Shown: positions 1 through 64,000 of the stretch, piece by piece | How the letters are laid out: every line of letters begins with the position of its first letter | How positions within the stretch are numbered: position 1 is the first letter of the stretch | DNA from: Candidatus Tectimicrobiota bacterium | GTDB taxonomy: Bacteria > Tectomicrobia > Entotheonellia > Entotheonellales > Entotheonellaceae | Direction: 5' to 3' | Length of the DNA: 64,000 bases | Assembly: GCA_026005175.1 (NCBI GenBank) | Contig: BPKO01000005.1 | Span: forward strand, 1 to 64,000 | Position numbers and translations under genes: made by a program | The notes under the pieces: model-generated | Databases searched by the model: none | Seen by the model: only the letters and a program-made list of their open reading frames with translations | Told to the model about the DNA's origin: nothing

Positions 1-535
1 GCTCTTTTCTGCCGGAAACATGCAAGCGATCGATGAGGCATGTCGGACTGCACAGGTAGGCAAACTCACCCCACGTGCTCTGTACGTGCACGTTAGTGCT
101 TTGCCGCACCTCCCTCCGATCTTACGGGTGTATGAAGGATGCGCCAGGGCGTACATTGGCGCTGTCGAAGGGGCCAATATCATCAAACTGCACCGTGGCA
201 TCCCCCAGGTCTCCTACCTCGCCTATCCCGAGTTTGAGCGGGATCCGCATCCTGTTCTTGTAGCGTCACTTCTCGTGCCGCTGCGCACGTTCCAGGTGCA
301 GTATCGCGACTACACTAACGCGCAGAATCCGCCGATTCTGCACCGTAAAGAGGAATTCGTAGCGCCAGATCATCCATTACGCCCGAAGTTTGCACGGCTT
401 ACGAGGCAAGAAGAACGGTGGGGGCTGTACGAGCACCCGGAGGTAATCGGTACACGTGAGGGGTGGCAAAAAGCGTTAGCGGAGCGACGAATCCGGATAT
501 CTGGCCATCGGCTCTTCCATAGCTCTGTTGGATAA
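1..535 (+). pseudogene. DNA phosphorothioation-associated putative methyltransferase, fragment cut by the window edge
   Basis: The reading frame is open from the left edge (no in-frame stop before the first ATG at 20), so the 5' part probably lies outside the window. The 171 visible residues contain the conserved block that I recognise from the Dnd-associated putative methyltransferase family (TIGR04096-like): GKLTPRALYVHVSAL, RVYEGCARAY, NPPILHRKEEFVAPDHP and ARLTRQEERWGLYE. The role in the family is unproven; it travels with DNA phosphorothioation (Dnd) modification and restriction genes. No SAM-binding glycine motif is visible in this part. It is convergent with the DUF262 gene and is AT-richer than the bulk of the window. 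Family assignment is fairly firm; whether the gene is complete upstream cannot be seen. Confidence 0.6.
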
Positions 536-587
536 TAGCCATAGATTGGAAGGAGTAGATCGCTTTAACTGCAATGAGAAAGGGAGC

Positions 588-2269
588 CTAGAGTTTGTCA
601 CGTAGGAGAGCAGCAATCGCCTCAATTCGCTGATCGCCAATGTCAGGGCTAGCGTTTGGTTCCAATAGGGTCTGATTGTCCAGCTGACTTCCTAAACTGC
701 CTTGATTGTTTATAAGCCATCGCATGTAAGGATGGTATCTGTTACTCGCCACTGCATTTGCATACCGCCCATTAGGCCTGAGTTTCTGTGAACAGGGTTC
801 GTTGCCTGCTCCGCGATTATAAGGAGCGGGGAGGGGAGCAAAATTGCGCAGAGTGTTTGCCTCTCGTCCTCCTGGTTGATCTCGCTGTATGTTCCGAACT
901 GGAATCAAGTGATCAATGTTCCATTGGTTTCTTCCATATTGGAAAGGTTCAAATGCCCCTCCGCAATCGCTCCGCCTTGGCAGAAGACATGCGTTAAAAA
1001 TTCGTCGGGCCCCTTCTTCGCATCTGCTACTGCTAGGTTTGATCGTAACCAATCATACACTGGAACGTCGTCAAGATTACCAGCTCCAGGGGGATTAACA
1101 TCGCCGGCAACCTCTTCAATGAGTTATACTGACCGGCTATCGTACGTTCAGCAACTTGACCAATTCTGCCGACTGAGCCATCAATAATCACACGGTAGCA
1201 AGCACGCAGATACTTGTGCAGTTCTGGATTTTGGGAAGATTTTTCTTCTATAAAGTCAGGGTTTTTTCCAGTTTTCAAGCGCTGTCGATAGTAAAAGAGA
1301 ATCAAGATGCCGAAGGTAACCCTCCGCATTCGATGATCTCCTTGACATATGGGTTTTCCGTTGCAATGACCCTACGAATAAAATCAAGAAACTGATCAAC
1401 TTCTTGTTTGGTCAAGTTATTGTCCCAGTTCGGGAAAATGAGATCTGGCCGAAGTCCGCCACGCTCCTGGAGACACTTGAGGGACAACTGTAGCACACGG
1501 AAGAAGGTCTCGCCGTTCTTCCCGTTCTGTGTAAATATCTCAGTAATATCGTTCTCTGCCTCAGAGATATCTTCATCGTTCCAGGGCGGAGAGTATGACT
1601 GGGGGCCCTTGTCCACAATGTATGAACGCACGAGATCTACTGTCCCAAGCTCGACCCGAACGGTATTGAGTCCCTATGAACGTATTTGCAAGCTGGATAG
1701 CGCTATTAAAGTTCCAGTATTCGTCAATAGCAACTTGTTTTTCAAGAAAAGTCGTATTGATTTGTTTGTGATAATTTTGTATCCATTTATCGATCAAATT
1801 TTGAAGTTTTATATATAGTGATTGGTATTGTACACTGATAGCACACCGTGGATGCTGGAAAAGCGCTTTGTGGTTGTGATCAAAAACGGGATGATAGTTT
1901 TGTACAGCTGCTCGTAGGCGAGTAAAATGTTGGCTATCACTAGGCATCGAGGGGTCAGGGCTCAAAACCTTGGGATAGAGCAAATTCAAAAGAACAGTTC
2001 CTGTCGCGAAACGTTGCAACCCATCAACAAGGACACCGGGATTGCCTTGAAACATTCCAATCACAATGTTGCCGAAGAGGACAGAATCTGAGCACAGGAA
2101 GTTGAGCACTTCCTCCTCGTCCCCACGAGATACCACGCTGAAAACTTGGGATACGAATCCATGTCGGGCGCAGATCCTCAGTAGCTTTGTTGGGAGGGAG
2201 TTCTACTAGAGCCCATTTACAAACATATTCCCAAAACGGAGGTGTGGGACCTGATCTGTGAATAGCCAT
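588..2269 (-). pseudogene. DUF262 / HNH-type (GmrSD-like) protein, multiply frameshifted
   Basis: Pieced together from consecutive reading frames. The start at 2269 has an AAGGAAG ribosome site. The N-terminal part has the DUF262 hallmarks RIPSFQRGISW and VLVDGLQRFATGTVLLNLL (the family consensus is DGQQR; here the first Q is L). The C-terminal part has an HNH/DUF1524-like core, NQWNIDHLIPVR, followed by NTLRNFAPLP. DUF262-DUF1524 proteins include GmrSD-type modification-dependent restriction enzymes; the DGQQR loop is implicated in nucleotide-driven control and the HNH part in cleavage. Frame changes near 2130, 1670, 1330 and 1050 break the gene, so either it is dead or the sequence has indel errors. 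It is the last gene of the leftward dnd-type cluster and follows the 145-residue gene at a short distance. A restriction role is inferred. Confidence 0.6.
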
Positions 2270-2303
2270 AAGTCTTCCTTTTATAGATATTGAAAAACAG
2301 GAG

Positions 2304-2740
2304 TCAAATAGAGGCTCTAGAGACGTCTTCTTGATTGATCGAGGAATTTTCAACAAGTCGCATAATATCGAATTGAATCTGTGACTTAGTCTTTCCCTGC
2401 CAGCGTTGCTTGAGAGCGCGCATACCGGCTATTCCTGCCTGACAAACGAGGGCTAACAGGCTCCGTTCATTATCTGGAGGAGTAATTGTTAGCTCCTTCG
2501 CATACCATTGGGCGGCAACTTCAACAGCTAGTCGTGTTTCTTCACTTACCATCATAGCCCGAATGAGCTCGTGGCGTTGAACATTCTCAGCAGGGGGTAG
2601 CTTTTGAGTGACAGCGTAGGCGAAGCCTAGGAGCAGCAAATCTACGCGGCGTGGGCACACACCATCCTCCACCATTTTATCGGCAAATCCACCAAATCTT
2701 TGCTGATAAAAAGCTGATCAGTGCCTCTCAAATGTAGCAT
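2304..2740 (-). CDS. Unknown dnd-cluster protein (~145 aa), one frameshift
   Basis: I do not recognise this family. The ATG at 2740 lies one base after the stop of the DndD-like gene and has GGAGCTCTGAG before it, so it is translationally coupled. A single-base correction near 2698 joins the start (MLHLRGTDQLFISK) to the long downstream frame, which carries RFGGFADKMVEDGVCPRR and DLLLLGFAYAVTQKLPP. The protein looks soluble and mostly helical, with no membrane segment. It occupies the place where dndE sits in classical dndBCDE operons, but I see no similarity to the DndE signature. The ORF after the frameshift, 2304-2675, is intact for 123 residues. It is probably a specific component of this Dnd-type system; the function is unknown. 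Confidence 0.5.
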
Positions 2741-2741
2741 C

Positions 2742-4681
2742 TCAGAGCTCCTCAAAATATGAAAAAGCCTGTTGCTGGTTTCGCTGGATTACGAACTCCC
2801 CGGCGAGTATTTGAGCAATTTTCTCTCGCTCCGCCTCAGGAAGATCTCGGGTCTGTAGCTAAAAGGAATACTTGAACTTTCAGATGGGGAAGGGATTTCA
2901 GAAGCCCTTCACGGTGTTGAGAGTCAAGATGCCCAAAAGGCGTGTCCATCACAAAAGGCGCCGGATCAGGGCTCGCCAGATTTAACGCTGTAATGAAGCT
3001 ATATGCCAAAACTTCCTTTTCTCCAGCACTCAGTTTGGTATTTTCCACAATTGAGTTATCCCAACGATATACCTCGAGGGTGTAATCATCCTTTACACGC
3101 ACCCCAGCGTACTCGTCTGGTTTGTTGGTAATGTTGGTGAACATCTCTGAGGTGAGTCGTTCAATTTGTGACCGCTTGTCATGGATCAAGCGCTCGACAA
3201 GCTCACTGATGGGCCTGATAAGCCTTACGCGCAAGCTGGAGAGTTAGGGTTACCTGGCGACCTTGTTCGGTTCTTACGGCAATTTGAGCAAATTCCCGCT
3301 GCTTCGCGACAAGATCTTGACTCACACGCTTCAAATTTGCTTCTACCGCGTCGAGTTCCTCCTTGGCTAGCCGCAGATTCCGCTCGAGTTCGGCTCGCTG
3401 TTGAAAGATTTCCTGCACTTCAATAAACGTATGCCCTTCGAGTTTCTTGCGTAGATCAGCGATGTCCTTTGTCTACTTCCTCAAGGCTTGTGTCTACTCC
3501 AGCTCGTTGATCGAGAAGTGCACTTCCTCGAGGAGTAGTGCGCAGCTGCTTCACTAGAGCAACAAGTTCAATAAGTTCATACTGATTTGCTGTTTGAGAA
3601 CGCTGCCACTGGACTGTCCTGGAATTGAGACGAGCTAACTGTTCTTGTAAGTATTGGACAACTCTCTCGTCGATAGGGCCCCCTTCCACAGATACAGCTT
3701 GTTTCTTCCAAGAGTCCCTCAAGTACCTGTTTTCTAGATAAGAGCTTTTCCTGGTAAGGGGAAGGAGCTGCGTTGATTTGAAACTGCTCCACGACTTGTC
3801 GGAGAACGGGCATAAGGAGATAAAGTGGTGCTTGCTTCAATAGCTCCGCTATCTCATTATCGATGGCTCTACGCTTGTCTTCCAGATCAGCACGGCGGCG
3901 ATTTTTCTCGCGTAACTGCTGCTGTTCAGCCTCAATGGCCACCATCTGCATTGCTTCTTTGTCCAGCCTATCCATCGCTTGTTTGATACTCCTGTACTTC
4001 TGGAGCAAGTCATTTTTACGGTCATCGTAGTGGCTTTCTTGTGCCTTCAGGTCCTCGAGCTCTTGACGTAAGGTCTTTCCTTGCGCTTCGTGTAGCTTAA
4101 GCGACGCTTGTTCTTCCTCAAGATCGTCGATGAGCTTTGCTAGATCCGTGCGAAGGTTTCTTACGGCAGGGATGCCCAAAACACGTTCAATGGCATCTCT
4201 TACTCCCTCTTCGTGTTGTTTTTGAGCATACCGCGTGATTTCTGCACCGTCAAAAAAGACAAATTGTTGACATTCTTTAGGAAGCATCTGAGTAATTTTA
4301 TCTTCAATTTGATCTGTTACTTCTTGTCCATCGATCCACAAATAAACGCGCGGCGAGGGGATAAACGTATTTCCGTGGCGTTGAAAATGTACAGTACGCA
4401 CAATTTTGCAGTGTTTATCCCCATGCGTAAATTCGAGACTGACCTCTAGATCTCCTTCGGCGGTTTTCTTTTGATCGTTCCAGACATCCACCAACTCGGA
4501 TCGGTTAAGACCATGAAACACAAACTGCATGGGCCCGAAGTAGACACGTTTTGCCATAGCCATTTTTGCCGTGAATGACGATCAGATTTTGCCTTGGGCG
4601 ATATTGAGGAAATTGTAAGGTATGCTCCCCTCTATAAACCATCCAATCCTTAAGTTTGAGTTGACGAAAGTGAAAACTCAT
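2742..4681 (-). pseudogene. dndD: DndD-like SMC/ABC ATPase of a DNA sulfur-modification system, multiply frameshifted
   Basis: About 646 residues if read through. The N terminus is MSFHFRQLKLKDWMVYRGEH, followed by a Walker A HGKNGYGKTCLLRA. A long charged coiled coil with a CICGR zinc-hook-like turn fills the middle. The C-terminal head has an ABC signature (LSAGEKEVLAYSF) and a Walker B/D-loop (PFVMDTPFGHLDSQH). This head-coil-head layout is that of DndD/RecF-SbcC type ATPases, which couple ATP hydrolysis to DNA nicking or sulfur insertion with DndC and DndE. The ATG at 4681 overlaps the stop of the preceding small gene (ATGA). Frame breaks are near 4527 (GGGCCC), 3725, 3450, 3225 and 2860, the last restoring a natural end at 2742. 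dndC, the sulfur-loading partner, is not in the window. Assignment to DndD rather than another SMC-like ATPase rests on context. Confidence 0.65.
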
Positions 4682-4863
4682 GGTATTTCCTCTATCTTTT
4701 CTTTCTCTATCCATTCTTCTAGAATTCTACGAATACCATCCTTTGCTCCACGTCTACGTTCCAGATGAATCTTAGGAACCTCAAATGCAATAAGTCTTCG
4801 GAGCAATTCTGGGTCAAGTTTATGCTTGTCGGCGATTTCCTCGATGAGCTCATTATCATTCAT
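4678..4863 (-). CDS. Small DNA-modification-system-associated protein (61 aa)
   Basis: A short acidic, helical protein, intact and ATG-initiated. The sequence DPELLRRLIAFEVPKIHLE followed by a basic RRRGAKDGIRRILEEWIE resembles the small proteins annotated as DNA modification system-associated that sit next to dnd-type genes. It overlaps the helicase gene by 8 bp upstream and the DndD-like gene by 4 bp downstream, so all three are probably translated as a coupled unit. No catalytic motif is visible; a structural or adaptor role is a guess. It is one of the few genes of the island without a frameshift. Confidence 0.55.
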   Translation of the reverse strand: MNDNELIEEIADKHKLDPELLRRLIAFEVPKIHLERRRGAKDGIRRILEEWIEKEKIEEIP

Positions 4864-7013
4864 CGTCTTCTCCAGAGAGCAGCTCGCTTAGCATAACTCC
4901 AAAGTGCTCCGTATACTGTTGCACTTGGAGGAGTGCCTCATATTTATTCTCCGCAAGTTGCGCCATCTCTTTGGCACGTGCAAGCTCACCCCGCAAGACG
5001 GCTTTCCCTGCGCTGCCCACCGTGAAGGGGGGTACGGCAATAACATCGATTAACGTAGCCTTCCCCTTGCCCGGCGAGCGTCGTAAGACACGACCACGTC
5101 GCTGAATAAACTGTCGCTTGTTCGCCGAACTGGCCAAAATGATTGCCGTATCAACAGCTGGCACATCTACGCCCTCATCGAGACAATCAATTGCCAGCAG
5201 GCACGCGATATGCCCCTTCGCAAGAGCCCACAGGGCATCCTGTCTCTGTTGTGAAGGAGTAGTGGCAGTATATCGAGTATGAATGATTCTTAGCTTATTG
5301 AGAATGGCATGAACAGCTTGGAGTTGTTCGTTATCAGCACAATACACGAGCGCGCGCTCAAGGGGGTGATCGTCGAGAATCCTCTGAACGAGATCTTCTT
5401 TTGCAGCACACTTCTTGAGGATCCTGGCACGACAGATGAGAAGACGACGTACTTCTTCGGAATCACCGTCCAATACATTGTGGGTTTGCAACGTGATTTC
5501 CTCTTGGGCATAAGCTTGTCGTAACTGTAGAATGCGTTCGGTGAGCCTTTGATACTCCGCAAACTCTTCTTCTGAAAGTGGGGCAACATATACATAGTAG
5601 TTATAAGGGCATAGCAGACCATCAGCCAAGGCTTGGCGGAGACTATAAACATAGACTATAGCGTGAAAGAATTCGTAGAGGGGGACTTTTGTCCCCTCTT
5701 CGTCGAAGTGTCGGATGGGGGGTCGCTGACAGACCTAATCGCCACGTATAGCGAGGATCTAAGAACCTGCCGGAATACAGGGGCTCCAGCATTATGGGCT
5801 TCATCAACAATAATGAGGGAGCGAGGTGGGACTCCTGCATCATTCAGAACGCTACGGAAACGCTTCCCACTCAAAGATGATAGAGTGCCTATGGCAACCA
5901 CCGGATAGTCTGCCTCACCGCTTTGGGAGGCGCGAAGTCGTGTAAAGAGGTGCTCTTGCCAAGCAGTATAGTGGTCATAGATCAGAAGCGGCTTAGGAAA
6001 GCTCGTGTTGGCTTGGAGTTCCTTGGGCCCATTGTTCAACCAGATTCGTTCGAGGAACGGCAATGACGAGCAGTTGCAAGCCAGGGCATCGTTCAGCGGC
6101 TGCTAGTGCCGTAAGGGTCTTTCCACTCCCGGTGGCCATGCTAAGCAGCCCGATGCGATTATGCTCTTCCCACGCCGCGAGTGCTGCTTTTTGGTGTGGC
6201 CAGAGCGTCTTTTGAGACGGAAGGGACTGACGTCCTCGAGCGGCATAGTTTGCCCTGCTTTCCGCGGCAATAGCTGTAGTATATATACGTTCCACCTCAA
6301 CACCAGGAGGGGAGGTAGGACGTATTTGTAAAAGTCGGTCTTTGGGGCCGCATGCGGAAAAATCTAGGAGACTTCAAGATTAGCTGTTCGGTTCTCCCAT
6401 AGGCGACGAAAGTTTTCGATCTTACGAGGGATTCGCTGATGAGGATCATCCCAGGAACAGAAAACATCAATGGACTCAAAGTTGCTAACCATACCACCAA
6501 CAGTTTCATTCGGAGAGCCGGTGAAAGCGACGACATTTCCTTCTACATCCCAGAAGAGACCAATCTTTTCATGATAGATTCCATTACCACGCCGCAACAG
6601 GTCAACAGTTGGGCAGGCAAGCTTAATCTCTAACCGCTCTTCCGCTATTAAGCCAAGCAAGACATTCTATCCTATGGCGTAATAGATCACTAGCACCCGT
6701 TGACGAAAGAAATTCAAATTGGCGAAGCACTGCTCGGAGAACTACATCATCTCGTGCCGCGTAGCCTTTTCGAAGGGCTTCTATATCTTCCTCATCCAGC
6801 CATGGACTAGCTATGAGACGCATTTTTCCCACCATGCTTAAGAAATACAGCGAGGCCCCTTTTGCGGCGAGAAATAGCCCTTGACTCGTAAAGTAGCCAA
6901 CCGCTCTCCAGTACTCGATACTATGGCGTAGACACGGAATGTAGAAGTCCCTCGACGAGATTCATCTCGTCCGAACGATATTCACATCGAAGATTAAGGA
7001 TCTTCAGAGACAT
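4856..7013 (-). pseudogene. DNA phosphorothioation system restriction enzyme (PLD nuclease + DEAD-like helicase), multiply frameshifted
   Basis: Reassembled from five or six frames; about 716 residues. The N terminus at 7013 (MSLKILNLRCEYRSDEMNL) leads through RAVGYFTSQGLFLAAKG into a phospholipase-D-like nuclease half, with YHEKIGLFWD and VVAFTGSPNET (HxK motif). A superfamily 2 helicase follows: LWPHQKAALAAW, Walker A MATGSGKTLTAL, VDEAHN, GLSATP, and a helicase C half with CLDEGVDVP and QRRGRVLRR. This order matches the Dnd-dependent restriction family (TIGR04095-like), which degrades DNA lacking the phosphorothioate mark. Frame breaks near 6925, 6640, 6320, 6020 and 5640 would abolish activity if real. 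It is the first gene of the leftward operon behind the promoter at 7371-7398. Confidence 0.65.
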
Positions 7014-7370
7014 CGATATTTTGGAATTCTAATTCAAGAAGGCTTAAATTATGCCTTTGAATCACCCCTAATTCACAACGATCTCAAGCACAGCATCACT
7101 TTGGTGCTCTCTAGGCTCCATTGTGTCTCCCTCCGTTATACATTCCCTTTAAGCACGCAGCGATAGGTCGAAGTTGAGCGGCGTTGCCACTCTAAAACCA
7201 CTATCAAACTATCAAGCATACGATGCGGGATAGAAATCTCTCTTGGATAGCCGCATAGATGTCAATCACCATTGGAAGTGAATCCAGGGGCAGAGACGAA
7301 CGCTGCCCTTCTCATACCACCGCATCGCCGACGCCCTTAAGGTGCCGCATCCGTAGTAGAGGATACCCCC
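7014..7370 (-). other. Leader of the dnd-type operon with two micro-ORFs
   Basis: About 350 bases between the promoter and the restriction gene hold no full gene. Two tiny leftward ORFs are present: 7136-7219 (27 codons, ending STSTYRCVLKGNV) and 7068-7121 (17 codons, MEPREHQSDAVLEIVVN), the second behind a strong GGAGGGAGACACA ribosome site. An extension of the first, GYPREISIPHRML, reads like conserved protein sequence. This may therefore be the decayed end of a former first gene rather than a regulatory leader. Confidence 0.35.
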
Positions 7371-7398
7371 ATTATACCGTAATCCCTCTTCGAGTCAA
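7371..7398 (-). promoter_or_regulatory. Sigma70-type promoter of the dnd-type operon
   Basis: On the minus strand TTGACT (7398-7393), a 16-bp spacer and a perfect TATAAT (7376-7371). It faces the PLD-helicase gene, with predicted transcription start near 7363. It is one of the closest matches to consensus in the window. Confidence 0.65.
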
Positions 7399-7493
7399 GT
7401 GTTTCTGCGTCACATATTGTCATATTAGTAAAAAGACCGTCGCAAAGCCATCTACACACTCAAGACAAGCGAGGCAATCAAACGTTGTTTACC

Positions 7494-7649
7494 ATGAAGC
7501 TGGTCGAATCTCTCGGATCAAGGGGGCCCTGCCGGCCCTTCGAGGTCATTCTCGTTGACCATCCCATCCAGCCCCTGACCCAGGAAGAAGTCTACCAGCG
7601 CGCCGATGCCGTCTTTGCGCAGCTGGTGGCCAAGCTCACGCGCCGTTGA
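7494..7649 (+). pseudogene. 3' remnant of a truncated gene (UGSC-family-like C terminus)
   Basis: An ORF of 51 codons whose last 36 residues (FEVILVDHPIQPLTQEEV, then a helical tail to LVAKLTRR) resemble the C terminus of UGSC-motif proteins, in which a HP-(I/L) segment precedes a final helix. No upstream part of such a gene exists: base composition changes abruptly at ~7,480-7,510. It therefore looks like the surviving end of a host gene interrupted by the AT-richer island. It overlaps the convergent amidohydrolase end by 14 bp. The family assignment is tentative. Confidence 0.35.
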
Positions 7650-9330
7650 GGACGCCGCTGTCGTGGACGGGGCGCCCCCCGACGAGGGTGAGCACGGCCT
7701 GCAGGGTGGGCAGGCGCTCGCTGGGCACCCGCAGCACGTCGTCGCTAAGCACGGCGAGGTCGGCCAGCTTTCCAGGCGCCAGGGACCCCAGGCGGGCTTC
7801 CTGGCCGCAGAAGTAAGCGCCGCCCAAGGTGAAGGCGCGCAGCGCCTGGAGGCGACTCAGGCGCTGCGCCGGGCCAAGGACTTGGCCACTGCGCCGTTCG
7901 CGGCGGGTCACGGCCGCCCACAGCGTGGCAAAGGGATTGTAGGGCTTGTTGTCGGTTCCCAAGGCAAAAGGGATCCCGTAGCGGCGAAAGTCCTGGTGGG
8001 GCAGGGCCCGGGCTGCCCGCCTGGCGTCGCCAAGGTAAGCGGCGCCCCGCAGCCACAGGTGGGTGAGGGGAATGGTTTCGCAGACCACGCCCAGGCGGCG
8101 CATGCGCTCGAGGTGGGATGGCAGCACGTCGCGCACGTGCTCCAGGACCCAGCGGCGCGGGGCCAGGGGAAACTCGGCATCCACCGCCTCGAAAGCCTGC
8201 AGCACCTCTTCCAGCTCTGCCAGGCTGGCCGCCAGGGTGTGCACCCGCACCTGGTGCTGGGCGGCCAGGCGCAGCAAGGCGCGGTAGCGCGGGGCCGGGT
8301 TATACGTCTCGGCAAAGCCGGCCCAGCCCGTAAAGGGGAGCGCCGCAGAGCGCAGGCGGGCCACGTGGCGCTGGCCGCGCAGCTGCAAGAAGACCCCGCA
8401 CAGGCGCAGCATGTCGTCGCCGAAGCCGTAGCCCGACACCAGGGCGCTCCAGCGCGCCAGGTCTTCTGCCGCCTGCCGCAGCGAGGTCCAGGCGGGGCTG
8501 AGCACCAGGTGGCTGCGGACCGTCATGGCCCCTGCGTCCCACACCGCCCGGTAGGCCTGCAAGACCTCAGGCGCGATGCCGTGGCCTTCGTAAACGGTCG
8601 TGGTGCCCACGCTGTTGTAAAGGCGCATCGATTCCCGCAAAGCCTGCACGCGGTCGGCATGGGTAAAGCGGGGCACGACGCGCATGAGGGTGAATTCCAC
8701 CACCGGGTAGGTGTTGTAGTCGAAAAAAATCCCGGTTGGCTCGCCCTGCGCGTCGCGGTCGATGACCACGCTGGGGTGCGGCGGGCGAGTGTGGCGGTCG
8801 ATGCCGGCTCGCTGCAGGGCCAGGCTATTGGCAATGGAGACCGAGGGCGGGACGTTCCAGGGGGTCCAGATGCCCTTGATGTAGACGGGATTGGCCGGGG
8901 CCACTTGGTCTAGCTCCCAGCGGGTGGGATAGCGCTGCTCTGCCAAGCACCCGGGAACGTCGGCATAGTTGGGCGGGTCGCCAAGGGGCATGGTGACCAC
9001 CCACTCCCCGGGCTGCTTCTGCGCCACTTCCTGGCGAATGCGGGCCAGCACCTCGGCAATGGAACGCGCCCCGGCCAGACTGGGCAGAAGGCGCTTCAGC
9101 CCCTCGCGGTCCATGTGGGCATGGGTGTCGATGAGGCCGGGAATCACGGTATGCCCGCGCAGGTCGATGAGGCGCGTCTGGGAGCCGGCCAGGTGACGCA
9201 GCTCGGCGTCGCTTCCCACCGCCTGGATGACCCCGCCACGAATGGCCACGGCTTGCTGCACCGGAGCAGCCTCGTCCATGGTCAGAATACGGCCGCCGTA
9301 CAGGAGCAGGTCGGCGGGCGCCGCATTCAT
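7636..9330 (-). CDS. Amidohydrolase family 3 (YtcJ-like) protein
   Basis: A 564-residue metal-dependent amidohydrolase. The N-terminal sandwich (LLLYGGRILTMDE) leads to the first metal-binding strand PGLIDTHAHMD. The C terminus returns to the sandwich with LGSLAPGKLADLAVL, the usual closing signature. Internal LGTDNKPYNPF carries the late Asp of the barrel. Family members hydrolyse C-N bonds of diverse exocyclic amides or formamides; the substrate cannot be read here. The ATG at 9330 was chosen because the longer frame to 9417 has no family similarity, and because this start overlaps the stop of the upstream radical SAM gene (ATGA), indicating coupling. Confidence 0.85.
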   Translation of the reverse strand: MNAAPADLLLYGGRILTMDEAAPVQQAVAIRGGVIQAVGSDAELRHLAGSQTRLIDLRGHTVIPGLIDTHAHMDREGLKRLLPSLAGARSIAEVLARIRQEVAQKQPGEWVVTMPLGDPPNYADVPGCLAEQRYPTRWELDQVAPANPVYIKGIWTPWNVPPSVSIANSLALQRAGIDRHTRPPHPSVVIDRDAQGEPTGIFFDYNTYPVVEFTLMRVVPRFTHADRVQALRESMRLYNSVGTTTVYEGHGIAPEVLQAYRAVWDAGAMTVRSHLVLSPAWTSLRQAAEDLARWSALVSGYGFGDDMLRLCGVFLQLRGQRHVARLRSAALPFTGWAGFAETYNPAPRYRALLRLAAQHQVRVHTLAASLAELEEVLQAFEAVDAEFPLAPRRWVLEHVRDVLPSHLERMRRLGVVCETIPLTHLWLRGAAYLGDARRAARALPHQDFRRYGIPFALGTDNKPYNPFATLWAAVTRRERRSGQVLGPAQRLSRLQALRAFTLGGAYFCGQEARLGSLAPGKLADLAVLSDDVLRVPSERLPTLQAVLTLVGGRPVHDSGVLNGA

Positions 9331-10244
9331 CCCTGGTAAGCCTTTCCCTGGTAGGTGTCGCGGCGCTGCAGCTCGGCTTCGATGCGCTGCAAGGCAGCTT
9401 GCTTGTGCAGCGACCACGTGGGAGCCACCAGGGTGGCGCGGGGGGCGTCGCCCATAAGGCGCATGATGATCGTCTGCGGCGGCAGCACCTCGAGGCAGTC
9501 AACCACCAGCCCGGCGTAAGCCTCCAGGCTGAGCACTGCCACTTCGCCCCGGCGGTAGAGCTTCTCGAGCACCGTGTGGCGAACCACGTGCAGGTGGTGC
9601 AGCTTCACCGCCTCTAGCCCCAAGGCGGCCACGTGGCGGGCGGTGGCCCGCATGTCGGCCGGCGTCTCCCCGGGCAGCCCCAAGATGAGGTGGGCGCAGA
9701 GGCGCAGCTGCCGCTGCTGTGCGCGGCGCACCGCATCGTTAAAGGCCGCCACCGTGTGGCCGCGGTTGAGGAAGGCCAGGGTGCGGTCGTGGGCCGATTC
9801 CAGCCCCAGCTCCAGCCACAGGTAAGTGCGCGCCGCGTAGTCGGCAAGCAGGTCGAGCACGGGGTCAGGGACGCAGTCCGGGCGCGTGCCGATGGCCAGG
9901 CCGACGACGTCCTCACAGGCCAGGGCTTCGTCGTAGAGGCGTTTTAGAAGCCGCACGTCGCCGTAAGTGTTGGTGTAAGCCTGGAAGTAAACGATGAACT
10001 TCTGCGCGCGGTAGCGCCGGCGCAGCATTGCCTTGCCAGCTTCCACCTGCTGCCGCACCGACAGGCGGCGGTTGCCCGGGCTGAAGCTGGCGTTGTTGCA
10101 GTAAATGCAGCCGCCCACCGCCAGCGTGCCGTCGCGGTTTGGGCAGGTAAAGCCGGCGTCGATACACACCTTGTAGACGCGGCAGGCGAACTGCTGGCGC
10201 AAGTGTGCAGCAAAGCTGTAGTAGCGGCTGGCGGTAAGGGACAT
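9327..10244 (-). CDS. TIGR01212-type (YhcC-like) radical SAM protein
   Basis: A 305-residue radical SAM enzyme. The N terminus has VYKVCIDAGFTCPNRDG followed by GGCIYCNNASF, the expanded cysteine motif typical of YhcC/TIGR01212 proteins, a relative of Elp3. Downstream LWLELGLESAH and LCAHLILGLPGE are conserved strands of the barrel. It binds a 4Fe-4S cluster and SAM; the reaction is not established for the family. It starts with a GGAGC ribosome site and probably forms a two-gene unit with the amidohydrolase. Confidence 0.85.
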   Translation of the reverse strand: MSLTASRYYSFAAHLRQQFACRVYKVCIDAGFTCPNRDGTLAVGGCIYCNNASFSPGNRRLSVRQQVEAGKAMLRRRYRAQKFIVYFQAYTNTYGDVRLLKRLYDEALACEDVVGLAIGTRPDCVPDPVLDLLADYAARTYLWLELGLESAHDRTLAFLNRGHTVAAFNDAVRRAQQRQLRLCAHLILGLPGETPADMRATARHVAALGLEAVKLHHLHVVRHTVLEKLYRRGEVAVLSLEAYAGLVVDCLEVLPPQTIIMRLMGDAPRATLVAPTWSLHKQAALQRIEAELQRRDTYQGKAYQG

Positions 10245-10273
10245 GGCCGCTCCTTGGCGAAACCCCGCAGCTC

Positions 10274-10282
10274 AGTATAGCA
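10274..10282 (-). promoter_or_regulatory. Extended -10 promoter element
   Basis: TGCTATACT on the minus strand, 30 bp before the radical SAM start. The same extended -10 form recurs at 14254, 38282 and 41748 ahead of other genes. No good -35 is visible. Confidence 0.4.
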
Positions 10283-10311
10283 GACAGCAAGCGGCGGCCA
10301 AAGCGCCGCCT

Positions 10312-11098
10312 TCAGGGCCTCAAAAGCGCCACTGCATTGCCAGGGCCGACGAAGCGGCGGCCGTCGCCCAGGGGAAGCAGCGTCCACGCCGGCTGCCGGC
10401 GATGGCCCAGCTCCACCAGCATGCCCCAGCCAAGGCCGATGGCATAGCCGGCCAGCACGTCGCTCAGGTGATGCGCGTTGCCGTAGAGGCGTGCAAACCC
10501 GATAAACCCTGCCGAAGCGGCAGCCAGGGCGGCGGGCAAAAGGCCGTACTCGGCATACAGGGTGGGCAAGAGGGAGCTGATGGCCCCGGCGTGCCCCGAA
10601 GGGAAAGCAAGGCGGCTGGCGCCGTCAGGGGTGCGCCGCCGCGTCAGGTACTTCAGGGGCTGAATCAGCCCCTGCGCCCCGAGCAGCGCGGCAAAGGCCC
10701 GCTTGCCGGCGCCGGCCAGCCGGGCGTCGTCCCGCAGGATGCCCAGCGTGTACAGCCCTGCCTGCACCGGCCCCGAAGTACAACAGGCCGTAGAGGTCTC
10801 CGGCACGCGCCAGGGGATCGTCCTCTTCGTGGCCGGCAAAGGCGTCCTGTACGGCCTCATCAGCCAGGCTGGCGGCCCCCACGAGGGTGGCCACCGGCAG
10901 CAGGTAAGCCAGCGTCGCCGGTGAGAACGCCGCCTGCGTGCCGTCGCGCAGGGCCACCAGCACGTCGCGCGCCTCGTGCCAGAGGTGAAAGCGGGAAGGC
11001 GCCTCGGGGGGCGAGGCTGCGGCAGCCACGTGGGAAAAGCACAGCATCCCCAGGAGCAGACAAAGGGAGCGCCGCGCGAGCAAGAAGCGGCGCTGCAC
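10312..11098 (-). CDS. PAP2-family phosphatase, exported or membrane-bound, one frameshift
   Basis: Two overlapping frames join near 10,780, in a C-rich run. The first gives a signal peptide (MQRRFLLARRSLCLLLGMLC) and the front helices; the second gives the PAP2 core. Three phosphatase motifs are visible: KYLTRRRTP (KX6RP-like, with T for R-P spacing), PSGHAG, and ARLYGNAHHLSDVLAG (RX5HX3D). Such proteins dephosphorylate lipids such as undecaprenyl pyrophosphate or phosphatidate at the outer face of the inner membrane. Hydrophobic segments flank the motifs. A single indel suggests sequence error or recent damage. Confidence 0.75.
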
Positions 11099-11122
11099 CC
11101 TTCTCCTCCCGCTGGCCGGCAG

Positions 11123-12417
11123 CTAGATGTAGTGCAAGGTAGAGAACTCGGCGCGCAGCTTGTTGACCGCCTCCTTGACGTTTTTTCCCTTGATTGCTGC
11201 GGCAATCAGCTCTGCCAGGCGCTCCATCTCCGGCTCGCGCATGCCGTAGCGGGTCATCTCCTGCACGCCGAGGCGCAAGCCGGAAGGATTGCGCGGGTTG
11301 GTGTCGAAGGGCAGCAGGTTGTAGTTGACGATGATGTCGTTGGCTTCCAGGCGCTGCGCCACCGCCACGCCACCGCCGTAGGCGGCAACATTGACGGCGA
11401 TCTGGTGGCTCTCGGTGTAGCCAAAGTCCCGGGGCCTCCACCGCGATGCCCTCGTCGTCGAGGGCGCGGGCCAGCGCTTTGGCGTTGCGCACGATTTGCG
11501 AGGCGTAGGCCTGGGCGTGCTTTTGCATTTCGCGGATGGCCACCAGCAGCGCCGGCAGGGGTGTGCAGGTGGTGGTTGCTCGACGACCCCGGAAACACGC
11601 CGCGGTCGGCCGGCGGCCAGTACTTGCGCTCTTCTTCGGGGTCCAAATCGGCCAGGATGACGCCGCGCTGGGGGCCAGGGAAAGTCTTGTGGGTGCTGGC
11701 CGTCATCCAGGTTGCCCCTTCGCGCAGCGGATCCTGGAAGAAGCCGCCGAGGATGAGGCCGAAGACGTGCGCGCCGTCGTAGAGAATGGGGATGTCGCGC
11801 TCGCGGCACACCGCCGCCAGCTCTCGCACCGGCTCGGGGAAAAGAAAAAGGCTCTTGCCCAGGACAAGGAGCCGCGGCGAGACGCGCTCGATGAGCTCGA
11901 GCGTCTTGGGCACATCTAGGTGGTAGAGGTCTTCGGTCAGCGGGAAGTAATAGAGCGGGATGTGGTTGGGGGCGTCGAGGTTGAGCGACATGCCGCGCAT
12001 CTGCAGGCGGCGCCCGAAAACGCCGATGGTGTTGTGGCTGATGTGGCCGCCGGCGGCGGTGGAGTTAACGATGATGGGATCCCCGGCGCGCAGGTAGCCC
12101 AGGGCAATAGCGGTGTTGGCGGCATTGCCGCTGATGGGGCGCACGTCCGCCTGCCGGCAGCGTGCCAGGGCCATGAGCTCTTCGCGGGCCATGGTCTCGA
12201 TCTGGTCGATGTAGCGGGTTCCCTGGTAGTAGCGGTTAATTTGATCGCCGCGGTTGGGGTGCCCTTCGGCGTAACGGCCCATGAAGTCGGAGTTCTGAAT
12301 GGCCCGCACCGCGGGGCTGGGCGCGTTTTCGCTGGCAATCAAGTTGATGGTCTGCTGCCCCCGCCACCGCTCCTGGGCCTCGACGATTTGGACGATGTCG
12401 GTGATCTCGACGGGCAT
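11123..12417 (-). CDS. Serine hydroxymethyltransferase-like PLP enzyme, two frameshifts
   Basis: A fold-type I PLP enzyme of the SHMT family. Visible are INLIASENAPSPAV, RYAEGHPN with RYYQGTRYID, the PLP-binding ASTHKTFPGPQ (K is the Schiff-base lysine) and, at the end, NPSGLRLGVQEMTRYGM. Frame changes near 11,570 and 11,435 interrupt the last third. The YAEG and THKT regions differ from housekeeping GlyA (YAEGYPG, TTHKTLRGPRGG), so the true substrate may be a methylated serine or another beta-hydroxy amino acid. It has its own promoter (12525-12553) and a leader with two palindromes. The RBS is weak (GGAGCACGACC). Confidence 0.7.
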
Positions 12418-12441
12418 GGTCGTGCTCCATCCGTGCCGCTC

Positions 12442-12496
12442 TGGTCCGCGCTGCGGACCACTCAGGAGGCCGTGACGTTTCGCCTAGCGAAACGTC
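12442..12496 (-). promoter_or_regulatory. Structured 5' leader with two perfect hairpins
   Basis: In the ~100-nt leader of the SHMT-like gene: TGGTCCGC/GCGGACCA (12442-12460) and GACGTTTCG/CGAAACGTC (12474-12496), 13 bp apart. Neither is followed by a T run in the gene direction, so they are not simple terminators. I could not match them to a known glycine, THF, SAM or SAH riboswitch. Confidence 0.45.
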
Positions 12497-12524
12497 TTTC
12501 CCGTCTCCCTGCCAAGTTGTTGCT

Positions 12525-12553
12525 ATTGTAGCGCCTCTGCTGCTGCCTGTCCA
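12525..12553 (-). promoter_or_regulatory. Promoter of the SHMT-like gene
   Basis: Minus strand TGGACA, a 17-bp spacer and TACAAT. It lies just upstream of the two leader hairpins and points into the SHMT-like gene. Confidence 0.5.
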
Positions 12554-12583
12554 CGCTGGCCACGGCGTCTGGCAAGGGTACCG

Positions 12584-13348
12584 CTACGGGTGGGACAGCA
12601 GGCCACCCTCGACGTAAGTCACTTGGCCGGTCAGGTTGCCGCCCAGGTCCGAAGCCAGGTAAACCGTAAGGGCAGCAAGGTCGTCGGGCTGCCCCAGGCG
12701 GTGGTCGGGAATGTAGCGCAGCAGGCGGTCGCGTTCTGCTGGCTCAGCCGGCAGGAACGGGGAGCCTTCGCACCAGCCGTAGCCCAGGGCGTTGACGGTG
12801 ATGCCGTGGCGGCCCCATTCCACGGCCAGGGTGCGCGTTAGCTGCAGCAGCGCGGCCTGCACCGCGCTGTAAGCCGCGCAGTGGGCCATGCCGCGCTCGG
12901 CCAGCACCGAAAGGTAAGTGATGATCCGGCCGTGGCGCCGGGCGAGCATGTGCGGCGCCACCGCCCGAATGCAGTGCAGGGTACCGTAGAGCACGTGCGA
13001 CATGACGCGCTCCCAGTCGCTGTCGGTGGTTTCCAGGAAAGGGCGGGCAAAGGGCAAGTCGAGGCCGTTGACCAGAATGTCCAGGTGCCCCCACGCCGCG
13101 ATCAGCTCCTGCACCACAGTTTGCACCGCGCTCAGGCTGGCCACCTCGACGGCATAGGCGCGGCTCAGGCGCTGGTGCTGCGCCACGGCAGCCGCAGCCG
13201 CCTCCGCCTGCGCCTGGGCGTCTGCGCGTCCTGCCAGCACGGCGACGTCGGCCCCGGCTTCGGCCAGCGCTGCTGCCGCCGCGCGGGCCGCCGGGTGCTC
13301 GACCCCGGTAACCAGGGCGGTTTTGCCAACCAGGGTGTAGCCTTCCAT
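12584..13348 (-). CDS. SDR-family protein lacking catalytic Lys and canonical Gly motif
   Basis: A 254-residue short-chain dehydrogenase/reductase-like protein; ATG at 13348 with a GGAGG site. The fold landmarks are present: LDILVNGLD, IITYLSVLAERG (Ser kept), GITVNALGYG and a GQVTYVEGG end. However, the nucleotide motif reads TGVEHPAARA rather than TGxxxGxG, and the active-site YxxxK reads YSAVQ, with Gln for Lys (codon CAG). It may therefore be a non-catalytic partner or an unusual reductase. It lies directly behind the other SDR of the pair, probably co-transcribed. Confidence 0.75.
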   Translation of the reverse strand: MEGYTLVGKTALVTGVEHPAARAAAAALAEAGADVAVLAGRADAQAQAEAAAAAVAQHQRLSRAYAVEVASLSAVQTVVQELIAAWGHLDILVNGLDLPFARPFLETTDSDWERVMSHVLYGTLHCIRAVAPHMLARRHGRIITYLSVLAERGMAHCAAYSAVQAALLQLTRTLAVEWGRHGITVNALGYGWCEGSPFLPAEPAERDRLLRYIPDHRLGQPDDLAALTVYLASDLGGNLTGQVTYVEGGLLSHP

Positions 13349-13362
13349 GCGTTCCTCCCACG

Positions 13363-14178
13363 TCAAGGCAAAGGCACCTGTGGCGCCAGCGACAGCGGTC
13401 CCAGGGCCGGCGGCCAGCCCGCCACCGTCGGTGACCACCGCCTGGCCGGTCATGTGATCCGAAGCCGCCGATGCCAGAAAAACGGTCAGCGGCCCGATTT
13501 CTTCGGGCTCCCCGGTGCGGCCAATAGCCAGGAAGCGGCCTTGCTCCCGGCGCCGCTGCTGCCCTTCGGGTGTGTCAGGCGGCAGGGTGATAAAGAAGCC
13601 GGGCACCAGGCAGTTCACCTGGATGTTGTACTCGGGCCAGGCTGAGGGCCAAAGAGCGCGTCAGGTTAACCAGTGCCGCCTTGGCCGACGTGTACATGTA
13701 CTCGTTGCGCCGGCCGCGGTATGCAAAGCCTGAAGCCACGTTGATGATCTTGCCGCGGCGCCGCTCGGCCATGTGCCGGGCAATGGCACGCACGCAGTAG
13801 AAGGCACCGCTGAGGTTGGTGTCGATCCCCAGGCGCCACTCTTCGTCGCTGACTTCCCAGACCGGCTTGGGCGCTTGCCCGCGCACGATGCCGGCGTTGT
13901 TGATGAGAATGTCCACCTGGCCAAAGGCATCGAGCACCGTCTGCATCAGGCGGGTCACTTGCGCCGGCACCGTCACATCGGTTGGCACTGCCAGGCCGCG
14001 CCGGCCCAGGGCTTCGATGGCGGCAACGGTCTCCTGCAGCGGTTCGGGGCGCCTGCCGGCTACCGCCACATGGGCTCCGGCGCGAGCCAGGGCCAGGCTC
14101 ATGGCCCGGCCCCAGTCCCGTGCCGCCGCCGGTGACCACCGCCACCTGATCGCTCAGCACCAGGCGTTCGAGGACCAT
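13363..14178 (-). CDS. SDR-family oxidoreductase, three frameshifts
   Basis: A classical SDR rebuilt across frame changes near 14,110, 13,635 and 13,430. The start at 14178 has GGAGG. Landmarks are VVTGGGTGLG (cofactor), DILINNAGIV, IINVASGF (Ser), YTSAK (Tyr-Lys), and DHMTGQAVVTDGG near the end. In the third frame a G-run correction gives a natural C terminus, ...LSLAPQVPLP, and a stop at 13363 just before the next gene's ribosome site. Uncorrected, the frame reads straight into the following SDR, which would wrongly suggest a double-SDR fusion. The substrate is unknown. Confidence 0.65.
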
Positions 14179-14253
14179 TAACTGCCTCCTTTGTCCATGG
14201 ACTTTATTGCCCGCGGGCCGGCAGGGAAAGCCTGGCCCGGCCACCGCCCCATC

Positions 14254-14262
14254 TGCTATACT
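14254..14262 (+). promoter_or_regulatory. Extended -10 promoter element for the universal stress gene
   Basis: TGCTATACT, 61 bp before the ATG at 14324, with no strong -35 hexamer. It sits in the divergent space between the SDR and stress-protein genes. Confidence 0.4.
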
Positions 14263-14323
14263 ACCGCCTCGTCACGGGCGTGAGCGACCCCGGCATGGCT
14301 GAGACCGCAAAGGAGAAGCGACC

Positions 14324-15251
14324 ATGCTCGCGCTGAAGCGCATTGTGCTGGCCACCGATTTTTCCCCTTGCGCTGAGGCGGCCCTGCGCTACGCAGCCGT
14401 ATTGGCCCGCATGACCCAGGCGGAGCTGCTGCTCACCCACGTCATCGATACCCGGGTGGTGGCCCTGCCGCGCTGGACGGACATTTTCCGCTCTACTGAG
14501 GTCTTTGCCGCCATGGAAGCGGCGGAGACCGAAGCCATGCAGCAGCTGCTGGCCCGCCCCTTGCTCAAGGACTTGCCGGTGCGGCCCGAAGTGCTGCGCG
14601 GCCATCCGGTGGACCGCCTCATCGACGTGGCTGCCTTTGCCGATCTGGCCGTGCTGGGAACCCACGGGCGCAGCGCCGAGCGCGGCAAACCCGCGGGTAC
14701 TGTCGCCCGCCACGTGGCCCATGGCAGCGCCACGCCGACGCTCTTGGTGCCACCCGGCGGCGGTACAGCCGGCCTGCCGGCCGAGGACGCCCAGCGGCTC
14801 GACATGCGTCGCGTTCTGCTCGCCATCCACTTTGCCCAGTATGCGCCGCAGGCCCCTCGCGCTGGCGCGCGACTTCGCCCTCGCCAGTCAGGGGGAACTC
14901 CTCGCCTTGCAAGTGATAGAGCCGGACAAAGTCGCTTCGTATCCGCTTGAGCTGGGCAAGGGCCTCTACCGCAACCTTGACGGGGTAAAAAGCGTGCTTC
15001 AGAAGCGCCTGGCCGAGATCGTCCCCGACGATCCCGACTGGCCGCCGGTGCAGCGGCTGGTGCGGACGGGGCAAGCGGCGGCCACTATTCTCGAGCAGGC
15101 TCGGGAGTACGGGGCCGACCTTATCGTCATGAGCGTCCACCCCTATGGCGCGCTGCGCCGGTTTTTCGTCACTTCCACCCTGGACGCGGTGCTTGCGGCC
15201 ACGCCGTGTCCCGTGCTGGCGGTGCCTTTCCCGCGCCCCGTGGTGCCTTAG
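14324..15251 (+). CDS. Tandem universal stress protein (two UspA domains), one frameshift
   Basis: Two UspA domains in one chain of about 308 residues. Domain 1 starts RIVLATDFSPCAEAAL and ends with the ATP-binding signature GTHGRSAERGKPAGT (G-2x-G-9x-G-T). Domain 2 starts near VLLAIHFAQYA and ends IVMSVHPYGALRR ... TPCPVLAVP, where the glycine pattern is eroded, so it may not bind ATP. The frame changes near 14,850. The start has AGGAG at a proper distance. The gene is solitary and its stop codon interlocks with that of fxsA on the other strand. Confidence 0.75.
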
Positions 15252-15637
15252 GGATACCACTCCCAGTACTGGACTTGCAGCCGCCGCCGCAGCCTGGCCT
15301 GGAGCCAGCGCTTGAGCGGCTGGCGGCTTCCCTGGTAGAGCAAGAGAAGTCCCACGGCGTCGGTCAAAAAGCCGGGGGTAAGGAGCAGGGCGCCGGCAAG
15401 CAGAATCAGCAGTCCGTCGAGGAGTTCCTCATCGGGCAGCTGGCCGCTGCGCAGCCGCTCCTGGATGCGCCACCACGTCTTGAGCCCCTCGTGCCGTGCC
15501 AGCATGGCACCGAGAATCGCGGTGCAGAAAATGATCAGCAGCGTGGTCAGCGTGCCGATGCGGGCGCCGATTTCGATGAAGAGGGCGATTTCGACCAGGG
15601 GTACGGCGAGAAACAAGAAAAGCAGTTTGCCAAACAT
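15248..15637 (-). CDS. fxsA: FxsA-family inner-membrane protein
   Basis: 129 residues with the usual FxsA pattern: a first helix ending PLVEIALFIEIG, a second helix TLLIIFCTAILGA, an amphipathic loop (RSGQLPDEELLDG) and a third hydrophobic part with LLLTPGFLTDAVGLLLL. FxsA proteins are small cytoplasmic-membrane proteins; the E. coli member relieves F-exclusion of phage T7, and the native role is unclear. It follows the alpha/beta hydrolase by 5 bp, so both are likely on one transcript. Confidence 0.85.
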   Translation of the reverse strand: MFGKLLFLFLAVPLVEIALFIEIGARIGTLTTLLIIFCTAILGAMLARHEGLKTWWRIQERLRSGQLPDEELLDGLLILLAGALLLTPGFLTDAVGLLLLYQGSRQPLKRWLQARLRRRLQVQYWEWYP

Positions 15638-15642
15638 GCGGT

Positions 15643-16488
15643 CTATTCCTGCAAGAAGGCTTCCACGGCGCGCTGGAAGTCATCGGCGTTGTCGGCATTG
15701 ACCGTGTGCGCGGCGTGCGGAATTTCAACAAGGCGGCCCTGGGGCAAAGCCGCCACCATCTTCTGGGCCACTTCGGGAGTAAGCAGTGGGCTGTGCTGCC
15801 CGCGAATGAGCAGTGCCGGGCACGACACCCGCCGCAGGTAAGCATACAGGTCCAAGCGCAGGCTCTGCTGCAGCCGCCGCCGGTTGAGCAGCGCCGGGTC
15901 CCAGCGCCAGCGCCACCTGCCGTCCGTCCCCCGGTACAGGTTGTGGTAGTTGGCGTGGCGCAGCTCGGCTTCCGGCGTGTGGGGGTACTGGGCGACGGCG
16001 CCACGAATCACGTCTTCAAAAGAAGCAAAGGTCTCCGGCTCCGGCGGCGCCTCGGGCTGCTGGGTAAACATGGCCAGGATGTCCGGGGGCAGCTCGGCAG
16101 GGGTATCGACCATGATGACTTTGCGCACTTTGTCCGGGTAATCGGCGGCGAGCATGGCCGCGTGCCGCCCTCCCATAGAGTGGCCGATGAGGATAGCCGG
16201 CGCCAGCCGCAGCGCGTCGATAAACCCCACGATGTCGCTGACAAACGCCTCTGCCGTGTACGTGCCGTCTGCGGCCCACGAGGTGTCGCCGTGGCCGCGC
16301 TGATCCAGGGCCAGGACGTGATACTGGGCAGCCATGGCAAAGCTAAAGGTATCCCAGGTGTGGGCGTGGCTCTGAAACCCGTGCAGCAGCACCAGCGCCG
16401 GCTTGTCGGCCGATCCCCATTCCACGTAGTGGAGCTGCAAGGCGTTGACCGTGACGAATTTGTCCAATCCAAAAGGCCTGGCTGGCAT
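15643..16488 (-). CDS. Alpha/beta hydrolase
   Basis: 281 residues. Oxyanion strand VLLHGFQSHAHTWD, then LDQRGHGDT, nucleophile elbow GHSMGGRHA (Ser), and a late HAAHTVNADN (His). The lid is of the epoxide-hydrolase/esterase type; the substrate is unknown. The ATG at 16488 has GAGGAGG before it; an ATG at 16539 with GGGAG is possible and would add 17 residues. It lies upstream of fxsA. Confidence 0.8.
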   Translation of the reverse strand: MPARPFGLDKFVTVNALQLHYVEWGSADKPALVLLHGFQSHAHTWDTFSFAMAAQYHVLALDQRGHGDTSWAADGTYTAEAFVSDIVGFIDALRLAPAILIGHSMGGRHAAMLAADYPDKVRKVIMVDTPAELPPDILAMFTQQPEAPPEPETFASFEDVIRGAVAQYPHTPEAELRHANYHNLYRGTDGRWRWRWDPALLNRRRLQQSLRLDLYAYLRRVSCPALLIRGQHSPLLTPEVAQKMVAALPQGRLVEIPHAAHTVNADNADDFQRAVEAFLQE

Positions 16489-16706
16489 ACACACGCCCTC
16501 CTCGTGGCGAGTTGCGAGCTGCGCTGCGGGTTGCGACATTGTATCATCTCCCTGGCCTCCCGTACAGAGGCTGGCCCCAGGCTGCCGGTAGGCATTGGTT
16601 CCGCGGGCAAAGGCGGAGTTGACACCCCCAAGGGGCTCCGGTAGCATGGCTGCCCTTGCAGGAACAAGCGTTGCTGCGGTTTCATTCGTCCGTAAAGGAG
16701 ACCACC

Positions 16707-19700
16707 ATGAGAGCAGGCTTCTGGGGCAAACGAGGCGCTCTGGCAGGCAGCATTTTGGGACTGCTGCTTTCCATGCAGTACGCCCTGGCCCAGCTGCCCG
16801 CCTCGGAGTCGCTACCGCGGCTGCAGGCCGAGGTGGACGCCTTGCTGGCCGAAAATGCGGCTCTGGCGCAGAGCAACCAGCAGCTGCGGGCCCAGCTGGC
16901 CAACCTCGAAGCGATCCTGGCCGAGCTGCGCCGGCAGCGCGACGCCTGGCAGGTACAAGAGCAAGCCCTGCACGCCCAGCTGCGCCGCCTACAAGAAGAG
17001 CTGGCGCGCCTGCGGGATGCCCTGGCAGAAGCGCAGGCGCAGCGCGAGACGCGCGAAGAAGAAATAATGCGCCTGCGCCGTCAGGTCGGGAAGCTCCAAG
17101 AGCAGCTGGCGCTTTACGTCGTGCCGGGACGCTTGGAGGAGGAAATGCAGCGCCTGCGCACTGCCGCGGCCCAGGCCGAAGCAGAAAAGCAGCGCCTGCA
17201 AGCGCAGCTCGCGCAGCGAGAAGCCGAGCAAGCCCGCCTGGCCCAGGAACTCAGCCACGTGCAGGAACAGCTCCGCGAGGCTCAGACGGCGCGGCAGCAG
17301 CAAGCGGAGCAGCTTGCCCGCCTGCGGCAGCTCGTCGACCACCTGCATACGCGGCTGGCGGCGCTGCAGCAAGAGGCCGAAAGGCAGCGCCAGACGCTTG
17401 CCGAAGTGCGGGCCCAGAGCCAGCACTGGCAGGCGCGCTACCTCCAGACAGCGCAACGGCTGGCAGCGGCCGAGGCGCAGGCACGCCAGCTGGCAGCAGA
17501 GGCCAGCGCCTTGCGGCAGCGCCTGGCGCAGGCCGAGGAGGCCCGCCAGCGCCTGGCGGCCGAGCTACGCCACACGCAGCAGCGCCACGCCGAAGCTGCC
17601 GAGCGCCTGGCCACGGCCGAGCAGCAACGCCAGCGCTTGCAGCAACGCGTCGCCGGTCTTGAGGCCGAGCTTGCCACGCTCCGGCAGCGCCTGGCCGACC
17701 TCGCTCCCTTTGCCGAGCAGCTCGAAGACGTGCGCGCCGAGCTGACAGAGGAGCTGGCGCGGCTGCGCCAGGAGCTCTCTACGCTTCAGGAAGCCCTCCA
17801 GAAAGCCCGCGCCGAAGCCGCCGCAGCCCAGCAGGCGGTGCTGACCACCCGGCAGCAGCTGCAAGCAGCGCAGGCTGAGCGCCAGCAGTGGCAGGCGCGC
17901 TATGAGCAAGCCCAGCAGGCCCTGACTTCCTTGCGCCGGCAGCTGGAGCAGGTGAGCGCCGAAGGTGAGGCACTGCAGCAGCGGCTGGCGGTACTGCAAG
18001 GGGAACGCCAGCAGCTGCTGGCCCAGGTGTCCCAGCAGCAACAAGCGCTGGCAGAGAAGCAGGGCCAGTACGAGCGCGCGCTTACCGAGTTGGCCACCCT
18101 GCAGCAGCAAAAGCAGCAGCTGGTGGCCGAAGTGGCGCACCTCCAGCGGCAAGTCTCAGAAGCCGAGCAGGCGCAGGCCCGCCTGGCCCAGCAAGTAGAG
18201 GCTGCCCAGGCGGCGGCAGCGCAGTGGCAGAAGCGCCACGCAGAGACGGCGCAGCAGCTCTCTGACCTGCACCGGCAGTGGCAGCAGGCCACGGCGGAGG
18301 TCGAGGCCCTCCGCCGCCAGCTTGAGGCGGCCACCGCCCGGCATGGCGAAGTGGCGGCACAGCTGTCCGCAGCCCAGCGCGCGGTTGCAGACCGCGAAGC
18401 GCAGCTGGCTCAGGTTACCCGCACGGTAAAGGCGCTGCGCGAGCAGCTCCAGGCCGAACAGGCGCAACGGGCGGCGCTGGAGGAAGCACTGCGCCAGGCC
18501 CAGGCGCAGGCCGAGGCAGAAGGAGCGGCGCTGCAGCAACACATCGCGGCGCTTGAGCAACGGCTGGCCCAGGCCCAGCACGCGCTGGAAGCCGTGCAGC
18601 AGCAGCAGGCCGCGGCGATGCAGCAGGCTGAACAGGCACAGGCCGAAGTAGCCAGACTGCAGCAGGCGCGGGCGGCGCTTGTGCAGGCGCTAGAGGAGAA
18701 AACGCAGGCCCTGGAGGCTCTACAACGGCAACTAGAGCAGGCGCAAGCCGAGCAGCGGCAGCTCCGGACTCAGTCCGAGCAAGCCCGTGCCGAGTTGGCC
18801 GCGCTGCACCAGCAGCTGCAAGAGGCCAGAGCACGGCAGGCAGAGCTAGAAGCAGCGCTCCGCCAGGCGCAAGAAGCCAAGGCGCAGGCCGAGGCGCAAG
18901 TACGCCAGGCCGAAGCCGCGATGGCAGCGATGCAGCAAGAGCTGGTGACACGCCAGCAAGACCTTGTGGCGCTCCGTGCCCGGCTCGAACAGCGGCAAGC
19001 AGAACTGGCCAGCGCTCAGGAGCGGCAAGCGGCGCTCGAGCAAGAACGCGAGGCACTGGCCCAGCGGTTAAAGCAGGCTCAAGCTGCGGCAGCCCAGGAG
19101 CAGGAACGCGCCGCGCACGCGCGCCGCGCGGCAGAGGCGTTGCAGCAGCAGCTGCACGAGGCAACGCAGAAACTGCAAGAGAAACAAGCACAGCTTGAGG
19201 CCGAGCAGGCACGGCGGGCAGCGCTGGAGCAGCAGCTAGCGCAGGCCCAACAGGAAGTGGTGGGCTTGCAGCGGCAGCTTGAGGCGGTGGCGGCGCTGCG
19301 GGGCGAGCTGGGCGAGAAAACGCGTGCCGTGGCTGCCCTGAACGAACAGCTTGCGGCGGTGCAGGCCCAGCGTGACCAACTCGAAGCGCAGCTGGTGCAG
19401 CTTCGCCGCGCACAGCAGCAACGGGAAGCACAGTGGCAAAGTGCCCTTGCCGAGCTTGACGCCGTACGCCAGCAGCTGGCAGAGGCCCAGCAGGTAGCGA
19501 GGGAGGCACGCCAGCAGCTTGAAGCCGAGCAGGCCCAGCGGGAAGCCCTAACGCAGCAAGTTGAGACGGCGCGTCAAGCGCAGGCGGCGCTGCGCCAGCA
19601 GCTAGAGGCGCGGCAGCAGGAGCTGGCGGCCGCAGTGCAGCGAGCTGAACAGGCACAAGCCGAAGTAGCCAAGCTCCAACAGGCGCTAGAGGAAAAAACG

Positions 19701-21092
19701 CGAGCGCTGGAGGCGTTGCAGCAGCAATTGACACAGCAGCAAGCCGAGCAGCGGCAACTTCAGGTGCGGTACGAGCAAGCCCAGCGTGGGCAAGCCGAAG
19801 CGGTGCGGCAGGCCGAGCAGGCGCAAGCGGAGGTGGCGCGGCTCGAGCAGGCGCTTGCTGCTGCCCAGAAGCGGCAAGCGGAGCTGGAGACGGCGCTGCG
19901 GCAAGCGCAGGAAGCGCGGGGGCAAGCCGAGGGACGGGCAGCGAAGCTGGAAGAGGCGCGGGCGGCGCTGACCGAGCAGCTCGAGCAAGCGCAGCGCGAG
20001 CTAGAGGCGCTGCGGCAGCAGCTGCGGGCGGCGCAGGAGCGACAGGCGGCCCTGCGCGGGGAGCTCGAGCAAGCGCAAGCAGAGAAGACAAAGGTACAAC
20101 AAGCGCTGGCGCAGGCGCAGCAAGCCGAAGCCAGCCTGCACGGGCAGCTACAAGCGCGGCAGCAGGAGCTGGCCGCGCTGCGCCAGCAGCTGGAAGCAGG
20201 AGAGGCCCAACGGGCGGCGCTGGCCGAGCAGCTCGAGCAGGCGCAAACGGCCCGCGCGCAGGCTGAGGCCCGCTTGCGACAGGCCGAAGCGGAGGTTGCC
20301 ACGTTGCGCCAGCAGCTGACCCAGGCACAGCAGGAAGCTGCCACCCTGCGCCAGCAGCTGCAGGAGGCAGAACAGCAGCGCCAGCAGCTGCAGCAGCAAG
20401 TTGCCGAGACGCAGCAGGAACAGCAAGCCCTGCGCCGCCAGCTGCAAGCGGCCGAAGCGACAGCCCAGGCATGGCAGCAGCGGCACGCGGAGGCCGCCCG
20501 TGCCCTGGCGGCGCTACGCCAGCAGCAGACTCAGGCCACGGCGGAGCTGGTGGCCGTGAGGCGAGAGTTGGCGGCGTTCAAAGACGCGCAGGCCGCCAAG
20601 CGCGCCCGCCTGCAAGAGCTCTACACGCAGGCCACGCAGTACCTTCAGGAAGTCATTGCCCAGGGCGAGGTGACGCTGCTGCGTGACGCCGAAACACTCA
20701 CCCTGCGCGTGGGCGGTGAGGCGCTCTTTGCCCCCGGGCAGGTGGCGCTGCGCGCTGAGAGCCGCCAGGTGCTCGATACCATTGCCGAGTTTTTGCAGCG
20801 GTTCCCCGCTTACTTCATCCGTGTGGAAGGCCACACCGACGACGTGCCCATCGGCGCCCAGTCGCGCCAGCGCTGGCCCAGTAACTGGGAACTCTCTGCG
20901 GCACGGGCAGCCAGCGTGGCCCGCTACTTACAGGAGAGGGGCATTGCTCCCGAGCGACTGGCGATTGGCGGCTACGCCTTCTACCGCCCCATTGCTTCCA
21001 ACGACACGCCAGAAGGACGGGCACAGAACCGGCGCATCGAAATTACCCTGCTGCCTCTTGCTGCCCCGCCGGCCAACGGGACAGCGCGATAG
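16707..21092 (+). CDS. Giant exported coiled-coil protein with C-terminal OmpA-like domain
   Basis: 1461 residues from the ATG at 16707 (AAAGGAG site). A signal peptide covers residues 1 to ~29 (hydrophobic GSILGLLLSMQYALA). Roughly residues 35 to 1310 are an almost unbroken coiled coil dominated by Gln, Ala, Leu, Glu and Arg, with Leu/Ala at heptad positions, no Cys and almost no Pro. The last ~150 residues form an OmpA/MotB-type peptidoglycan-binding domain: FIRVEGHTDDVPIG, NWELSAARAASVARYL and GRAQNRRIEITLL. No transmembrane helix follows the signal peptide. The rod would tether something to, or project from, the cell wall. Repetitive codon use makes long antisense ORFs, which are shadows. 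The specific function is unknown. Confidence 0.8.
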   Translation: MRAGFWGKRGALAGSILGLLLSMQYALAQLPASESLPRLQAEVDALLAENAALAQSNQQLRAQLANLEAILAELRRQRDAWQVQEQALHAQLRRLQEELARLRDALAEAQAQRETREEEIMRLRRQVGKLQEQLALYVVPGRLEEEMQRLRTAAAQAEAEKQRLQAQLAQREAEQARLAQELSHVQEQLREAQTARQQQAEQLARLRQLVDHLHTRLAALQQEAERQRQTLAEVRAQSQHWQARYLQTAQRLAAAEAQARQLAAEASALRQRLAQAEEARQRLAAELRHTQQRHAEAAERLATAEQQRQRLQQRVAGLEAELATLRQRLADLAPFAEQLEDVRAELTEELARLRQELSTLQEALQKARAEAAAAQQAVLTTRQQLQAAQAERQQWQARYEQAQQALTSLRRQLEQVSAEGEALQQRLAVLQGERQQLLAQVSQQQQALAEKQGQYERALTELATLQQQKQQLVAEVAHLQRQVSEAEQAQARLAQQVEAAQAAAAQWQKRHAETAQQLSDLHRQWQQATAEVEALRRQLEAATARHGEVAAQLSAAQRAVADREAQLAQVTRTVKALREQLQAEQAQRAALEEALRQAQAQAEAEGAALQQHIAALEQRLAQAQHALEAVQQQQAAAMQQAEQAQAEVARLQQARAALVQALEEKTQALEALQRQLEQAQAEQRQLRTQSEQARAELAALHQQLQEARARQAELEAALRQAQEAKAQAEAQVRQAEAAMAAMQQELVTRQQDLVALRARLEQRQAELASAQERQAALEQEREALAQRLKQAQAAAAQEQERAAHARRAAEALQQQLHEATQKLQEKQAQLEAEQARRAALEQQLAQAQQEVVGLQRQLEAVAALRGELGEKTRAVAALNEQLAAVQAQRDQLEAQLVQLRRAQQQREAQWQSALAELDAVRQQLAEAQQVAREARQQLEAEQAQREALTQQVETARQAQAALRQQLEARQQELAAAVQRAEQAQAEVAKLQQALEEKTRALEALQQQLTQQQAEQRQLQVRYEQAQRGQAEAVRQAEQAQAEVARLEQALAAAQKRQAELETALRQAQEARGQAEGRAAKLEEARAALTEQLEQAQRELEALRQQLRAAQERQAALRGELEQAQAEKTKVQQALAQAQQAEASLHGQLQARQQELAALRQQLEAGEAQRAALAEQLEQAQTARAQAEARLRQAEAEVATLRQQLTQAQQEAATLRQQLQEAEQQRQQLQQQVAETQQEQQALRRQLQAAEATAQAWQQRHAEAARALAALRQQQTQATAELVAVRRELAAFKDAQAAKRARLQELYTQATQYLQEVIAQGEVTLLRDAETLTLRVGGEALFAPGQVALRAESRQVLDTIAEFLQRFPAYFIRVEGHTDDVPIGAQSRQRWPSNWELSAARAASVARYLQERGIAPERLAIGGYAFYRPIASNDTPEGRAQNRRIEITLLPLAAPPANGTAR

Positions 21093-21101
21093 GCGGCCAG
21101 G

Positions 21102-21524
21102 CTACCGCACGGCCATCTCGACGGCCACCGCCGCCTGCTCGGCAGGAAGAAAGGTCGGCCGGCGGGCGTCGAGCACGACCACGGCCAGGAGATCGGTGGG
21201 GGAGGCCAGGGTCTGTACCCCGCCCAGCAGCCGCCCTTCCAGGTGGCGGGTGCGGAAGAGCACGATGACCAGGCGTTCGCCCGGCCGCAGCGGGCGCTCG
21301 GTGATGATGGCCAGCGGTACTTTAAGCACCGGCGTCGGCGGCGGCTGCTCTTCCAGCAGGGCTGCCGCCAGGCGCCTGGCTTCTTCCTGTGCGGCGGTCA
21401 AGCTGGCGGGCTCGTCGGCTTCGAGCGCTGCGTACGGGGCCGTCTCAGCAGCCGGCGTCTGGGCCACGGCGACGGTGGCCAGCAGGAGACTTATCACCCC
21501 GCAGATCCACAGACGGGTCACCAT
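21102..21524 (-). CDS. Exported protein of unknown function (140 aa)
   Basis: I do not recognise it. It has a clear signal peptide (MVTRLWICGVISLLLATVAV, cleavage after AQ), then an Ala/Glu-rich linker with a helical AAQEEARRLAAALLEEQ. A beta-rich end follows (VPLAIITERPL, RLVIVLFRTRHL, LLAVVVLDARR). A GAGCG site precedes the ATG at 21524. It is convergent with, and 9 bp from, the giant coiled-coil gene, so it is not obviously linked to it. Confidence 0.6.
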   Translation of the reverse strand: MVTRLWICGVISLLLATVAVAQTPAAETAPYAALEADEPASLTAAQEEARRLAAALLEEQPPPTPVLKVPLAIITERPLRPGERLVIVLFRTRHLEGRLLGGVQTLASPTDLLAVVVLDARRPTFLPAEQAAVAVEMAVR

Positions 21525-21576
21525 CTTGCGCTCCTTTCATAAGAAGGCAACACCGCCGCCGGCGCCGCTATTCCCG

Positions 21577-22371
21577 CTAGCGCCCCCGGAACTGCGGCGG
21601 GCGCTTCTCGCGGAAGGCTCGTACCCCTTCCTGGTGATCTTCCGAGGTCAAGGTGATGCTCTCGGCCGTGGCCGCATAGTCAAAGGCAGAGGTGATATCG
21701 AGGTCCAGCCCGCGGTAGACGGCGGCTTTGGCCAGGCTGATGGCCAGGGGCGGGCCCTGGGCCAGCCGCTCGGCAAAGCGCAGCGTCTCGGGCAGCAAGG
21801 CTTCGGCCGGCACCACTCGGCTTACCAGTCCGATGCGCTCGGCCTCACGGGCGTCGATGAGGTCACCGGTCCAGATCAGCTCCAGAGCCTTGGCAATACC
21901 CACCAGCCGCGGCAAGAAGTAGGTGCCGCCCGTGCCAGGAAAGAGGCCGATGCGGGCGAAGACCTCGCCAAAGCGCGCCCGCTCCGAAGCAATGCGGATG
22001 TCGCAGGCTAGGGCGATGTCGCACCCCCCGCCGGCCGCCACCCCGTTGACTGCTGCCAGCACCGGCTTTTCGAGCTGCCGGATAGCCAGCGTCAGCTTCT
22101 GCACTTGCTGCACGTACCGGCGGCGGGCCATGGCCGTGGCCTCGGCCGCCTCTTGCTGCAAGTCGGCCACGTCGGCGCCGGCACAGAAAGCGCGGTCGCC
22201 GGCGCCGGTGAGGATCACCACGCGCACTTCGGGGTCGTGCTGGAAGCCCTCGAGCGCCGCAAGGGTCTCCGCCACCAGCGTCTGGCTCATGGTGTTCATG
22301 CGTTCGGGGCGGTTGAAGGTGACGATGGCAATGGCACCGCGCCGCTCGAGGAGAATGTCGCGATACGTCAC
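21577..22371 (-). CDS. Enoyl-CoA hydratase/isomerase (crotonase) family
   Basis: 264 residues. Crotonase features: IVTFNRPERMNTM, oxyanion-hole pieces FCAGADVADL and NGVAAGGGCDIALACD, and LFPGTGGTYFLPR. The second catalytic Glu is kept in the helix KALELIWTGD, but the position of the first Glu (E144 of rat hydratase) is Phe in FGEVFARIGLF. Such one-Glu members are often isomerases rather than hydratases. It is divergent from the CoA-transferase at 22521 and likely acts in acyl-CoA breakdown. Confidence 0.85.
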   Translation of the reverse strand: MTYRDILLERRGAIAIVTFNRPERMNTMSQTLVAETLAALEGFQHDPEVRVVILTGAGDRAFCAGADVADLQQEAAEATAMARRRYVQQVQKLTLAIRQLEKPVLAAVNGVAAGGGCDIALACDIRIASERARFGEVFARIGLFPGTGGTYFLPRLVGIAKALELIWTGDLIDAREAERIGLVSRVVPAEALLPETLRFAERLAQGPPLAISLAKAAVYRGLDLDITSAFDYAATAESITLTSEDHQEGVRAFREKRPPQFRGR

Positions 22372-22520
22372 GGGTGACTCCTTTCCGATATAGGAACGGT
22401 CCTGCCCTCTCCCTAGCCGATTTTCCCCGGCGGGTCAAGCGCGCTCGGCGTTTGGGGTTCTCTTTCGCCGCGCTTCGTGGTAGGATGCACGGCGTGACGC
22501 TTGCAGAGAAGGAGACCGGC

Positions 22521-23723
22521 ATGCTGCCGCTGGAAGGCATTCAGGTGCTCGACCTCACCCGCTTGGCCCCAGGACCACACTGCACTATGATTCTTGCCGA
22601 CTTGGGCGCCGAGGTGCTGAAAATCGAAGAACCGGGTCCCCCGACCGGCCGCCGCGCCCAGCAAGCCGCCGGGCAGCCCACGGAGTGGAAGGTGCCGGGG
22701 ATCGACCGCCACTCGCCCTTCAATGCCCTCAACCGCAACAAGCGCAGCATGGGGCTCAACCTTAAGACCGACGCCGGGCGCGAGATCTTCTACAAGCTTG
22801 CCGAGCGCGCCGACGTGGTGGTCGAGGAGTTTCGCCCCGGGGTGGCCAAGCGTCTGGGCATCGATTACGAGACGCTGCGGCCGCGCAACCCGCGGCTCAT
22901 TTACTGCGCCATTACCGGCTACGGCCAGACCGGTCCCTACCGCACCCAGGTGGGCCATGACATCAATTACATCGCCATGGCCGGCGCCCTGGGCATCATG
23001 GGACCCAAAGACGGCCCCCCCACCATCCCCCATAACCTGCTGGCCGATTACGCCGGCGGCGGCATGCACGGCGCCATCGGCATCCTGGCCGCCCTGCTGG
23101 CGCGCGAGCGCACCGGCCGCGGCCAGTTCGTCGACATTGCCATGACCGACGGCGTTCTTACCTTGCTGGCGGCATCGCTGAGCAACTACTTCGGCGCCGG
23201 CCTGATCCCGCAGCGGGGCGAAGGCATGCTCGACGGCGCCGCGCCTTTTTACAACGTCTACCGCACCAAAGACGACAAGTGGCTCAGCATCGGCGCCATC
23301 GAGCCCTGGTTCTACGCCAACCTCTGCAAGGCGCTGGGGCGGGAGGACCTCATTCCCTACGAGTTCGACACCGCTAGATGGCCGGAAATTCGCCAGATCT
23401 TCCAGGACATCTTCCGCACCAAGACGCGGGACGAGTGGTTCGACGTGCTCTCGCAAAGCGACGTCTGCGTGGGCAAAGTCTACCGCTATGACGAGCTCGA
23501 AGACGACCCGCAGCTGCAGGCACGCCAGATGTTCATCGAACTCGAGCACCCCGAAGTGGGCCGCGTCAAGCAAGTGGGCATTTCGGTCAAGCTCTCCGAA
23601 ACTCCGGGCCAGGTGCGGCGCCTGGCGCCGCGGCAGTTCGAGCATACCACCGAAGTGCTGCAGAGCCTTGGCTACAGCGCCGAAGACATCGCCAAGCTGC
23701 GCCAGGCGGGGGTGGTCCGCTAG
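22521..23723 (+). CDS. CaiB/BaiF-family CoA-transferase
   Basis: 400 residues from the ATG at 22521 (AAGGAG site). Family III CoA-transferase signature: IQVLDLTRLAPGPHCTMILADLGAEV at the start (broken here as IQVLDLTRLAPGPH and MILADLGAEV), FNALNRNKRSMGLNL, and the catalytic Asp in GHDINYIAM. The enzyme moves CoA between carboxylic acids; donor and acceptor are not predictable. The longer frame back to 22374 lacks similarity and a ribosome site. Its neighbour on the other strand is a crotonase. Confidence 0.85.
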   Translation: MLPLEGIQVLDLTRLAPGPHCTMILADLGAEVLKIEEPGPPTGRRAQQAAGQPTEWKVPGIDRHSPFNALNRNKRSMGLNLKTDAGREIFYKLAERADVVVEEFRPGVAKRLGIDYETLRPRNPRLIYCAITGYGQTGPYRTQVGHDINYIAMAGALGIMGPKDGPPTIPHNLLADYAGGGMHGAIGILAALLARERTGRGQFVDIAMTDGVLTLLAASLSNYFGAGLIPQRGEGMLDGAAPFYNVYRTKDDKWLSIGAIEPWFYANLCKALGREDLIPYEFDTARWPEIRQIFQDIFRTKTRDEWFDVLSQSDVCVGKVYRYDELEDDPQLQARQMFIELEHPEVGRVKQVGISVKLSETPGQVRRLAPRQFEHTTEVLQSLGYSAEDIAKLRQAGVVR

Positions 23724-23729
23724 CCCGCG

Positions 23730-23758
23730 TTGACAGGCCTGCACGCATCCCCTACCAT
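23730..23758 (+). promoter_or_regulatory. Promoter of the vWA gene
   Basis: Perfect TTGACA, a 17-bp spacer and TACCAT, 48 bp before the ATG at 23806. Confidence 0.5.
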
Positions 23759-23805
23759 GAGGCACAGGCACCGGCACCCACCTGTGGGCGGCAGTAGGAG
23801 GGGCA

Positions 23806-25866
23806 ATGAGACGCTACCGCTATTCATCCTGGGACGGCACGCAAGACCCGTTTGCCATGGACGCCGACGAGCTTATGGACGCCATGGCCGACGAACTCAT
23901 GTCCCACGGCGACGCCAGCCGTGCCCTGCGCAACCTCATGCGCCGCGGCATGCAGGGCCGCATGGGCAGCGGGTTCGAGGGGCTGCGGCGGATGCTAGAG
24001 CGGCTCAAGCAGCAAAGCCGCGAGCGCCTCGAGCGCTATAACCTGGCCTCGGTGATCGACGAGCTCAAAAAGCGCCTGGACGAGATCCTGCACATGGAGC
24101 GCCGCGCTTTGGAGGCCGCCGGCCGCGAGGCGCCGCAAGAAGGCGGAGAGGCAGGAAAGGCCCCTGACGCCGCCACGTCAAGCCCGCTGCAGGCCACCCC
24201 GGCGCAGCCCTCCTCTAGCCCAAGGTCCGCCGCCGATCCCTGGCGCCAGGAGCGCTTGCAGTTTCTCGACCAGCTGCCGCCGGACTTCGCCGGCCGCGTG
24301 CAAGCGCTCAGCGACTACGAGTTCTTCAGTCCCGAAGCGCAGCAGGCCTTTGACGCGCTCATGGAGATGCTCAAGCAGCAAGCGCTTGGCACCATGTTCC
24401 GCGACCTGGCCCAGCGGCTTGCCAGCATGACCCCGCAGGAGCTGCAGCGGCTCAAGGAGATGCTGGCCGACCTCAACCACATGCTCGATCAGCAAATCTG
24501 GGGCGAAGAGCCCGACTTCGAGGGCTTCATGCAGAAGTATGGCGACCTCTTCGGCCCGCAGCCGCCGCAGTCACTTGAGGAACTCGTGCAGCAGCTGGCC
24601 TCACGCATGGCGCACATGCAGGCCCTCTTCAACAGCCTGCCCGAGGAGGTGCGCGAGGAGCTGCAGCAGATGCTGGCCTCGGCGCTCCAAGACGAGGAGC
24701 TGGCCGCCGAGCTGGCCGAGCTGCAGGCCAACCTCGACTTTCTCGCTTCGGATGAGCGCCGGGCGTACGAGTTTACCGGCCAAGAGGCGGTGCCGCTGGA
24801 GCAGGCGCTGCGGCTCATGGACGAGCTGCACACCATCGACCGGCTCCAGGAACAGCTGGCCGCTGCCGAGCGCCGCGGCTCCCTGGAAGACATTGACGCC
24901 GAGGCGCTCGAGCGCATTCTGGGTCCCGAAGGCCGTCAGGAGCTGGAAAAACTGCGTGAGCTCGAGCGGCTCCTGGAGCAAGCCGGCTACCTGCGGCGCA
25001 AAGGCGACCGCTTGGAGCTCACGCCCAAGGGCATCCGCAAGCTCGGGCTCAAGGCGCTGCAAGAGATCTTCAACCGCATCAAAATGGGCCGCTACGGCGG
25101 GCATCCCACGGCGCGGCGCGGCCCGGGCGTCGAAGCCACCCACGAGACCAAACGCTATGAGTTCGGCGACCACTTCCACCTCGACCTGCAGCAGAGCATC
25201 ATGAACGCCGTGCGCCGCCAGGGCAAAGGCGTGCCCGTGCGCGTGCACCCCGACGACTTCGAGGTGTACGAAAACGACAACCTCAACCAGTGCTCCACGG
25301 TGCTGATGCTGGACCAGAGCCGCTCCATGGGGCTCAACGGCTGCTTTGACGCCGCCAAGAAAGTGGCCTTGGCCTTGCACAGCCTCATCAAAATGCAATT
25401 CCCGCGTGACACCCTTTACGTCATCGGCTTTGCCGAATACGCGCACGAGCTACGCCACGAGGACATCCCCACCGCGTCCTGGGGTAGCTACTACCCGGGA
25501 ACCAACATGCATCACGCCCTCATGCTGGCCCGCCGGCTGCTCAGCCGCCACCGCCACGGCCAGCGGCAGATCCTGATGATTACCGACGGCGAGCCCACCG
25601 CCCACCTGGAGCAGGGCCTGGCCTATTTCAATTACCCGCCGAGTTGGCGCACCATCGAGCAGACCCTGCTCGAAGTGAAGCGCTGCACCAAAGAGGGCAT
25701 CGTCATCAACACCTTCATGATGGAGCAGGACCCCTACCTGATGCGCTTCGTGCAGGAAATCACTCGCATCAACCGCGGGCGGGCGTTTTTCTCGTCTCCG
25801 CACCACCTCGGCGAGTACATCGTCATGGATTATCTCAACAACAAGCGGCGCCGGCGCATTGCCTGA
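23806..25866 (+). CDS. von Willebrand factor A domain protein (COG4867-like)
   Basis: 686 residues, no signal peptide. Residues 1-~500 are highly helical and charged, with repeated QQL/EEL segments. Residues ~505-686 are a vWA domain: MLDQSRSMGLNG supplies the DxSxS metal-site, LYVIGFAEYAHEL and QILMITDGEPTAH the following strands, and NTFMMEQDPYLM a late loop. The overall plan matches the uncharacterised COG4867 group, which often pairs with a MoxR or magnesium-chelatase-like AAA+ ATPase. No such ATPase lies nearby, so the partner must be encoded elsewhere. Cytoplasmic, probably metal-dependent protein-protein binding. Confidence 0.8.
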   Translation: MRRYRYSSWDGTQDPFAMDADELMDAMADELMSHGDASRALRNLMRRGMQGRMGSGFEGLRRMLERLKQQSRERLERYNLASVIDELKKRLDEILHMERRALEAAGREAPQEGGEAGKAPDAATSSPLQATPAQPSSSPRSAADPWRQERLQFLDQLPPDFAGRVQALSDYEFFSPEAQQAFDALMEMLKQQALGTMFRDLAQRLASMTPQELQRLKEMLADLNHMLDQQIWGEEPDFEGFMQKYGDLFGPQPPQSLEELVQQLASRMAHMQALFNSLPEEVREELQQMLASALQDEELAAELAELQANLDFLASDERRAYEFTGQEAVPLEQALRLMDELHTIDRLQEQLAAAERRGSLEDIDAEALERILGPEGRQELEKLRELERLLEQAGYLRRKGDRLELTPKGIRKLGLKALQEIFNRIKMGRYGGHPTARRGPGVEATHETKRYEFGDHFHLDLQQSIMNAVRRQGKGVPVRVHPDDFEVYENDNLNQCSTVLMLDQSRSMGLNGCFDAAKKVALALHSLIKMQFPRDTLYVIGFAEYAHELRHEDIPTASWGSYYPGTNMHHALMLARRLLSRHRHGQRQILMITDGEPTAHLEQGLAYFNYPPSWRTIEQTLLEVKRCTKEGIVINTFMMEQDPYLMRFVQEITRINRGRAFFSSPHHLGEYIVMDYLNNKRRRRIA

Positions 25867-25885
25867 AGGGCTGCTGCCCCTTCAG
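25863..25885. terminator. Bidirectional hairpin between convergent genes
   Basis: CTGAAGGG ... CCCTTCAG, 8-bp stem with a 7-base loop. It overlaps the vWA stop codon and ends 3 bp inside the convergent hydrolase gene. No long T run is present, so termination strength is uncertain. Confidence 0.4.
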
Positions 25886-26694
25886 CAGGTTGCCAGGTCG
25901 CGGAGAAAGCGCAGCATTTCCTGAGCGCAGGCGTCGCTGTGGGTAAGAAAGAGGTGGTGGCGGGCGTCTTCGTAAATGACCAGGTGCGCCTGGGGAATGG
26001 CGCGCTGCATGGCCCGCGCGTCCTCTACCGGCACCAGAGGCGAGCGCCCGGGGGCGAGAATCAGGGTGGGCACGTGCAGGCGCGGGCACAGCGCCGCGAT
26101 ATCGACGCTGAGCAGCGAACGCAGCAGCGCCTGAATCACTTCTGCGTCGGTGCGCCCCACCAGCTCCACAAACCACTGGAGCATGCGCGGGTCGTCTTTT
26201 TCGACGTCAAAGTGAAACGCCAGGCACTGCTGGTACCATTCTTGCACGCTTTGTCGCTGCAGCTGCTCGATGCCTCGCGCCATCGCCTCTTGCACCGCCG
26301 GGCGCCAGCGATAGGGCGTGGCGCACAGCGTCAGGCTGGCCAGGCGGTCGGGATAATCGACGGCAAACTGCATGCCGATCAGACCCCCGAGGGATTCGCC
26401 GGCCCAGTGCACGCGCTTGAGCGCCAGGCGGTCAAGGAGCAGCTTGGCTTCGCGCGCCAGGTTGGCCAGTGACCAGTCGTAGCCTTTGCGCGGCAGGCCA
26501 GAGCGCCCGTGGCCGCGGCAGTCGGTGCGTAGCACCCGGTAGTGGCGGGCGAGCACGGGAACCCAGCCGTACCAGACGTCTACGGTGCGCCCCAGGCCGT
26601 GGTAGAGCAGCACCACTTCTGGCTCTTTCCAGGGATCGGTGAAGTCGGTGATTTCGTAGTAAGTCAAATAACCGTCGATTTCGCTTGTCAGCAT
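25882..26694 (-). CDS. Alpha/beta hydrolase
   Basis: 270 residues. VVLLYHGLGRTVDVW, RTDCRGHGRSGLPR, nucleophile elbow GESLGGLIGM (Ser) and final ARHHLFLTHSD (His). Similar to carboxylesterase and 3-oxoadipate enol-lactonase-like hydrolases; the substrate is unknown. A near-consensus promoter lies at 26743-26771. Confidence 0.8.
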   Translation of the reverse strand: MLTSEIDGYLTYYEITDFTDPWKEPEVVLLYHGLGRTVDVWYGWVPVLARHYRVLRTDCRGHGRSGLPRKGYDWSLANLAREAKLLLDRLALKRVHWAGESLGGLIGMQFAVDYPDRLASLTLCATPYRWRPAVQEAMARGIEQLQRQSVQEWYQQCLAFHFDVEKDDPRMLQWFVELVGRTDAEVIQALLRSLLSVDIAALCPRLHVPTLILAPGRSPLVPVEDARAMQRAIPQAHLVIYEDARHHLFLTHSDACAQEMLRFLRDLATC

Positions 26695-26742
26695 GAGGGC
26701 GCTCTCCAGAGCAAGCGGGCGGCAGCGCCGTTTCTGATCACG

Positions 26743-26771
26743 GTTGTAAGCGAGTTAGGCGGTCTTGTCAA
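26743..26771 (-). promoter_or_regulatory. Promoter of the alpha/beta hydrolase gene
   Basis: Minus strand TTGACA, 17-bp spacer, TACAAC, 49 bp before the start codon at 26694. Confidence 0.5.
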
Positions 26772-26803
26772 GCGGGAGGGGGTACTACCCGCAGGAGGCG
26801 GCT

Positions 26804-27574
26804 ATGAACCTCTTTGATCTTCACGGCAAAGTGGCGATTGTCACTGGGGGCAACGGGGGACTGGGGCGAGGCATGGCTCTTGGCCTGGCCGCTGCCGGTG
26901 CCGACCTCGTCATCGCGGCGCGCAACGAGGCCAAAACCACCGCCACGGTGACCGAGCTTCGCGACAAATACGGCGTGCGCGTTCTCGGCCTGCGCGTCGA
27001 CGTGCGTCAAGAGGCCGAGGTGCAGGCCATGGTCGAGGAGACGCTGGGCGCGTTTGGCCGCATCGATATCCTCATCAACAACGCCGGTACCAACATCCGC
27101 AAGCCCCCTGAGGCCCTGAGCCTGGCCGAGTGGCAGACGGTCCTCGAGACCAACCTGCAAAGCGCCTTCCTCTGTGCCAAGGCCGTGTACCCGGCCATGG
27201 TGCAGGCCGGCGGCGGCAAGATCATCAACGTTGGCTCCATGTTCTCCCTTTTTGGCGGCAGCCACCTGGTGGCGTACGCGGCCAGCAAGGGCGGCCTCGT
27301 CCAGCTCACCAAGAGCCTGGCGGTGGCCTGGGCCAAAGACAACATCCAGGTGAACGCCATCCTGCCCGGCTGGCTCCATACCGAGCTGACCGAGCGGGCC
27401 CGCCAGGAGCTGCCCGGCCTTTACGAGCGGGTGCTGCAGCGCACGCCGCAGGGACGCTGGGGGCAGCCGGAGGACCTGGCCGGGGTGGCGGTGTTTCTTG
27501 CCAGCCGCGCCTCGGACTTCATCACCGGGGCGGCGCTGCCCGTGGACGGCGGCTACTCGATCATGGCCCCCTGA
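26804..27574 (+). CDS. SDR-family oxidoreductase (gluconate 5-dehydrogenase-like)
   Basis: 256 residues from the ATG at 26804 (AGGAGG site). All classical SDR elements are intact: VTGGNGGLGRG, DILINNAGTN, IINVGSMFSLFGG (Ser), YAASK (Tyr-Lys), NAILPGWLHTELT and ITGAALPVDGGYS. Overall resemblance is to gluconate 5-dehydrogenase and 2-deoxy-D-gluconate 3-dehydrogenase types; the exact substrate is uncertain. It is followed 13 bp later by the phosphatase gene. Confidence 0.85.
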   Translation: MNLFDLHGKVAIVTGGNGGLGRGMALGLAAAGADLVIAARNEAKTTATVTELRDKYGVRVLGLRVDVRQEAEVQAMVEETLGAFGRIDILINNAGTNIRKPPEALSLAEWQTVLETNLQSAFLCAKAVYPAMVQAGGGKIINVGSMFSLFGGSHLVAYAASKGGLVQLTKSLAVAWAKDNIQVNAILPGWLHTELTERARQELPGLYERVLQRTPQGRWGQPEDLAGVAVFLASRASDFITGAALPVDGGYSIMAP

Positions 27575-27587
27575 GCAGGAAAAGACG

Positions 27588-28271
27588 ATGGATTACGCCA
27601 TTGGCGACGTGCACGGCTGCCGCGACAAGCTCGAACGGCTGCTGGAGCTGATCCGCTACGACCCGGCCGCCGATCGCCTCATTTTCCTTGGGGACTACCT
27701 CGATCGCGGGCCGGACAGCCGCGGCGTCATCGAGCTCCTGCTGCGCCTGCAAGCCGAAAACCCGGCCAACGTCTTCTTGATGGGCAACCACGAGGAGAAC
27801 TTCCTGACGTTTCTGCGTGCCTGGACCAGCGACGAGGGCATGGCATATTGGCTGGCAGAGCCCTTCCTGGCCGGTGGGGGGCTGGCGACGCTGCACAGCT
27901 ACTGTCCTGGCCTGCGGCACCCTTTCGAGCCTCGTCTTCTCGACGCCATTCCGCCGCAGCACCTGCAGTTTCTCAGCAACCTGCGCCTGTACTGGACCGA
28001 CGAGACGTACATTGCGGTGCACGCCGGCGTGCGCCCCGGCATCCCGCTGCCGCAGCAAACCACCAATGACCTCCTGCGCATCCGCGGCCCCTTTCTTGCC
28101 AGGCCGCACGGCCTGGGCAAGTGTGTTATCTTTGGCCACACCCCGTTTCGCGACGTCTTGCGCCAGGCCGATAAAATCGGCATCGACACCGGGGCCTGCT
28201 ACGCCGCCATGGGGTACGGCAAGCTCACTGCCCTGTGCCTGCAAACGCAGCAGGCCTGGCAGGTGACGTGA
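27588..28271 (+). CDS. PPP-family metallophosphatase (serine/threonine phosphatase or ApaH-like)
   Basis: 227 residues. The full metal-site set of the PPP superfamily is visible: GDVHGCRDKL, GDYLDRGPDSRG, GNHEENF, VHAGVRPG and IFGHTPF. Such proteins hydrolyse phosphoproteins or dinucleoside polyphosphates; length and sequence fit bacterial PrpA/ApaH-like phosphatases. ATG at 27588 with an AGGAAAAG site; it probably shares a transcript with the SDR. Confidence 0.85.
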   Translation: MDYAIGDVHGCRDKLERLLELIRYDPAADRLIFLGDYLDRGPDSRGVIELLLRLQAENPANVFLMGNHEENFLTFLRAWTSDEGMAYWLAEPFLAGGGLATLHSYCPGLRHPFEPRLLDAIPPQHLQFLSNLRLYWTDETYIAVHAGVRPGIPLPQQTTNDLLRIRGPFLARPHGLGKCVIFGHTPFRDVLRQADKIGIDTGACYAAMGYGKLTALCLQTQQAWQVT

Positions 28272-28330
28272 CAGCGGGCGCCGTCCCGGGCCGTGCTCGC
28301 GGTGCCCTTGGCAGCCCATAGGAGACAACC

Positions 28331-29209
28331 ATGCGTACCGACCTGCCTTACCCTAAGAAACGGCTCCAGGTGCTGGGCCACACCATGGCCTACGTGGAGA
28401 TAGGGGAGGGGGATCCCATCGTCTTGCTGCACGGCAACCCCACTTCCTCTTACCTGTGGCGCAATATCCTCCCGTACTTGGAAGGGCTGGGGCGCTGCAT
28501 CGCGCCGGATCTCATCGGCATGGGCGATTCTGACAAGCTCTCGCCCAGCGGCCCGCAGCGCTACCGCTTTGTCGAGCACCGCCGCTACCTCGACGCCTTG
28601 CTCGCAGCGCTCGGGGTGCGCGAGCGCGTCACTTTTGTGGTGCACGACTGGGGCTCGGCGCTGGGCTTTGACTGGGGCAACCGCCACCGCGAGGCGGTAA
28701 AGGGCTTTGCTTACATGGAGGCCCTGGTGCGCCCGCTCACCTGGAGCGAGTGGCCGGAAGCGGCGCGCCAGGTGTTCCAGGGCTTTCGCTCCCCGGCAGG
28801 CGAGGCGATGGTGCTGGAGCGCAACCTCTTTGTGGAGCGCGTGCTGCCCGGCTCCATCCTGCGCCGGCTCAGCGAGGAAGAAATGGCCGAGTACCGGCGC
28901 CCTTACCTGGAGCCCGGCGAAAGCCGCCGCCCCACCCTCACCTGGCCGCGCGAGATCCCCATCGACGGCGAGCCGCCTGACGTCACGGAGATCGTGGCCA
29001 GTTATGCGCGCTGGCTTTCTACCTCGCCGGTGCCCAAGCTCTTTATCAACGCCGAGCCCGGGGCCATCCTCACCGGAGCGCAGCGCGAGTTCTGCCGCAC
29101 GTGGCCCAACCAGACGGAGGTGACGGTGCGCGGCGTGCACTTTGTCCAAGAGGATTCCCCCGACGCCATCGGCACGGCGATTGCCGAGTGGCTGCGTGGG
29201 CTGGCCTAG
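28331..29209 (+). CDS. Haloalkane dehalogenase (DhaA/LinB-like, HLD-II)
   Basis: 292 residues. Halide-stabilising Asn in [15 protein letters not shown] and Trp after the nucleophile; nucleophilic Asp in [13 protein letters not shown]; catalytic Glu in [11 protein letters not shown]; His in [15 protein letters not shown]. This is the full Asp-His-Glu catalytic pentad of subfamily II. The enzyme hydrolyses carbon-halogen bonds to alcohols in the cytoplasm. No other dehalogenation gene is nearby, so it may act on natural haloalkanes. A GGAGAC site precedes the ATG. Confidence 0.9.
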
Positions 29210-29898
29210 TCAGGCTGGAGAGACGCCGCCGCTGGCGCCGCTTCTGCGTCGAGCGCGGCCAGAAGTTCAGGATCTAGCAGGGCGGCCAGTTGCTGGCGCA
29301 TCTGCTCAAGGCGCCCTTGCTCGAGCAGCGGCAGGGTGGCGTCGAGGAGGGCATACCACAGGGCGCGGCGCTGGGCAAAGTCGGGATAGCGGGCGGCCAA
29401 AAGGGGGCGCAGGCGCTGGAGCAGGGCGAGAAGCTCGCCGTACTCCGGCCCCAGCAGGCGCTCGAGGCGCTGGCGCAGGCGCACGGCGAGCGCCGGGGCA
29501 CCGCCGCCGGTGGAGATGGCCACGGTGAGCGCGCCGCGCCGCAGCACGGCGCCGGCCAGAAAGGTGCTGTGCGCCGGGTCGTCCACGACGTTGAGGAGGG
29601 CGCCTGCCGCTTCGGCTTCTTGTTGCAGCTGAGCGACGGTTTCACGATCCTGCGCGGTGGCGATCACCAAAAACGCGCCTTGCAAGTCGCCGGGCCGGTA
29701 AGGGCGGGGGATCCAGGCAATGGTGCCGGCTTCGGCCCAGGCGCGCAGCGCCGGGGTGACCTCGGCGCTGATGACGGTGACGGCGGCGCGGGCGGCCAGC
29801 AGCCCCTGCACTTTGCGCTCGGCTTCGGCACCGCCGCCAAGCACCAGGCAGCGCCGCCGGTGCAGACCGGTGAGGAACACCGGATACACCTCGCTCAT
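29206..29898 (-). CDS. Siroheme synthase, precorrin-2 dehydrogenase domain (Met8/CysG-N-like)
   Basis: 230 residues; ATG at 29898 overlaps the DUF2061 stop (ATGA). NAD-binding start [18 protein letters not shown], then [11 protein letters not shown] and [16 protein letters not shown]-like strand (here [17 protein letters not shown]). It oxidises precorrin-2 to sirohydrochlorin and often inserts iron, giving siroheme for the sulfite reductase encoded upstream. Last gene of the sulfur operon; its stop interlocks with that of the dehalogenase. Confidence 0.85.
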
Positions 29899-30149
29899 GC
29901 GCGATCTCCCAAGAGGCGAAGCGGCCGCTGCCGCGGCGGGGCCGGCGGGCGCTTGCCCCAGGCAATGCGGTCCCACAGCCTCTCGTGCACGTAGTAAAGG
30001 GCAAACTTGCCTACCAAGTCGAAGGCTCCCACGCTCAAGGTGAGCAAGAGCCTGCCGGTAGAAACGAAAACGAGCAGCATGGTCACCAGGGTAGCCAGAA
30101 GTCTCCAGCTTGCGGCTTTCGCCAGACTGCGAAGGGGCTGTTCCTGCAC
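29895..30149 (-). CDS. DUF2061 membrane protein
   Basis: About 84 residues. Core RSLAKAASWRLLATLVTMLL followed by a second hydrophobic helix and KFALYYVHERLWDRIAWG, the DUF2061 signature. These small membrane proteins are often encoded inside sulfate-assimilation clusters; the function is unknown. I prefer the GTG at 30149 (GAGGAC site); a TTG at 30191 would add 14 residues and increase overlap with the methyltransferase gene. Confidence 0.75.
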   Translation of the reverse strand: MQEQPLRSLAKAASWRLLATLVTMLLVFVSTGRLLLTLSVGAFDLVGKFALYYVHERLWDRIAWGKRPPAPPRQRPLRLLGDRA

Positions 30150-30937
30150 GGCTCTGTCCTCACGGCGATAGCGGTTGCGGTCGTCAGGCAAGAAGCGGCG
30201 GAGTGCGGGTCAAACCAGGCGAGCTGCGCGCGTAACGTAACAACCTCGCCGATGACGATGGTGGCCGGGGGCAGAAGGCCGGCTGCTTTTTCGGCAATGT
30301 CGGCCAGCGTGCCCTCGACCACGCGCTGCGCGGCCGTGGTTCCCCAGTGGATGACCGCCACCGGCGTTTCCGGGGCACGGCCGCAGGCGATCAGCTGCCG
30401 GGCAATGTCGGCCAGGTGCCCGAGGCCCATGAGCACCACCAGGGTGCCAATGCCGGCATAGGCCTGCCAGTCGAGGCGGGCGTCGTGGCCGGAGACCACG
30501 GCAAAGGCCCTGGTGTAGGCGCGGTGCGTCACCGGGATGCCGGCATAGGCCGGCACGGCGATGGCGCTGCTCACCCCGGGAATCACGGCGAACGGCACCC
30601 CGGCCGCCGCCAGGGCCTGGCACTCCTCGCCGCCGCGGCCAAAGACAAAGGGGTCGCCGCCTTTGAGGCGCACCACGGTGCAGCCCCGCCGCGCCCGCTC
30701 GATGAGCAGCGCGTTGATCGCCTCCTGCGGGTAAGGGTGGATGCCCGGGGCTTTGCCCACCCCAATGCGCTCTGCCGCAGCCGGCGCTTCCTCCAGCAGG
30801 GCGGGCGACACCAGGCGGTCGTAGACCACCACGTCGGCCTGGCGCAGGCAGGCCAGGCCGCGCACGGTGATGAGGCCCGGATCTCCGGGCCCCGCCCCCA
30901 CCAGGTAAACGATGCCGCCGCGGGTGGCGTCTGGCAT
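30083..30937 (-). CDS. cobA: Uroporphyrinogen-III C-methyltransferase (SUMT)
   Basis: 284 residues. VYLVGAGPGDPGLIT start, DVVVYDRLVSPALL, VVRLKGGDPFVFGRGGEE, PGVSSAIAVPAYAGIP and LVVLMGLGHL, all SUMT hallmarks. It uses SAM to make precorrin-2 from uroporphyrinogen III, the first step to siroheme. The last ~30 residues after AQLAWFDP have no family likeness and overlap the next gene, so a single indel near 30,195 (where another frame stops at once) is possible. ATG has a GGAGGAGC site. Confidence 0.9.
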   Translation of the reverse strand: MPDATRGGIVYLVGAGPGDPGLITVRGLACLRQADVVVYDRLVSPALLEEAPAAAERIGVGKAPGIHPYPQEAINALLIERARRGCTVVRLKGGDPFVFGRGGEECQALAAAGVPFAVIPGVSSAIAVPAYAGIPVTHRAYTRAFAVVSGHDARLDWQAYAGIGTLVVLMGLGHLADIARQLIACGRAPETPVAVIHWGTTAAQRVVEGTLADIAEKAAGLLPPATIVIGEVVTLRAQLAWFDPHSAASCLTTATAIAVRTEPCRNSPFAVWRKPQAGDFWLPW

Positions 30938-30946
30938 TGCTCCTCC

Positions 30947-31423
30947 TTACCCGCTTCCCACGCTCAGGCTTTCCACACGCACCTCCTGCGGCTGCAACGC
31001 CAGGGTCAGGGTGGCTGCCGGCGTCTCGATGGTGACGGTGAAGTGGCCCAGGGTGCGCATGCCCAGCTGGATGCCCAGCAGCGGCTGGCCGCGCAGCGTC
31101 TGCAGGGCCTGGTTGACCTCGTGCAGGCTGCGCTGCAGCGCCTGGCCGCACGGCAGCCGGCGCAGCAGCCCGGTGAGCACGCGCTCCCCTTCGGCGCGGT
31201 ATACCTGCCGGGCACGCCCGGTGCGCAGGGCCAGCACCACCACCTGCTCCAGCAAGGGCAGGGCCGCTGCCGGCACCTGGCCGCGGGCCACGCCGGCCGC
31301 CAGCGCCTCGTAGGCCTGCCGCCGCGGGCCGCTGAGCCCTGGCAGCAGCGCCTGCAGCTCGCTGTGTACCAGGTCCTGCTCCTCGGCGGCAAGCGCCAGC
31401 GCCTCGGCAGCGGACTCGGCCAT
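30947..31423 (-). CDS. Unknown protein of the sulfur-assimilation operon (158 aa)
   Basis: Not recognised. ATG at 31423, 4 bp after the cysH stop; the stop is 9 bp before cobA, so it is firmly inside the operon. The first ~115 residues are helical and Ala/Leu/Gln-rich (MAESAAEALALAAEEQDLV, QAYEALAAGVARGQ). The last ~45 form likely strands (GHFTVTIETPAATLTLAL, QEVRVESLSVGSG). No signal peptide, no Cys-rich site; only one Cys (PCGQAL). A partner or regulator of the reductases is a guess from position only. Confidence 0.6.
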   Translation of the reverse strand: MAESAAEALALAAEEQDLVHSELQALLPGLSGPRRQAYEALAAGVARGQVPAAALPLLEQVVVLALRTGRARQVYRAEGERVLTGLLRRLPCGQALQRSLHEVNQALQTLRGQPLLGIQLGMRTLGHFTVTIETPAATLTLALQPQEVRVESLSVGSG

Positions 31424-31427
31424 GGCG

Positions 31428-32234
31428 CTATCCTCGATAGGGCGCTTTGGCCACTTCGCCCAGGATGGCCGCCACTTCGTGCTCAAAGCCGCCGGTTTCG
31501 ATGGGGCAGTGGATGCCGCACTCCTTGGGGGCGTTGCTCTCCCACCACCAGCGGCCGGCGCGGTCTTCCTCGCCCGGGGCAACGGGGCGCGTGCAGGGCG
31601 CGCAGCCGATGCTGGTGTAGCCCCGGTCGTAGAGGGGGTGGTAGGGAACGCCGTGGGCGTGGATGTAGTCCCACACTTCTTCTTTGCTCCAGTCGGCCAG
31701 CGGGTTGATTTTCACGATGCCGCCGTGGTCGTGGTCGAGTTCCACTTTGCGGATGGCCGCCCGCGACGCCCACTGGTCGCGCCGCAAGCCGGTAAACCAG
31801 GCCTGCAAGCCTTCCAGGGCGCGGACGATGGGGCGTACCTTGCGCACGTGGCAGCAGAGCAGGCGCTTGGTGACGTCCTCGTAGAAAAGGTTGACGCCGT
31901 ACTTGCCCACCAGCGCTTCCACCTCGCGAAAGTCGGGAAAGCAGACGCTGAGGCGGATGCCGGGGTACGTGCGGCGCACTTGCTCGATAAAAGCGTACGT
32001 CTCTTCGGGCAAGCGGCCGGTATCGAGGGTGATCACCCGCACGTCACGCCGCAGGCGGTAGGCCATGTCGAGAATCACCATGCCGTCGATCTGAAACGAG
32101 GTCATGAGGGCCACCTGGTCGCCAAACGTCTCCAGGCCCCAGCGGATGACCTCTTGCGGCTCCTTGTCGTCGAGCTCGATGGCAATCTCGCCGATTTCCA
32201 GGTCGTCAAACAGCACTCTCGGTTCCAGAGCCAT
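31428..32234 (-). CDS. cysH: Assimilatory APS/PAPS reductase
   Basis: 268 residues. TSFQIDGMVILDMA and TLDTGRLPEETY form the phosphosulfate-binding core. A Cys-Cys pair (LLCCHVRKV, ~residue 125), a CxxC (IGCAPCTRP, ~208) and the catalytic Cys in ECGIHC (~238) are present. The paired CC and CxxC ligate a 4Fe-4S cluster, which marks the bacterial APS-preferring type. It reduces (P)APS to sulfite with thioredoxin. It sits 15 bp after the sulfite reductase gene. No ATP sulfurylase gene is in the window. Confidence 0.9.
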   Translation of the reverse strand: MALEPRVLFDDLEIGEIAIELDDKEPQEVIRWGLETFGDQVALMTSFQIDGMVILDMAYRLRRDVRVITLDTGRLPEETYAFIEQVRRTYPGIRLSVCFPDFREVEALVGKYGVNLFYEDVTKRLLCCHVRKVRPIVRALEGLQAWFTGLRRDQWASRAAIRKVELDHDHGGIVKINPLADWSKEEVWDYIHAHGVPYHPLYDRGYTSIGCAPCTRPVAPGEEDRAGRWWWESNAPKECGIHCPIETGGFEHEVAAILGEVAKAPYRG

Positions 32235-32249
32235 ACCTCCTCCTTCGTG

Positions 32250-34184
32250 CTAGCCGCCGGACATAGCGGGCAGGATGAGCACCTCGTCGCCGGGGCGCGC
32301 CGGCGTGTCGAGCCCCTGCAAGGCGCGGATGTCCTCGCCGTTGACGTAGAGGTTGACGTAGGGATTGACGGCCTCGGCGCTGGCCAGCAAGGTCTCGGCC
32401 AGGCCGGGATACTGCTGGGCCACCGCCGCCAGCAGCTGGCGCACGCTGCCGGCTTCCACCTCGAGGTGGTCGCTGCCCCCGGTAAGGTGCAGCAGGGGGC
32501 CGGGGATGTGCAGCACCACCGCCGCCGGCGGCGCGGCCGGCGCCGGCGCAGCCTGCGTGCCCAGGGCGATGGCGGCAAGGTCCTCGTCCGTGTGCGCGTC
32601 GCAGAAGTCGCGGAAAGAGAAGGGCTGCCCGTTGCGGGCCTGCTTCTCGTGCAGCCAGGCGGCAACCAGGCGGGCGATGGCCTCGGTGGTTTCGGCGCTG
32701 GGAATGCGGCGCAGCAGCGGCTTGCCAATCGCCGCCTGCCGGCCCAGCCCGCCGCGCAAGGTGATGTCGTAGGCTTCCACGCGCGCGCCGCTGGCCGTGC
32801 GCGTGGTGGTGCCCATGAGGCCAATGTCACCTACCCAGTGGTGGGCGCAGGCGTGGGGACAGCCGTCCATGAAAATGCGCAGGCCGGCCACCGCGTGGCC
32901 GAAGCGGGCATCGAGGTGCTGCAGGATCTCCTGGAGCTTGCCTTTGGTTTCGGCCACCGAGTAGTTGCAGAAGCGGTGGCTGGTGCAGGCAATCGAGGAC
33001 CAGTAGACCTTGTTGGCCTGAAGCGGAAAGCCCAGCGCCGCCACCTGCTGCACCAGCCAGTCGAGGCGCTCCTGCGGCACGTTGCCGACGATGAAGTTTT
33101 GCTGGCGGGTGAGGCGAATGTCGCCGCCGACCGCTTCCACCACGTCGGCCAACCGCTGCATCTGCTGGCCGCTGATCCAGCCCATGGGCACGGGAAAGCC
33201 GACGTAATACCGTCCTTCCTGCTTCTGGGGGTGCACGCCGCGGTGGTCGGCGTCGGCCACCGGCGCCGGGGCTTGGCCGTCTTCCAGCTTGCGCCCCAGG
33301 CGCGCCTCCACCATGGCCCGCACGCCCTCTGGACCGTAGTCGTCCACCATGAACTTGATGCGTGCCTTGGCCCGGCTCAGCCGGTAGCGGGGGTTCTCCT
33401 GCCAGCTGTCGGTAATCGCCCGCAGCACCTCGATGGCCTCGGCCACGGGCACAAAGACACCCAGGTCGCGCGACAGGCGTGGCGTCACCGAGAGACCGCC
33501 GCCCACGCGCACGGCAAAGCCCGGGCGGCCGTCTTTCACCACGCCGATGAGGGCCACGTCGTGGATTTCTGGGGCGTTGCACTGGTAGGGGCAAGCGCTG
33601 ATCGTGTACTTGTGCTTGCGCGGCAAATTGGAGTAGGCGCGGTTGCCGTAGAAAAACCTGGCCGCTTCCTGGATCACCGGCTGCACGTCGAAGAGTTCCT
33701 CACGGCTGATGCCAGCCACCGGGCAGCCGGTGATGTTGCGCACCGTGTCGCCTTCGCCGCCCACGGTGGTCAGCTGGCTGCGCTGCAGTTCGGCCAGCAC
33801 CGCCGGCAGCTCCTCCAGCCGCACCCAGTGCAGCTGCAGCCCCTGGCGGGTGGTAAGTTCCCCGTAGTCCTTGCCGTAGCGGCAGGCGATGGCGCCGACG
33901 ATACGCAGCTGCCACGGCTGCAGGTAGCCCCCCGGGACCTTGATGCGCACCATAAAGGTGCCCACTTTGGGCTTGTCGTGGGTGAGCCCCCACCAGTTGA
34001 GGCGCACGATGTCCTCTTCGGGGATGGCCTCGTACCCTTTGGCAATGAGGGCAGGCAGCTCGTCGATGATGTCGAGCGGGAACTTCTCGCGCTTCAAGCG
34101 CTCGATGCTGTTGCGCTTGAACACCAGCTCCCACGACGGGATGTCGACGGGCGGTGCCGCGCTGCTGGCCGTCTCCTGGACCAT
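32250..34184 (-). CDS. Ferredoxin-type sulfite (nitrite) reductase with C-terminal MoaD/ThiS-like sulfur-carrier domain
   Basis: 644 residues; ATG at 34184 with AAGGAGG. Two sulfite/nitrite reductase repeats fill residues ~30-510, with GGLSVTPRLSRDLGVFVP, YTISACPYQCNAPE and the siroheme-4Fe-4S ligands CTSHRFC (CX5C, ~397-403) and GCPHACAHH (CX3C, ~440). After an Ala/Pro linker, residues ~556-644 form a ubiquitin-like MoaD/ThiS domain (PYVNLYVNGEDIRALQGL) ending exactly in the diglycine of LILPAMSGG. A C-terminal GG is the site of thiocarboxylation in sulfur carriers, so the enzyme may hand its sulfide to its own tail. No E1-like MoeB/ThiF gene is nearby. First gene of the sulfur operon. Confidence 0.9.
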   Translation of the reverse strand: MVQETASSAAPPVDIPSWELVFKRNSIERLKREKFPLDIIDELPALIAKGYEAIPEEDIVRLNWWGLTHDKPKVGTFMVRIKVPGGYLQPWQLRIVGAIACRYGKDYGELTTRQGLQLHWVRLEELPAVLAELQRSQLTTVGGEGDTVRNITGCPVAGISREELFDVQPVIQEAARFFYGNRAYSNLPRKHKYTISACPYQCNAPEIHDVALIGVVKDGRPGFAVRVGGGLSVTPRLSRDLGVFVPVAEAIEVLRAITDSWQENPRYRLSRAKARIKFMVDDYGPEGVRAMVEARLGRKLEDGQAPAPVADADHRGVHPQKQEGRYYVGFPVPMGWISGQQMQRLADVVEAVGGDIRLTRQQNFIVGNVPQERLDWLVQQVAALGFPLQANKVYWSSIACTSHRFCNYSVAETKGKLQEILQHLDARFGHAVAGLRIFMDGCPHACAHHWVGDIGLMGTTTRTASGARVEAYDITLRGGLGRQAAIGKPLLRRIPSAETTEAIARLVAAWLHEKQARNGQPFSFRDFCDAHTDEDLAAIALGTQAAPAPAAPPAAVVLHIPGPLLHLTGGSDHLEVEAGSVRQLLAAVAQQYPGLAETLLASAEAVNPYVNLYVNGEDIRALQGLDTPARPGDEVLILPAMSGG

Positions 34185-34205
34185 CGCTCGTTCCTCCTTG
34201 CACGC

Positions 34206-34247
34206 CCAAAACAAAAGCCCACTCGCCTCGCGGGGGGGAGTGGGCTT
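34206..34247 (-). terminator. Second of two tandem intrinsic terminators in the sulfur operon leader
   Basis: Minus strand stem AAGCCCACTC/GAGTGGGCTT (34247-34238 with 34224-34215), then TTTTGTTTT. It is followed only 20 bases later by the sulfite reductase start, so it must be bypassed for expression. Confidence 0.75.
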
Positions 34248-34287
34248 AAAAGAAAAGCCCACTCACCTCCGAGGAGGGAGTGGGCTT
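34248..34287 (-). terminator. First of two tandem intrinsic terminators in the sulfur operon leader
   Basis: Minus strand stem with the same arms as the second copy, AAGCCCACTC/GAGTGGGCTT, loop CCTCCTCGGAGGT-like, then TTTTCTTTT. It begins ~20 bases after the stop of the Cys-rich leader peptide, as in transcription attenuators. Confidence 0.75.
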
Positions 34288-34308
34288 AAAAGAGACGGTG
34301 TGAAGCGT

Positions 34309-34392
34309 CTACGTCACCCCTCCCCCCTGGCGGCAGGGACAACACCCCTGACAACAACAGCAGGGAAGAGGGAGAAGAACGAGACGCATCAT
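34309..34392 (-). CDS. Cysteine-rich leader peptide (27 aa), probable attenuator
   Basis: Too short for gene finders. ATG-ATG at 34392, preceded by AGGAAGG; stop TAG at 34309. The peptide begins MMRLVLLPLP and continues CCCCQGCCPC, so seven of 27 codons are Cys (TGC/TGT), six of them in two tight clusters. It lies between a promoter and two intrinsic terminators that precede sulfite reductase and APS reductase genes. This is the classical leader-peptide layout: ribosome stalling at Cys codons when charged tRNA-Cys is low would change folding of the downstream RNA. Poly-Cys short ORFs acting this way are known in mycobacteria; the example here is by inference. Confidence 0.8.
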   Translation of the reverse strand: MMRLVLLPLPCCCCQGCCPCRQGGGVT

Positions 34393-34428
34393 CGGGCCTT
34401 CCTGGGTCTCCGTGCCGAATCTGCGGGG

Positions 34429-34457
34429 AACTTACCACACCCAGCGCCCTCTGTCAA
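34429..34457 (-). promoter_or_regulatory. Promoter of the sulfur assimilation operon
   Basis: Minus strand perfect TTGACA (34457-34452), 17-bp spacer, TAAGTT (34434-34429). Predicted start near 34,422 gives a leader of about 237 bases carrying the Cys-rich ORF and two terminators. Confidence 0.6.
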
Positions 34458-34759
34458 CCACCCGGGTCTGGTGGCTTACGTGGGATAAGTCCCTGGGCGG
34501 GGAAAAAGTCCAAGTCGCCATCTTCCCCGTTGGAAGGGACGACGGGTGTACCAACCGATTCGCCAGGGGCAAGCGGCCTCCTGGTACGGCTGGCACAGGC
34601 GACGCTGGGAGCGACAGGCCGAGGCGACACCAGACGCACCGCGGGGTGGACTGGCGGCGGCAGGCGGCTGATCCTTTCGAGAAGAAAGGCCTTAAGGACT
34701 AACTCAAGCCTCTGCAAAACAGTGCCATGCGCATCTTGGCTTGGCCCAGAAAAGTCAGC
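34458..34759. other. Intergenic stretch with no recognisable gene
   Basis: About 300 bases between the sulfur operon promoter and the PemK toxin gene. Open frames exist on both strands, but none has a ribosome site with protein-like, family-like sequence. It may hold decayed mobile-element DNA like the stretch further right. Confidence 0.4.
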
Positions 34760-35089
34760 CTAAATGGATGCCCAGAGTTGCTGAATTGCCGTCCGCACCC
34801 GTTGCCAATCACCAGTCCTCAACGTGCCCAACCTTCGCTCTACCAAACGCTTTTCCAACGTGGCCACTTTGTGCACCCGAACAATTGACGGAAGCAACAA
34901 ACCCGCCTGTTGCCATTCCACAAGTTCAACATCGAAAGGGCCTCGAGCTGCCTGGCTGGTTACCCGAGCCACTACAATATCTGCATCGCCGGTATCCAAA
35001 AGCACGAGGGCAGGACGCCGCCTCGCTATCAACCCATCGGTAAACGGAAAGGAGAGCAACACTATCTCACCGGCACGGTAGGTTTCCAT
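34760..35089 (-). CDS. Type II toxin, PemK/MazF family
   Basis: 109 residues. Start METYRAGEIVLLSFPFTDG is the typical PemK/MazF opening (GDIV..xFPFTD), then RRRPALVLLD and VARVTSQ. These are RNA endonucleases of the SH3-like CcdB/MazF fold. The preceding antitoxin gene ends 3 bp before this start, the usual antitoxin-toxin order. The base composition is lower in GC than its neighbours, consistent with acquisition. Confidence 0.8.
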   Translation of the reverse strand: METYRAGEIVLLSFPFTDGLIARRRPALVLLDTGDADIVVARVTSQAARGPFDVELVEWQQAGLLLPSIVRVHKVATLEKRLVERRLGTLRTGDWQRVRTAIQQLWASI

Positions 35090-35092
35090 AGC

Positions 35093-35311
35093 TCAAATTG
35101 TGTCGTAGATAGAATCTGCCTCGCTATATCCTTCCAAGAATTGTTCTGCTGTCAAGCGAGCCCACGCCTCCTGTTCCTTCGAATCAGTCGGCTCGGGAAT
35201 CAGAATAATCAGCCGAACAACCTGATTGCGGGGTAGTAAAGCACGCAGAGTCTCTGGCAATTCAAGTTCGCCTTCTGGGGTCACTTTAACTGGAAGTTCA
35301 TAGGCTTTCAT
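35093..35311 (-). CDS. Antitoxin partner of the PemK/MazF toxin
   Basis: 72 residues. KAYELPVKVTPEGELELPE is the start of a small AbrB/Phd-like antitoxin type commonly paired with PemK toxins: a short beta N terminus followed by an acidic helical tail (LTAEQFLEGYSEADSIYD) that would bind the toxin. ATG at 35311 with an AGGAGATAAA site. Confidence 0.7.
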   Translation of the reverse strand: MKAYELPVKVTPEGELELPETLRALLPRNQVVRLIILIPEPTDSKEQEAWARLTAEQFLEGYSEADSIYDTI

Positions 35312-35524
35312 CTTTTTTATCTCCTGTTGGCTTGAAGAATATGTCGTCTAGCGCCTGACCTCAACGCGCTTGGAAGCCGAAGCGATGCAGGATATGTCGT
35401 TATCTTCAACCACGCTGCTTATTCCGCTTTCAGCACATGCAGTGATTCTACCACTCTGGGTGCGTAGCGACCACTATGCTGTGGGCCACCAGTTTCAATG
35501 GGCTGTCCCAAAGTTGACGGGATC

Positions 35525-35645
35525 CACGCCACGAACCTCTTGGAGCGGCTGAATCGGGAACGGTGCGACGTGCTTCCCCAACGTCGGTCCTGCGCCTGCT
35601 TGGCGCCCTGCTGGAGGCGCAGTAGGACGAGCAGCGTGAAGCATC
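35525..35645 (+). pseudogene. IS256-family transposase C-terminal scrap
   Basis: ATNLLERLNRE matches the conserved end of Mutator/IS256 transposases (TNLLERLNREIRRRT...). After a small deletion a second frame gives FPNVGPALRLLGALLEAQ, matching the FPNEASALRLVGALL segment. Frameshifted and only ~120 bases long, so dead. The flanking 35312-35524 shows nothing I can identify. Confidence 0.5.
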
Positions 35646-35744
35646 ACTGGCGCTTTGTCGACTCCGAACTATTTGAATTAGAAGCACTTTCATGGCACCC
35701 TGGGCGGAAGGCCGCGTGCATACAACCCGAGATCACGATGCGGA

Positions 35745-36349
35745 AAAGTCAGTAAGAAACTGGACGGGTGGTATTGCCCTGCCGCGTACCTGGAAGCTGG
35801 CCAACGGCAAGCGCCTTAAGGACCTGGTGCGGCATTTGCCCAGCTTCCCAGCGCCTCTGGTTGCCCACGCTCACCACCGGGCGCCGGCGCCCCTTCTGGG
35901 TCTTTTCTAAGCGCACGCAGCTGCGCCACTTGGGAAAGGCCCGGCGGGCCTACCGCCCGCGGGCGGAGAGGACGTCACGAGCGTGCTGAGCAAGCCGCGG
36001 CGCAACGAGGGGCCCAAACAGACCCGCCTCCTCGTGACCCATCTGCCCAAGACGCCGGTGGCGCGCCAGATCGTCGGAGTATCCCTGTGCCGGTGGGCCA
36101 TAGCGCTGCTGCACAGAGAACGGAAGGGCGTCGTGGGTTTGGGACAGCACCAGGTGAGCGGCAAAGCCGAGCGCATCGAGCGCTCGGTGGCGGTGGCGCC
36201 CGTGGCGTATCTGCTCTTGCGCAAGGTGCAAGCGCGGGACATTCCTGCCGATCGTCCCTGGAGCGCCTTTGGCACGGGGGGCGGTTGCCTGGGAGGGGAT
36301 GCAGGCGCAGAGCGTGCGCCCGCGGCAGATAGCCCGACAGGGGCTTTAG
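35745..36349 (+). pseudogene. DDE-type (IS4-like) transposase remnant, frameshifted
   Basis: Fragments in three frames line up with one transposase family: TWKLANGKRLKDLVRHLP, WVFSKRTQLRHLG, GPKQTRLLVTHLPKTPVARQ, then RWAIALLHRERKGVVGLGQH with AERIERSVAVAPVAYLLL and DIPADRPWSAF, and a terminal RPRQIARQGL. The catalytic Glu region (normally LLFKELKG) reads LLHRERKG. N-terminal half absent. Non-functional. Confidence 0.6.
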
Positions 36350-36517
36350 AGGGGCAAGGCCGCGTGATCCCATGACCCATACCTGTCAACTTTGAGCCAC
36401 ATGGCGTGGACGCCAGGCAGGCCGCCGCAGTGGCCCAAGACGAGGCGGCGGCGCAGCACGTCGCGCCCCTCCTCAGTGATCTTCGGGAAACGCTTGGTTC
36501 GCTTGTGCCTCTTCGGC

Positions 36518-38086
36518 TCAGTTCGTCCGGGAGGCAGCCGCCTGGGCCTCGCGGTCGCGCAGCACCTTGCGATTGACCTTGCCGGCCGGCGTCTTGGGCA
36601 GCTCGCAGACGAATTCGATGAGGCGCGGGTACTCGTGCTGGGAGAGGCGCTGGCGGGTGAAGTCCTGTAGCTCGCGGGCGAAGGAGGCGTCGCCGGGGCG
36701 GTCACTTACCACGAACGCCTTTACCACCTGGCCGCGCTGCTCGTCTGGCACGCCGATCACCGCCACTTCGCGGACGTCGGGGTGCTTGAGCAGGGTGTTC
36801 TCAATCTCTACCGCGCTCATCGTCCAGCCGGCTGAGATGATCACGTCGTCGGCCCGGCCGCAGTGATAGAAATAGCCCTCCTCGTCGACTTTGGCGAGAT
36901 CCTTGGTTCTCTCCCAGTGGTCGCGCTTCCACAGCATCAGCTCGCCCACCTCCCCCGGCGCCGCAGGGGTTCCGTCGGGGCGCTGCACCTGAAGCCGCAG
37001 GCCCGGGACGGGTTTGCCGAGGGCACCGGGCTTGACGTTGTAGTCTGGCGCCCCGGGGAAGTTGACCAGCACCACGCCGATTTCGGTGGTGCCGTACATG
37101 CTGCACGCAGGCACGCCGAAGGTGCGTTCGATCCACGCAAGGGTCGCCGGGTCGCAGGGCTCGCCGGTGTAGGAGAGCTTTTTGATACAGAAGCGGAACC
37201 GCTCTGCCTGGCCGCTGGTGCGCATCATCCGGTAGTGGGTGGCAGCCGCCGAGAGGTTGGTGATACGGTAGTCCGCAAGCGCTTTCATGAGCCGCACGGG
37301 GTCAAACTTGCCCGCGAAGGTCCCGGTGGTGACGCCAAGGGCAAGGGGCGCCAGGGTGCCGTGCCACAGCCCGTGGCCCCAAGCGGGCGAAGAGGGGCAG
37401 AAGAACTCGTCGCCAGGGCGGATGCCGGTGCCGTAGAGCGCGGCGTACATCAAGGTCACCAGGGCCTTGTGGGTGTGCTTGACCGCCGCCGGCAGTTCCC
37501 GGGTGGTGCCCGAAGTGTACTGGAACACGGCAAGGTCGGCGGCGCGGGTGGCCGGCGCAAAGCGGGTGGGGAAGCGCCCGATTGCGGCAAGGAGCGCTGT
37601 GTCCGCCACCACCACTTCAAGGTCTGGAACCGCCTGCCGCGCCATGGGCGCCTTCTCGGCGTTGGTGACCAAAAGCCGTGGCTGGCAGTCGTCGATCCGC
37701 AGGCGCAGCCCATCGGGGCCAAACAAGGTAAACAGGGGCACGCTGATTGCCCCGGCCAGCATGGCACCAAAGAGGGTCGTGTAGAAGGGCAGGGAAGGCT
37801 CCAGCATGAAGGCGATGCGGTCCCCCTTGCGGATGCCCCGCTCCACCAGCCAGTGTGCGAACTGGCTCGCGCGGTTGGCAATCTCGTCGAAGGTCAGCAT
37901 CTCGTCCCGGCCGTCTGCGTGGGCGATGCGCACCGCCGGCCGGCCCCTGCCGTCGGCGTGGCGCAGGATGCACTCGTGGGCGATGTTGAAGTGTTCCCGG
38001 TTGCCGTCGAAAAGCGCCCACAGCGCCGCCGAATTGGCGTGTGCAACGGCGTCGGCGTAGGAGATGTAGTCGGTCAGTCTGGCCAT
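36518..38086 (-). CDS. AMP-dependent acyl-CoA synthetase/ligase
   Basis: 522 residues from the ATG at 38086 (GAGGGGGAAG site). ANL superfamily: P-loop YTSGTTRELPAAVKHTHK, SMYGTTEIGVVLVNFPG, the hinge region YFYHCGRADDVIISAGWTMS and the C-terminal PKTPAGKVNRKVLRDRE with the catalytic Lys. Resembles acetyl/propionyl or medium-chain acyl-CoA ligases (ACSM-like); substrate not assignable. The ORF runs on upstream without a start of its own in family register. Codon and GC pattern are those of the host chromosome. It marks the left shoulder of the insertion region. Confidence 0.9.
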   Translation of the reverse strand: MARLTDYISYADAVAHANSAALWALFDGNREHFNIAHECILRHADGRGRPAVRIAHADGRDEMLTFDEIANRASQFAHWLVERGIRKGDRIAFMLEPSLPFYTTLFGAMLAGAISVPLFTLFGPDGLRLRIDDCQPRLLVTNAEKAPMARQAVPDLEVVVADTALLAAIGRFPTRFAPATRAADLAVFQYTSGTTRELPAAVKHTHKALVTLMYAALYGTGIRPGDEFFCPSSPAWGHGLWHGTLAPLALGVTTGTFAGKFDPVRLMKALADYRITNLSAAATHYRMMRTSGQAERFRFCIKKLSYTGEPCDPATLAWIERTFGVPACSMYGTTEIGVVLVNFPGAPDYNVKPGALGKPVPGLRLQVQRPDGTPAAPGEVGELMLWKRDHWERTKDLAKVDEEGYFYHCGRADDVIISAGWTMSAVEIENTLLKHPDVREVAVIGVPDEQRGQVVKAFVVSDRPGDASFARELQDFTRQRLSQHEYPRLIEFVCELPKTPAGKVNRKVLRDREAQAAASRTN

Positions 38087-38224
38087 CGCTTCCCCCTCAG
38101 CGTGGTGCTGCCCCGCCGGTGACTGCACCCCGGCAGCCTGCCCGTTGGTAGAGTTGACTATAACACAGACGTCCTTCCTGCTGCGGCTCCTGCTGGAGTG
38201 ACCGTTGCGCCAGCCCGGCCCCAG

Positions 38225-38249
38225 AGACCGCCTCAGCCAGAGGCGGTCT
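38225..38249. terminator. Palindromic hairpin next to the duplicated segment
   Basis: AGACCGCCTC-agcca-GAGGCGGTCT, 10-bp perfect stem. Short T content on either side, so it may be a terminator or a structural remnant. It directly abuts the left copy of the duplicated promoter segment. Confidence 0.4.
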
Positions 38250-38335
38250 TCCCCCGCGGCTTTCTTGCCAGCCCCTGCCGGTGCTATAGTAGGGCAGCGC
38301 CTTGCCGGCGCCGCGGCGACTTGCCCGGCACGCGG
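38250..38335. repeat. Left copy of a duplicated promoter-bearing segment
   Basis: 86 bp matching 41716-41828, starting TCCCCCGCGGCTTTCTTGCC and containing the extended -10 TGCTATAGT. The right copy has an extra 26-bp internal repeat. Together they bracket the mobile patch 38336-41715. Confidence 0.75.
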
Positions 38336-38340
38336 AGGTA

Positions 38341-38883
38341 TGGGGTCAGGTCTTGAATTGTGACTTACCCCCAAGCAGGGCATCGCCCAGGTGTTCACCA
38401 ACACCGCCGCAGCCCTGACCGATGCCACCTGGGCAGCACAGCGGTGCGCCAGCGCCGCACAGCAGGCCCAGGCCATCGAACGCGAGGGGCGGGCGGCCTT
38501 GGAGCGCTTCTGCGTGTACCTGCGGCACGCCCGCCGCCTGCCGCAGGCCATCCACGTCACCCTTGTCGCCGACGCCCACCTCCACCACCCCCGCGGGTAT
38601 CGCCCGCACCCTGCGCCACACCACCCATTAGGGTGTGCCTTCAAGCAGTAGGCGCCAAGCGCCTTTCCCGGCCTGCTTCACGGAGGGTCTTTGCTGGGGC
38701 CACCAGCTCTTGGACCGAGTCCACCACACAGACATCGCGCCGTGCCAGAACAGCACCCCGCACGGGACGGGGCGAGCGCCGAAGAGGCACACCAGGAGGC
38801 AGGATACGTCATGGACCGCCTCCCTACAAGTTGGCAGCACACACCCGCCCCTCACCTCCTTCATGATTCAAGACCTGACCCCA
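38341..38883 (+). mobile_element. Short inverted-repeat element, copy A (MITE-like)
   Basis: 543 bp with perfect 18-bp terminal inverted repeats, TGGGGTCAGGTCTTGAAT at the left and its complement at the right. It has two modules: a ~308-bp left module (38341-38648) and a ~233-bp right module. Open frames inside are short and unlike known transposases, so it is probably non-autonomous. Confidence 0.65.
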
Positions 38884-39240
38884 GAATGCGCGGATCGACA
38901 ATTGGGATTTCCTGCCGGAGGCGGCCGCTGCGCCCTCAGCGCGTCTTTGCGGCCCAACGCGCCGCTTTCCAGATTCCGGTGATCCGGGTGGGGGAGCTTC
39001 GGGTCAGGGGCTTGGAGGCGTTGGTCCTCCCGTTTCCGACGGATCTGCCTGTCAGCGTTGAGCGCCTCGGGGAATTTTCCCTTGGTGGCACGTCAAACAC
39101 GGCCGCATCGGGGCGCACGGGGAGATAAGAAGCCCCTGGGTGATTCCGCAATAAAGAAGCGCTTGCAACGGTCGAGCAGGTGCCCTACGATGGTACTGGT
39201 AAAGCAATGCAAGGTTCGGAATTCCCTACAGAACGGGTCC
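38884..39240. other. Stretch without a recognised gene
   Basis: A rightward open frame ends at 39128 with QIPVIRVGELRVRGLEALVL followed by FPTDLPVSVERLGEFSLGG. This reads like protein and might be the end of a retropepsin-like or similar domain, but it has no start and runs out of the element copy A. Otherwise nothing identifiable. Confidence 0.3.
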
Positions 39241-39591
39241 ATGTCCACAGTGTGCATGATGCAACCTGAAATCCTCGCGCGCGATCCCATTCTTGCCGAA
39301 ATTGTGCGGCGGCTGGTTTCGGCATACCAGCCCGAGCGGATTTACCTCTTCGGCTCCAAGGCGCGTGGGGAAGCCGGGCCGGATAGCGATTATGACCTGC
39401 TGGTGGTCGTGCCGGACGACGCGCCGCCGCAGCGGCACGACCCGGCCCTGGCCTATCGGGCCCTGTGTGGGACCGGGATTGGGGCAGACGTCATCGTCTG
39501 GACGCGCACGCGGTTTGAGCGGCGCAAGCATGTCGTCTGCTCACTTCCTGCCACGGTGCTGCGTGAGGGGGTGTTGGTGCATGGGGCATGA
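39241..39591 (+). CDS. mntA: MntA-type minimal nucleotidyltransferase antitoxin
   Basis: 116 residues. The nucleotidyltransferase signature GSKARGEAGPDSDYD (GS-X10-DXD) is complete, after RIYLFGS. MntA proteins polyadenylylate (AMPylate) their HEPN partner to neutralise it. The ATG at 39241 is uncertain; ATGs at 39256 and 39259 are alternatives, and no strong ribosome site is seen. It overlaps the HEPN gene by 11 bp. Confidence 0.8.
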   Translation: MSTVCMMQPEILARDPILAEIVRRLVSAYQPERIYLFGSKARGEAGPDSDYDLLVVVPDDAPPQRHDPALAYRALCGTGIGADVIVWTRTRFERRKHVVCSLPATVLREGVLVHGA

Positions 39592-39994
39592 CCCGGAACT
39601 CGTTGCCGAGACGCGGTCCTGGCTGCGCAAGGCGGCAGAAGATTTGCGGGCGGCTCGCTTTGAGATGACGGCTGAGCCGCCGCTGCTTGCCGACATCGTA
39701 TTTCACGATCAGCAGGCGGTCGAGAAGGCCCTGAAGGGATTTCTGACATGGCACTCGCGGCCGTTTCGCAAGACCCACCTGCTCGAGGAGCTGGGAGAAG
39801 CCTGCCGGCAGATCGACGCGACGCTACGGCCCGTCGTCGATCGCGTGGTTCCTCTTACCGCCTATGCGTGGAAGTACCGCTATCCGGGAGATCCGGAGGA
39901 GCCGAGTAAAGCCGAGGCGGAAGCGGCCCTGGCGACGGCACAGACGGCCTACGACGCCATTCTCTCCCGGCTGCCCGAGGAGGTATGGCCATGA
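39581..39994 (+). CDS. hepT: HEPN-domain toxin (HepT-like)
   Basis: 137 residues. Helical HEPN fold: RSWLRKAAEDLRAARFEM, HDQQAVEKALKGFLTW, then RPFRKTHLLEELG, which supplies the R-X5-H pair (the family's R-X4-6-H), though without the Tyr of the HXY motif that MntA modifies in the best-studied system. Expected to be an RNase held inactive by the MntA-like partner. The element copy B begins 15 bp after its stop. Confidence 0.75.
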   Translation: MGHDPELVAETRSWLRKAAEDLRAARFEMTAEPPLLADIVFHDQQAVEKALKGFLTWHSRPFRKTHLLEELGEACRQIDATLRPVVDRVVPLTAYAWKYRYPGDPEEPSKAEAEAALATAQTAYDAILSRLPEEVWP

Positions 39995-40009
39995 GTCACC
40001 TCGGGGAGA

Positions 40010-40317
40010 TGGAGTCAGGTCTTGAATTGTGACTTACCCCCAAGCAGGGCATCGCCCAGGTGTTCACCAACACCGCCGCAGCCCTGACCGATGCCACCTG
40101 GGCAGCACAGCGGTGCGCCAGCGCCGCACAGCAGGCCCAGGCCATCGAACGCGAGGGGCGGGCGGCCTTGGAGCGCTTCTGCGTGTACCTGCGGCACGCC
40201 CGCCGCCTGCCGCAGGCCATCCACGTCACCCTTGTCGCCGACGCCCACCTCCACCACCCCCGCGGGTATCGCCCGCACCCTGCGCCACACCACCCATTAG
40301 GGTGTGCCTTCAAGCAG
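40010..40317 (+). mobile_element. Solo left module of the inverted-repeat element, copy B
   Basis: 308 bp nearly identical to 38341-38648 (one visible change in the terminal repeat, GGAG for GGGG). It lacks the right module and its terminal repeat, so it is a truncated copy, ending 5 bp before copy C. Confidence 0.65.
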
Positions 40318-40322
40318 CATTC

Positions 40323-41001
40323 TGGGGGTCAGGTCTTGAATCATGAAGGCGGTGAGGGGCGGGTGTGTGCCGCCAGCTTGTAGGGAGGCGGTCCATGACG
40401 TATCCTGCCTCCTGGTGCGCATCTTCGGCGCTCGCCAAGGCCCGTGCGGGGTGCTGTTCTGGCACGATGCGATGTCTGTGTGGTGGACTCGGCCGAAGAG
40501 CTGGTGGCCCGTATCAAGCAGACCCTCCGTGAAGCGGGCCGGGAAAGGCGCTTTGCGCCTACTGCCGACGCCGTCGCGGAGAGGGGCCTGTAAACCCGTG
40601 ATTCAAGCCCGTTTCAAGCGTGCTGGAAGCGGCCTGGCTTTTTCATGTCCTGGCGCTGTGTCTGGCCTGGGTGAACAAGACCGTGGATGCCTTTTGGGCC
40701 AGTGGGGGGCTCCGCATGCCCGCGGCGGTGTGACCTACAGAAGGCACACCCTAATGGGTGGTGTGGCGCAGGGTGCGGGCGATACCCGCGGGGGTGGTGG
40801 AGGTGGGCGTCGGCGACAGGAGTGGCACGGATGGCTGGCGGCGGGCGTGCCGCGGGTGCGCGTTCGATGGCCTGGGCCTGCTGTGCGGCGCTGGCGCACC
40901 GCTGTGCTGCCCAGGTGGCATCGGTCAGCACTGCGGCGGTGTTGGTGAACACCTGGGCGATGCCCCGCTCGGGGTAAGTCACAATTCAAGACCTGACCCC
41001 A
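40323..41001 (-). mobile_element. Inverted-repeat element, copy C (longest version)
   Basis: 679 bp, in the opposite orientation to copy A: the right module at 40323-~40565, about 170 bp of sequence not found in copy A, then the left module 40742-41001 with a ~45-bp internal deletion. Both ends carry the GGGTCAGGTCTTGAAT terminal repeat. It abuts the truncated ISLre2 gene at 41002. Copy A looks like an internally deleted derivative of this form. Confidence 0.6.
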
Positions 41002-41604
41002 TCTCACGGCACTGCGCACCTCGTACCACCGCTGGCCTCCCGCTGCAGGGACACCCACACCCCATCGGCTTCCACAGAGAGCACCTCGACCACGCGCTCG
41101 CCTCGGGGCGCTGCCTCCCCCTGAGCAAAACACGCCTGCCAGCTGGCCTGCTCGGCGGCCAGCACCTTGTGCGCCACGCGCCTCACCCCCCGATGCCCCC
41201 TGGCAGGCGCCAGCACCCCTGCCCTCAGCGCGGCTACCGTGTGGCTGACCTGCCGCAAGGGCAGCCGGCTGGCCTCGAAGCTGGGCCTGTAAGTGGGGGG
41301 CCTTCCCTGTTCCCAGCCCAGGGATTCGTCCAACAGGAAACGGCACCCGCCTTGCGCATCGCGGTAGCGTCGGCGCTGCACCTGCACCTCGCCAAAGCGC
41401 GTCACCAGACGCTCGCCAACCAAGGGTCCGCCAGGAGGCGGGACGCTGCTCATGGAGGCGTTGTTCCATCGCCTGCAGCCAACACCGCGCTTCCTGCCGG
41501 GCCTGCTCACAGCCCATGCGGTAGCAAGCCTCTTCCCACTGCCGGTCCGTATCTTGGCACCCTTGACCTGCACGTGCCATCTGCGTTACGGTGCGGTTCA
41601 CCAT
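41002..41604 (-). pseudogene. ISLre2/UPF0236-family transposase, N-terminal half
   Basis: ATG at 41604 (AGAAGGAG site). One frame gives the helical N terminus (DRQWEEACYRMGCEQARQE); after a shift near 41,430 another gives the UPF0236 core, RLVTRFGEVQVQRRRY, CRFLLDESLGWEQ and VLSVEADGVWVSLQRE. It stops right where element copy C begins, so the C-terminal half has been lost by insertion or deletion. Inactive. Confidence 0.65.
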
Positions 41605-41715
41605 CGGCCCCTACTCCTTCTCCTGAGTCCGTTCATCTTGCTTGTCGTGACGGCTCAGAAGTGTAGGGGTCGATGGCCTCGCCTGTCACCTACTAACTTG
41701 AGACAGATACCGGTA

Positions 41716-41828
41716 TCCCCCGCGGCTTTCTTGCCAGCCCCTGCCGGTGCTATAGTAGGGCAGCGCCTTGCCGGCGCCGCGGCGCGCCGGCAGGCAACGG
41801 TGCCGCGGCGACTTGCCCCGGCACGCGG
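41716..41828. repeat. Right copy of the duplicated promoter-bearing segment
   Basis: Matches 38250-38335 apart from a 26-bp internal expansion (CGCCGGCAGGCAACGGTGCC region) and one extra C. It carries TGCTATAGT and leads directly into the gene at 41855, so this is presumably the original location. Confidence 0.75.
41748..41756 (+). promoter_or_regulatory. Extended -10 promoter element
   Basis: TGCTATAGT about 100 bp before the ATG at 41855. A second copy sits in the left repeat (38282-38290) and could drive transcription into the element and toxin-antitoxin patch. Confidence 0.4.
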
Positions 41829-41854
41829 GCAAGCGCAAGAGAGGAGCGTAGAGC

Positions 41855-42514
41855 ATGGCAAAAAAAGGCCTGGGGGTGTACCTGGTCTTTACCGACATCG
41901 ATCCCCGCTACGAAGAGGAGTTCAACGCCTGGTACAACACCGAACACCTCCCCGAGCTGCTGGCCCTTCCGGGCTTTCTCGATGCGGCACGTTACGTGGC
42001 CAGCAAGGGAGGGCCAAAGTACCTGGCCCTGTACGAGCTCGAAAGCCCGGCGGCGCTGCAGACGCCCGAGTTCCAGCGCTGGCGTGCCAACCCCAGCCCG
42101 TGGAGCCGCCGCATCTCCCCCACGGCGATCGGCCAGAACGTGGCGCGGGTGCTGGGAGAGCAGATCTTTCCGGCCACCGTGGAGCATCCCGACCGCGGCA
42201 TGGCCCCGGCGTTGCAAATCGGCCGCATGTCGGTCCCCGAAGCCGCCGAGGCGGAGTGGAACACCTGGTACAACACCGAGTACATCCCCGGCTACCGCCA
42301 GGTGCCGGGGGTCCTCTACGCGCGCCGCTACCGCGTGGTGCAGGGGGAAACGCGCTACCTGACCCTCTACGAGTTTGAACACGAGCGGGTTTCGGAGTCC
42401 GAGGCGTGGCACCACCAGCGCCAGACGTCGTCGCCGCGCTCGGGCCGCATGCGCGATTTGATGACCCACGCGCCGGGCTCCCCCGGCGTGTACCGCCGTA
42501 TTTTCCCTGCTTGA
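41855..42514 (+). CDS. DUF4286/EthD-like double dimeric alpha-beta barrel protein
   Basis: 219 residues made of two similar halves: EEEFNAWYNTEHLPELL with FLDAARYVA, and EAEWNTWYNTEYIPGYR with VLYARRYRV. The WYN-TEH/TEY pattern is typical of ferredoxin-like Dabb/EthD/DUF4286 proteins that bind small aromatic or aliphatic molecules. The catalytic role is unknown. The ATG has a GAGG site; it is followed by the GatC-like and amidase genes, probably one operon. Confidence 0.75.
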   Translation: MAKKGLGVYLVFTDIDPRYEEEFNAWYNTEHLPELLALPGFLDAARYVASKGGPKYLALYELESPAALQTPEFQRWRANPSPWSRRISPTAIGQNVARVLGEQIFPATVEHPDRGMAPALQIGRMSVPEAAEAEWNTWYNTEYIPGYRQVPGVLYARRYRVVQGETRYLTLYEFEHERVSESEAWHHQRQTSSPRSGRMRDLMTHAPGSPGVYRRIFPA

Positions 42515-42530
42515 CACGAGGAGAGCCGCC

Positions 42531-42716
42531 GTGCCCTGGTCAAACGCAGAGCGGGTGCGCGAGCTGGCACACCTGCTTGGCCTTACTGTGGCCGAGCCCG
42601 AAGTGCAAGAAGTGGCAGATCGCCTCGACAGCCTGCTGCAAGAGCTGGAGCCGCTCCAGGCCCTTGACCTGGAAGGGGTGACCCCGCTGGTCCTCTTTCC
42701 CGAGGAGGCGCCGTGA
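42531..42716 (+). CDS. GatC/AtzG-like small subunit
   Basis: 61 residues, GTG start at 42531 with AGGAGAG. VRELAHLLGLTVAEPEVQ followed by LDSLLQELEPLQALDLEGV matches the GatC/AtzG fold, which wraps around an amidase subunit. The stop is one base before the amidase start. It therefore probably stabilises the amidase rather than forming a tRNA amidotransferase; gatB is absent. Confidence 0.75.
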   Translation: MPWSNAERVRELAHLLGLTVAEPEVQEVADRLDSLLQELEPLQALDLEGVTPLVLFPEEAP

Positions 42717-42717
42717 G

Positions 42718-44139
42718 ATGAGCGAGCTGGCGTTTCTCAGCGCCACCGAAACCGCCCGCCTGGTGGCCTGCCGGCAGGTGACGGCAGAGGAAGTGACGCG
42801 GGCTTACCTGGAGCGCATCGAGCGGCTCGACGCCACCCTGCACGCCTACATCACCGTGCTGCCCGAGGCGGCACTGGCCGCGGCGCGTGAGGTAGACCGG
42901 CGGCTGCAGCGCGGCGAAGCGGTAGGCCCGCTGGGTGGCGTGCCGGTGGCAGTCAAAGACCAGTTCTGGACGGCCGGAGTGGCAACCACCAACGGCTCGC
43001 ACGTTTACCGCGATTTTGTGCCGCACGAAGACGCCACCACCATCGCCCGCCTCAAGCAAGCTGGGGCGGTGCTGCTGGGCAAGCTCAACATGAGCGAGCT
43101 GGCGATGGGCGGCACGCGGCAGCCACCCTGGGGCATTCCCCGCAATCCCTGGGACCTGGAGCGCACCCCGGGCGAGTCGAGCTCCGGCTCGGGGGTGGCC
43201 CTGGCCGCGCACCTGTGCGCCGCTTCTCTGGGGGAAGACACCGGGGGCTCGGGGCGCGGCCCGGCGGCCTACTGCGGCGTCGTCGGCCTGCGGCCGACCT
43301 TCACGCGCGTCAGCCGCCACGGCATGACGCCCATGTGCTGGTTTCTGGACGCGGCAGCGCCCATGGGCAAGGCCGTGGCAGACTGCGCCTTGCTCCTGGA
43401 AGTCATTGCCGGCTACGACCCGCGCGATCCTTTTACCAGCCGCCGGCCCGTACCGGCCTACCGCGCCGAGCTGGGCAGGGACTGCCGCGGCCTGCGCCTG
43501 GGCCTCATCCGCGAGCTGTATGCCCACGCCGACATGCACCCCGAGGTGCGGCAGGCGCTCGACGCCGCCCTCGCGGTGCTGCGGGACTTAGGCGCCGAGG
43601 TGCAGGAGGTGTCCATCCCCCTGGTGCCGCTGGCCGGCGCCATCTTCGTGGCCATTGCCGATACGGTGGGCGCAGCGGCGCGCCACGAAGTGCTGCGCAC
43701 CCGCGCCCACGAGCTGGACGCGGCAACGCGCACCCGCTTGCTGGCAGCCGCTCTGGTGCCGGCCAAAGTCTACCACCGCGCCTTGCAGGCGCGGGTCTTG
43801 CTGCGGCAGCAGTTTTTGCAGGCGCTGCGCCAGGTCGACGTGCTGGTGTCGGCGACGGCGCCGTTTCCGCCGCCGCGGCACACCGACCTCACCGCGCCTT
43901 TTGTGGGGCGTGAGGACGTGCGGGCGCGCTTTTTCTTCCGCCGCGCCTACACCGGATGTTATGCCCTGACGGCGCTGCCGGCGCTGTCGGTGCCCTGTGG
44001 CTTTACCCGCGAGGGCTTGCCTATTGGCCTGCAGCTCGGCGCGGCGCCGTTTGCCGAGGGGCTGCTGCTGCGCGTGGCCCATGCATACGAGCAGGCCACG
44101 CCCTGGCACCGCCGCCGCCCACCCTTGCCCGACGCCTAA
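42718..44139 (+). CDS. Amidase (amidase signature family)
   Basis: 473 residues. The Ser-cisSer-Lys triad is complete: Lys in VPVAVKDQFW, cis-Ser in TPGESSSGSGVAL and nucleophile Ser in GEDTGGSGRGPAAYCG. This family hydrolyses amides, including biuret-like (AtzE/AtzG) and GatA reactions. Coupling to the GatC-like gene suggests a GatCA/AtzGE-type heteromer. The stop codon interlocks with the NUDIX gene on the other strand. Confidence 0.9.
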   Translation: MSELAFLSATETARLVACRQVTAEEVTRAYLERIERLDATLHAYITVLPEAALAAAREVDRRLQRGEAVGPLGGVPVAVKDQFWTAGVATTNGSHVYRDFVPHEDATTIARLKQAGAVLLGKLNMSELAMGGTRQPPWGIPRNPWDLERTPGESSSGSGVALAAHLCAASLGEDTGGSGRGPAAYCGVVGLRPTFTRVSRHGMTPMCWFLDAAAPMGKAVADCALLLEVIAGYDPRDPFTSRRPVPAYRAELGRDCRGLRLGLIRELYAHADMHPEVRQALDAALAVLRDLGAEVQEVSIPLVPLAGAIFVAIADTVGAAARHEVLRTRAHELDAATRTRLLAAALVPAKVYHRALQARVLLRQQFLQALRQVDVLVSATAPFPPPRHTDLTAPFVGREDVRARFFFRRAYTGCYALTALPALSVPCGFTREGLPIGLQLGAAPFAEGLLLRVAHAYEQATPWHRRRPPLPDA

Positions 44140-44564
44140 GCTCCGGCGGCCAGAGCGCGCTCAAGGGCCGCCAGAAAGGCATCGGTGTGGGGCAGGACGT
44201 CGGGGTGCCGCCGGATCTCGTCGCCGGTGAGCCACAGCACTTCGTGCACTTCTTGCGGGTTGGGCCGCAGGTGCGGCGAGCACAGGCGGGCCAGCCAGCC
44301 CCACAGGGTCAGCTGCCGCTCGCGAAAGCGATGGCACCACACGCAGCGCAGCGGCACCACCTCGGCGCCGAGCTCTTCGCGCATCTCGCGAATGACGGCG
44401 GCTTCCTGGCTCTCGCCGCCGTCGACCCAGCCGCCGGGGAAGCAGACGCGCAGCGGGGCCGGCACTGTGGCGCTGCGGCGAATGAGCAGCCAGCGGCCGT
44501 CGTCGCGGCGGCATCCTACCACCACGCCGTCGCCATGGCGGCGTGGTGCCTGGGGGGGCGTCAT
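44136..44564 (-). CDS. NUDIX hydrolase
   Basis: 142 residues from the ATG at 44564 (AAGGAGA site). Nudix box GGWVDGGESQEAAVIREMRE followed by ELGAEV fits GX5EX7REUXEEXGU. It hydrolyses nucleoside-diphosphate-linked compounds; the substrate is unknown. It lies downstream of the MFS gene, 31 bp apart. Confidence 0.85.
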   Translation of the reverse strand: MTPPQAPRRHGDGVVVGCRRDDGRWLLIRRSATVPAPLRVCFPGGWVDGGESQEAAVIREMREELGAEVVPLRCVWCHRFRERQLTLWGWLARLCSPHLRPNPQEVHEVLWLTGDEIRRHPDVLPHTDAFLAALERALAAGA

Positions 44565-44595
44565 GGCCTTCTCCTTTTGCCCACTTCTGTGGCCC

Positions 44596-45828
44596 CTACC
44601 CCTGCCGTGGCGGCCGCGCCAGGGCCACGAGCAGCGTCCCGCCCAGGGTGAGGGCCAGGAAGGCGGCAAAGGCCCCGCGGTAGCTCTGGGTCAGGTCGAA
44701 GGTCGCCCCAGCCAGCAGCGGCCCCAGGGCAAAGCCAGCCGTTTGCACGGCGCGCAGCAGCCCGTACAGCGTTCCTAGATGCTGGCGGCCGTAGTAATCG
44801 GCCAGCAGGAGCGCGGTGAGGGTCTGGCGGCCGCCTTCCGCACTGCCCTGCACCAGCGCAAAGAGGGTGGCCAGCAGGGGAGTGTCGGCGGCCAGCAGCA
44901 AGGCCAGGCTGGCGCTGCGCAGGGCAAAGGCCAGCACCAGAAGCCGCTGGGAGGAAAAGCGCTCCACTGCCACCCCCCATGCCAAGGCGCTCAGCCCGGC
45001 GGCCAGGAAGTGCAGGCTCACCGCGCTCACCGCCGCGGCGGCGGCCAGGCCCTGCTGCTGCAAGTACGGCACCAGGTGCAGCGCCACGCCGGTAGCGGCC
45101 ACCCCGGCGACAAAGGCGGCGGCCAGCAGGCACCAAAAGGTCAGGGTGCACAGCGCCGCGCGCCAGGGGATTGCCGGGCCCGGGGGGCCAGCAGTGGCCG
45201 CAGAGGCGCCGGGCGCCGGCGCGAGGCCGTCGAGCGGCAAGCCGAGGTCTTGCGGCTGCCGCCGCACCAAAAAGGCACAGGGCAAGACGCCGCATCCCAG
45301 CATGAGGCCGCCCAGCACCGCCCAGGCGGTGCGCCAGTGCCAGTGCGTGATGAGGACGTGGGCCAGAGGCGGAAGGAGAACGCCGCCCGCGGCGGTGGCG
45401 AAAGACAAAAGCGCCATCGCCCGCCCGCGGTAGCGGTGGAACCAGCGGGCCACCACCGGCGGCGAGGGGTTCTGGATGCAGCCCTGGTCGGCAAAGCGCG
45501 CCAGGCCAAAGGCGAGGTAAAACTGCCACAGCGCCTGCATGCGGGCCAGCGCAAACAGGGCCAGGGCAGCAAGCAGGCCGCCCAGCGTCAAGGGCCAGCG
45601 CGCGCCGTAGCGGTCGGTGAGCCTGCCCACCAGCGGGGCGGCCAGCGCCCCCGAGAGGGCACCCAGGCTGGTGGCCAGGGCGATCTGCGTGCGGCTCCAG
45701 CCAAAGGCCTGCGTCAGGGGCAGCACGAAGACGGTGAGCACGCCAATGGCGGTGCTGCCGTTGGCAAAATTGATGCCGGCAAGGGCAGCCAGCACCAGCC
45801 AGCCGTAGTAGAGCCGGCGGCGAGGCAT
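44596..45828 (-). CDS. MFS transporter
   Basis: 410 residues with about 12 hydrophobic helices. YYGWLVLAALAGINFANG start and the loop motif GRLTDRYGARWPL (MFS signature GxLaDrxGrkxxl) after helix 2. Resembles oxalate/monocarboxylate-type MFS carriers; the substrate is uncertain. It follows the Ldh2-type dehydrogenase by 9 bp, which suggests uptake of the dehydrogenase substrate. Confidence 0.85.
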   Translation of the reverse strand: MPRRRLYYGWLVLAALAGINFANGSTAIGVLTVFVLPLTQAFGWSRTQIALATSLGALSGALAAPLVGRLTDRYGARWPLTLGGLLAALALFALARMQALWQFYLAFGLARFADQGCIQNPSPPVVARWFHRYRGRAMALLSFATAAGGVLLPPLAHVLITHWHWRTAWAVLGGLMLGCGVLPCAFLVRRQPQDLGLPLDGLAPAPGASAATAGPPGPAIPWRAALCTLTFWCLLAAAFVAGVAATGVALHLVPYLQQQGLAAAAAVSAVSLHFLAAGLSALAWGVAVERFSSQRLLVLAFALRSASLALLLAADTPLLATLFALVQGSAEGGRQTLTALLLADYYGRQHLGTLYGLLRAVQTAGFALGPLLAGATFDLTQSYRGAFAAFLALTLGGTLLVALARPPRQG

Positions 45829-45837
45829 AAGGGGGGA

Positions 45838-46940
45838 TCAAGCAGCGCCCGCTTCCAGCGTTTCTAGAGGCGGCAGCGCCAGCTCGCGCGTGATGTCGGC
45901 AAACCAGGCGATCACTTCACGGTGCAAGGGAATGCCGTGGGCGCGCCGCCGCGCTTCTTCTTCGTGTTCGGCCAGGGCCCCGGGTAAAGCACGCGCGTCT
46001 GGCCAGGAGCCGGCGGCGTGGTGCGCAGGGTGCGCAGCATGGCGTCCATGGTGTCCTTGAAGCGCTCGACGTCGGTAAAGGCGGCGATGTCGTACGCCGC
46101 AAAGTAGTGCTTGTACCCTGGCTCGAGCATGCCAGGCAGCGCCCCGGCCAGCAGAGCAGAGAGAATCTCCACCATGAGTGCCAGCCCGTACCCCTTGTGC
46201 GAACCCAGCTCGCGCGTGCTGCCCAGCGGCAGGTGGAAGTACTGGCCGCGCTCCAGCGGCGGCGATTCGGTCATGATCGGCCGGCCGGCTTTGTCCGCCA
46301 CCCAGCCCGGCAACAGCAGCGAGCCCACGCGAGCCGCCAGGCGCACCTTGTTGCCGGCAATGGCCGAGGTGGCGGCGTCGAAGAGCACCGGCGCCTCGTG
46401 CCGCGCCGGGGCAGCAATGGCCAGCGGGTTGGTGCCAAAGCGGGGCTCGGCAGCAAACGTGGGCACCACGCTGGGGCGGGTGGCCGACATGCAGACGCCG
46501 ATCATCTCCTCCTGGGCCGCCAGCATGGCGTGGTAGCCAATGGCCCCCAAGTGGCCGCTGTTGACCATGGTCACCACGCCGACGCCGACCTGGCGGGCTT
46601 TAGCCATGGCCAGGCGCATGGCTTTGGGCCCGAGGATGATGCCCAGGCCGCCGTCGCCGTCGAGGGTGGCGGTTGCCGGGGCTTCGCGCAGGAGGCGCCA
46701 CTGCGGCCGCGGGTTGAGGGTGCCGTCGCGGTACTGCTGCACGTAGACGCGCAGCATGTTGGAGACCCCGTGCGATTCCACCCCGCGCAAGTCGGCGGTG
46801 ACCAGGACGTCCGCCGCCAGGGCAGCATCTTCGGCAGGAACGCCCAGCTTTTCGAAGATGGCGGCGGTGGTGCGGTGCAAGGCCGCTGCCGAAACGCGCA
46901 CTTGCTCGGCAGGCGGCACGGTGAAGCGCTCAAGCAGCAT
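45838..46940 (-). CDS. Ldh2-family malate/L-lactate (2-hydroxyacid) dehydrogenase, one frameshift
   Basis: About 367 residues. VLVTADLRGVESHGVSNML, VVTMVNSGHLGAIGYHAM and GSHKGYGLALMVEILSALL are the Ldh2 hallmarks (NAD(P)H-dependent 2-oxoacid reductases with a fold unlike classical Ldh). The primary frame ends at 45912, but after a shift near 45,975, in a GGGCCC-type run, the family-like end EEEARRRAHGIPLHREV continues to a stop at 45838. With the MFS carrier downstream it probably handles a hydroxy acid. Confidence 0.8.
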
Positions 46941-46963
46941 CGGTCTTCCCTCCAGCAGGCACC

Positions 46964-48388
46964 TCAGGCGGGTCGTCTCAGGCCGAGCCTTTTCCCCAGC
47001 GCGGCCAGCATCTCTTCCACGCGGATGAATTTTACCCGCGGCCGGCCCTGGGCGCGGCCGCGCGCCACTTCCAGCTCGTTGAGGCGCAGCCAGTCGGCAT
47101 AGGAAAAGTAAAGCGGCTGCCGCTCGCGGATGCGCTTTTCCGCGGCGGCCGGGTCGGGAGAAACCGGCTGCAGCGTCACGCCTTTGCTTGCGTCTTCGAG
47201 CATACAGGTTACCGTCTCCAGGGCGTCGGGCTTGTTGGTGCCGATGACACCGGTAGGACCGCGCTTGATCCAGCCGGCGGCGTATTCCCCCGGGATGGGC
47301 TGCCGCGTTTCGGGGTCGAGCACGCGCCCTTTCTGGTTCAGGATGACCCCCCAGCGCGCGTCAAAAGGCACCCCGGGCAGCGGCACGCCCTGGTAGCCCA
47401 CGGAGCGAAACACCAGGTCCACCGGCAGCTCTTCGTAAACGCCGGTGGGGCGCGGCCGCAGCGTCCCGGCATCGGTCAGGTAGAGCTCGTTTTTCACCAG
47501 GCGCATGGCGGTGACGTGGCCGGCCGCGTTGCCCTTTAGCTCTACCGGAGAGACGAGAAAGCGCAGGATCAGCCGCCGCGGTTTGGTGCTGTCCCGGCGC
47601 TGCGCATAGCTCTGCACGATTTCCACCTTGCGCAGGGTAGCCCGGTCCTTGCTTTCCTCGAGCATCTGCTGGGAGAGGGGGTCCAACGCCGCCTCCTCGG
47701 GCGGCACGAAGACGTCGGCCCCTTCGAGCTCGCCGAGTTCTTTGACCTCTGGCGGCGTGAAGGCGGCCTGGGCCGGGCCGCGCCGCCCCAGCATGTACAC
47801 TTCCTTGATGCGGCTGTGGCGCAGCGCCTCCAGGGCGTAGTCGGCAATGTCGGTGCGGGCCAGCTCCTCGGGCGTGCGGCACAGGATGCGGGCCACGTCG
47901 ACGGCCACGTTGCCCACCCCCACGATGGCCGCGCGCTCGCCCGAAAAGTCAAACTGCTGGTCGCAGAAGTCGGGATGGCCGTTGTACCAGGCCACGAACG
48001 TGGTGGCCGCATAGCTGCCCTGCAAGTCTTCGCCGGGAATGTCCATGCGGCGGTCGGTCTGGGCGCCGGTAGTGAAGACCACCTGGTGGTAGAACTCGCG
48101 CAGGTCGTCGAGGGTGAGGTGCTTGCCGAACTCCACGTGGCCAAAGAAGCGAAAGCGCGGATGCGCCGCAATTTTGTCGTAGGTGGCGGTCACCGCTTTG
48201 ATTTTCTGGTGGTCCGGCGCCACCCCGTAGCGCACCAGGCCGTATGGGGTGGGCAAGCGTTCGATCATGTCGACGGCGACCACGAATTGCTTCTGGTTGA
48301 AGAGGTGCTCGGCCACGTAGAAGCCGCTTGGCCCGGCGCCAATGATGGCCACGCGCAACGGATGCGTCTCACTTCCCAGATGTTCCAT
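46964..48388 (-). CDS. FprA-like ferredoxin/adrenodoxin-NADP+ reductase
   Basis: 474 residues. FAD-binding VAIIGAGPSGFYVAEHL, RLPTPYGLVRYGVAPDHQ, NADP-binding IVGVGNVAVDVARIL, and GRRGPAQAAFTPPE, then VIGTNKPDALETV at the FAD end. This is the adrenodoxin reductase/FprA pattern. It passes electrons from NADPH to ferredoxin, as needed by P450s or by ferredoxin-type sulfite reductase. ATG has a GGAGACG site. Confidence 0.9.
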   Translation of the reverse strand: MEHLGSETHPLRVAIIGAGPSGFYVAEHLFNQKQFVVAVDMIERLPTPYGLVRYGVAPDHQKIKAVTATYDKIAAHPRFRFFGHVEFGKHLTLDDLREFYHQVVFTTGAQTDRRMDIPGEDLQGSYAATTFVAWYNGHPDFCDQQFDFSGERAAIVGVGNVAVDVARILCRTPEELARTDIADYALEALRHSRIKEVYMLGRRGPAQAAFTPPEVKELGELEGADVFVPPEEAALDPLSQQMLEESKDRATLRKVEIVQSYAQRRDSTKPRRLILRFLVSPVELKGNAAGHVTAMRLVKNELYLTDAGTLRPRPTGVYEELPVDLVFRSVGYQGVPLPGVPFDARWGVILNQKGRVLDPETRQPIPGEYAAGWIKRGPTGVIGTNKPDALETVTCMLEDASKGVTLQPVSPDPAAAEKRIRERQPLYFSYADWLRLNELEVARGRAQGRPRVKFIRVEEMLAALGKRLGLRRPA

Positions 48389-48432
48389 GCACGTCTCCTT
48401 TGTCGCCTTGCGCTTGCGGATTCTCGGCGCAG

Positions 48433-48867
48433 CTAGGCCTGGTCGGCCAGCATCATGGTCTGGAGGGTGTACAGCTCGCCTTGGTACTGGTCGCGCTGCG
48501 CCTTGACCACATCGCCAATGGAGACGATGCCCACCAGACGTCCCCGGTCGAGGACCGGGACGTGGCGGATGCGCTTTTCGGTCATGGTGTGGGCCACCGC
48601 TTCCAGGTCGTCGTGGGGCTCGCCGATGATCACCTCGCGCACCATGAGGGCGCTGACCGGCAGGGAAAAAAGGGCTTCATTTTTGGCCAGGGCGCGGATA
48701 ATATCGCGCTCGGAAAGGATGCCTACGGGCAGGCCGGCCTCGTTGACCACGACCAGCGCCCCGATGTTGTGAGTCACCAGGGTGGCAATGGCTTCACGGA
48801 TCGACTGCTCTGGGCGAATGGTCACCACATGGGAGCCTTTGACGGCCAGGATGCTCTGGATGTTCAT
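48433..48867 (-). CDS. Two-CBS-domain protein
   Basis: 144 residues from the ATG at 48867. Two CBS motifs: GALVVVNEAGLPVGILSERD and RHVPVLDRGRLVGIVSIGDV. Stand-alone CBS pairs bind adenine nucleotides and act as energy or redox sensors; the target is unknown. A TATACT box lies at 48982-48987 upstream. The longer frame to 49032 lacks similarity. Confidence 0.85.
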   Translation of the reverse strand: MNIQSILAVKGSHVVTIRPEQSIREAIATLVTHNIGALVVVNEAGLPVGILSERDIIRALAKNEALFSLPVSALMVREVIIGEPHDDLEAVAHTMTEKRIRHVPVLDRGRLVGIVSIGDVVKAQRDQYQGELYTLQTMMLADQA

Positions 48868-49079
48868 ACGCCATCCCCTCTTGCTGGCAGGCACCCACGG
48901 CAGGCCGGCGCTCGTGCGTGCCCGCGAGAGGCGGCACCACCAGGCACACGACCCCTCGCCGCGATTCTTGCTGCTGGGTGGAGTATAGCCGAGGCGCCGT
49001 CCCTGCCACAAGCCAACCAGGCGCCGCGGCAAAAGCGCGGCTTGAGGTCTGATCGACCCTGAGTGGCCCGGAGAGAAGC

Positions 49080-49610
49080 ATGGCCCGGCTGTCGTTCTGG
49101 CTTATTCCTGCTGCCCAGGAGCGGGCGTTCTTTGAGGCCCTCATCGCGCGCCTGGCCCACCAGTACGAAGCGCCGATATTCGTCCCGCACGTCACCGTCT
49201 ACGCCAGCGAGAGCACCCCTGAGGACGACGCCGCGGCGATTTTGGCGCAGGCCCTTGCCGGGATGCCGCCGCTACACCTGCGCGTGACGGGCATCGGCTA
49301 CAGCAAGGCGTTTACCCAGACGCTTTTTGTGCGTTTTGCTCCGTGCGCGGCGCTCGAGGCTCTCTCGGCGCGCCTGCGGGCACGCCTTGCCCGCCCTTCA
49401 CCTTACGTGCTGCAGCCGCACCTCAGCCTCTTGTACAAGCACCTGCCGGCAGAAGAAAAGCGCCGCCTGGCAGCGACCCTCACGCTGCCCGGGCCAACGG
49501 TGCGCTTTGACACCGCTGCCGCCATCGCTGCGGCAGCAGAAACGCGCACCCGGCAAGACGTGGAGCGCTGGCAGCTGGTGTGCACGTATCCCCTTCCCGG
49601 GCCGGCGTAA
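49080..49610 (+). CDS. 2H phosphoesterase (2'-5' RNA ligase / cyclic phosphodiesterase-like)
   Basis: 176 residues. Two HxTx-type motifs, FVPHVTVYA and LQPHLSLLYK, spaced as in plant-type cyclic phosphodiesterases (PF07823-like). Acts on 2',3'-cyclic phosphates or related nucleotides. Solitary gene with a GGAGAG site. Confidence 0.75.
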   Translation: MARLSFWLIPAAQERAFFEALIARLAHQYEAPIFVPHVTVYASESTPEDDAAAILAQALAGMPPLHLRVTGIGYSKAFTQTLFVRFAPCAALEALSARLRARLARPSPYVLQPHLSLLYKHLPAEEKRRLAATLTLPGPTVRFDTAAAIAAAAETRTRQDVERWQLVCTYPLPGPA

Positions 49611-49624
49611 GGGCCGGCCCCGGG
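49596..49624. terminator. Bidirectional hairpin between convergent genes
   Basis: CCCGGGCCGGC ... GCCGGCCCCGGG, a strong GC stem that includes the stop codon of the 2H phosphoesterase gene and precedes the end of the CoA-transferase gene. Confidence 0.5.
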
Positions 49625-49633
49625 AGGGGTAGC

Positions 49634-50821
49634 TCAGATGACCCCGCGCCGGGCCAGGTCCTCGATTTCCGCCTTGCTGTAGCCAAGGGCGGTGAGAATC
49701 TCCTCGTTGTCCTGGCCTAGCTCCGGCGCCGCGCTGCGCAGCGGGGGGCGCTGGCCGTTCATGCTCACCGGGTGGGCAACGAGGCTCAGGTCGCCTAGCT
49801 GCGGCGAGTGCACCGTCTGGGCCATGCCCAGAAACTGCACCTGCGGATCGGCGAACACCTGGTCGATAGTGTAAATCGGGCCACAGGGCACGCCCGCCTC
49901 GTTGAGCAGCTTGATCCACTCGGCGCTGGTTTTTTGCCGTGTGATCGGCATGAGTAGGGCCATCAGGGCGTCGCGGTTGGCCGAGCGCGCTTGCGAGGTG
50001 GCAAAGCGCGGGTCGCTGAGCAGGTCCTCGCGCCCAATGGCACGGCAGAAGCGCCGGTAGAGGTCATCGCCGGCAGCGGCGATGTTGATCAGGCCGTCCT
50101 TGGTCTCAAAGACCCCGGTGGGAATGCCGGTGGGGTGGTTGTTGCCTGCCTGGCGCGGCACTTCTTTGCACATCGTCCAGCGCGCTGCCTGGAAGTCGAG
50201 CATGGAGATCATTGCCTCCAGCAAGGAAGTGGAAACCCACTTGCCTTCTCCGGTGACCTCCCGCTCGAGCAGGGCCACGAGGATGCCCTGGGCCAGGAAG
50301 ATGCCGGCGCACAGGTCGGAGATGGGAATCCCCACCCGCACCGGCCCCTGCCCCGGCAGGCCGGTAATCGACATCAGGCCGCCCATGCCCTGGGCGATTT
50401 GGTCCACCCCGGGGCGGTCGCGGTACGGGCCTTCCTGACCAAAGCCCGAGATGCTGCCGTAGACCAGCCGCGGGTTGATGGCACGCAGGGTTTCGTAGTC
50501 GATGCCCAGGCGGTACTTGACGTCGGGGCGGTAGTTTTCCACCACCACGTCGGCGTCGCGCACCAAGCGCTTGAAGATGGCCACGCCCTCGGGGTGCTTG
50601 AGGTTGAGGGTCATCGCCTTCTTGTTGCGATGCAGGTTTTGGAAGTCAAAGCCGTGGCGGTTACCCCCCATTCCGTCCCCGGCGCGTCCCCCGGGCATCT
50701 CGATTTTGATCGCCTGCGCTCCCCAGTCGACCAGCTGCCGCACGCAGGTGGGGCCGGCACGGGCTCGGGTGAGGTCGAGCACCTTGAAGCGGGCCAGCGG
50801 CAAAGCGCGATCCTGCGTCAT
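49634..50821 (-). CDS. CaiB/BaiF-family CoA-transferase
   Basis: 395 residues. FKVLDLTRARAGPTCVRQL start, FQNLHRNKKAMTLNLKHPEG, catalytic Asp in RPGVDQIAQGMGG, and GIPTGVFETKDG. Family III CoA-transferase, closer in feel to formyl-CoA/succinyl-CoA transferases than the copy at 22521. Substrates unknown; the gene stands alone. Confidence 0.85.
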   Translation of the reverse strand: MTQDRALPLARFKVLDLTRARAGPTCVRQLVDWGAQAIKIEMPGGRAGDGMGGNRHGFDFQNLHRNKKAMTLNLKHPEGVAIFKRLVRDADVVVENYRPDVKYRLGIDYETLRAINPRLVYGSISGFGQEGPYRDRPGVDQIAQGMGGLMSITGLPGQGPVRVGIPISDLCAGIFLAQGILVALLEREVTGEGKWVSTSLLEAMISMLDFQAARWTMCKEVPRQAGNNHPTGIPTGVFETKDGLINIAAAGDDLYRRFCRAIGREDLLSDPRFATSQARSANRDALMALLMPITRQKTSAEWIKLLNEAGVPCGPIYTIDQVFADPQVQFLGMAQTVHSPQLGDLSLVAHPVSMNGQRPPLRSAAPELGQDNEEILTALGYSKAEIEDLARRGVI

Positions 50822-50905
50822 CGTCTGTGTTCTCCTGTCGTTGCACCCCTGACCGGATACCGTGCGGCGTATTATGCCACACCGTGGCGGTGGTGGCCAG
50901 GGCGC

Positions 50906-51616
50906 TTACTGCAGGGCAAAAACGACCGTCACGGTGACGCTGAGCATCTCTTCCCCGGGGGCAATGGGCACGCCGGCCGCCGCCTCGGCCCGCATAGCAG
51001 CCAGCGGCCGCGGTAGAGCGGGGCCCTGTTCTTCGATGGAGAGCACCTGCCCCAGGGTGACCCCAGCGGCTTGGCTGATGAGCTCGGCTTTGCGGCGCGC
51101 CTCGCGCACCGCCGCTGCGCGGGCGCGGTCGAGAAGGGATTGCGGGTTGCTAACGGCAAACTGCACGCCCTGCAGCCGGTTGGCCCCCAGGCGCACCAGG
51201 CGATCCAGCAGCTCGCCGAGGCGCTCGAGCTCGCGTACGGTGATACTGACTTGATTGCTGACTTGATAGCCGATGAGTCGGCCCGGCGCCGGCCCACGCT
51301 CGTACTGGGGCACGATGGCCACTTGCGAGGTCTGTACGTCGGCTTCGGGAATGCCAAAAGCGGCAAGGCCCTCGAGGATCTGGCGCATGAGGCGGCTGTT
51401 GTCGGCCAGGGCAGCGGCCGCGGTGGCCCCGTGGCTCACCACCCCGGCGCTTACCTGGGCCATGTCGGGGCGCACCGACACGCGCCCGGTGCCGGTGACC
51501 GTCAGCGTGCGCGTGAAAGGAAGCGGCGGCACTTGCGCCGCGGCCGGACAGACGGCGGCGATATACCCCAGCGCGACAAGCAAAATGCCACTCCACAAAG
51601 GGATAACGGGTCGCAT
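50906..51616 (-). CDS. SIMPL-domain (DUF541) exported protein
   Basis: 236 residues with a signal peptide (LWSGILLVALGYIAAVCPAA). Core TLTVTGTGRVSVRPDMAQVS, then IVPQYERGPAPGRLIGYQVS and ISVTVRELE-like strand (SITVRELERLGELLD), the SIMPL pattern. Periplasmic; E. coli YggE of this family lowers oxidative stress. ATG at 51616 with GGAGGAG. Confidence 0.85.
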   Translation of the reverse strand: MRPVIPLWSGILLVALGYIAAVCPAAAQVPPLPFTRTLTVTGTGRVSVRPDMAQVSAGVVSHGATAAAALADNSRLMRQILEGLAAFGIPEADVQTSQVAIVPQYERGPAPGRLIGYQVSNQVSITVRELERLGELLDRLVRLGANRLQGVQFAVSNPQSLLDRARAAAVREARRKAELISQAAGVTLGQVLSIEEQGPALPRPLAAMRAEAAAGVPIAPGEEMLSVTVTVVFALQ

Positions 51617-51794
51617 GCGCTCCTCCTGCCGCAAGGGACGCCGTGCCTGCCCTCTCGGGAGGCAGCGGGCCTCACGGGGCCATTTCCTGAGAGTTAGGGC
51701 CGTTTCCCCCGGCGGTTTTCCCCAGCCGCCGGGGATAACCGGCCAAGACGCGCGGTGTGAGGCACTTGCAAGGAGCCTGGGGAGCACGGCGCCG

Positions 51795-52154
51795 TCAGCG
51801 CGGCATCTCGATGAACTCGAGCTGCACGCCGTCGGGGCCTTCGAAGAAGCAGACGCGCCGGCCGCCGCTGATGGTGGTTTCTTCCAGGATGCGGATGCCC
51901 TGCGCTTTGAGCTTTTCCACCAGGCGGTCGAGCTCGTCGGTGTCGATGGCGATATGCTCCATGCCGTAGCGCTGCTCCCGCGTCTGCTGCGGCAAAAAAG
52001 TGGTGATGTTGAGCTTGAGCCCGTGCAGGTCAAGGCGGTAGCCGTACTCGCCAAGCTCGGCTTCCAGGGTGGCGCCGAGGTTGTCAACGTAAAACTGCGC
52101 CGTGCGCTTCGGATCCCGGGTCTTCAAGTGCACGTGGTTGAGCCGAAAGGCCAT
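51795..52154 (-). CDS. VOC-family (glyoxalase/bleomycin resistance-like) protein
   Basis: 119 residues. LNHVHLKTRDPKRTAQFYVD, MEHIAIDTDEL and FFEGPDGVQLEFIEMP give the betaalphabetabetabeta repeat with likely metal ligands His and Glu. Could be a lactoylglutathione lyase or dioxygenase-like enzyme; not assignable further. AAGGAGA site. Confidence 0.8.
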   Translation of the reverse strand: MAFRLNHVHLKTRDPKRTAQFYVDNLGATLEAELGEYGYRLDLHGLKLNITTFLPQQTREQRYGMEHIAIDTDELDRLVEKLKAQGIRILEETTISGGRRVCFFEGPDGVQLEFIEMPR

Positions 52155-52237
52155 CGCCGCATCTCCTTCTGCGGTGGAAGGTGCCATTTGCGCTTCAGGG
52201 TAGGCCAGCGCCCGGGCCGCGTCAAGCGCCTCGCTGC

Positions 52238-52266
52238 TTGCCGCCTGCCACCCCCTGGCGTATACT
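52238..52266 (+). promoter_or_regulatory. Promoter of the radical SAM gene
   Basis: TTGCCG, 17-bp spacer, TATACT, 30 bp before the ATG at 52296. Confidence 0.45.
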
Positions 52267-52295
52267 TGCTCTGTCCTGTGACCGGAAGGAGGCCT

Positions 52296-53485
52296 ATGGC
52301 CCAGCCCTATCGCCCGCGCCACGTCTGGATCGACCGCCAGGTGCTCGGTAGCCCCATCACCGCCAACGTGTTGCGGCAGCTGCCCGGGGTGCCCACCACC
52401 GTGGTCGACGGCCCGCCGCCGGTGCCCCGCCTGCCACAGGCCGCCCTCATGAGCGTGTCGAAAAAACAGCTCTACCTGACAGCCCAGAAGGGCCGCTTCG
52501 TCCGCCCCTGCCCGGGCATGACCAGCCGCCGCCCCGCGCAGCAGCTGTGCTGCCACTACACCATCGTGGACCTTATTTACAACTGCAACTACGACTGTAC
52601 GTACTGCTACTTGCAGAGCTACGTCAACGCGCCCTACCTCACGGTCTACGCCAACGTCGAGCAGCTCTTTGCGGAGCTGGCGGCCCTGCTGCGCGCCCAG
52701 CCGCACCGGCTGGTGCGGCTGGGCTCGGGAGAGTTCAGCGACAGCCTGTCGCTGGATCCGCTCACCGGCTTTTCCCGCTTGCTTATTCCCTTCTTGCGCC
52801 AGTTTCCCAACGTGCTCTTTGAGCTCAAGACCAAGAGCGACCTGGTGGACCACCTCCTCGACCTCGACCCGCAGGGCCGGGTGCTCGTCTCCTGGTCGCT
52901 CAACCCCCCGCCCGTCGATCCAGCGCGAGGAGCACAAGACGGCCTCGCTGGCGGCGCGCCTGCGCGCCGCGCAGCGCTGCCACGCCGCCGGCTACCGCAT
53001 TGGCCTGCACTTTGACCCGCTGCTTTACTACCCAGGCTGGGAAGCGGACTACGAGGCGCTGGTGGCAGAAGTGTTTCGCCACCTCGACCCGGCAGCCATT
53101 ACCTACATGAGCCTGGGAAGCCTGCGCTTTTCCCCGGAGCTGAAAAAAGTCGTGCGGGTGCGCTTTCCCAAGAGCTCCCTTATGGATGGCGAGCTGGTGC
53201 CGGGACCTGACGGCAAGCTGCGCTACTTCAAGCCGCTGCGCGTGGAGATGTACCGCAAGCTGGCTGCCTGGATCCGCCGCTATGCCCCTGCGACCCCGCT
53301 GTACCTGTGCATGGAAAGCGCCGACGTGTGGCAGAAGGGCCCTGGGCCATGCGCCCCGCTGCAATGCCGAGCTCGAGCAGCTCATCCAAGGACACCCCAC
53401 GCCCGCAGAAGCGCCGCTCCTCTCCGGTGCTGGCGTAGGGCAGGTGTGCCGCGCAGAGGAGAAAGCCCGATGGCAGCCACCCTGA
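52296..53485 (+). CDS. Spore photoproduct lyase-like radical SAM protein, two frameshifts
   Basis: About 396 residues. Radical SAM motif YNCNYDCTYCYLQSYVN (CX3CX2C), LVRLGSGEFSDSLSLD and, after a shift near 52,917, HFDPLLYYPGWEADY and YMSLGSLRFSPELK. This matches the SplB/SPL family that repairs thymine spore photoproducts, although many non-spore-formers carry relatives of unknown substrate. A second shift near 53,345 restores a coherent end (RCNAELEQL). ATG has GGAAGGAGG. The following PPOX gene overlaps by 16 bp. Confidence 0.75.
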
Positions 53486-53886
53486 CCCCGGCGATGCTGG
53501 AGTTGCTGCGTGCCCCTAACCTTGGCTACCTGGCCACCCTCATGCCCGATGGCAGTCCGCAGGTGACGCCGGTGTGGGTGGACACCGACGGCACGCACAT
53601 CCTGGTCAACACCGCCGAAGGGCGCTGGAAAGCCCGCAACGTGCGCCGCGACCCGCGGGTGGCCCTGGCGGTCACCGACCGCAGTAACCCGTACCGCATG
53701 CTCAGCGTGCGCGGCCGCGTGGTCAAGATCACGTCTGAGGGCGCCGACGCCCACATCGATCAGCTGGCCAAGAAGTACCTGGGACAGGACCGCTATCCGT
53801 TTCGCCAGCCGGGCGAGCAGCGCCTCCTCCTCCAGATCCAGCCCGAGCGAATCCTGGCCATGGGCCTAGAGACCGCTTCTGCCTAG
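53470..53886 (+). CDS. PPOX-class F420/FMN-dependent oxidoreductase
   Basis: 138 residues from the ATG at 53470 (GGAGAAAG). LGYLATLMPDGSPQVTPVWV, ILVNTAEGRWKARNVRRDPR and VALAVTDRSNPYRMLSVRG form the split-barrel signature of F420-binding PPOX proteins (TIGR03618-like). Reduces small molecules with F420H2 or FMN. Likely co-transcribed with the radical SAM gene. Confidence 0.85.
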   Translation: MAATLTPAMLELLRAPNLGYLATLMPDGSPQVTPVWVDTDGTHILVNTAEGRWKARNVRRDPRVALAVTDRSNPYRMLSVRGRVVKITSEGADAHIDQLAKKYLGQDRYPFRQPGEQRLLLQIQPERILAMGLETASA

Positions 53887-53907
53887 ACGACAACCACCGG
53901 GAGTGCC

Positions 53908-54715
53908 TCAGCCCTCGTCGCAAAGGCGCACCTCGACGATGCGGTCGAGGCGGAAGTGGCGTTCGTCTTGGCGCAGGCGACAGTAAGCGCGCAAGTAGCA
54001 GTAGCCGCGCTCGACGTAGAGCTCCAGCGGCTGCACCCACGCGCTCGGTCGCCGTAGTCCCGCTGCGGTAGCGCAAGAGAAGCAGCTTGCCAGTGCGCAG
54101 GGCTTCTGCAAGCGCCACTGGCACCGCACTAGCCGGCGCCGCCCGCGGCGCCAGCAGCTGCCCCAGGGTCACCGGGCCGCGGCGGCGCAAGTCGGCGAGA
54201 AACCGCCGCAGCACCTGCCAAGTGGTCCACACGTCGGCCAGCGCCCGGTGCTGCTCCGGCTGGATAATGCCCAGCATCGCGGCAATGGCGGCCAGGCTGT
54301 TGCTGGGAAAGCGGTAGTGGGTGCGGGCCAGGAGCAAGGTGTCGACCACCGGCAACGCGGGAAACGCCGCGCCGGCCAGCCGGAACTCGTGGTGCAAGAA
54401 GCCCAGGTCAAAAGGGGCGTTGTGCGCCACCAGCACGGTGTCCCTGAGCAGCGCCTGCACCGCCGGGAGCACCGCCGCAAAGGGCGGGGCGGTGGCCAGC
54501 ATGGCGTCGGTGATGCCGTTGACGGCCGTGGCCCCGGGCGACATGGGCCGCGGGGGGCGTACCAGCGAGGCAAAGCGCCGCACCTCGCGTCCGCCCTGCA
54601 CCTGCAAGAGGGCAATCTCGCACACCCGGTCGCCGGCTGCCACCGAAAGCCCGGTGGTTTCGACGTCGACCACGGTGAGGAGGAGGTCGTCGACCGGCGT
54701 GTGCAAGGGGATCAC
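53908..54715 (-). CDS. DEDDh exonuclease fused to a WYL domain, one frameshift
   Basis: About 268 residues. Exo I VVDVETTGLSVAAGD, Exo II VAHNAPFDLGFLHHE and Exo III HRALADVWTTW, the DnaQ-like epsilon-type 3'-5' exonuclease core. After ALRTGKLLLLRYRSG the frame changes near 54,045 and continues as VQPLELYVERGYCYLRAYC ending RIVEVRLCDEG, a WYL domain. WYL domains sense nucleic-acid ligands, so the enzyme may be allosterically controlled. ATG has a GGAAGGA site. Confidence 0.8.
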
Positions 54716-54729
54716 GGCGTTCCTTCCGG

Positions 54730-55110
54730 CTAGCGCTCCAGAATCACCTGGGCGGCCGCGCTGGTGGCGCTGTGCGTCAGCGACAGGTGGATGCGGCGGA
54801 TGCCAAGGGCCTGGCAGTGCGCATCGAGGTACCCGGAGAGCCGCAGCTGCGGTTTGCCCAGCGCGTCGTGCCGCACTTCGATGTCCCGCCAGCGCATGTG
54901 CTGCCGCAGGCCAGTCCCCAGGGCTTTGAGAAACGCTTCCTTGGCAGCAAAGCGGGCCGCGTAGCAGGGGTAAGGCGGCCGTTTGCCCCGGCAGTAGTGG
55001 CGTTCAGCTTCCGTATACACGCGCGTCAGGAACCGCTCGCCGCGGCGCTCCACGGCCCGCTGGATGCGGGCAATGTCGATAAGGTCGATGCCGATGCCGT
55101 AAATGGCCAC
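54730..55110 (-). CDS. acpS: Holo-[acyl-carrier-protein] synthase
   Basis: 126 residues. YGIGIDLIDIARIQRAVER, FAAKEAFLKALGTG and IHLSLTHSATSAAAQVILE are the AcpS signatures (Asp8, Glu58, and the final strand). Transfers phosphopantetheine from CoA to ACP in fatty-acid synthesis. Solitary between the cytochrome and exonuclease genes. Confidence 0.92.
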   Translation of the reverse strand: MAIYGIGIDLIDIARIQRAVERRGERFLTRVYTEAERHYCRGKRPPYPCYAARFAAKEAFLKALGTGLRQHMRWRDIEVRHDALGKPQLRLSGYLDAHCQALGIRRIHLSLTHSATSAAAQVILER

Positions 55111-55147
55111 CGCTGCCGGTTCCTTGGTGCCTTGCCGAAAAAGACGC

Positions 55148-55645
55148 TCACTGCGACTTCTGGAACGTGCGGATAAACCTCACCAGCTTCCAGCAGTCTT
55201 CCTCGCTCAGGAGGGTGAGCCAGGCCGGCATGGCGCCCTTGCCGTGGGCAATTTTCCAAAACAGCACGCCGTCGCTTTGGGCCTGCACCACTGCCGCGTT
55301 GATGGCAACGGCCGGGAGGGCGAACTTTACCGCCACCGGCCCCCGGCCGTCGCCCTGGGTCCCGTGGCAGCCTTCGCAGTTTACCTGGTACAGGGCGCGG
55401 CCTTCTTCTCGCACCTCCGCCGTCTCGGGCAGCGGATTCTTTAGGGTGCGCGCCGCGGGCGGCACTTCCCAGGGCTGAGCGATGCACTGCGCCAGGGCGC
55501 GCACCGCTGCCGGGCTGTGGCAGGCCTTGCAAGGGGCAATCGGCGCACAGGAAAGGGCCCAGCTCCGTGTTCCTCCCAGGAGCACCCCCAGCAGAAGGCC
55601 CGCCAACCACCCGGCGCTGCAGCGCCGTCTTTTACCGGTTGCCAC
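55148..55645 (-). CDS. Exported c-type cytochrome
   Basis: About 165 residues with a signal peptide (GWLAGLLLGVLLGGTRSWA). A CXXCH haem site CEGCH sits in the usual class I context (ALYQVNCEGCHGTQGDGRG) with the distal Met in GAMPAWLTLLSEEDCW. A second CKACH lies ~50 residues earlier near the N terminus, so it may be dihaem. Start GTG at 55645 is preferred; TTG at 55666 is an alternative. Periplasmic electron carrier; partner unknown. Confidence 0.8.
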   Translation of the reverse strand: MATGKRRRCSAGWLAGLLLGVLLGGTRSWALSCAPIAPCKACHSPAAVRALAQCIAQPWEVPPAARTLKNPLPETAEVREEGRALYQVNCEGCHGTQGDGRGPVAVKFALPAVAINAAVVQAQSDGVLFWKIAHGKGAMPAWLTLLSEEDCWKLVRFIRTFQKSQ

Positions 55646-55694
55646 GCCAGAGACCTCGCTTGGCAAGGGCGAGAGCAGCGTGCCTCTCTAGGCG

Positions 55695-57191
55695 CTACAC
55701 GCGGATCAGCCCGTGGTAGAGGTGATCCGGCAGCGCGCCCTGCTCGCGGTACTCGGCTTTCAGCCGCATCAGGCGGTCCTGACCCGGCGCCAGCGAGGCG
55801 GTATGCTCAACGTTGAACACCCGCGCCCCATTGAGGCCGAAAATGGCGCGCTTGACGTAGCCGGTGGCCGGCCCCAGCGGCGTGAACCCGTACTTTTCTT
55901 GCATGTCCTCCGGGATCTCCAGCCGCCGGAACGCCTCAATCTGCCACTGCGGCGAGCCGTACCAGATCGAATCCGTGCCCCAGATGACGTGGTCGGCACC
56001 CAGCCCCTGGATGAGCTGCCCCAGGATGGCGGCTGCCAGCCGCGGGTGGGTGACCACCGTGGAGGCAAACACCGTCCCCAGCTCGGCGTAAACGTTGTTG
56101 ACGCCGTACTTTCTGGGGATGCGGGCCAAGTCGGTGACCCAGGGAATGTAGCCCGTCTTTTCGAAGGTGGCCGCGGTTTCCTCCACGTCGAGCAGGGGCA
56201 GCAGCGCCGAGTGGTAAATAATAAAGTTCAGCCCGGGAAACGCCTGCGCCGCGCGCCCCAGGTCGTCGACGTTGGCGTAGCGCCAGTTGCGGAAGCTCTG
56301 CTGGTAGTCAGGCGGCATCAGTCCCTTGTGGATACAGACGTTGCGCACCCCCAGCTGCGCGGCCTTTTCCCAGCAAGGAAACGCCACCTTCTCGTCGTCC
56401 ATGCGCCACGGGTAGCGCGATTCGCCGTTGAGGGGATCGCCCACCGTGTAGCCTTTCCAGGAATCAACTTTCAGCTCCTGCGCCGCGCGCGCCATCTCTT
56501 CGAGGTTGCCGGGTTTGCCGGGCCAGAAAAGGCCGTGGGCCAGCATACGCCGGGTGCCGGTAAAGGCGTTGAAGCGGTTGCGGCTCTCGACGATTTGGTC
56601 CGAGGTAAGCGCCATGTGCTCCGGGGTTTCGGAAGTAAAGCCGCTCAGGATCGCCACCTTGGTGTCGCTGTCGAGGAAGACCTCTTTCACGTAGCGGTCG
56701 AACTTCAGCCAGTCCAGGGTGGGGGGCTCGGTGCCCAGCTTGGGATTCCAGGGCTTCTTTTGGGGGTTGCGCCCCTGGGCGTACTGGGTCAGAAACAAAA
56801 TGCCGCTCCACGAGTAAGCCTCGTGCACGTGGTGGGTCTGGGCGTCGAGGATGAACTCGTCGGCCAGGGCGGCCAGGCGCTCGTTTGCTGCTGCCGGGTC
56901 GGCCGCTTCGGCGGGATCGACGCGGAAGAGCGGCCCGAAGACCTCGTTAAAGGCCAGAAAAGCCGCCGCCATGCCGCAGCTGGTACGCAGGAACTGGCGG
57001 CGGCTCAGGCCCAGCTTTTTGCCATGACGGTCTGCCAGCTCTTCCAGCCGCGCCTCTACCTGGCGCTGGGCCCGCGTCTGGGCCAGGGGCATGAACTCCC
57101 CGTTGGAGATCATGCGCGTAGGCAGCGGGTAGCGAAAAGCGGCGTTTTCGGCGCTGATCAATTGGCGTAAGGCCTTTGCACTCAGCCACAT
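55695..57191 (-). CDS. Amidohydrolase_2-family protein with Tat signal
   Basis: 498 residues from the ATG at 57191 (AGGAGG site). A twin-arginine motif SRRQFLRTSC with a hydrophobic stretch MAAAFLAFN lies at ~60-80, unusually far from the start, so an internal start may be used. Then a metal-dependent TIM barrel of PF04909 type: FILDAQTHHVHEAY, RNVCIHKGLMPPD, FIIYHSALLP, HVIWGTDSIWYGSPQW. Exported, probably a decarboxylase or hydrolase; substrate unknown. A strong promoter precedes it. Confidence 0.8.
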   Translation of the reverse strand: MWLSAKALRQLISAENAAFRYPLPTRMISNGEFMPLAQTRAQRQVEARLEELADRHGKKLGLSRRQFLRTSCGMAAAFLAFNEVFGPLFRVDPAEAADPAAANERLAALADEFILDAQTHHVHEAYSWSGILFLTQYAQGRNPQKKPWNPKLGTEPPTLDWLKFDRYVKEVFLDSDTKVAILSGFTSETPEHMALTSDQIVESRNRFNAFTGTRRMLAHGLFWPGKPGNLEEMARAAQELKVDSWKGYTVGDPLNGESRYPWRMDDEKVAFPCWEKAAQLGVRNVCIHKGLMPPDYQQSFRNWRYANVDDLGRAAQAFPGLNFIIYHSALLPLLDVEETAATFEKTGYIPWVTDLARIPRKYGVNNVYAELGTVFASTVVTHPRLAAAILGQLIQGLGADHVIWGTDSIWYGSPQWQIEAFRRLEIPEDMQEKYGFTPLGPATGYVKRAIFGLNGARVFNVEHTASLAPGQDRLMRLKAEYREQGALPDHLYHGLIRV

Positions 57192-57260
57192 GGCACACCT
57201 CCTGCGCGCTCTGGCGCTTCGTACTCCCCGGCGAAGGGGCACCGGGGGATAGATGCGCGT

Positions 57261-57289
57261 GTTTTATCTCATCCCAGCGAGGATGTCAA
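57261..57289 (-). promoter_or_regulatory. Promoter of the Tat amidohydrolase gene
   Basis: Minus strand TTGACA, 17-bp spacer, TAAAAC, 70 bp before the ATG at 57191. The HAD gene ends 19 bp upstream. Confidence 0.6.
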
Positions 57290-57308
57290 TGGGTTTGCTC
57301 GCCGGCGG

Positions 57309-58142
57309 TCAAGAGAGGAACACGCGGGTGAGGGCTTGCACCAGCCCGTCTTCGGCGTTGCTGGCGGTGACGTGTGCGGCCGCGGCTTGCACCTCGGGCG
57401 TGGCGTTGCCCATGGCGATGCCCAAGCCGGCATGGCGCAGCATCTCGATGTCGTTTTCGTCGTCGCCGATGGCCACGATCTCTTCAGGCGCGATGCCCTC
57501 GGCGGCGGCCAGGCGCTGCAGCGCCTGCCACTTGGAGACGGCCGGGTGCAAGACTTCCAGGATGTGGCCCTGGTAGTTTTTGTTGATGAGCAAGTTCACG
57601 CGTGCCTGGCCGTCGAGGGCAGCCGCGACGCGGGCGCGCAGGCGCAGCAGGCTAGGGGCATCGGCCATGGTGCTCACCATAATCACCCCGCAAGCCGGCG
57701 GCGTGTCGACGGTAGGCACGATGCGGCAGTGGGCCAGGTTGGCTTGCAGGTACTGGCGCTGGAAGGGATGGGCGCGCTCGAGCGGCTCGGTGAGGATGTC
57801 CACTTCGGCCGGAAAGGCGTCGACGTAAACCAGGGGCGCTCCCAAGTCGCGCAGGGCCGCCAGTGCCCGGGGGTAAAGCTCGGACGGCAAGTAGCACTGG
57901 AAGAGCGTCTTCCCAGTCTCCAGGTCTTTGATCAGCGCCCCGTTGTGGACCACCACCGGGCCGCGCAGCCCCAGTGCCTGCGCCAGCGGCCGCGCGGTGC
58001 GGAAGCGCCGTCCGGTGCAGAGCACCACCCGCACGCCGCGCTGCTGCACGGCGGCCACCGCGCGCTGCACGCTGGGGCGCAGCTCGCCGGCCGGGTCGAG
58101 CACCGTGCCGTCGGCATCCAGGGCCAAGAGTCGATAGCGCAT
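57309..58142 (-). CDS. Cof-type HAD-superfamily hydrolase
   Basis: 277 residues from the ATG at 58142 (AAGGAGG). HAD motif I LLALDADGTVLDP, II VVLCTGRRF, and III/IV SKWQALQRLA ... IVAIGDDENDIEML. C2B cap, like Cof/YbiV sugar-phosphate phosphatases. Substrate unknown. It follows the aminotransferase by 13 bp. Confidence 0.85.
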   Translation of the reverse strand: MRYRLLALDADGTVLDPAGELRPSVQRAVAAVQQRGVRVVLCTGRRFRTARPLAQALGLRGPVVVHNGALIKDLETGKTLFQCYLPSELYPRALAALRDLGAPLVYVDAFPAEVDILTEPLERAHPFQRQYLQANLAHCRIVPTVDTPPACGVIMVSTMADAPSLLRLRARVAAALDGQARVNLLINKNYQGHILEVLHPAVSKWQALQRLAAAEGIAPEEIVAIGDDENDIEMLRHAGLGIAMGNATPEVQAAAAHVTASNAEDGLVQALTRVFLS

Positions 58143-58155
58143 ACGCCTCCTTGTC

Positions 58156-59487
58156 TCAGTCGCCGCGAAAGGCTTCGGCACAGGCCTGGCGCAGGCGGGC
58201 CGCCGCTTCCACGACGCGCTCTTCGATGCCAAACGAGACGCGAATAAACGGCCGCTTGGCGCGGGCAAAATCCGGCGCGTAGACCACCGGCCCTGGCTCG
58301 ACGATGCGCGCCTCACCGTTGGCCAGGTGGAGCCGTCCCTGGGGCAAGCCAGCCGGCGGGTACATGCGCGTGCCGGTCACCACTTCCAGGCCGTAGCGCT
58401 CCAGGCAGCGCGTGCCAAAGGCGTCGGCGTCGAGGTCGCTACGCGCCAGCAGCCGCTCCAGAAACAGCGGCAAGTAAAAGGCGTTGCCGCTCGCCGGCGG
58501 CAGCGCTACGCCATACTCCTCGATGCCGGCAATGGCCTGGCGAAAAGCGTGGTGGCGCCGGCGGATGGCAGCGGCGATGGCCTCTGCCAGCTCCCGGTGC
58601 TGGCGCAGCAAGTAAGCTCCAAAGAGCAGCTTCACGGCGCTGGCCGAGATCGACTCGGCCGCTTTCATCATGCGCAGCGCCTCGACAAGCTCCAAATTGG
58701 CGCATGCGGCGTAGCCCAGACGCAGCCCCGGCAAGCCAAACTTCTTCGAGAAGCTGTCGAGGTAAACCGTGCGCTGCGGATCGAAGCCACCCAGGGCGCG
58801 CACCGCCTGCGGCTCCAGCGCATTGCAGGCGTACACCATGTCCACGGCCAGCACGCAGTCGTAGGGGGCCACGGCGCGGTTGATGCGCTCGACCTGCGCC
58901 GGGGTGAGGGCATAGCCGGTGGGGTTGTGCGGCGTGTTGATCAGCACCACGCCCACCTGGGGGTTGACGAGCGTCTCGATTCCCTGCACCAGCTCTTCCG
59001 CCGAGTAGGCGGTAAAGGCCAAGATACCGCAGTGGAGGTTCAGGATGGTCGAGAAGTAGGGGTAGCACGGCGTGGGCACCAGCACGTACTGGCGCGCTTC
59101 TGTGGGCGAGCCCAGCGGCGCCACGCAGGCGCGCACCACGCCGTTGAGGGCGTTGTGGCCGCCGTCATAGGGCACCACGTGCTGCTCGCCCAGCTCCGGC
59201 CGGCCCAGCAACTCGCCCAGGTGCTCGGCCAGCGCCTGGTTGGCCTCGCACTCCCCGCGCGTGCCGGCGTACATGGTGAGGCGTGACACCAGGCGCGGGT
59301 CTTGCCAGAAGTCACGCCAGATCGCCTGCCAGGTGGCGGCGTCGACGACGTTGGCAATTTCGCCAATGCCCAGGTGGAAGGTGTCGGGGGAGAAGGCAAA
59401 GGTGCGGTAGTCGCCAAAAAACCGCCGCAGGTTCAGGGTTTCCAGGTGGTTGCGGGCAAAGCGGGTCAGGAAAGAGCGCTGCACCAT
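58156..59487 (-). CDS. Class I/II PLP-dependent aminotransferase
   Basis: 443 residues from the ATG at 59487. LVLINTPHNPTGYAL-like segment (VVLINTPHNPTGYAL), the PLP lysine in DSFSKKFGLPGLRLGYA, and RPFIRVSFGIEERVV with the carboxylate-binding Arg. Resembles aspartate/alanine or kynurenine-type aminotransferases; substrate not assignable. The much longer frame to 60570 is an artefact crossing the divergent SDR gene. Confidence 0.85.
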   Translation of the reverse strand: MVQRSFLTRFARNHLETLNLRRFFGDYRTFAFSPDTFHLGIGEIANVVDAATWQAIWRDFWQDPRLVSRLTMYAGTRGECEANQALAEHLGELLGRPELGEQHVVPYDGGHNALNGVVRACVAPLGSPTEARQYVLVPTPCYPYFSTILNLHCGILAFTAYSAEELVQGIETLVNPQVGVVLINTPHNPTGYALTPAQVERINRAVAPYDCVLAVDMVYACNALEPQAVRALGGFDPQRTVYLDSFSKKFGLPGLRLGYAACANLELVEALRMMKAAESISASAVKLLFGAYLLRQHRELAEAIAAAIRRRHHAFRQAIAGIEEYGVALPPASGNAFYLPLFLERLLARSDLDADAFGTRCLERYGLEVVTGTRMYPPAGLPQGRLHLANGEARIVEPGPVVYAPDFARAKRPFIRVSFGIEERVVEAAARLRQACAEAFRGD

Positions 59488-59528
59488 GCGCTGCCTCGTC
59501 GGTTCGCCTTCTGTAGCTGCCTTTAGGC

Positions 59529-59559
59529 ATTGTAGCCACAGAGCCGGCCTGCCTGTCAA
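59529..59559 (-). promoter_or_regulatory. Promoter of the aminotransferase gene
   Basis: Minus strand TTGACA, 19-bp spacer, perfect TACAAT. Spacer slightly long. Confidence 0.45.
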
Positions 59560-59646
59560 TGGCTTTTTTGCCGCTGGGCGGGATGTCGGCTTTGTGCTAG
59601 AGTTAACGCCGTCGTCGTTCCTGCGTGCAGAAGAAGGAGAAGCGCG

Positions 59647-60399
59647 ATGGATCTGGGACTGCGCGGCAAAGTGGCGCTGGTGACGGGAGCGGGTTCGGGC
59701 ATCGGGCGGGCCATTGCCTTGGCGCTGGGGGCCGAAGGGGCGCGTGTGGTGCCCACCGACCTCAAAGGCGACACGGCCGAGGCCACGGCGCAGGAGATTG
59801 TCGCCCGCGGCGGCGAGGCCTGGGCGCGTACTTTGGACGTCACCGATTTTGCCCAGGCGCAGCAGGTGGTGCGCGAGGTGGTGGCGCGCTTTGGCCGCCT
59901 CGACGTGCTGGTGAACTGCGCCGGCGCCTGGCGCCTCAACCTCTTTGTCGACTCCACCCCTGAAGACTGGGACTTCGAGGTCAAGGTGTGCTTCATGGGG
60001 GTGGTCAACTGCACGCGCGCCGTGCTTGACCAGATGATCGCCCAGCAAAGCGGCAAGATCGTCAACATTTCCTCCGATGCCGGCCGCGTGGGGGAAGTGC
60101 GCCAGGCGGTCTATTCCGGCGCCAAAGCGGCGGTAATCGGCTTTTCCAAAGCGGTGGCCAAGGAAGTAGGCCGCTACAACATCCACGTCAACTGCGTCTG
60201 CCCCGGCTACACCAAAACCCCGGCCACCGAGCGCTACTTGACGCCCGAGCTCGAAGCCCGCATCGTCAAGGCTTATCCGCTGCGCAAGCTGGGACTTCCC
60301 GAAGACGTGGCCAAGGCAGTGGTCTTCCTGGCCTCTGAGGGCGCCAGCCACATCACCGGCCAGACGCTGAGCGTGAGCGGCGGCTACTCCATGGTCTAG
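59647..60399 (+). CDS. SDR-family oxidoreductase
   Basis: 250 residues. VALVTGAGSGIGRAIALALG, LDVLVNCAGAWRL, IVNISSDAGRVGE (Ser), YSGAK (Tyr-Lys), NCVCPGYTKTPATE and TGQTLSVSGGYSM. All catalytic residues intact; similar to 3-oxoacyl-ACP reductase/2-hydroxycyclohexane-type enzymes. AGGAG site. It is followed 15 bp later by an MFS gene. Confidence 0.85.
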   Translation: MDLGLRGKVALVTGAGSGIGRAIALALGAEGARVVPTDLKGDTAEATAQEIVARGGEAWARTLDVTDFAQAQQVVREVVARFGRLDVLVNCAGAWRLNLFVDSTPEDWDFEVKVCFMGVVNCTRAVLDQMIAQQSGKIVNISSDAGRVGEVRQAVYSGAKAAVIGFSKAVAKEVGRYNIHVNCVCPGYTKTPATERYLTPELEARIVKAYPLRKLGLPEDVAKAVVFLASEGASHITGQTLSVSGGYSMV

Positions 60400-60414
60400 A
60401 CCGCGGAGGGCCCC

Positions 60415-61716
60415 GTGCGCACTCAGCCTTCTTCTGGTGCCGCTTCTCCAGGGGGGCTGGCGCCTTACGCCTGGGTGACTCTGCTGCTGGCCTTTACCAC
60501 CACGGCGCTGGTCTTCGGCATCTGGTTCTCGTTTGCCGTCTTTTTCGTCGCCATGGTGGAGACCTTCCACTGGAGCCGCGGAGCGGCGGCCCTGGCCTTT
60601 TCCGTAGGCAGCCTGCTGCAGGCGGGGTTGTCGCCGCTGGTGGGCGTGCTCACCGACCGCTGGGGGCCGCGGGCGTTGATCAGCGCCGGCTTGCTGCTAA
60701 GCGCTGCCGCCCTGGCGGCGTGCAGCCAGGTGCAGGCGCTGGCCCACCTCATCGTCTTTTTTGGCTTCGGCGTGGGGACGGGGGTGCTGCTGGCCGGCCC
60801 GGTAACCCACTCGGCGCTGCTGGCCGCCTGGTTTATCCACCGCCGCGGCGCTTTGATCGGCCTGGCCTTTGCCGGCATGGGACTAGGGGTCAAGGCACTG
60901 GGTCCCTTGGCCCAGTATCTCATTGCGCACGTGGGCTGGCGCTCTAGCTTCTTGGTGCTGGCAGCGCTCACGGCAGGCTACGGCTTGCTCGTGGCTTTTG
61001 CCCTGCGCAACACCCCTTACGAGCTTGGCCTGCGCCCGTACGGCGCAGCACCCGAGGCGAAATTAGACCCCCCTTCTTCCCTGCGGTCCGCGGCACCGCC
61101 GCCGGCCACCGTGGCCGGCGCCTTGCGCGAGCGGGCGTTCTGGGCGCTGTTTCTCGCCCAGGTGCTCATTCCGCTGGGCATTTTCCCGGTGTCGGTACAC
61201 CAGGTGGCCTACCTGGCCGATCTGGGGTTCAGCAAGACGTTTGCCGCGGCCATTCTTGGCCACATGGGCCTGATGAGTTCCTGCGGCCGCATCCTCTTTG
61301 GCGCCCTCTCCGACCGCCTGGGGCGCTTTGGCGGGGTCACGCTGAGCGTGCTCTGCTCTCAACTTGGCATCGTCCTCTTGCTGCTCATGCGGGACGCCTC
61401 CGCCACCTGGCCCCTTTACTTGTATGCTCTTTTCTTCGGGCTGGGCTACGGAGCGCGCGGGCCGATCATCAGCGCCCTGGCGGCCGACCTCTTTGCCGGC
61501 CGCCATTTTGGCACCATCTTTGGCCTCATCAGCATTGGCCACGGCATTGGCGGGGCGCTGGGACCGTGGTTTGGCGGCTACGTCTACGACCGCTTCGGCA
61601 GCTACCGCCCCGCCTTTGCGGTGGCCCTCGTCGTCCTGTGCGGCGTCGTCGGCTGCCTCTGGGTGGCCACCCGCCGCCTGGCGTACCGCGCCAAACCGGC
61701 GCACGCCGATTCCTAG
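60415..61716 (+). CDS. MFS transporter
   Basis: 433 residues, GTG start at 60415 with GGAGGGCCCC. About 12 hydrophobic helices; MFS loop GVLTDRWGPRALISAG and a second-half counterpart GALSDRLGRFGG. Oxalate:formate/monocarboxylate-like carrier. Likely works with the SDR upstream. Its stop codon interlocks with the GalT-like gene. Confidence 0.85.
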   Translation: MRTQPSSGAASPGGLAPYAWVTLLLAFTTTALVFGIWFSFAVFFVAMVETFHWSRGAAALAFSVGSLLQAGLSPLVGVLTDRWGPRALISAGLLLSAAALAACSQVQALAHLIVFFGFGVGTGVLLAGPVTHSALLAAWFIHRRGALIGLAFAGMGLGVKALGPLAQYLIAHVGWRSSFLVLAALTAGYGLLVAFALRNTPYELGLRPYGAAPEAKLDPPSSLRSAAPPPATVAGALRERAFWALFLAQVLIPLGIFPVSVHQVAYLADLGFSKTFAAAILGHMGLMSSCGRILFGALSDRLGRFGGVTLSVLCSQLGIVLLLLMRDASATWPLYLYALFFGLGYGARGPIISALAADLFAGRHFGTIFGLISIGHGIGGALGPWFGGYVYDRFGSYRPAFAVALVVLCGVVGCLWVATRRLAYRAKPAHADS

Positions 61717-62801
61717 TCTTCCGCCTCCAGGTCCGCTGCGGCCATCTCCTGCGCCAGGCGCTGCACCGCCTCGCGCGTCGGGGGCACCACGTGCTCGGCA
61801 GCGTCGACCGGGGCGTTGAGGGTGCCGCCGATGTTGGCGTACACGTAACGCCGGCCGTTGAGATGAAGGTGCAGGGGGATGCCCTCGCCGTGGTGGATCT
61901 CGAGGTCATAAGGAGCGGTGCCCAAGGCGCGCAGCAGGCGATAGGCGTACTGGGCAAACCGCCGCAGGCGCGCCGGAGGGATGCGGTGCAGCGGCTGCCA
62001 GTCGCGCAGGGAGACAATCTCAAAGTGGCGGGAAAACTTGCCAAAAGGCGACCAGTACGAGACAATGCCGTCGCCGGCTTCGAGGTGAAAGCCAAACGTG
62101 TGCATCAGCGCCGCAATCTCTTCCCAGATGCCCGGCTGGCGGGCGGTCACCGCCAGTTCCTGCTCCACGTCGGGGAAAATGCGGTCGGCGCCGATGATCT
62201 GCAAGTGGATGTGGGGCTGCGACGCTCCCGACTCCTTGCCCTGGTGCTTGCGGATGAGCACCGAGCGCACCGCGGGGTTGGCGAGCGACCGCTGCACCAC
62301 CTCGGCTGCCACGCCCATTACGTGCGCGAAGTGGACAGGCGGCAAGGCGCCGGACCACATGAGGTCACGCAGAGAGGTGGCCTGCGGCAGGAAGTGGCGG
62401 GCGTCTTCGATGAGCACGTACGACTCGTTGCGGCCGCCGGTACAGTCTTCGGGGATACGAGGCACGAGGTTGCGCACCACGCGCAGGGCCCACTGCTCGG
62501 CAGAGACGCCATCGGGGGGTGGCTTCTCGCCGTAGATGGCCGCGTAGGGAAGGCGTAGCACTTCCTCGGTGGTCAGGTGCTCGTTGCCCGGGCAAAAGAC
62601 GCACGCCTGCTGCACGCGGGCCATCTCGGCCTGCAGCGCCGCCGGCGACAGGGCCGCCGGCGGCGGGGGATCCTGTGGATGGGTCAGGCTGCGAAAGGCG
62701 TGCGGCTTTTGGCGGATGTTGGTGAAGTAGGTGACGGTCCCGGAAAACGGATTGCGGATCCAGCGCAGCGTCCCGTGAATGATGCCGTATTCGAGGCTCA
62801 T
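61713..62801 (-). CDS. Galactose-1-phosphate uridylyltransferase-like (HIT superfamily) protein
   Basis: 362 residues from the ATG at 62801. ACVFCPGNEHLT gives the N-terminal CxxC of GalT-like enzymes; the active-site motif is SGASQPHIHLQIIG (HxHxQ). Second half repeats with LEIHHGEGIPLHLHLNG. Probably a nucleotidyl or UDP-sugar transferase; true sugar substrate uncertain because no galactose genes are near. Confidence 0.8.
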   Translation of the reverse strand: MSLEYGIIHGTLRWIRNPFSGTVTYFTNIRQKPHAFRSLTHPQDPPPPAALSPAALQAEMARVQQACVFCPGNEHLTTEEVLRLPYAAIYGEKPPPDGVSAEQWALRVVRNLVPRIPEDCTGGRNESYVLIEDARHFLPQATSLRDLMWSGALPPVHFAHVMGVAAEVVQRSLANPAVRSVLIRKHQGKESGASQPHIHLQIIGADRIFPDVEQELAVTARQPGIWEEIAALMHTFGFHLEAGDGIVSYWSPFGKFSRHFEIVSLRDWQPLHRIPPARLRRFAQYAYRLLRALGTAPYDLEIHHGEGIPLHLHLNGRRYVYANIGGTLNAPVDAAEHVVPPTREAVQRLAQEMAAADLEAED

Positions 62802-62840
62802 AAGCGTCGCTTTCTGCTTGCAGAGGCGCCTTGCGCCTAC

Positions 62841-62869
62841 ACTGTACTGAACCGCCGGGCAAAATGCAA
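62841..62869 (-). promoter_or_regulatory. Promoter of the GalT-like gene
   Basis: Minus strand TTGCAT, 17-bp spacer, TACAGT, 40 bp before the start. Confidence 0.4.
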
Positions 62870-62885
62870 CGGCAGCCGGCCGCGC

Positions 62886-62914
62886 TTGCAAAGACCAGGC
62901 AGATTTTCTAATAT
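62886..62914 (+). promoter_or_regulatory. Promoter of the FmdB-type gene
   Basis: TTGCAA, 17-bp spacer, TAATAT; divergent from the GalT-like promoter, with 16 bp between the two. Confidence 0.45.
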
Positions 62915-63042
62915 CCCTGCACGATGCCGCGACCGAAGAGGTATCCTGAATTCCCCGCGGGGTGGCCCCCTGGCCTTCTCTTTTGCCAGGACAAAGCCCG
63001 AAGGCAGAGGGGCAGGGCGTTGGGTGAGGAAAGGGAAGTGCC

Positions 63043-63375
63043 ATGCCCATTTACGAATACCGCTGCCTGGCCTGTGGGCACATCACCTCACAGCTGGTGC
63101 TCAAGCCGGCCGAGGCCGCACAGCCGGTGTGCAAGGCATGCGCCAGCCCACAGGTGCAACGCCTCCTGTCGCGCTTTGCCTACCACCGCTCGGAGGCCAG
63201 TCGGCTGGCCGAGTTTGATACGCGGGCCACGTACGGCCCTGACTTTTACAAGGACTCGCGTAACGTGGGCCTGTGGGCCAAGAAGCGGGCCCAAGAGCTT
63301 GGGGTCGATCTCGGGCCGCAGTTTGAGGAGACGGTGGAAAAGGCGCGCACGGGGAAGATCCTCGACGAGCTCTGA
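63043..63375 (+). CDS. FmdB-type zinc-ribbon protein
   Basis: 110 residues. MPIYEYRCLACGHIT and CKACASPQVQRLLSRFAY supply two CxxC pairs of an FmdB/CxxC_CxxC_SSSS zinc ribbon. FmdB proteins are putative regulators; function unsettled. The remaining half is polar and helical. Followed 17 bp later by the next gene. Confidence 0.85.
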   Translation: MPIYEYRCLACGHITSQLVLKPAEAAQPVCKACASPQVQRLLSRFAYHRSEASRLAEFDTRATYGPDFYKDSRNVGLWAKKRAQELGVDLGPQFEETVEKARTGKILDEL

Positions 63376-63392
63376 GGGGCGAGGAGGAGGGC

Positions 63393-63734
63393 ATGACCAT
63401 TGACGACGTCGTGCACAAGACGGTGATGATTCTGCTTTTCAGCCACGAAGGGCTAGAGCCGGCGGGTATCCGGGAAAAGCACTTCTATGCCAAAGTCGTG
63501 GGGCGCGATTCCATCGGCATCTGGATCGAGAACCCGCGGCTCGAGACCACCCGCATCCGCGACGAGCGCGGGTTTATCATTCCTCCCGAGCAGCGCAAGC
63601 ACGAAGAGCACGTGGCCAACATCCTCATTCCCTGGGGCAACATTCGCTCGATCATCCACTTCCCCATGCGCGAGGGCTTTGACACCCTCGAAGACGAAGA
63701 AGCCCGTTCCCTGGGGCGCGGCGTTTACCTCTAA
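63393..63734 (+). CDS. Unknown conserved-looking protein (113 aa)
   Basis: Not recognised. Starts MTIDDVVHKTVMILLFSHEG and has FYAKVVGRDSIGIWIENPR, EHVANILIPWGNIRSII and a charged end. No signal peptide or Cys. Mixed alpha/beta look, perhaps a small barrel. GAGGAGG site at the start; co-oriented with the FmdB-type gene, likely one operon. Confidence 0.6.
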   Translation: MTIDDVVHKTVMILLFSHEGLEPAGIREKHFYAKVVGRDSIGIWIENPRLETTRIRDERGFIIPPEQRKHEEHVANILIPWGNIRSIIHFPMREGFDTLEDEEARSLGRGVYL

Positions 63735-64000
63735 CCTTCCTCTGATAGGCCGTGCCGCGGCGTCGCGGCGGCGGGGACGCGGGCCCAGACCAGGCTGCTG
63801 TGGCCGGGCAAGAAAGGCTGCTGGGTGATGGCCGTAAAGCCCGCTTCCGCAAGCAGCGCCCGCAGCTCGGCCCCGCTGTACACCTGTCCCTCTTCTGACA
63901 CCAGCAACAAGTGCAGGGCGAGCAAGGCCGGGATGAGCGGCCCGCTGCGGTCGTCGTCGAGCAAGTAGTCGTGGATGAGCAGGCAGCCTCCGGGCGGCAG
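63731..64000 (-). CDS. O-methyltransferase (family 2), C-terminal part, cut by window edge
   Basis: 90 residues visible: LPPGGCLLIHDYLLDDDRSG then a helical ALLALHLLLVSEEGQ and a final AELRALLAEAGFTAI ... HSSLVWARV. This is the end of the SAM-dependent methyltransferase fold as in hydroxyindole or polyketide O-methyltransferases. The 5' part lies to the right of the window. Its stop interlocks with the preceding gene. Confidence 0.65.
   Translation of the reverse strand: MPPGGCLLIHDYLLDDDRSGPLIPALLALHLLLVSEEGQVYSGAELRALLAEAGFTAITQQPFLPGHSSLVWARVPAAATPRHGLSEEG

Follow-up and report, generated by a model that had tools for sequence, protein, structure and literature searches.

A probable cysteine-sensing transcription attenuator with two terminators in series upstream of a sulfite reductase operon

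The cysI-cysH-siroheme operon described here is very probably controlled by a ribosome-mediated transcription attenuator responsive to the level of charged Cys-tRNA. The window, to which all coordinates refer, is the whole 64,000 nt stretch of DNA that was analysed. From a promoter-like pair of hexamers to the start of the sulfite reductase gene, the element occupies positions 34457-34182 on the minus strand and includes the following features.

34452..34457, minus strand: TTGACA, -35-like, read directly.
34429..34434, minus strand: TAAGTT, -10-like, weak alone; the TGTGG before it is a possible extended -10.
34397..34403, minus strand: AGGAAGG, Shine-Dalgarno sequence of the leader ORF, read directly.
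34309..34392, minus strand: leader ORF, MMRLVLLPLPCCCCQGCCPCRQGGGVT*, 27 codons, seven of them Cys, from the ORF reading, with analogous leaders in genomes G001, G002 and G003.
34359..34382, minus strand: segment 1, leader codons 4-12, which pairs with segment 2 when the ribosome is absent.
34316..34328, minus strand: segment 2, the G-rich end of the leader ORF, with segment 1 or arm a1 as partner.
34272..34285, minus strand: segment 3, part of the upstream arm of terminator 1, which forms the antiterminator with segment 2.
34255..34287, minus strand: terminator 1, a1 34287-34278 and b1 34264-34255, then TTTTCTTTT; hairpin -26.6 kcal/mol.
34215..34247, minus strand: terminator 2, a2 34247-34238 and b2 34224-34215, then TTTTGTTTT; hairpin -20.1 kcal/mol.

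The initial annotation had listed the TTGACA/TAAGTT pair, AGGAAGG, the 27-codon ORF with seven Cys codons and two hairpins with identical arms, and all of these are present on the minus strand. The two hexamers are separated by 17 nt. As TAAGTT matches TATAAT at only 3/6 positions, it fell below the threshold of a consensus promoter scan and is not listed there. A TTGAC(A/C/T) box is found at a like position in three genomes of the same family, and TGTG(G/T)TA can be aligned across these three and the window's own genome. The ATG of the leader ORF, preceded by AGGAAGG, lies 37 nt downstream of the -10 box; the start site is assumed. The Cys codons are codons 11-14, 17, 18 and 20. No NCBIfam match was found for the leader peptides, and at the gathering score Rfam gave no match in the window or in eight related loci.

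The upstream arms a1 and a2 are both AAGCCCACTC, and the downstream arms b1 and b2 are both GAGTGGGCTT, each arm being 10 nt long. The T-runs that follow are TTTTCTTTT for the first terminator and TTTTGTTTT for the second, and the two terminators make up a 40-bp tandem repeat (2.2 copies, 89% matches). The ATG of cysI, at 34184, is preceded by AAGGAGG and lies 23 nt past the second T-run, rather than 20 bases as first reported; its Shine-Dalgarno sequence is only 8 nt past that T-run. As no promoter fits in these 23 nt, transcription from upstream must cross both terminators to reach cysI.

The order of the genes in the operon is cysI, cysH, a protein with no Pfam match, tetrapyrrole methylase, DUF2061 and CysG-N, and the principal genes are as follows.

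32250..34184, minus strand: cysI, sulfite reductase with a C-terminal ThiS/CysO-like sulfur carrier (Pfam NIR_SIR, NIR_SIR_ferr, ThiS).
31428..32234, minus strand: cysH, (P)APS reductase (Pfam PAPS_reduct).
30947..31582 (or from 30950), minus strand: conserved operon protein, no Pfam match, found after cysH in most relatives.
30083..30937, minus strand: tetrapyrrole methylase (uroporphyrinogen methyltransferase, siroheme; Pfam TP_methylase).
29206..29976, minus strand: CysG-N/siroheme synthase (dehydrogenase/chelatase; Pfam NAD_binding_7, CysG_dimeriser, Sirohm_synth_M).

By its predicted content this is an operon for sulfite reduction plus siroheme synthesis, which fits cysteine synthesis. 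PDB matches to CysI are 1zj8 (Mycobacterium tuberculosis NirA, the nearest bacterial solved structure) and 3dwg (M. tuberculosis CysO). The ThiS/CysO-like carrier at its C-terminus ends in GG, and the fusion suggests that sulfide may be passed straight from the sulfite reductase to the carrier for cysteine synthesis. The gene order cysI-cysH-unknown recurs in most relatives. The protein after cysH, which is 26-53% identical among relatives, probably belongs to the sulfite reduction pathway. Elsewhere in the neighbourhood, a PemK/MazF-like toxin gene, preceded by a short antitoxin-like ORF, is located directly upstream of the attenuator (34763-35089, minus strand). A stretch of approximately 300 bp (MKAHPNGWCGAGCGRYPRGWWRW... 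reading) is present twice, at 38346-38644 and 39996-40313, and these repeats flank an acyl-CoA-ligase-like gene and a small nucleotidyltransferase/HEPN-like pair.

The equilibrium fold of the full leader contains a b1:a2 hairpin nested in a1:b2, regardless of the ribosome. Because this fold is insensitive to the ribosome and uninformative alone, transcripts of growing length were folded instead, with the start assumed at 34423 and an assumed ribosome footprint in which pairing is barred from 16 nt before the A-site codon to 14 nt after it. With no ribosome in the model, the segment 1:2 duplex (-25.2 kcal/mol) accounts for about 18 expected pairs and terminator 1 forms. When the A site is placed on any of Cys codons 11-14, 13.5-14.7 bp of the 2:3 helix are predicted until b1 is nearly complete, and a ribosome at the stop codon hides segment 2, so that terminator 1 forms. 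The 1:2 pairing prevails when the A site is at Cys 17, and at Cys 18 or 20 there is little or merely early antitermination, so that in the model only the CCCC cluster (codons 11-14) works. The initial annotation had proposed that the end of the leader ORF could pair with the CACTCCC arm of the first terminator, and this prediction is borne out by the antiterminator helix 34328-34316 : 34285-34272, the duplex energy of which (-24.7 kcal/mol) was equalled by 0/2000 random 20-mers of the window. Folding with and without a ribosome on the Cys codons, which it had put forward as a check, gave the antiterminator for a stall at codons 11-14 and the terminator with no ribosome or with one at the stop codon. 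When the non-Cys codons of the leader were permuted 300 times with the Cys positions kept, none of the shuffles (0/300) switched as strongly, the difference between the stalled and other states being 0.69 for the real leader and 0.56 for the best shuffle. Once b1 has been made in full, equilibrium invariably favours terminator 1. As in other attenuators, the completed terminator is the more stable structure, so the antiterminator must form first and would act only in a kinetic window.

The predicted folding topology of the leader is of the trp type, and the leader would operate as follows. A ribosome would translate the leader ORF while RNA polymerase makes the leader RNA. With Cys-tRNA plentiful, the ribosome would reach the stop codon and cover segment 2, terminator 1 would form and transcription would end, with terminator 2 serving as a back-up. 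With Cys-tRNA scarce, the ribosome would stall on Cys codons 11-14 and mask segment 1, and segment 2 would take the upstream arm of terminator 1. The b1 arm thus freed may pair with the emerging a2, preventing terminator 2 as well, and polymerase would enter cysI. In a leader that is not translated, segments 1 and 2 would pair and terminator 1 would form. The element shares with trp-type attenuators a translatable leader ORF rich in codons for the end product of an operon that makes sulfide for cysteine, an intrinsic terminator between this ORF and the first gene (here two hairpins with T-runs) and, in silico, an antiterminator that cannot coexist with the terminator and is promoted by a stall on the control codons. 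The arrangement is also conserved at the same place in related genomes (G001, G002 and G003) and has analogues in Chloroflexota.

Loss of the Cys codons or hairpins in relatives had been named at the outset as grounds for abandoning the attenuator, and the relatives instead retain both. Cys-containing leaders occupy the same place, ahead of sulfite/nitrite reductases, in three same-family genomes, MMFLSACLCATPCCCCCCACCCCAAGGGGAGRLSG (G001, L094), MNFGSTVIQGISPHCTHCTGGACCCYEGQNTFRRGRFG (G002, L096) and MNFGSTVIQGISSHCTHGTGGACCSYEGHNTFRGGRFG (G003, L095, with only three Cys codons), and each is followed by one terminator with arms almost identical to those in the window (AAGCCCACTCCC..GTGGGCTTTT). 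The pattern CCCACTCCC-N(3,20)-GTGGGCTTTT matches twice in the window's genome, at the two terminators, and once each in G001, G002 and G003, at the leader; it is absent from the same-class genome G004, and the reversed control pattern gave zero matches. In the ribosome model, G002 switches like the window, and G003 shows weak switching with a weak antiterminator. In G001 the model prefers the antiterminator (-23.8 kcal/mol over 10 continuous pairs) whether or not a ribosome is stalled, which leaves the off state of this leader unexplained.

Two other explanations for the arrangement were considered. The terminators might simply close the mazEF-like unit upstream, with the Cys-rich ORF a chance reading of a stretch rich in C, T and G. 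Chance Cys-rich short ORFs do exist, as a survey of 30,754 ORFs of 8-45 codons in 2.464 Mb (~62%) of this GC-rich genome yielded 376 with at least four Cys in 12 codons, and the TGY x4 pattern, with 59 matches in the genome, is too frequent to be used alone. However, a leader and terminator are kept before sulfite reductases in three other genera/species of the family and the designed-looking pairing is unmatched by shuffles, so that coincidence is in the main refuted and we regard it as scarcely credible. In the same survey, the leader shares the highest Cys density, being one of two ORFs with seven Cys in 12 codons, and is the only ORF with at least five Cys in 12 codons plus a strong terminator behind it. 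The fold of the 242-nt leader is 4.2 standard deviations below that of shuffles (z-score -4.2). The arrangement of leader and terminators exceeds chance. Alternatively, control might be at the level of translation or depend on Rho, as has been proposed for mycobacterial Cys uORFs; a stall on the leader would then alter how Rho loads or how accessible the cysI ribosome site is, and the hairpins would be of secondary importance. Mycobacterial poly-Cys leaders act without conserved terminators (PMC1262725), and the closeness of the cysI Shine-Dalgarno sequence to the second T-run would suit such control. Against this, the leader is separated from the gene by two textbook terminators with T-runs, and no part of the element is better conserved in the family than the terminator; we therefore consider control of this kind improbable, and transcription attenuation remains the preferred reading.

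Different Cys leaders, with terminators, are found upstream of orthologous cysI genes in Ardenticatenales and other Chloroflexota; Ardenticatenales relatives beyond five were sought and none were found. These leaders include MCRCICPQRGL (L003), MCLCICPQRGP (L006 and L154) and WCICPGRGS (L157), and shorter CIC-RG peptides are found in L005, L030 and L158-L161. In the ribosome model, a ribosome on the first two Cys codons brings about antitermination in L003, L006 and L154, and these loci terminate when it is absent; the outcome for L154 with a ribosome at the stop codon is mixed. In L001, L002 and L157 the antiterminator forms also without a stalled ribosome. Like the window, the CxC-RG leaders of Chloroflexota and Armatimonadota combine a Cys leader, an antiterminator and often two terminators before an orthologous cysI-cysH operon. 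They differ from it in that the leader peptides have no sequence likeness to that in the window and the RGL codons themselves pair with the terminator arm AACCCCC. Short CxC-x(2,3)-RG leaders with terminators also precede sulfur operons in L005, L028, L030, L034 and L158-L162, two of them in series in L158 and L159. They are widespread in Chloroflexota and also found in Armatimonadota (L028), with no Rfam match where tested. In L001, L002 and L003 a second small conserved ORF (KWLPMLGKNKYICR-GAA), ~150 to 60 nt ahead of cysI, follows the second terminator. In the leaders of L001-L003, the Cys codon region, GUGYCGGUGU, has its complement, ACACCGG(C)CAC, immediately before the terminator arm, and the two would seem to make up another competing helix. 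A literature search on cysteine attenuators in Chloroflexi found nothing relevant.

The initial annotation recorded the identical arms of the two terminators and missed their most interesting consequence, which is that this identity makes b1 complementary to a2, so that the following hairpin can form.

34238..34264, minus strand: putative relay hairpin b1:a2, 10 bp, -16.7 kcal/mol alone; excludes both terminators.

In the folding model, when a1 is held by the leader, b1:a2 forms once a2 emerges and outweighs terminator 2 in every longer transcript (12.1 versus ~5 expected pairs); when terminator 1 has formed, terminator 2 forms normally. A single antiterminator might therefore decide the fate of both terminators via the complementary arms b1 and a2, a proposal to which we give slightly less than an even chance. 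In the on state of such a relay, a1 would be captured by the leader and b1 released onto a2, with both terminators lost, and in the off state a1 would pair with b1 and a2 with b2, with both formed. It is about equally tenable, again a little short of even, that the second terminator is a duplicated back-up that lowers leakage and that b1:a2 is a by-product of the duplication with no regulatory role, the attenuator itself being the same. In an 89% tandem repeat identical arms come automatically, and one terminator suffices in the same-family genomes. On the other hand, a terminator 2 that formed whenever b1 was free would block induction, and b1:a2 outcompetes it once a1 is sequestered. Furthermore, the Chloroflexota terminators are not copies of each other, yet their own b1:a2 pairings are stronger than swapped ones. 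Two terminators in series are present in L001, L002, L003, L006, L154 and L157, and b1:a2 complementarity recurs in all six (duplexes of -23.4 to -28.0 kcal/mol). Compared with dinucleotide-shuffled a2, the fraction was 0.012 for the window and 0.014, 0.204, 0.024, 0.024, 0.004 and 0.075 for the six other loci. Among all 5040 re-pairings of b1 and a2 from the seven loci the true pairing ranks second, and with one locus per clade it ranks 1 of 24 in each of six selections. These re-pairing statistics favour the relay but are suggestive only, as few clades are involved and the arm windows were set manually after inspection. If there is a relay, it would have arisen independently, by tandem duplication in the window and with non-identical terminators in Chloroflexota. 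A literature search on tandem terminators with leader peptides found nothing relevant.

Cysteine-rich leaders are known from other bacteria. A 2005 study predicted terminator-free leaders with Cys runs at actinobacterial cys operons (PMC1262725), and a conserved Cys-rich uORF upstream of mycobacterial nirA/Msmeg_4527 (sirA-like) was described by Shell in 2015 (PMC4633059). Mycobacterial polycysteine uORFs are cysteine-responsive according to Canestrari 2020, as relayed in PMC9031893 and PMC9094748 and also in PMC13236596. Like the leader in the window, they are short ORFs with Cys clusters that head sulfur or cysteine operons, including that of nirA (Msmeg_4527), a relative of the window's sulfite reductase, and slowing of the ribosome on the Cys codons has been proposed. 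However, the mycobacterial uORFs are leaderless and without conserved terminators (PMC1262725), whereas the leader in the window, from an unrelated phylum, has a Shine-Dalgarno site, two intrinsic terminators and a trp-like antiterminator. It thus shares with the mycobacterial type the Cys-cluster uORF of a sulfur operon, and neither leaderless translation nor the absence of terminators. Enterobacterial attenuators of the trp/his type share with it the alternatives 1:2, 2:3 and 3:4, product codons in the leader and an intrinsic terminator before the first gene; it differs from them in using cysteine instead of Trp/His, in its duplicated terminator and in the possible b1:a2 relay. The Rhodobacterales motif uORFC-8-2, in which a Cys uORF with a terminator is found upstream of cysS (PMC8632094), also has tandem Cys codons followed by an intrinsic terminator, but has a different gene, two Cys codons and a single terminator, in a different clade. 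The element in the window would work like known Cys attenuators and falls outside the leaderless mycobacterial kind. Cysteine attenuation of a sulfite reductase, initially suggested to be new, had been foreshadowed by the nirA uORF reported in 2015, while the terminator-based form and the apparent wiring of its two stop signals look new relative to the mycobacterial switch.

The family leaders precede a reductase of ~750 residues with NIR_SIR domains that is 28-29% identical to the enzyme encoded in the window. In the tree, the window's CysI is remote from the family's enzymes and falls among those of Ardenticatenales (Chloroflexota), with support 95/90. The organism itself is not one of the Chloroflexota by kinship, and rpoB of its class relatives is ~60% identical to that of several proteobacterial-type groups. 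Searches of its own genome for 16S and rpoB gave no match. The family-type reductase was not found in the window's genome, which is weak evidence given that this genome is 77% complete. The simplest reading would be an exchange in which the resident attenuator stayed and the old reductase beneath it gave way to a foreign cysI-cysH operon; a shared transfer of the leader, instead of a resident attenuator kept through the exchange, is also conceivable.

The element would move cysteine attenuation from the leaderless, terminator-free mycobacterial form to a clean transcription attenuator in another phylum, in a form that can be dissected by simple in vitro transcription. The relay, if true, would double termination efficiency without loss of inducibility, would explain tandem terminators before an inducible gene, and would offer a general design rule for attenuators and riboswitches. 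For the family, an attenuator kept while the reductase was swapped for an enzyme from an unrelated lineage would be evidence for the control element, rather than the gene, as the unit of conservation.
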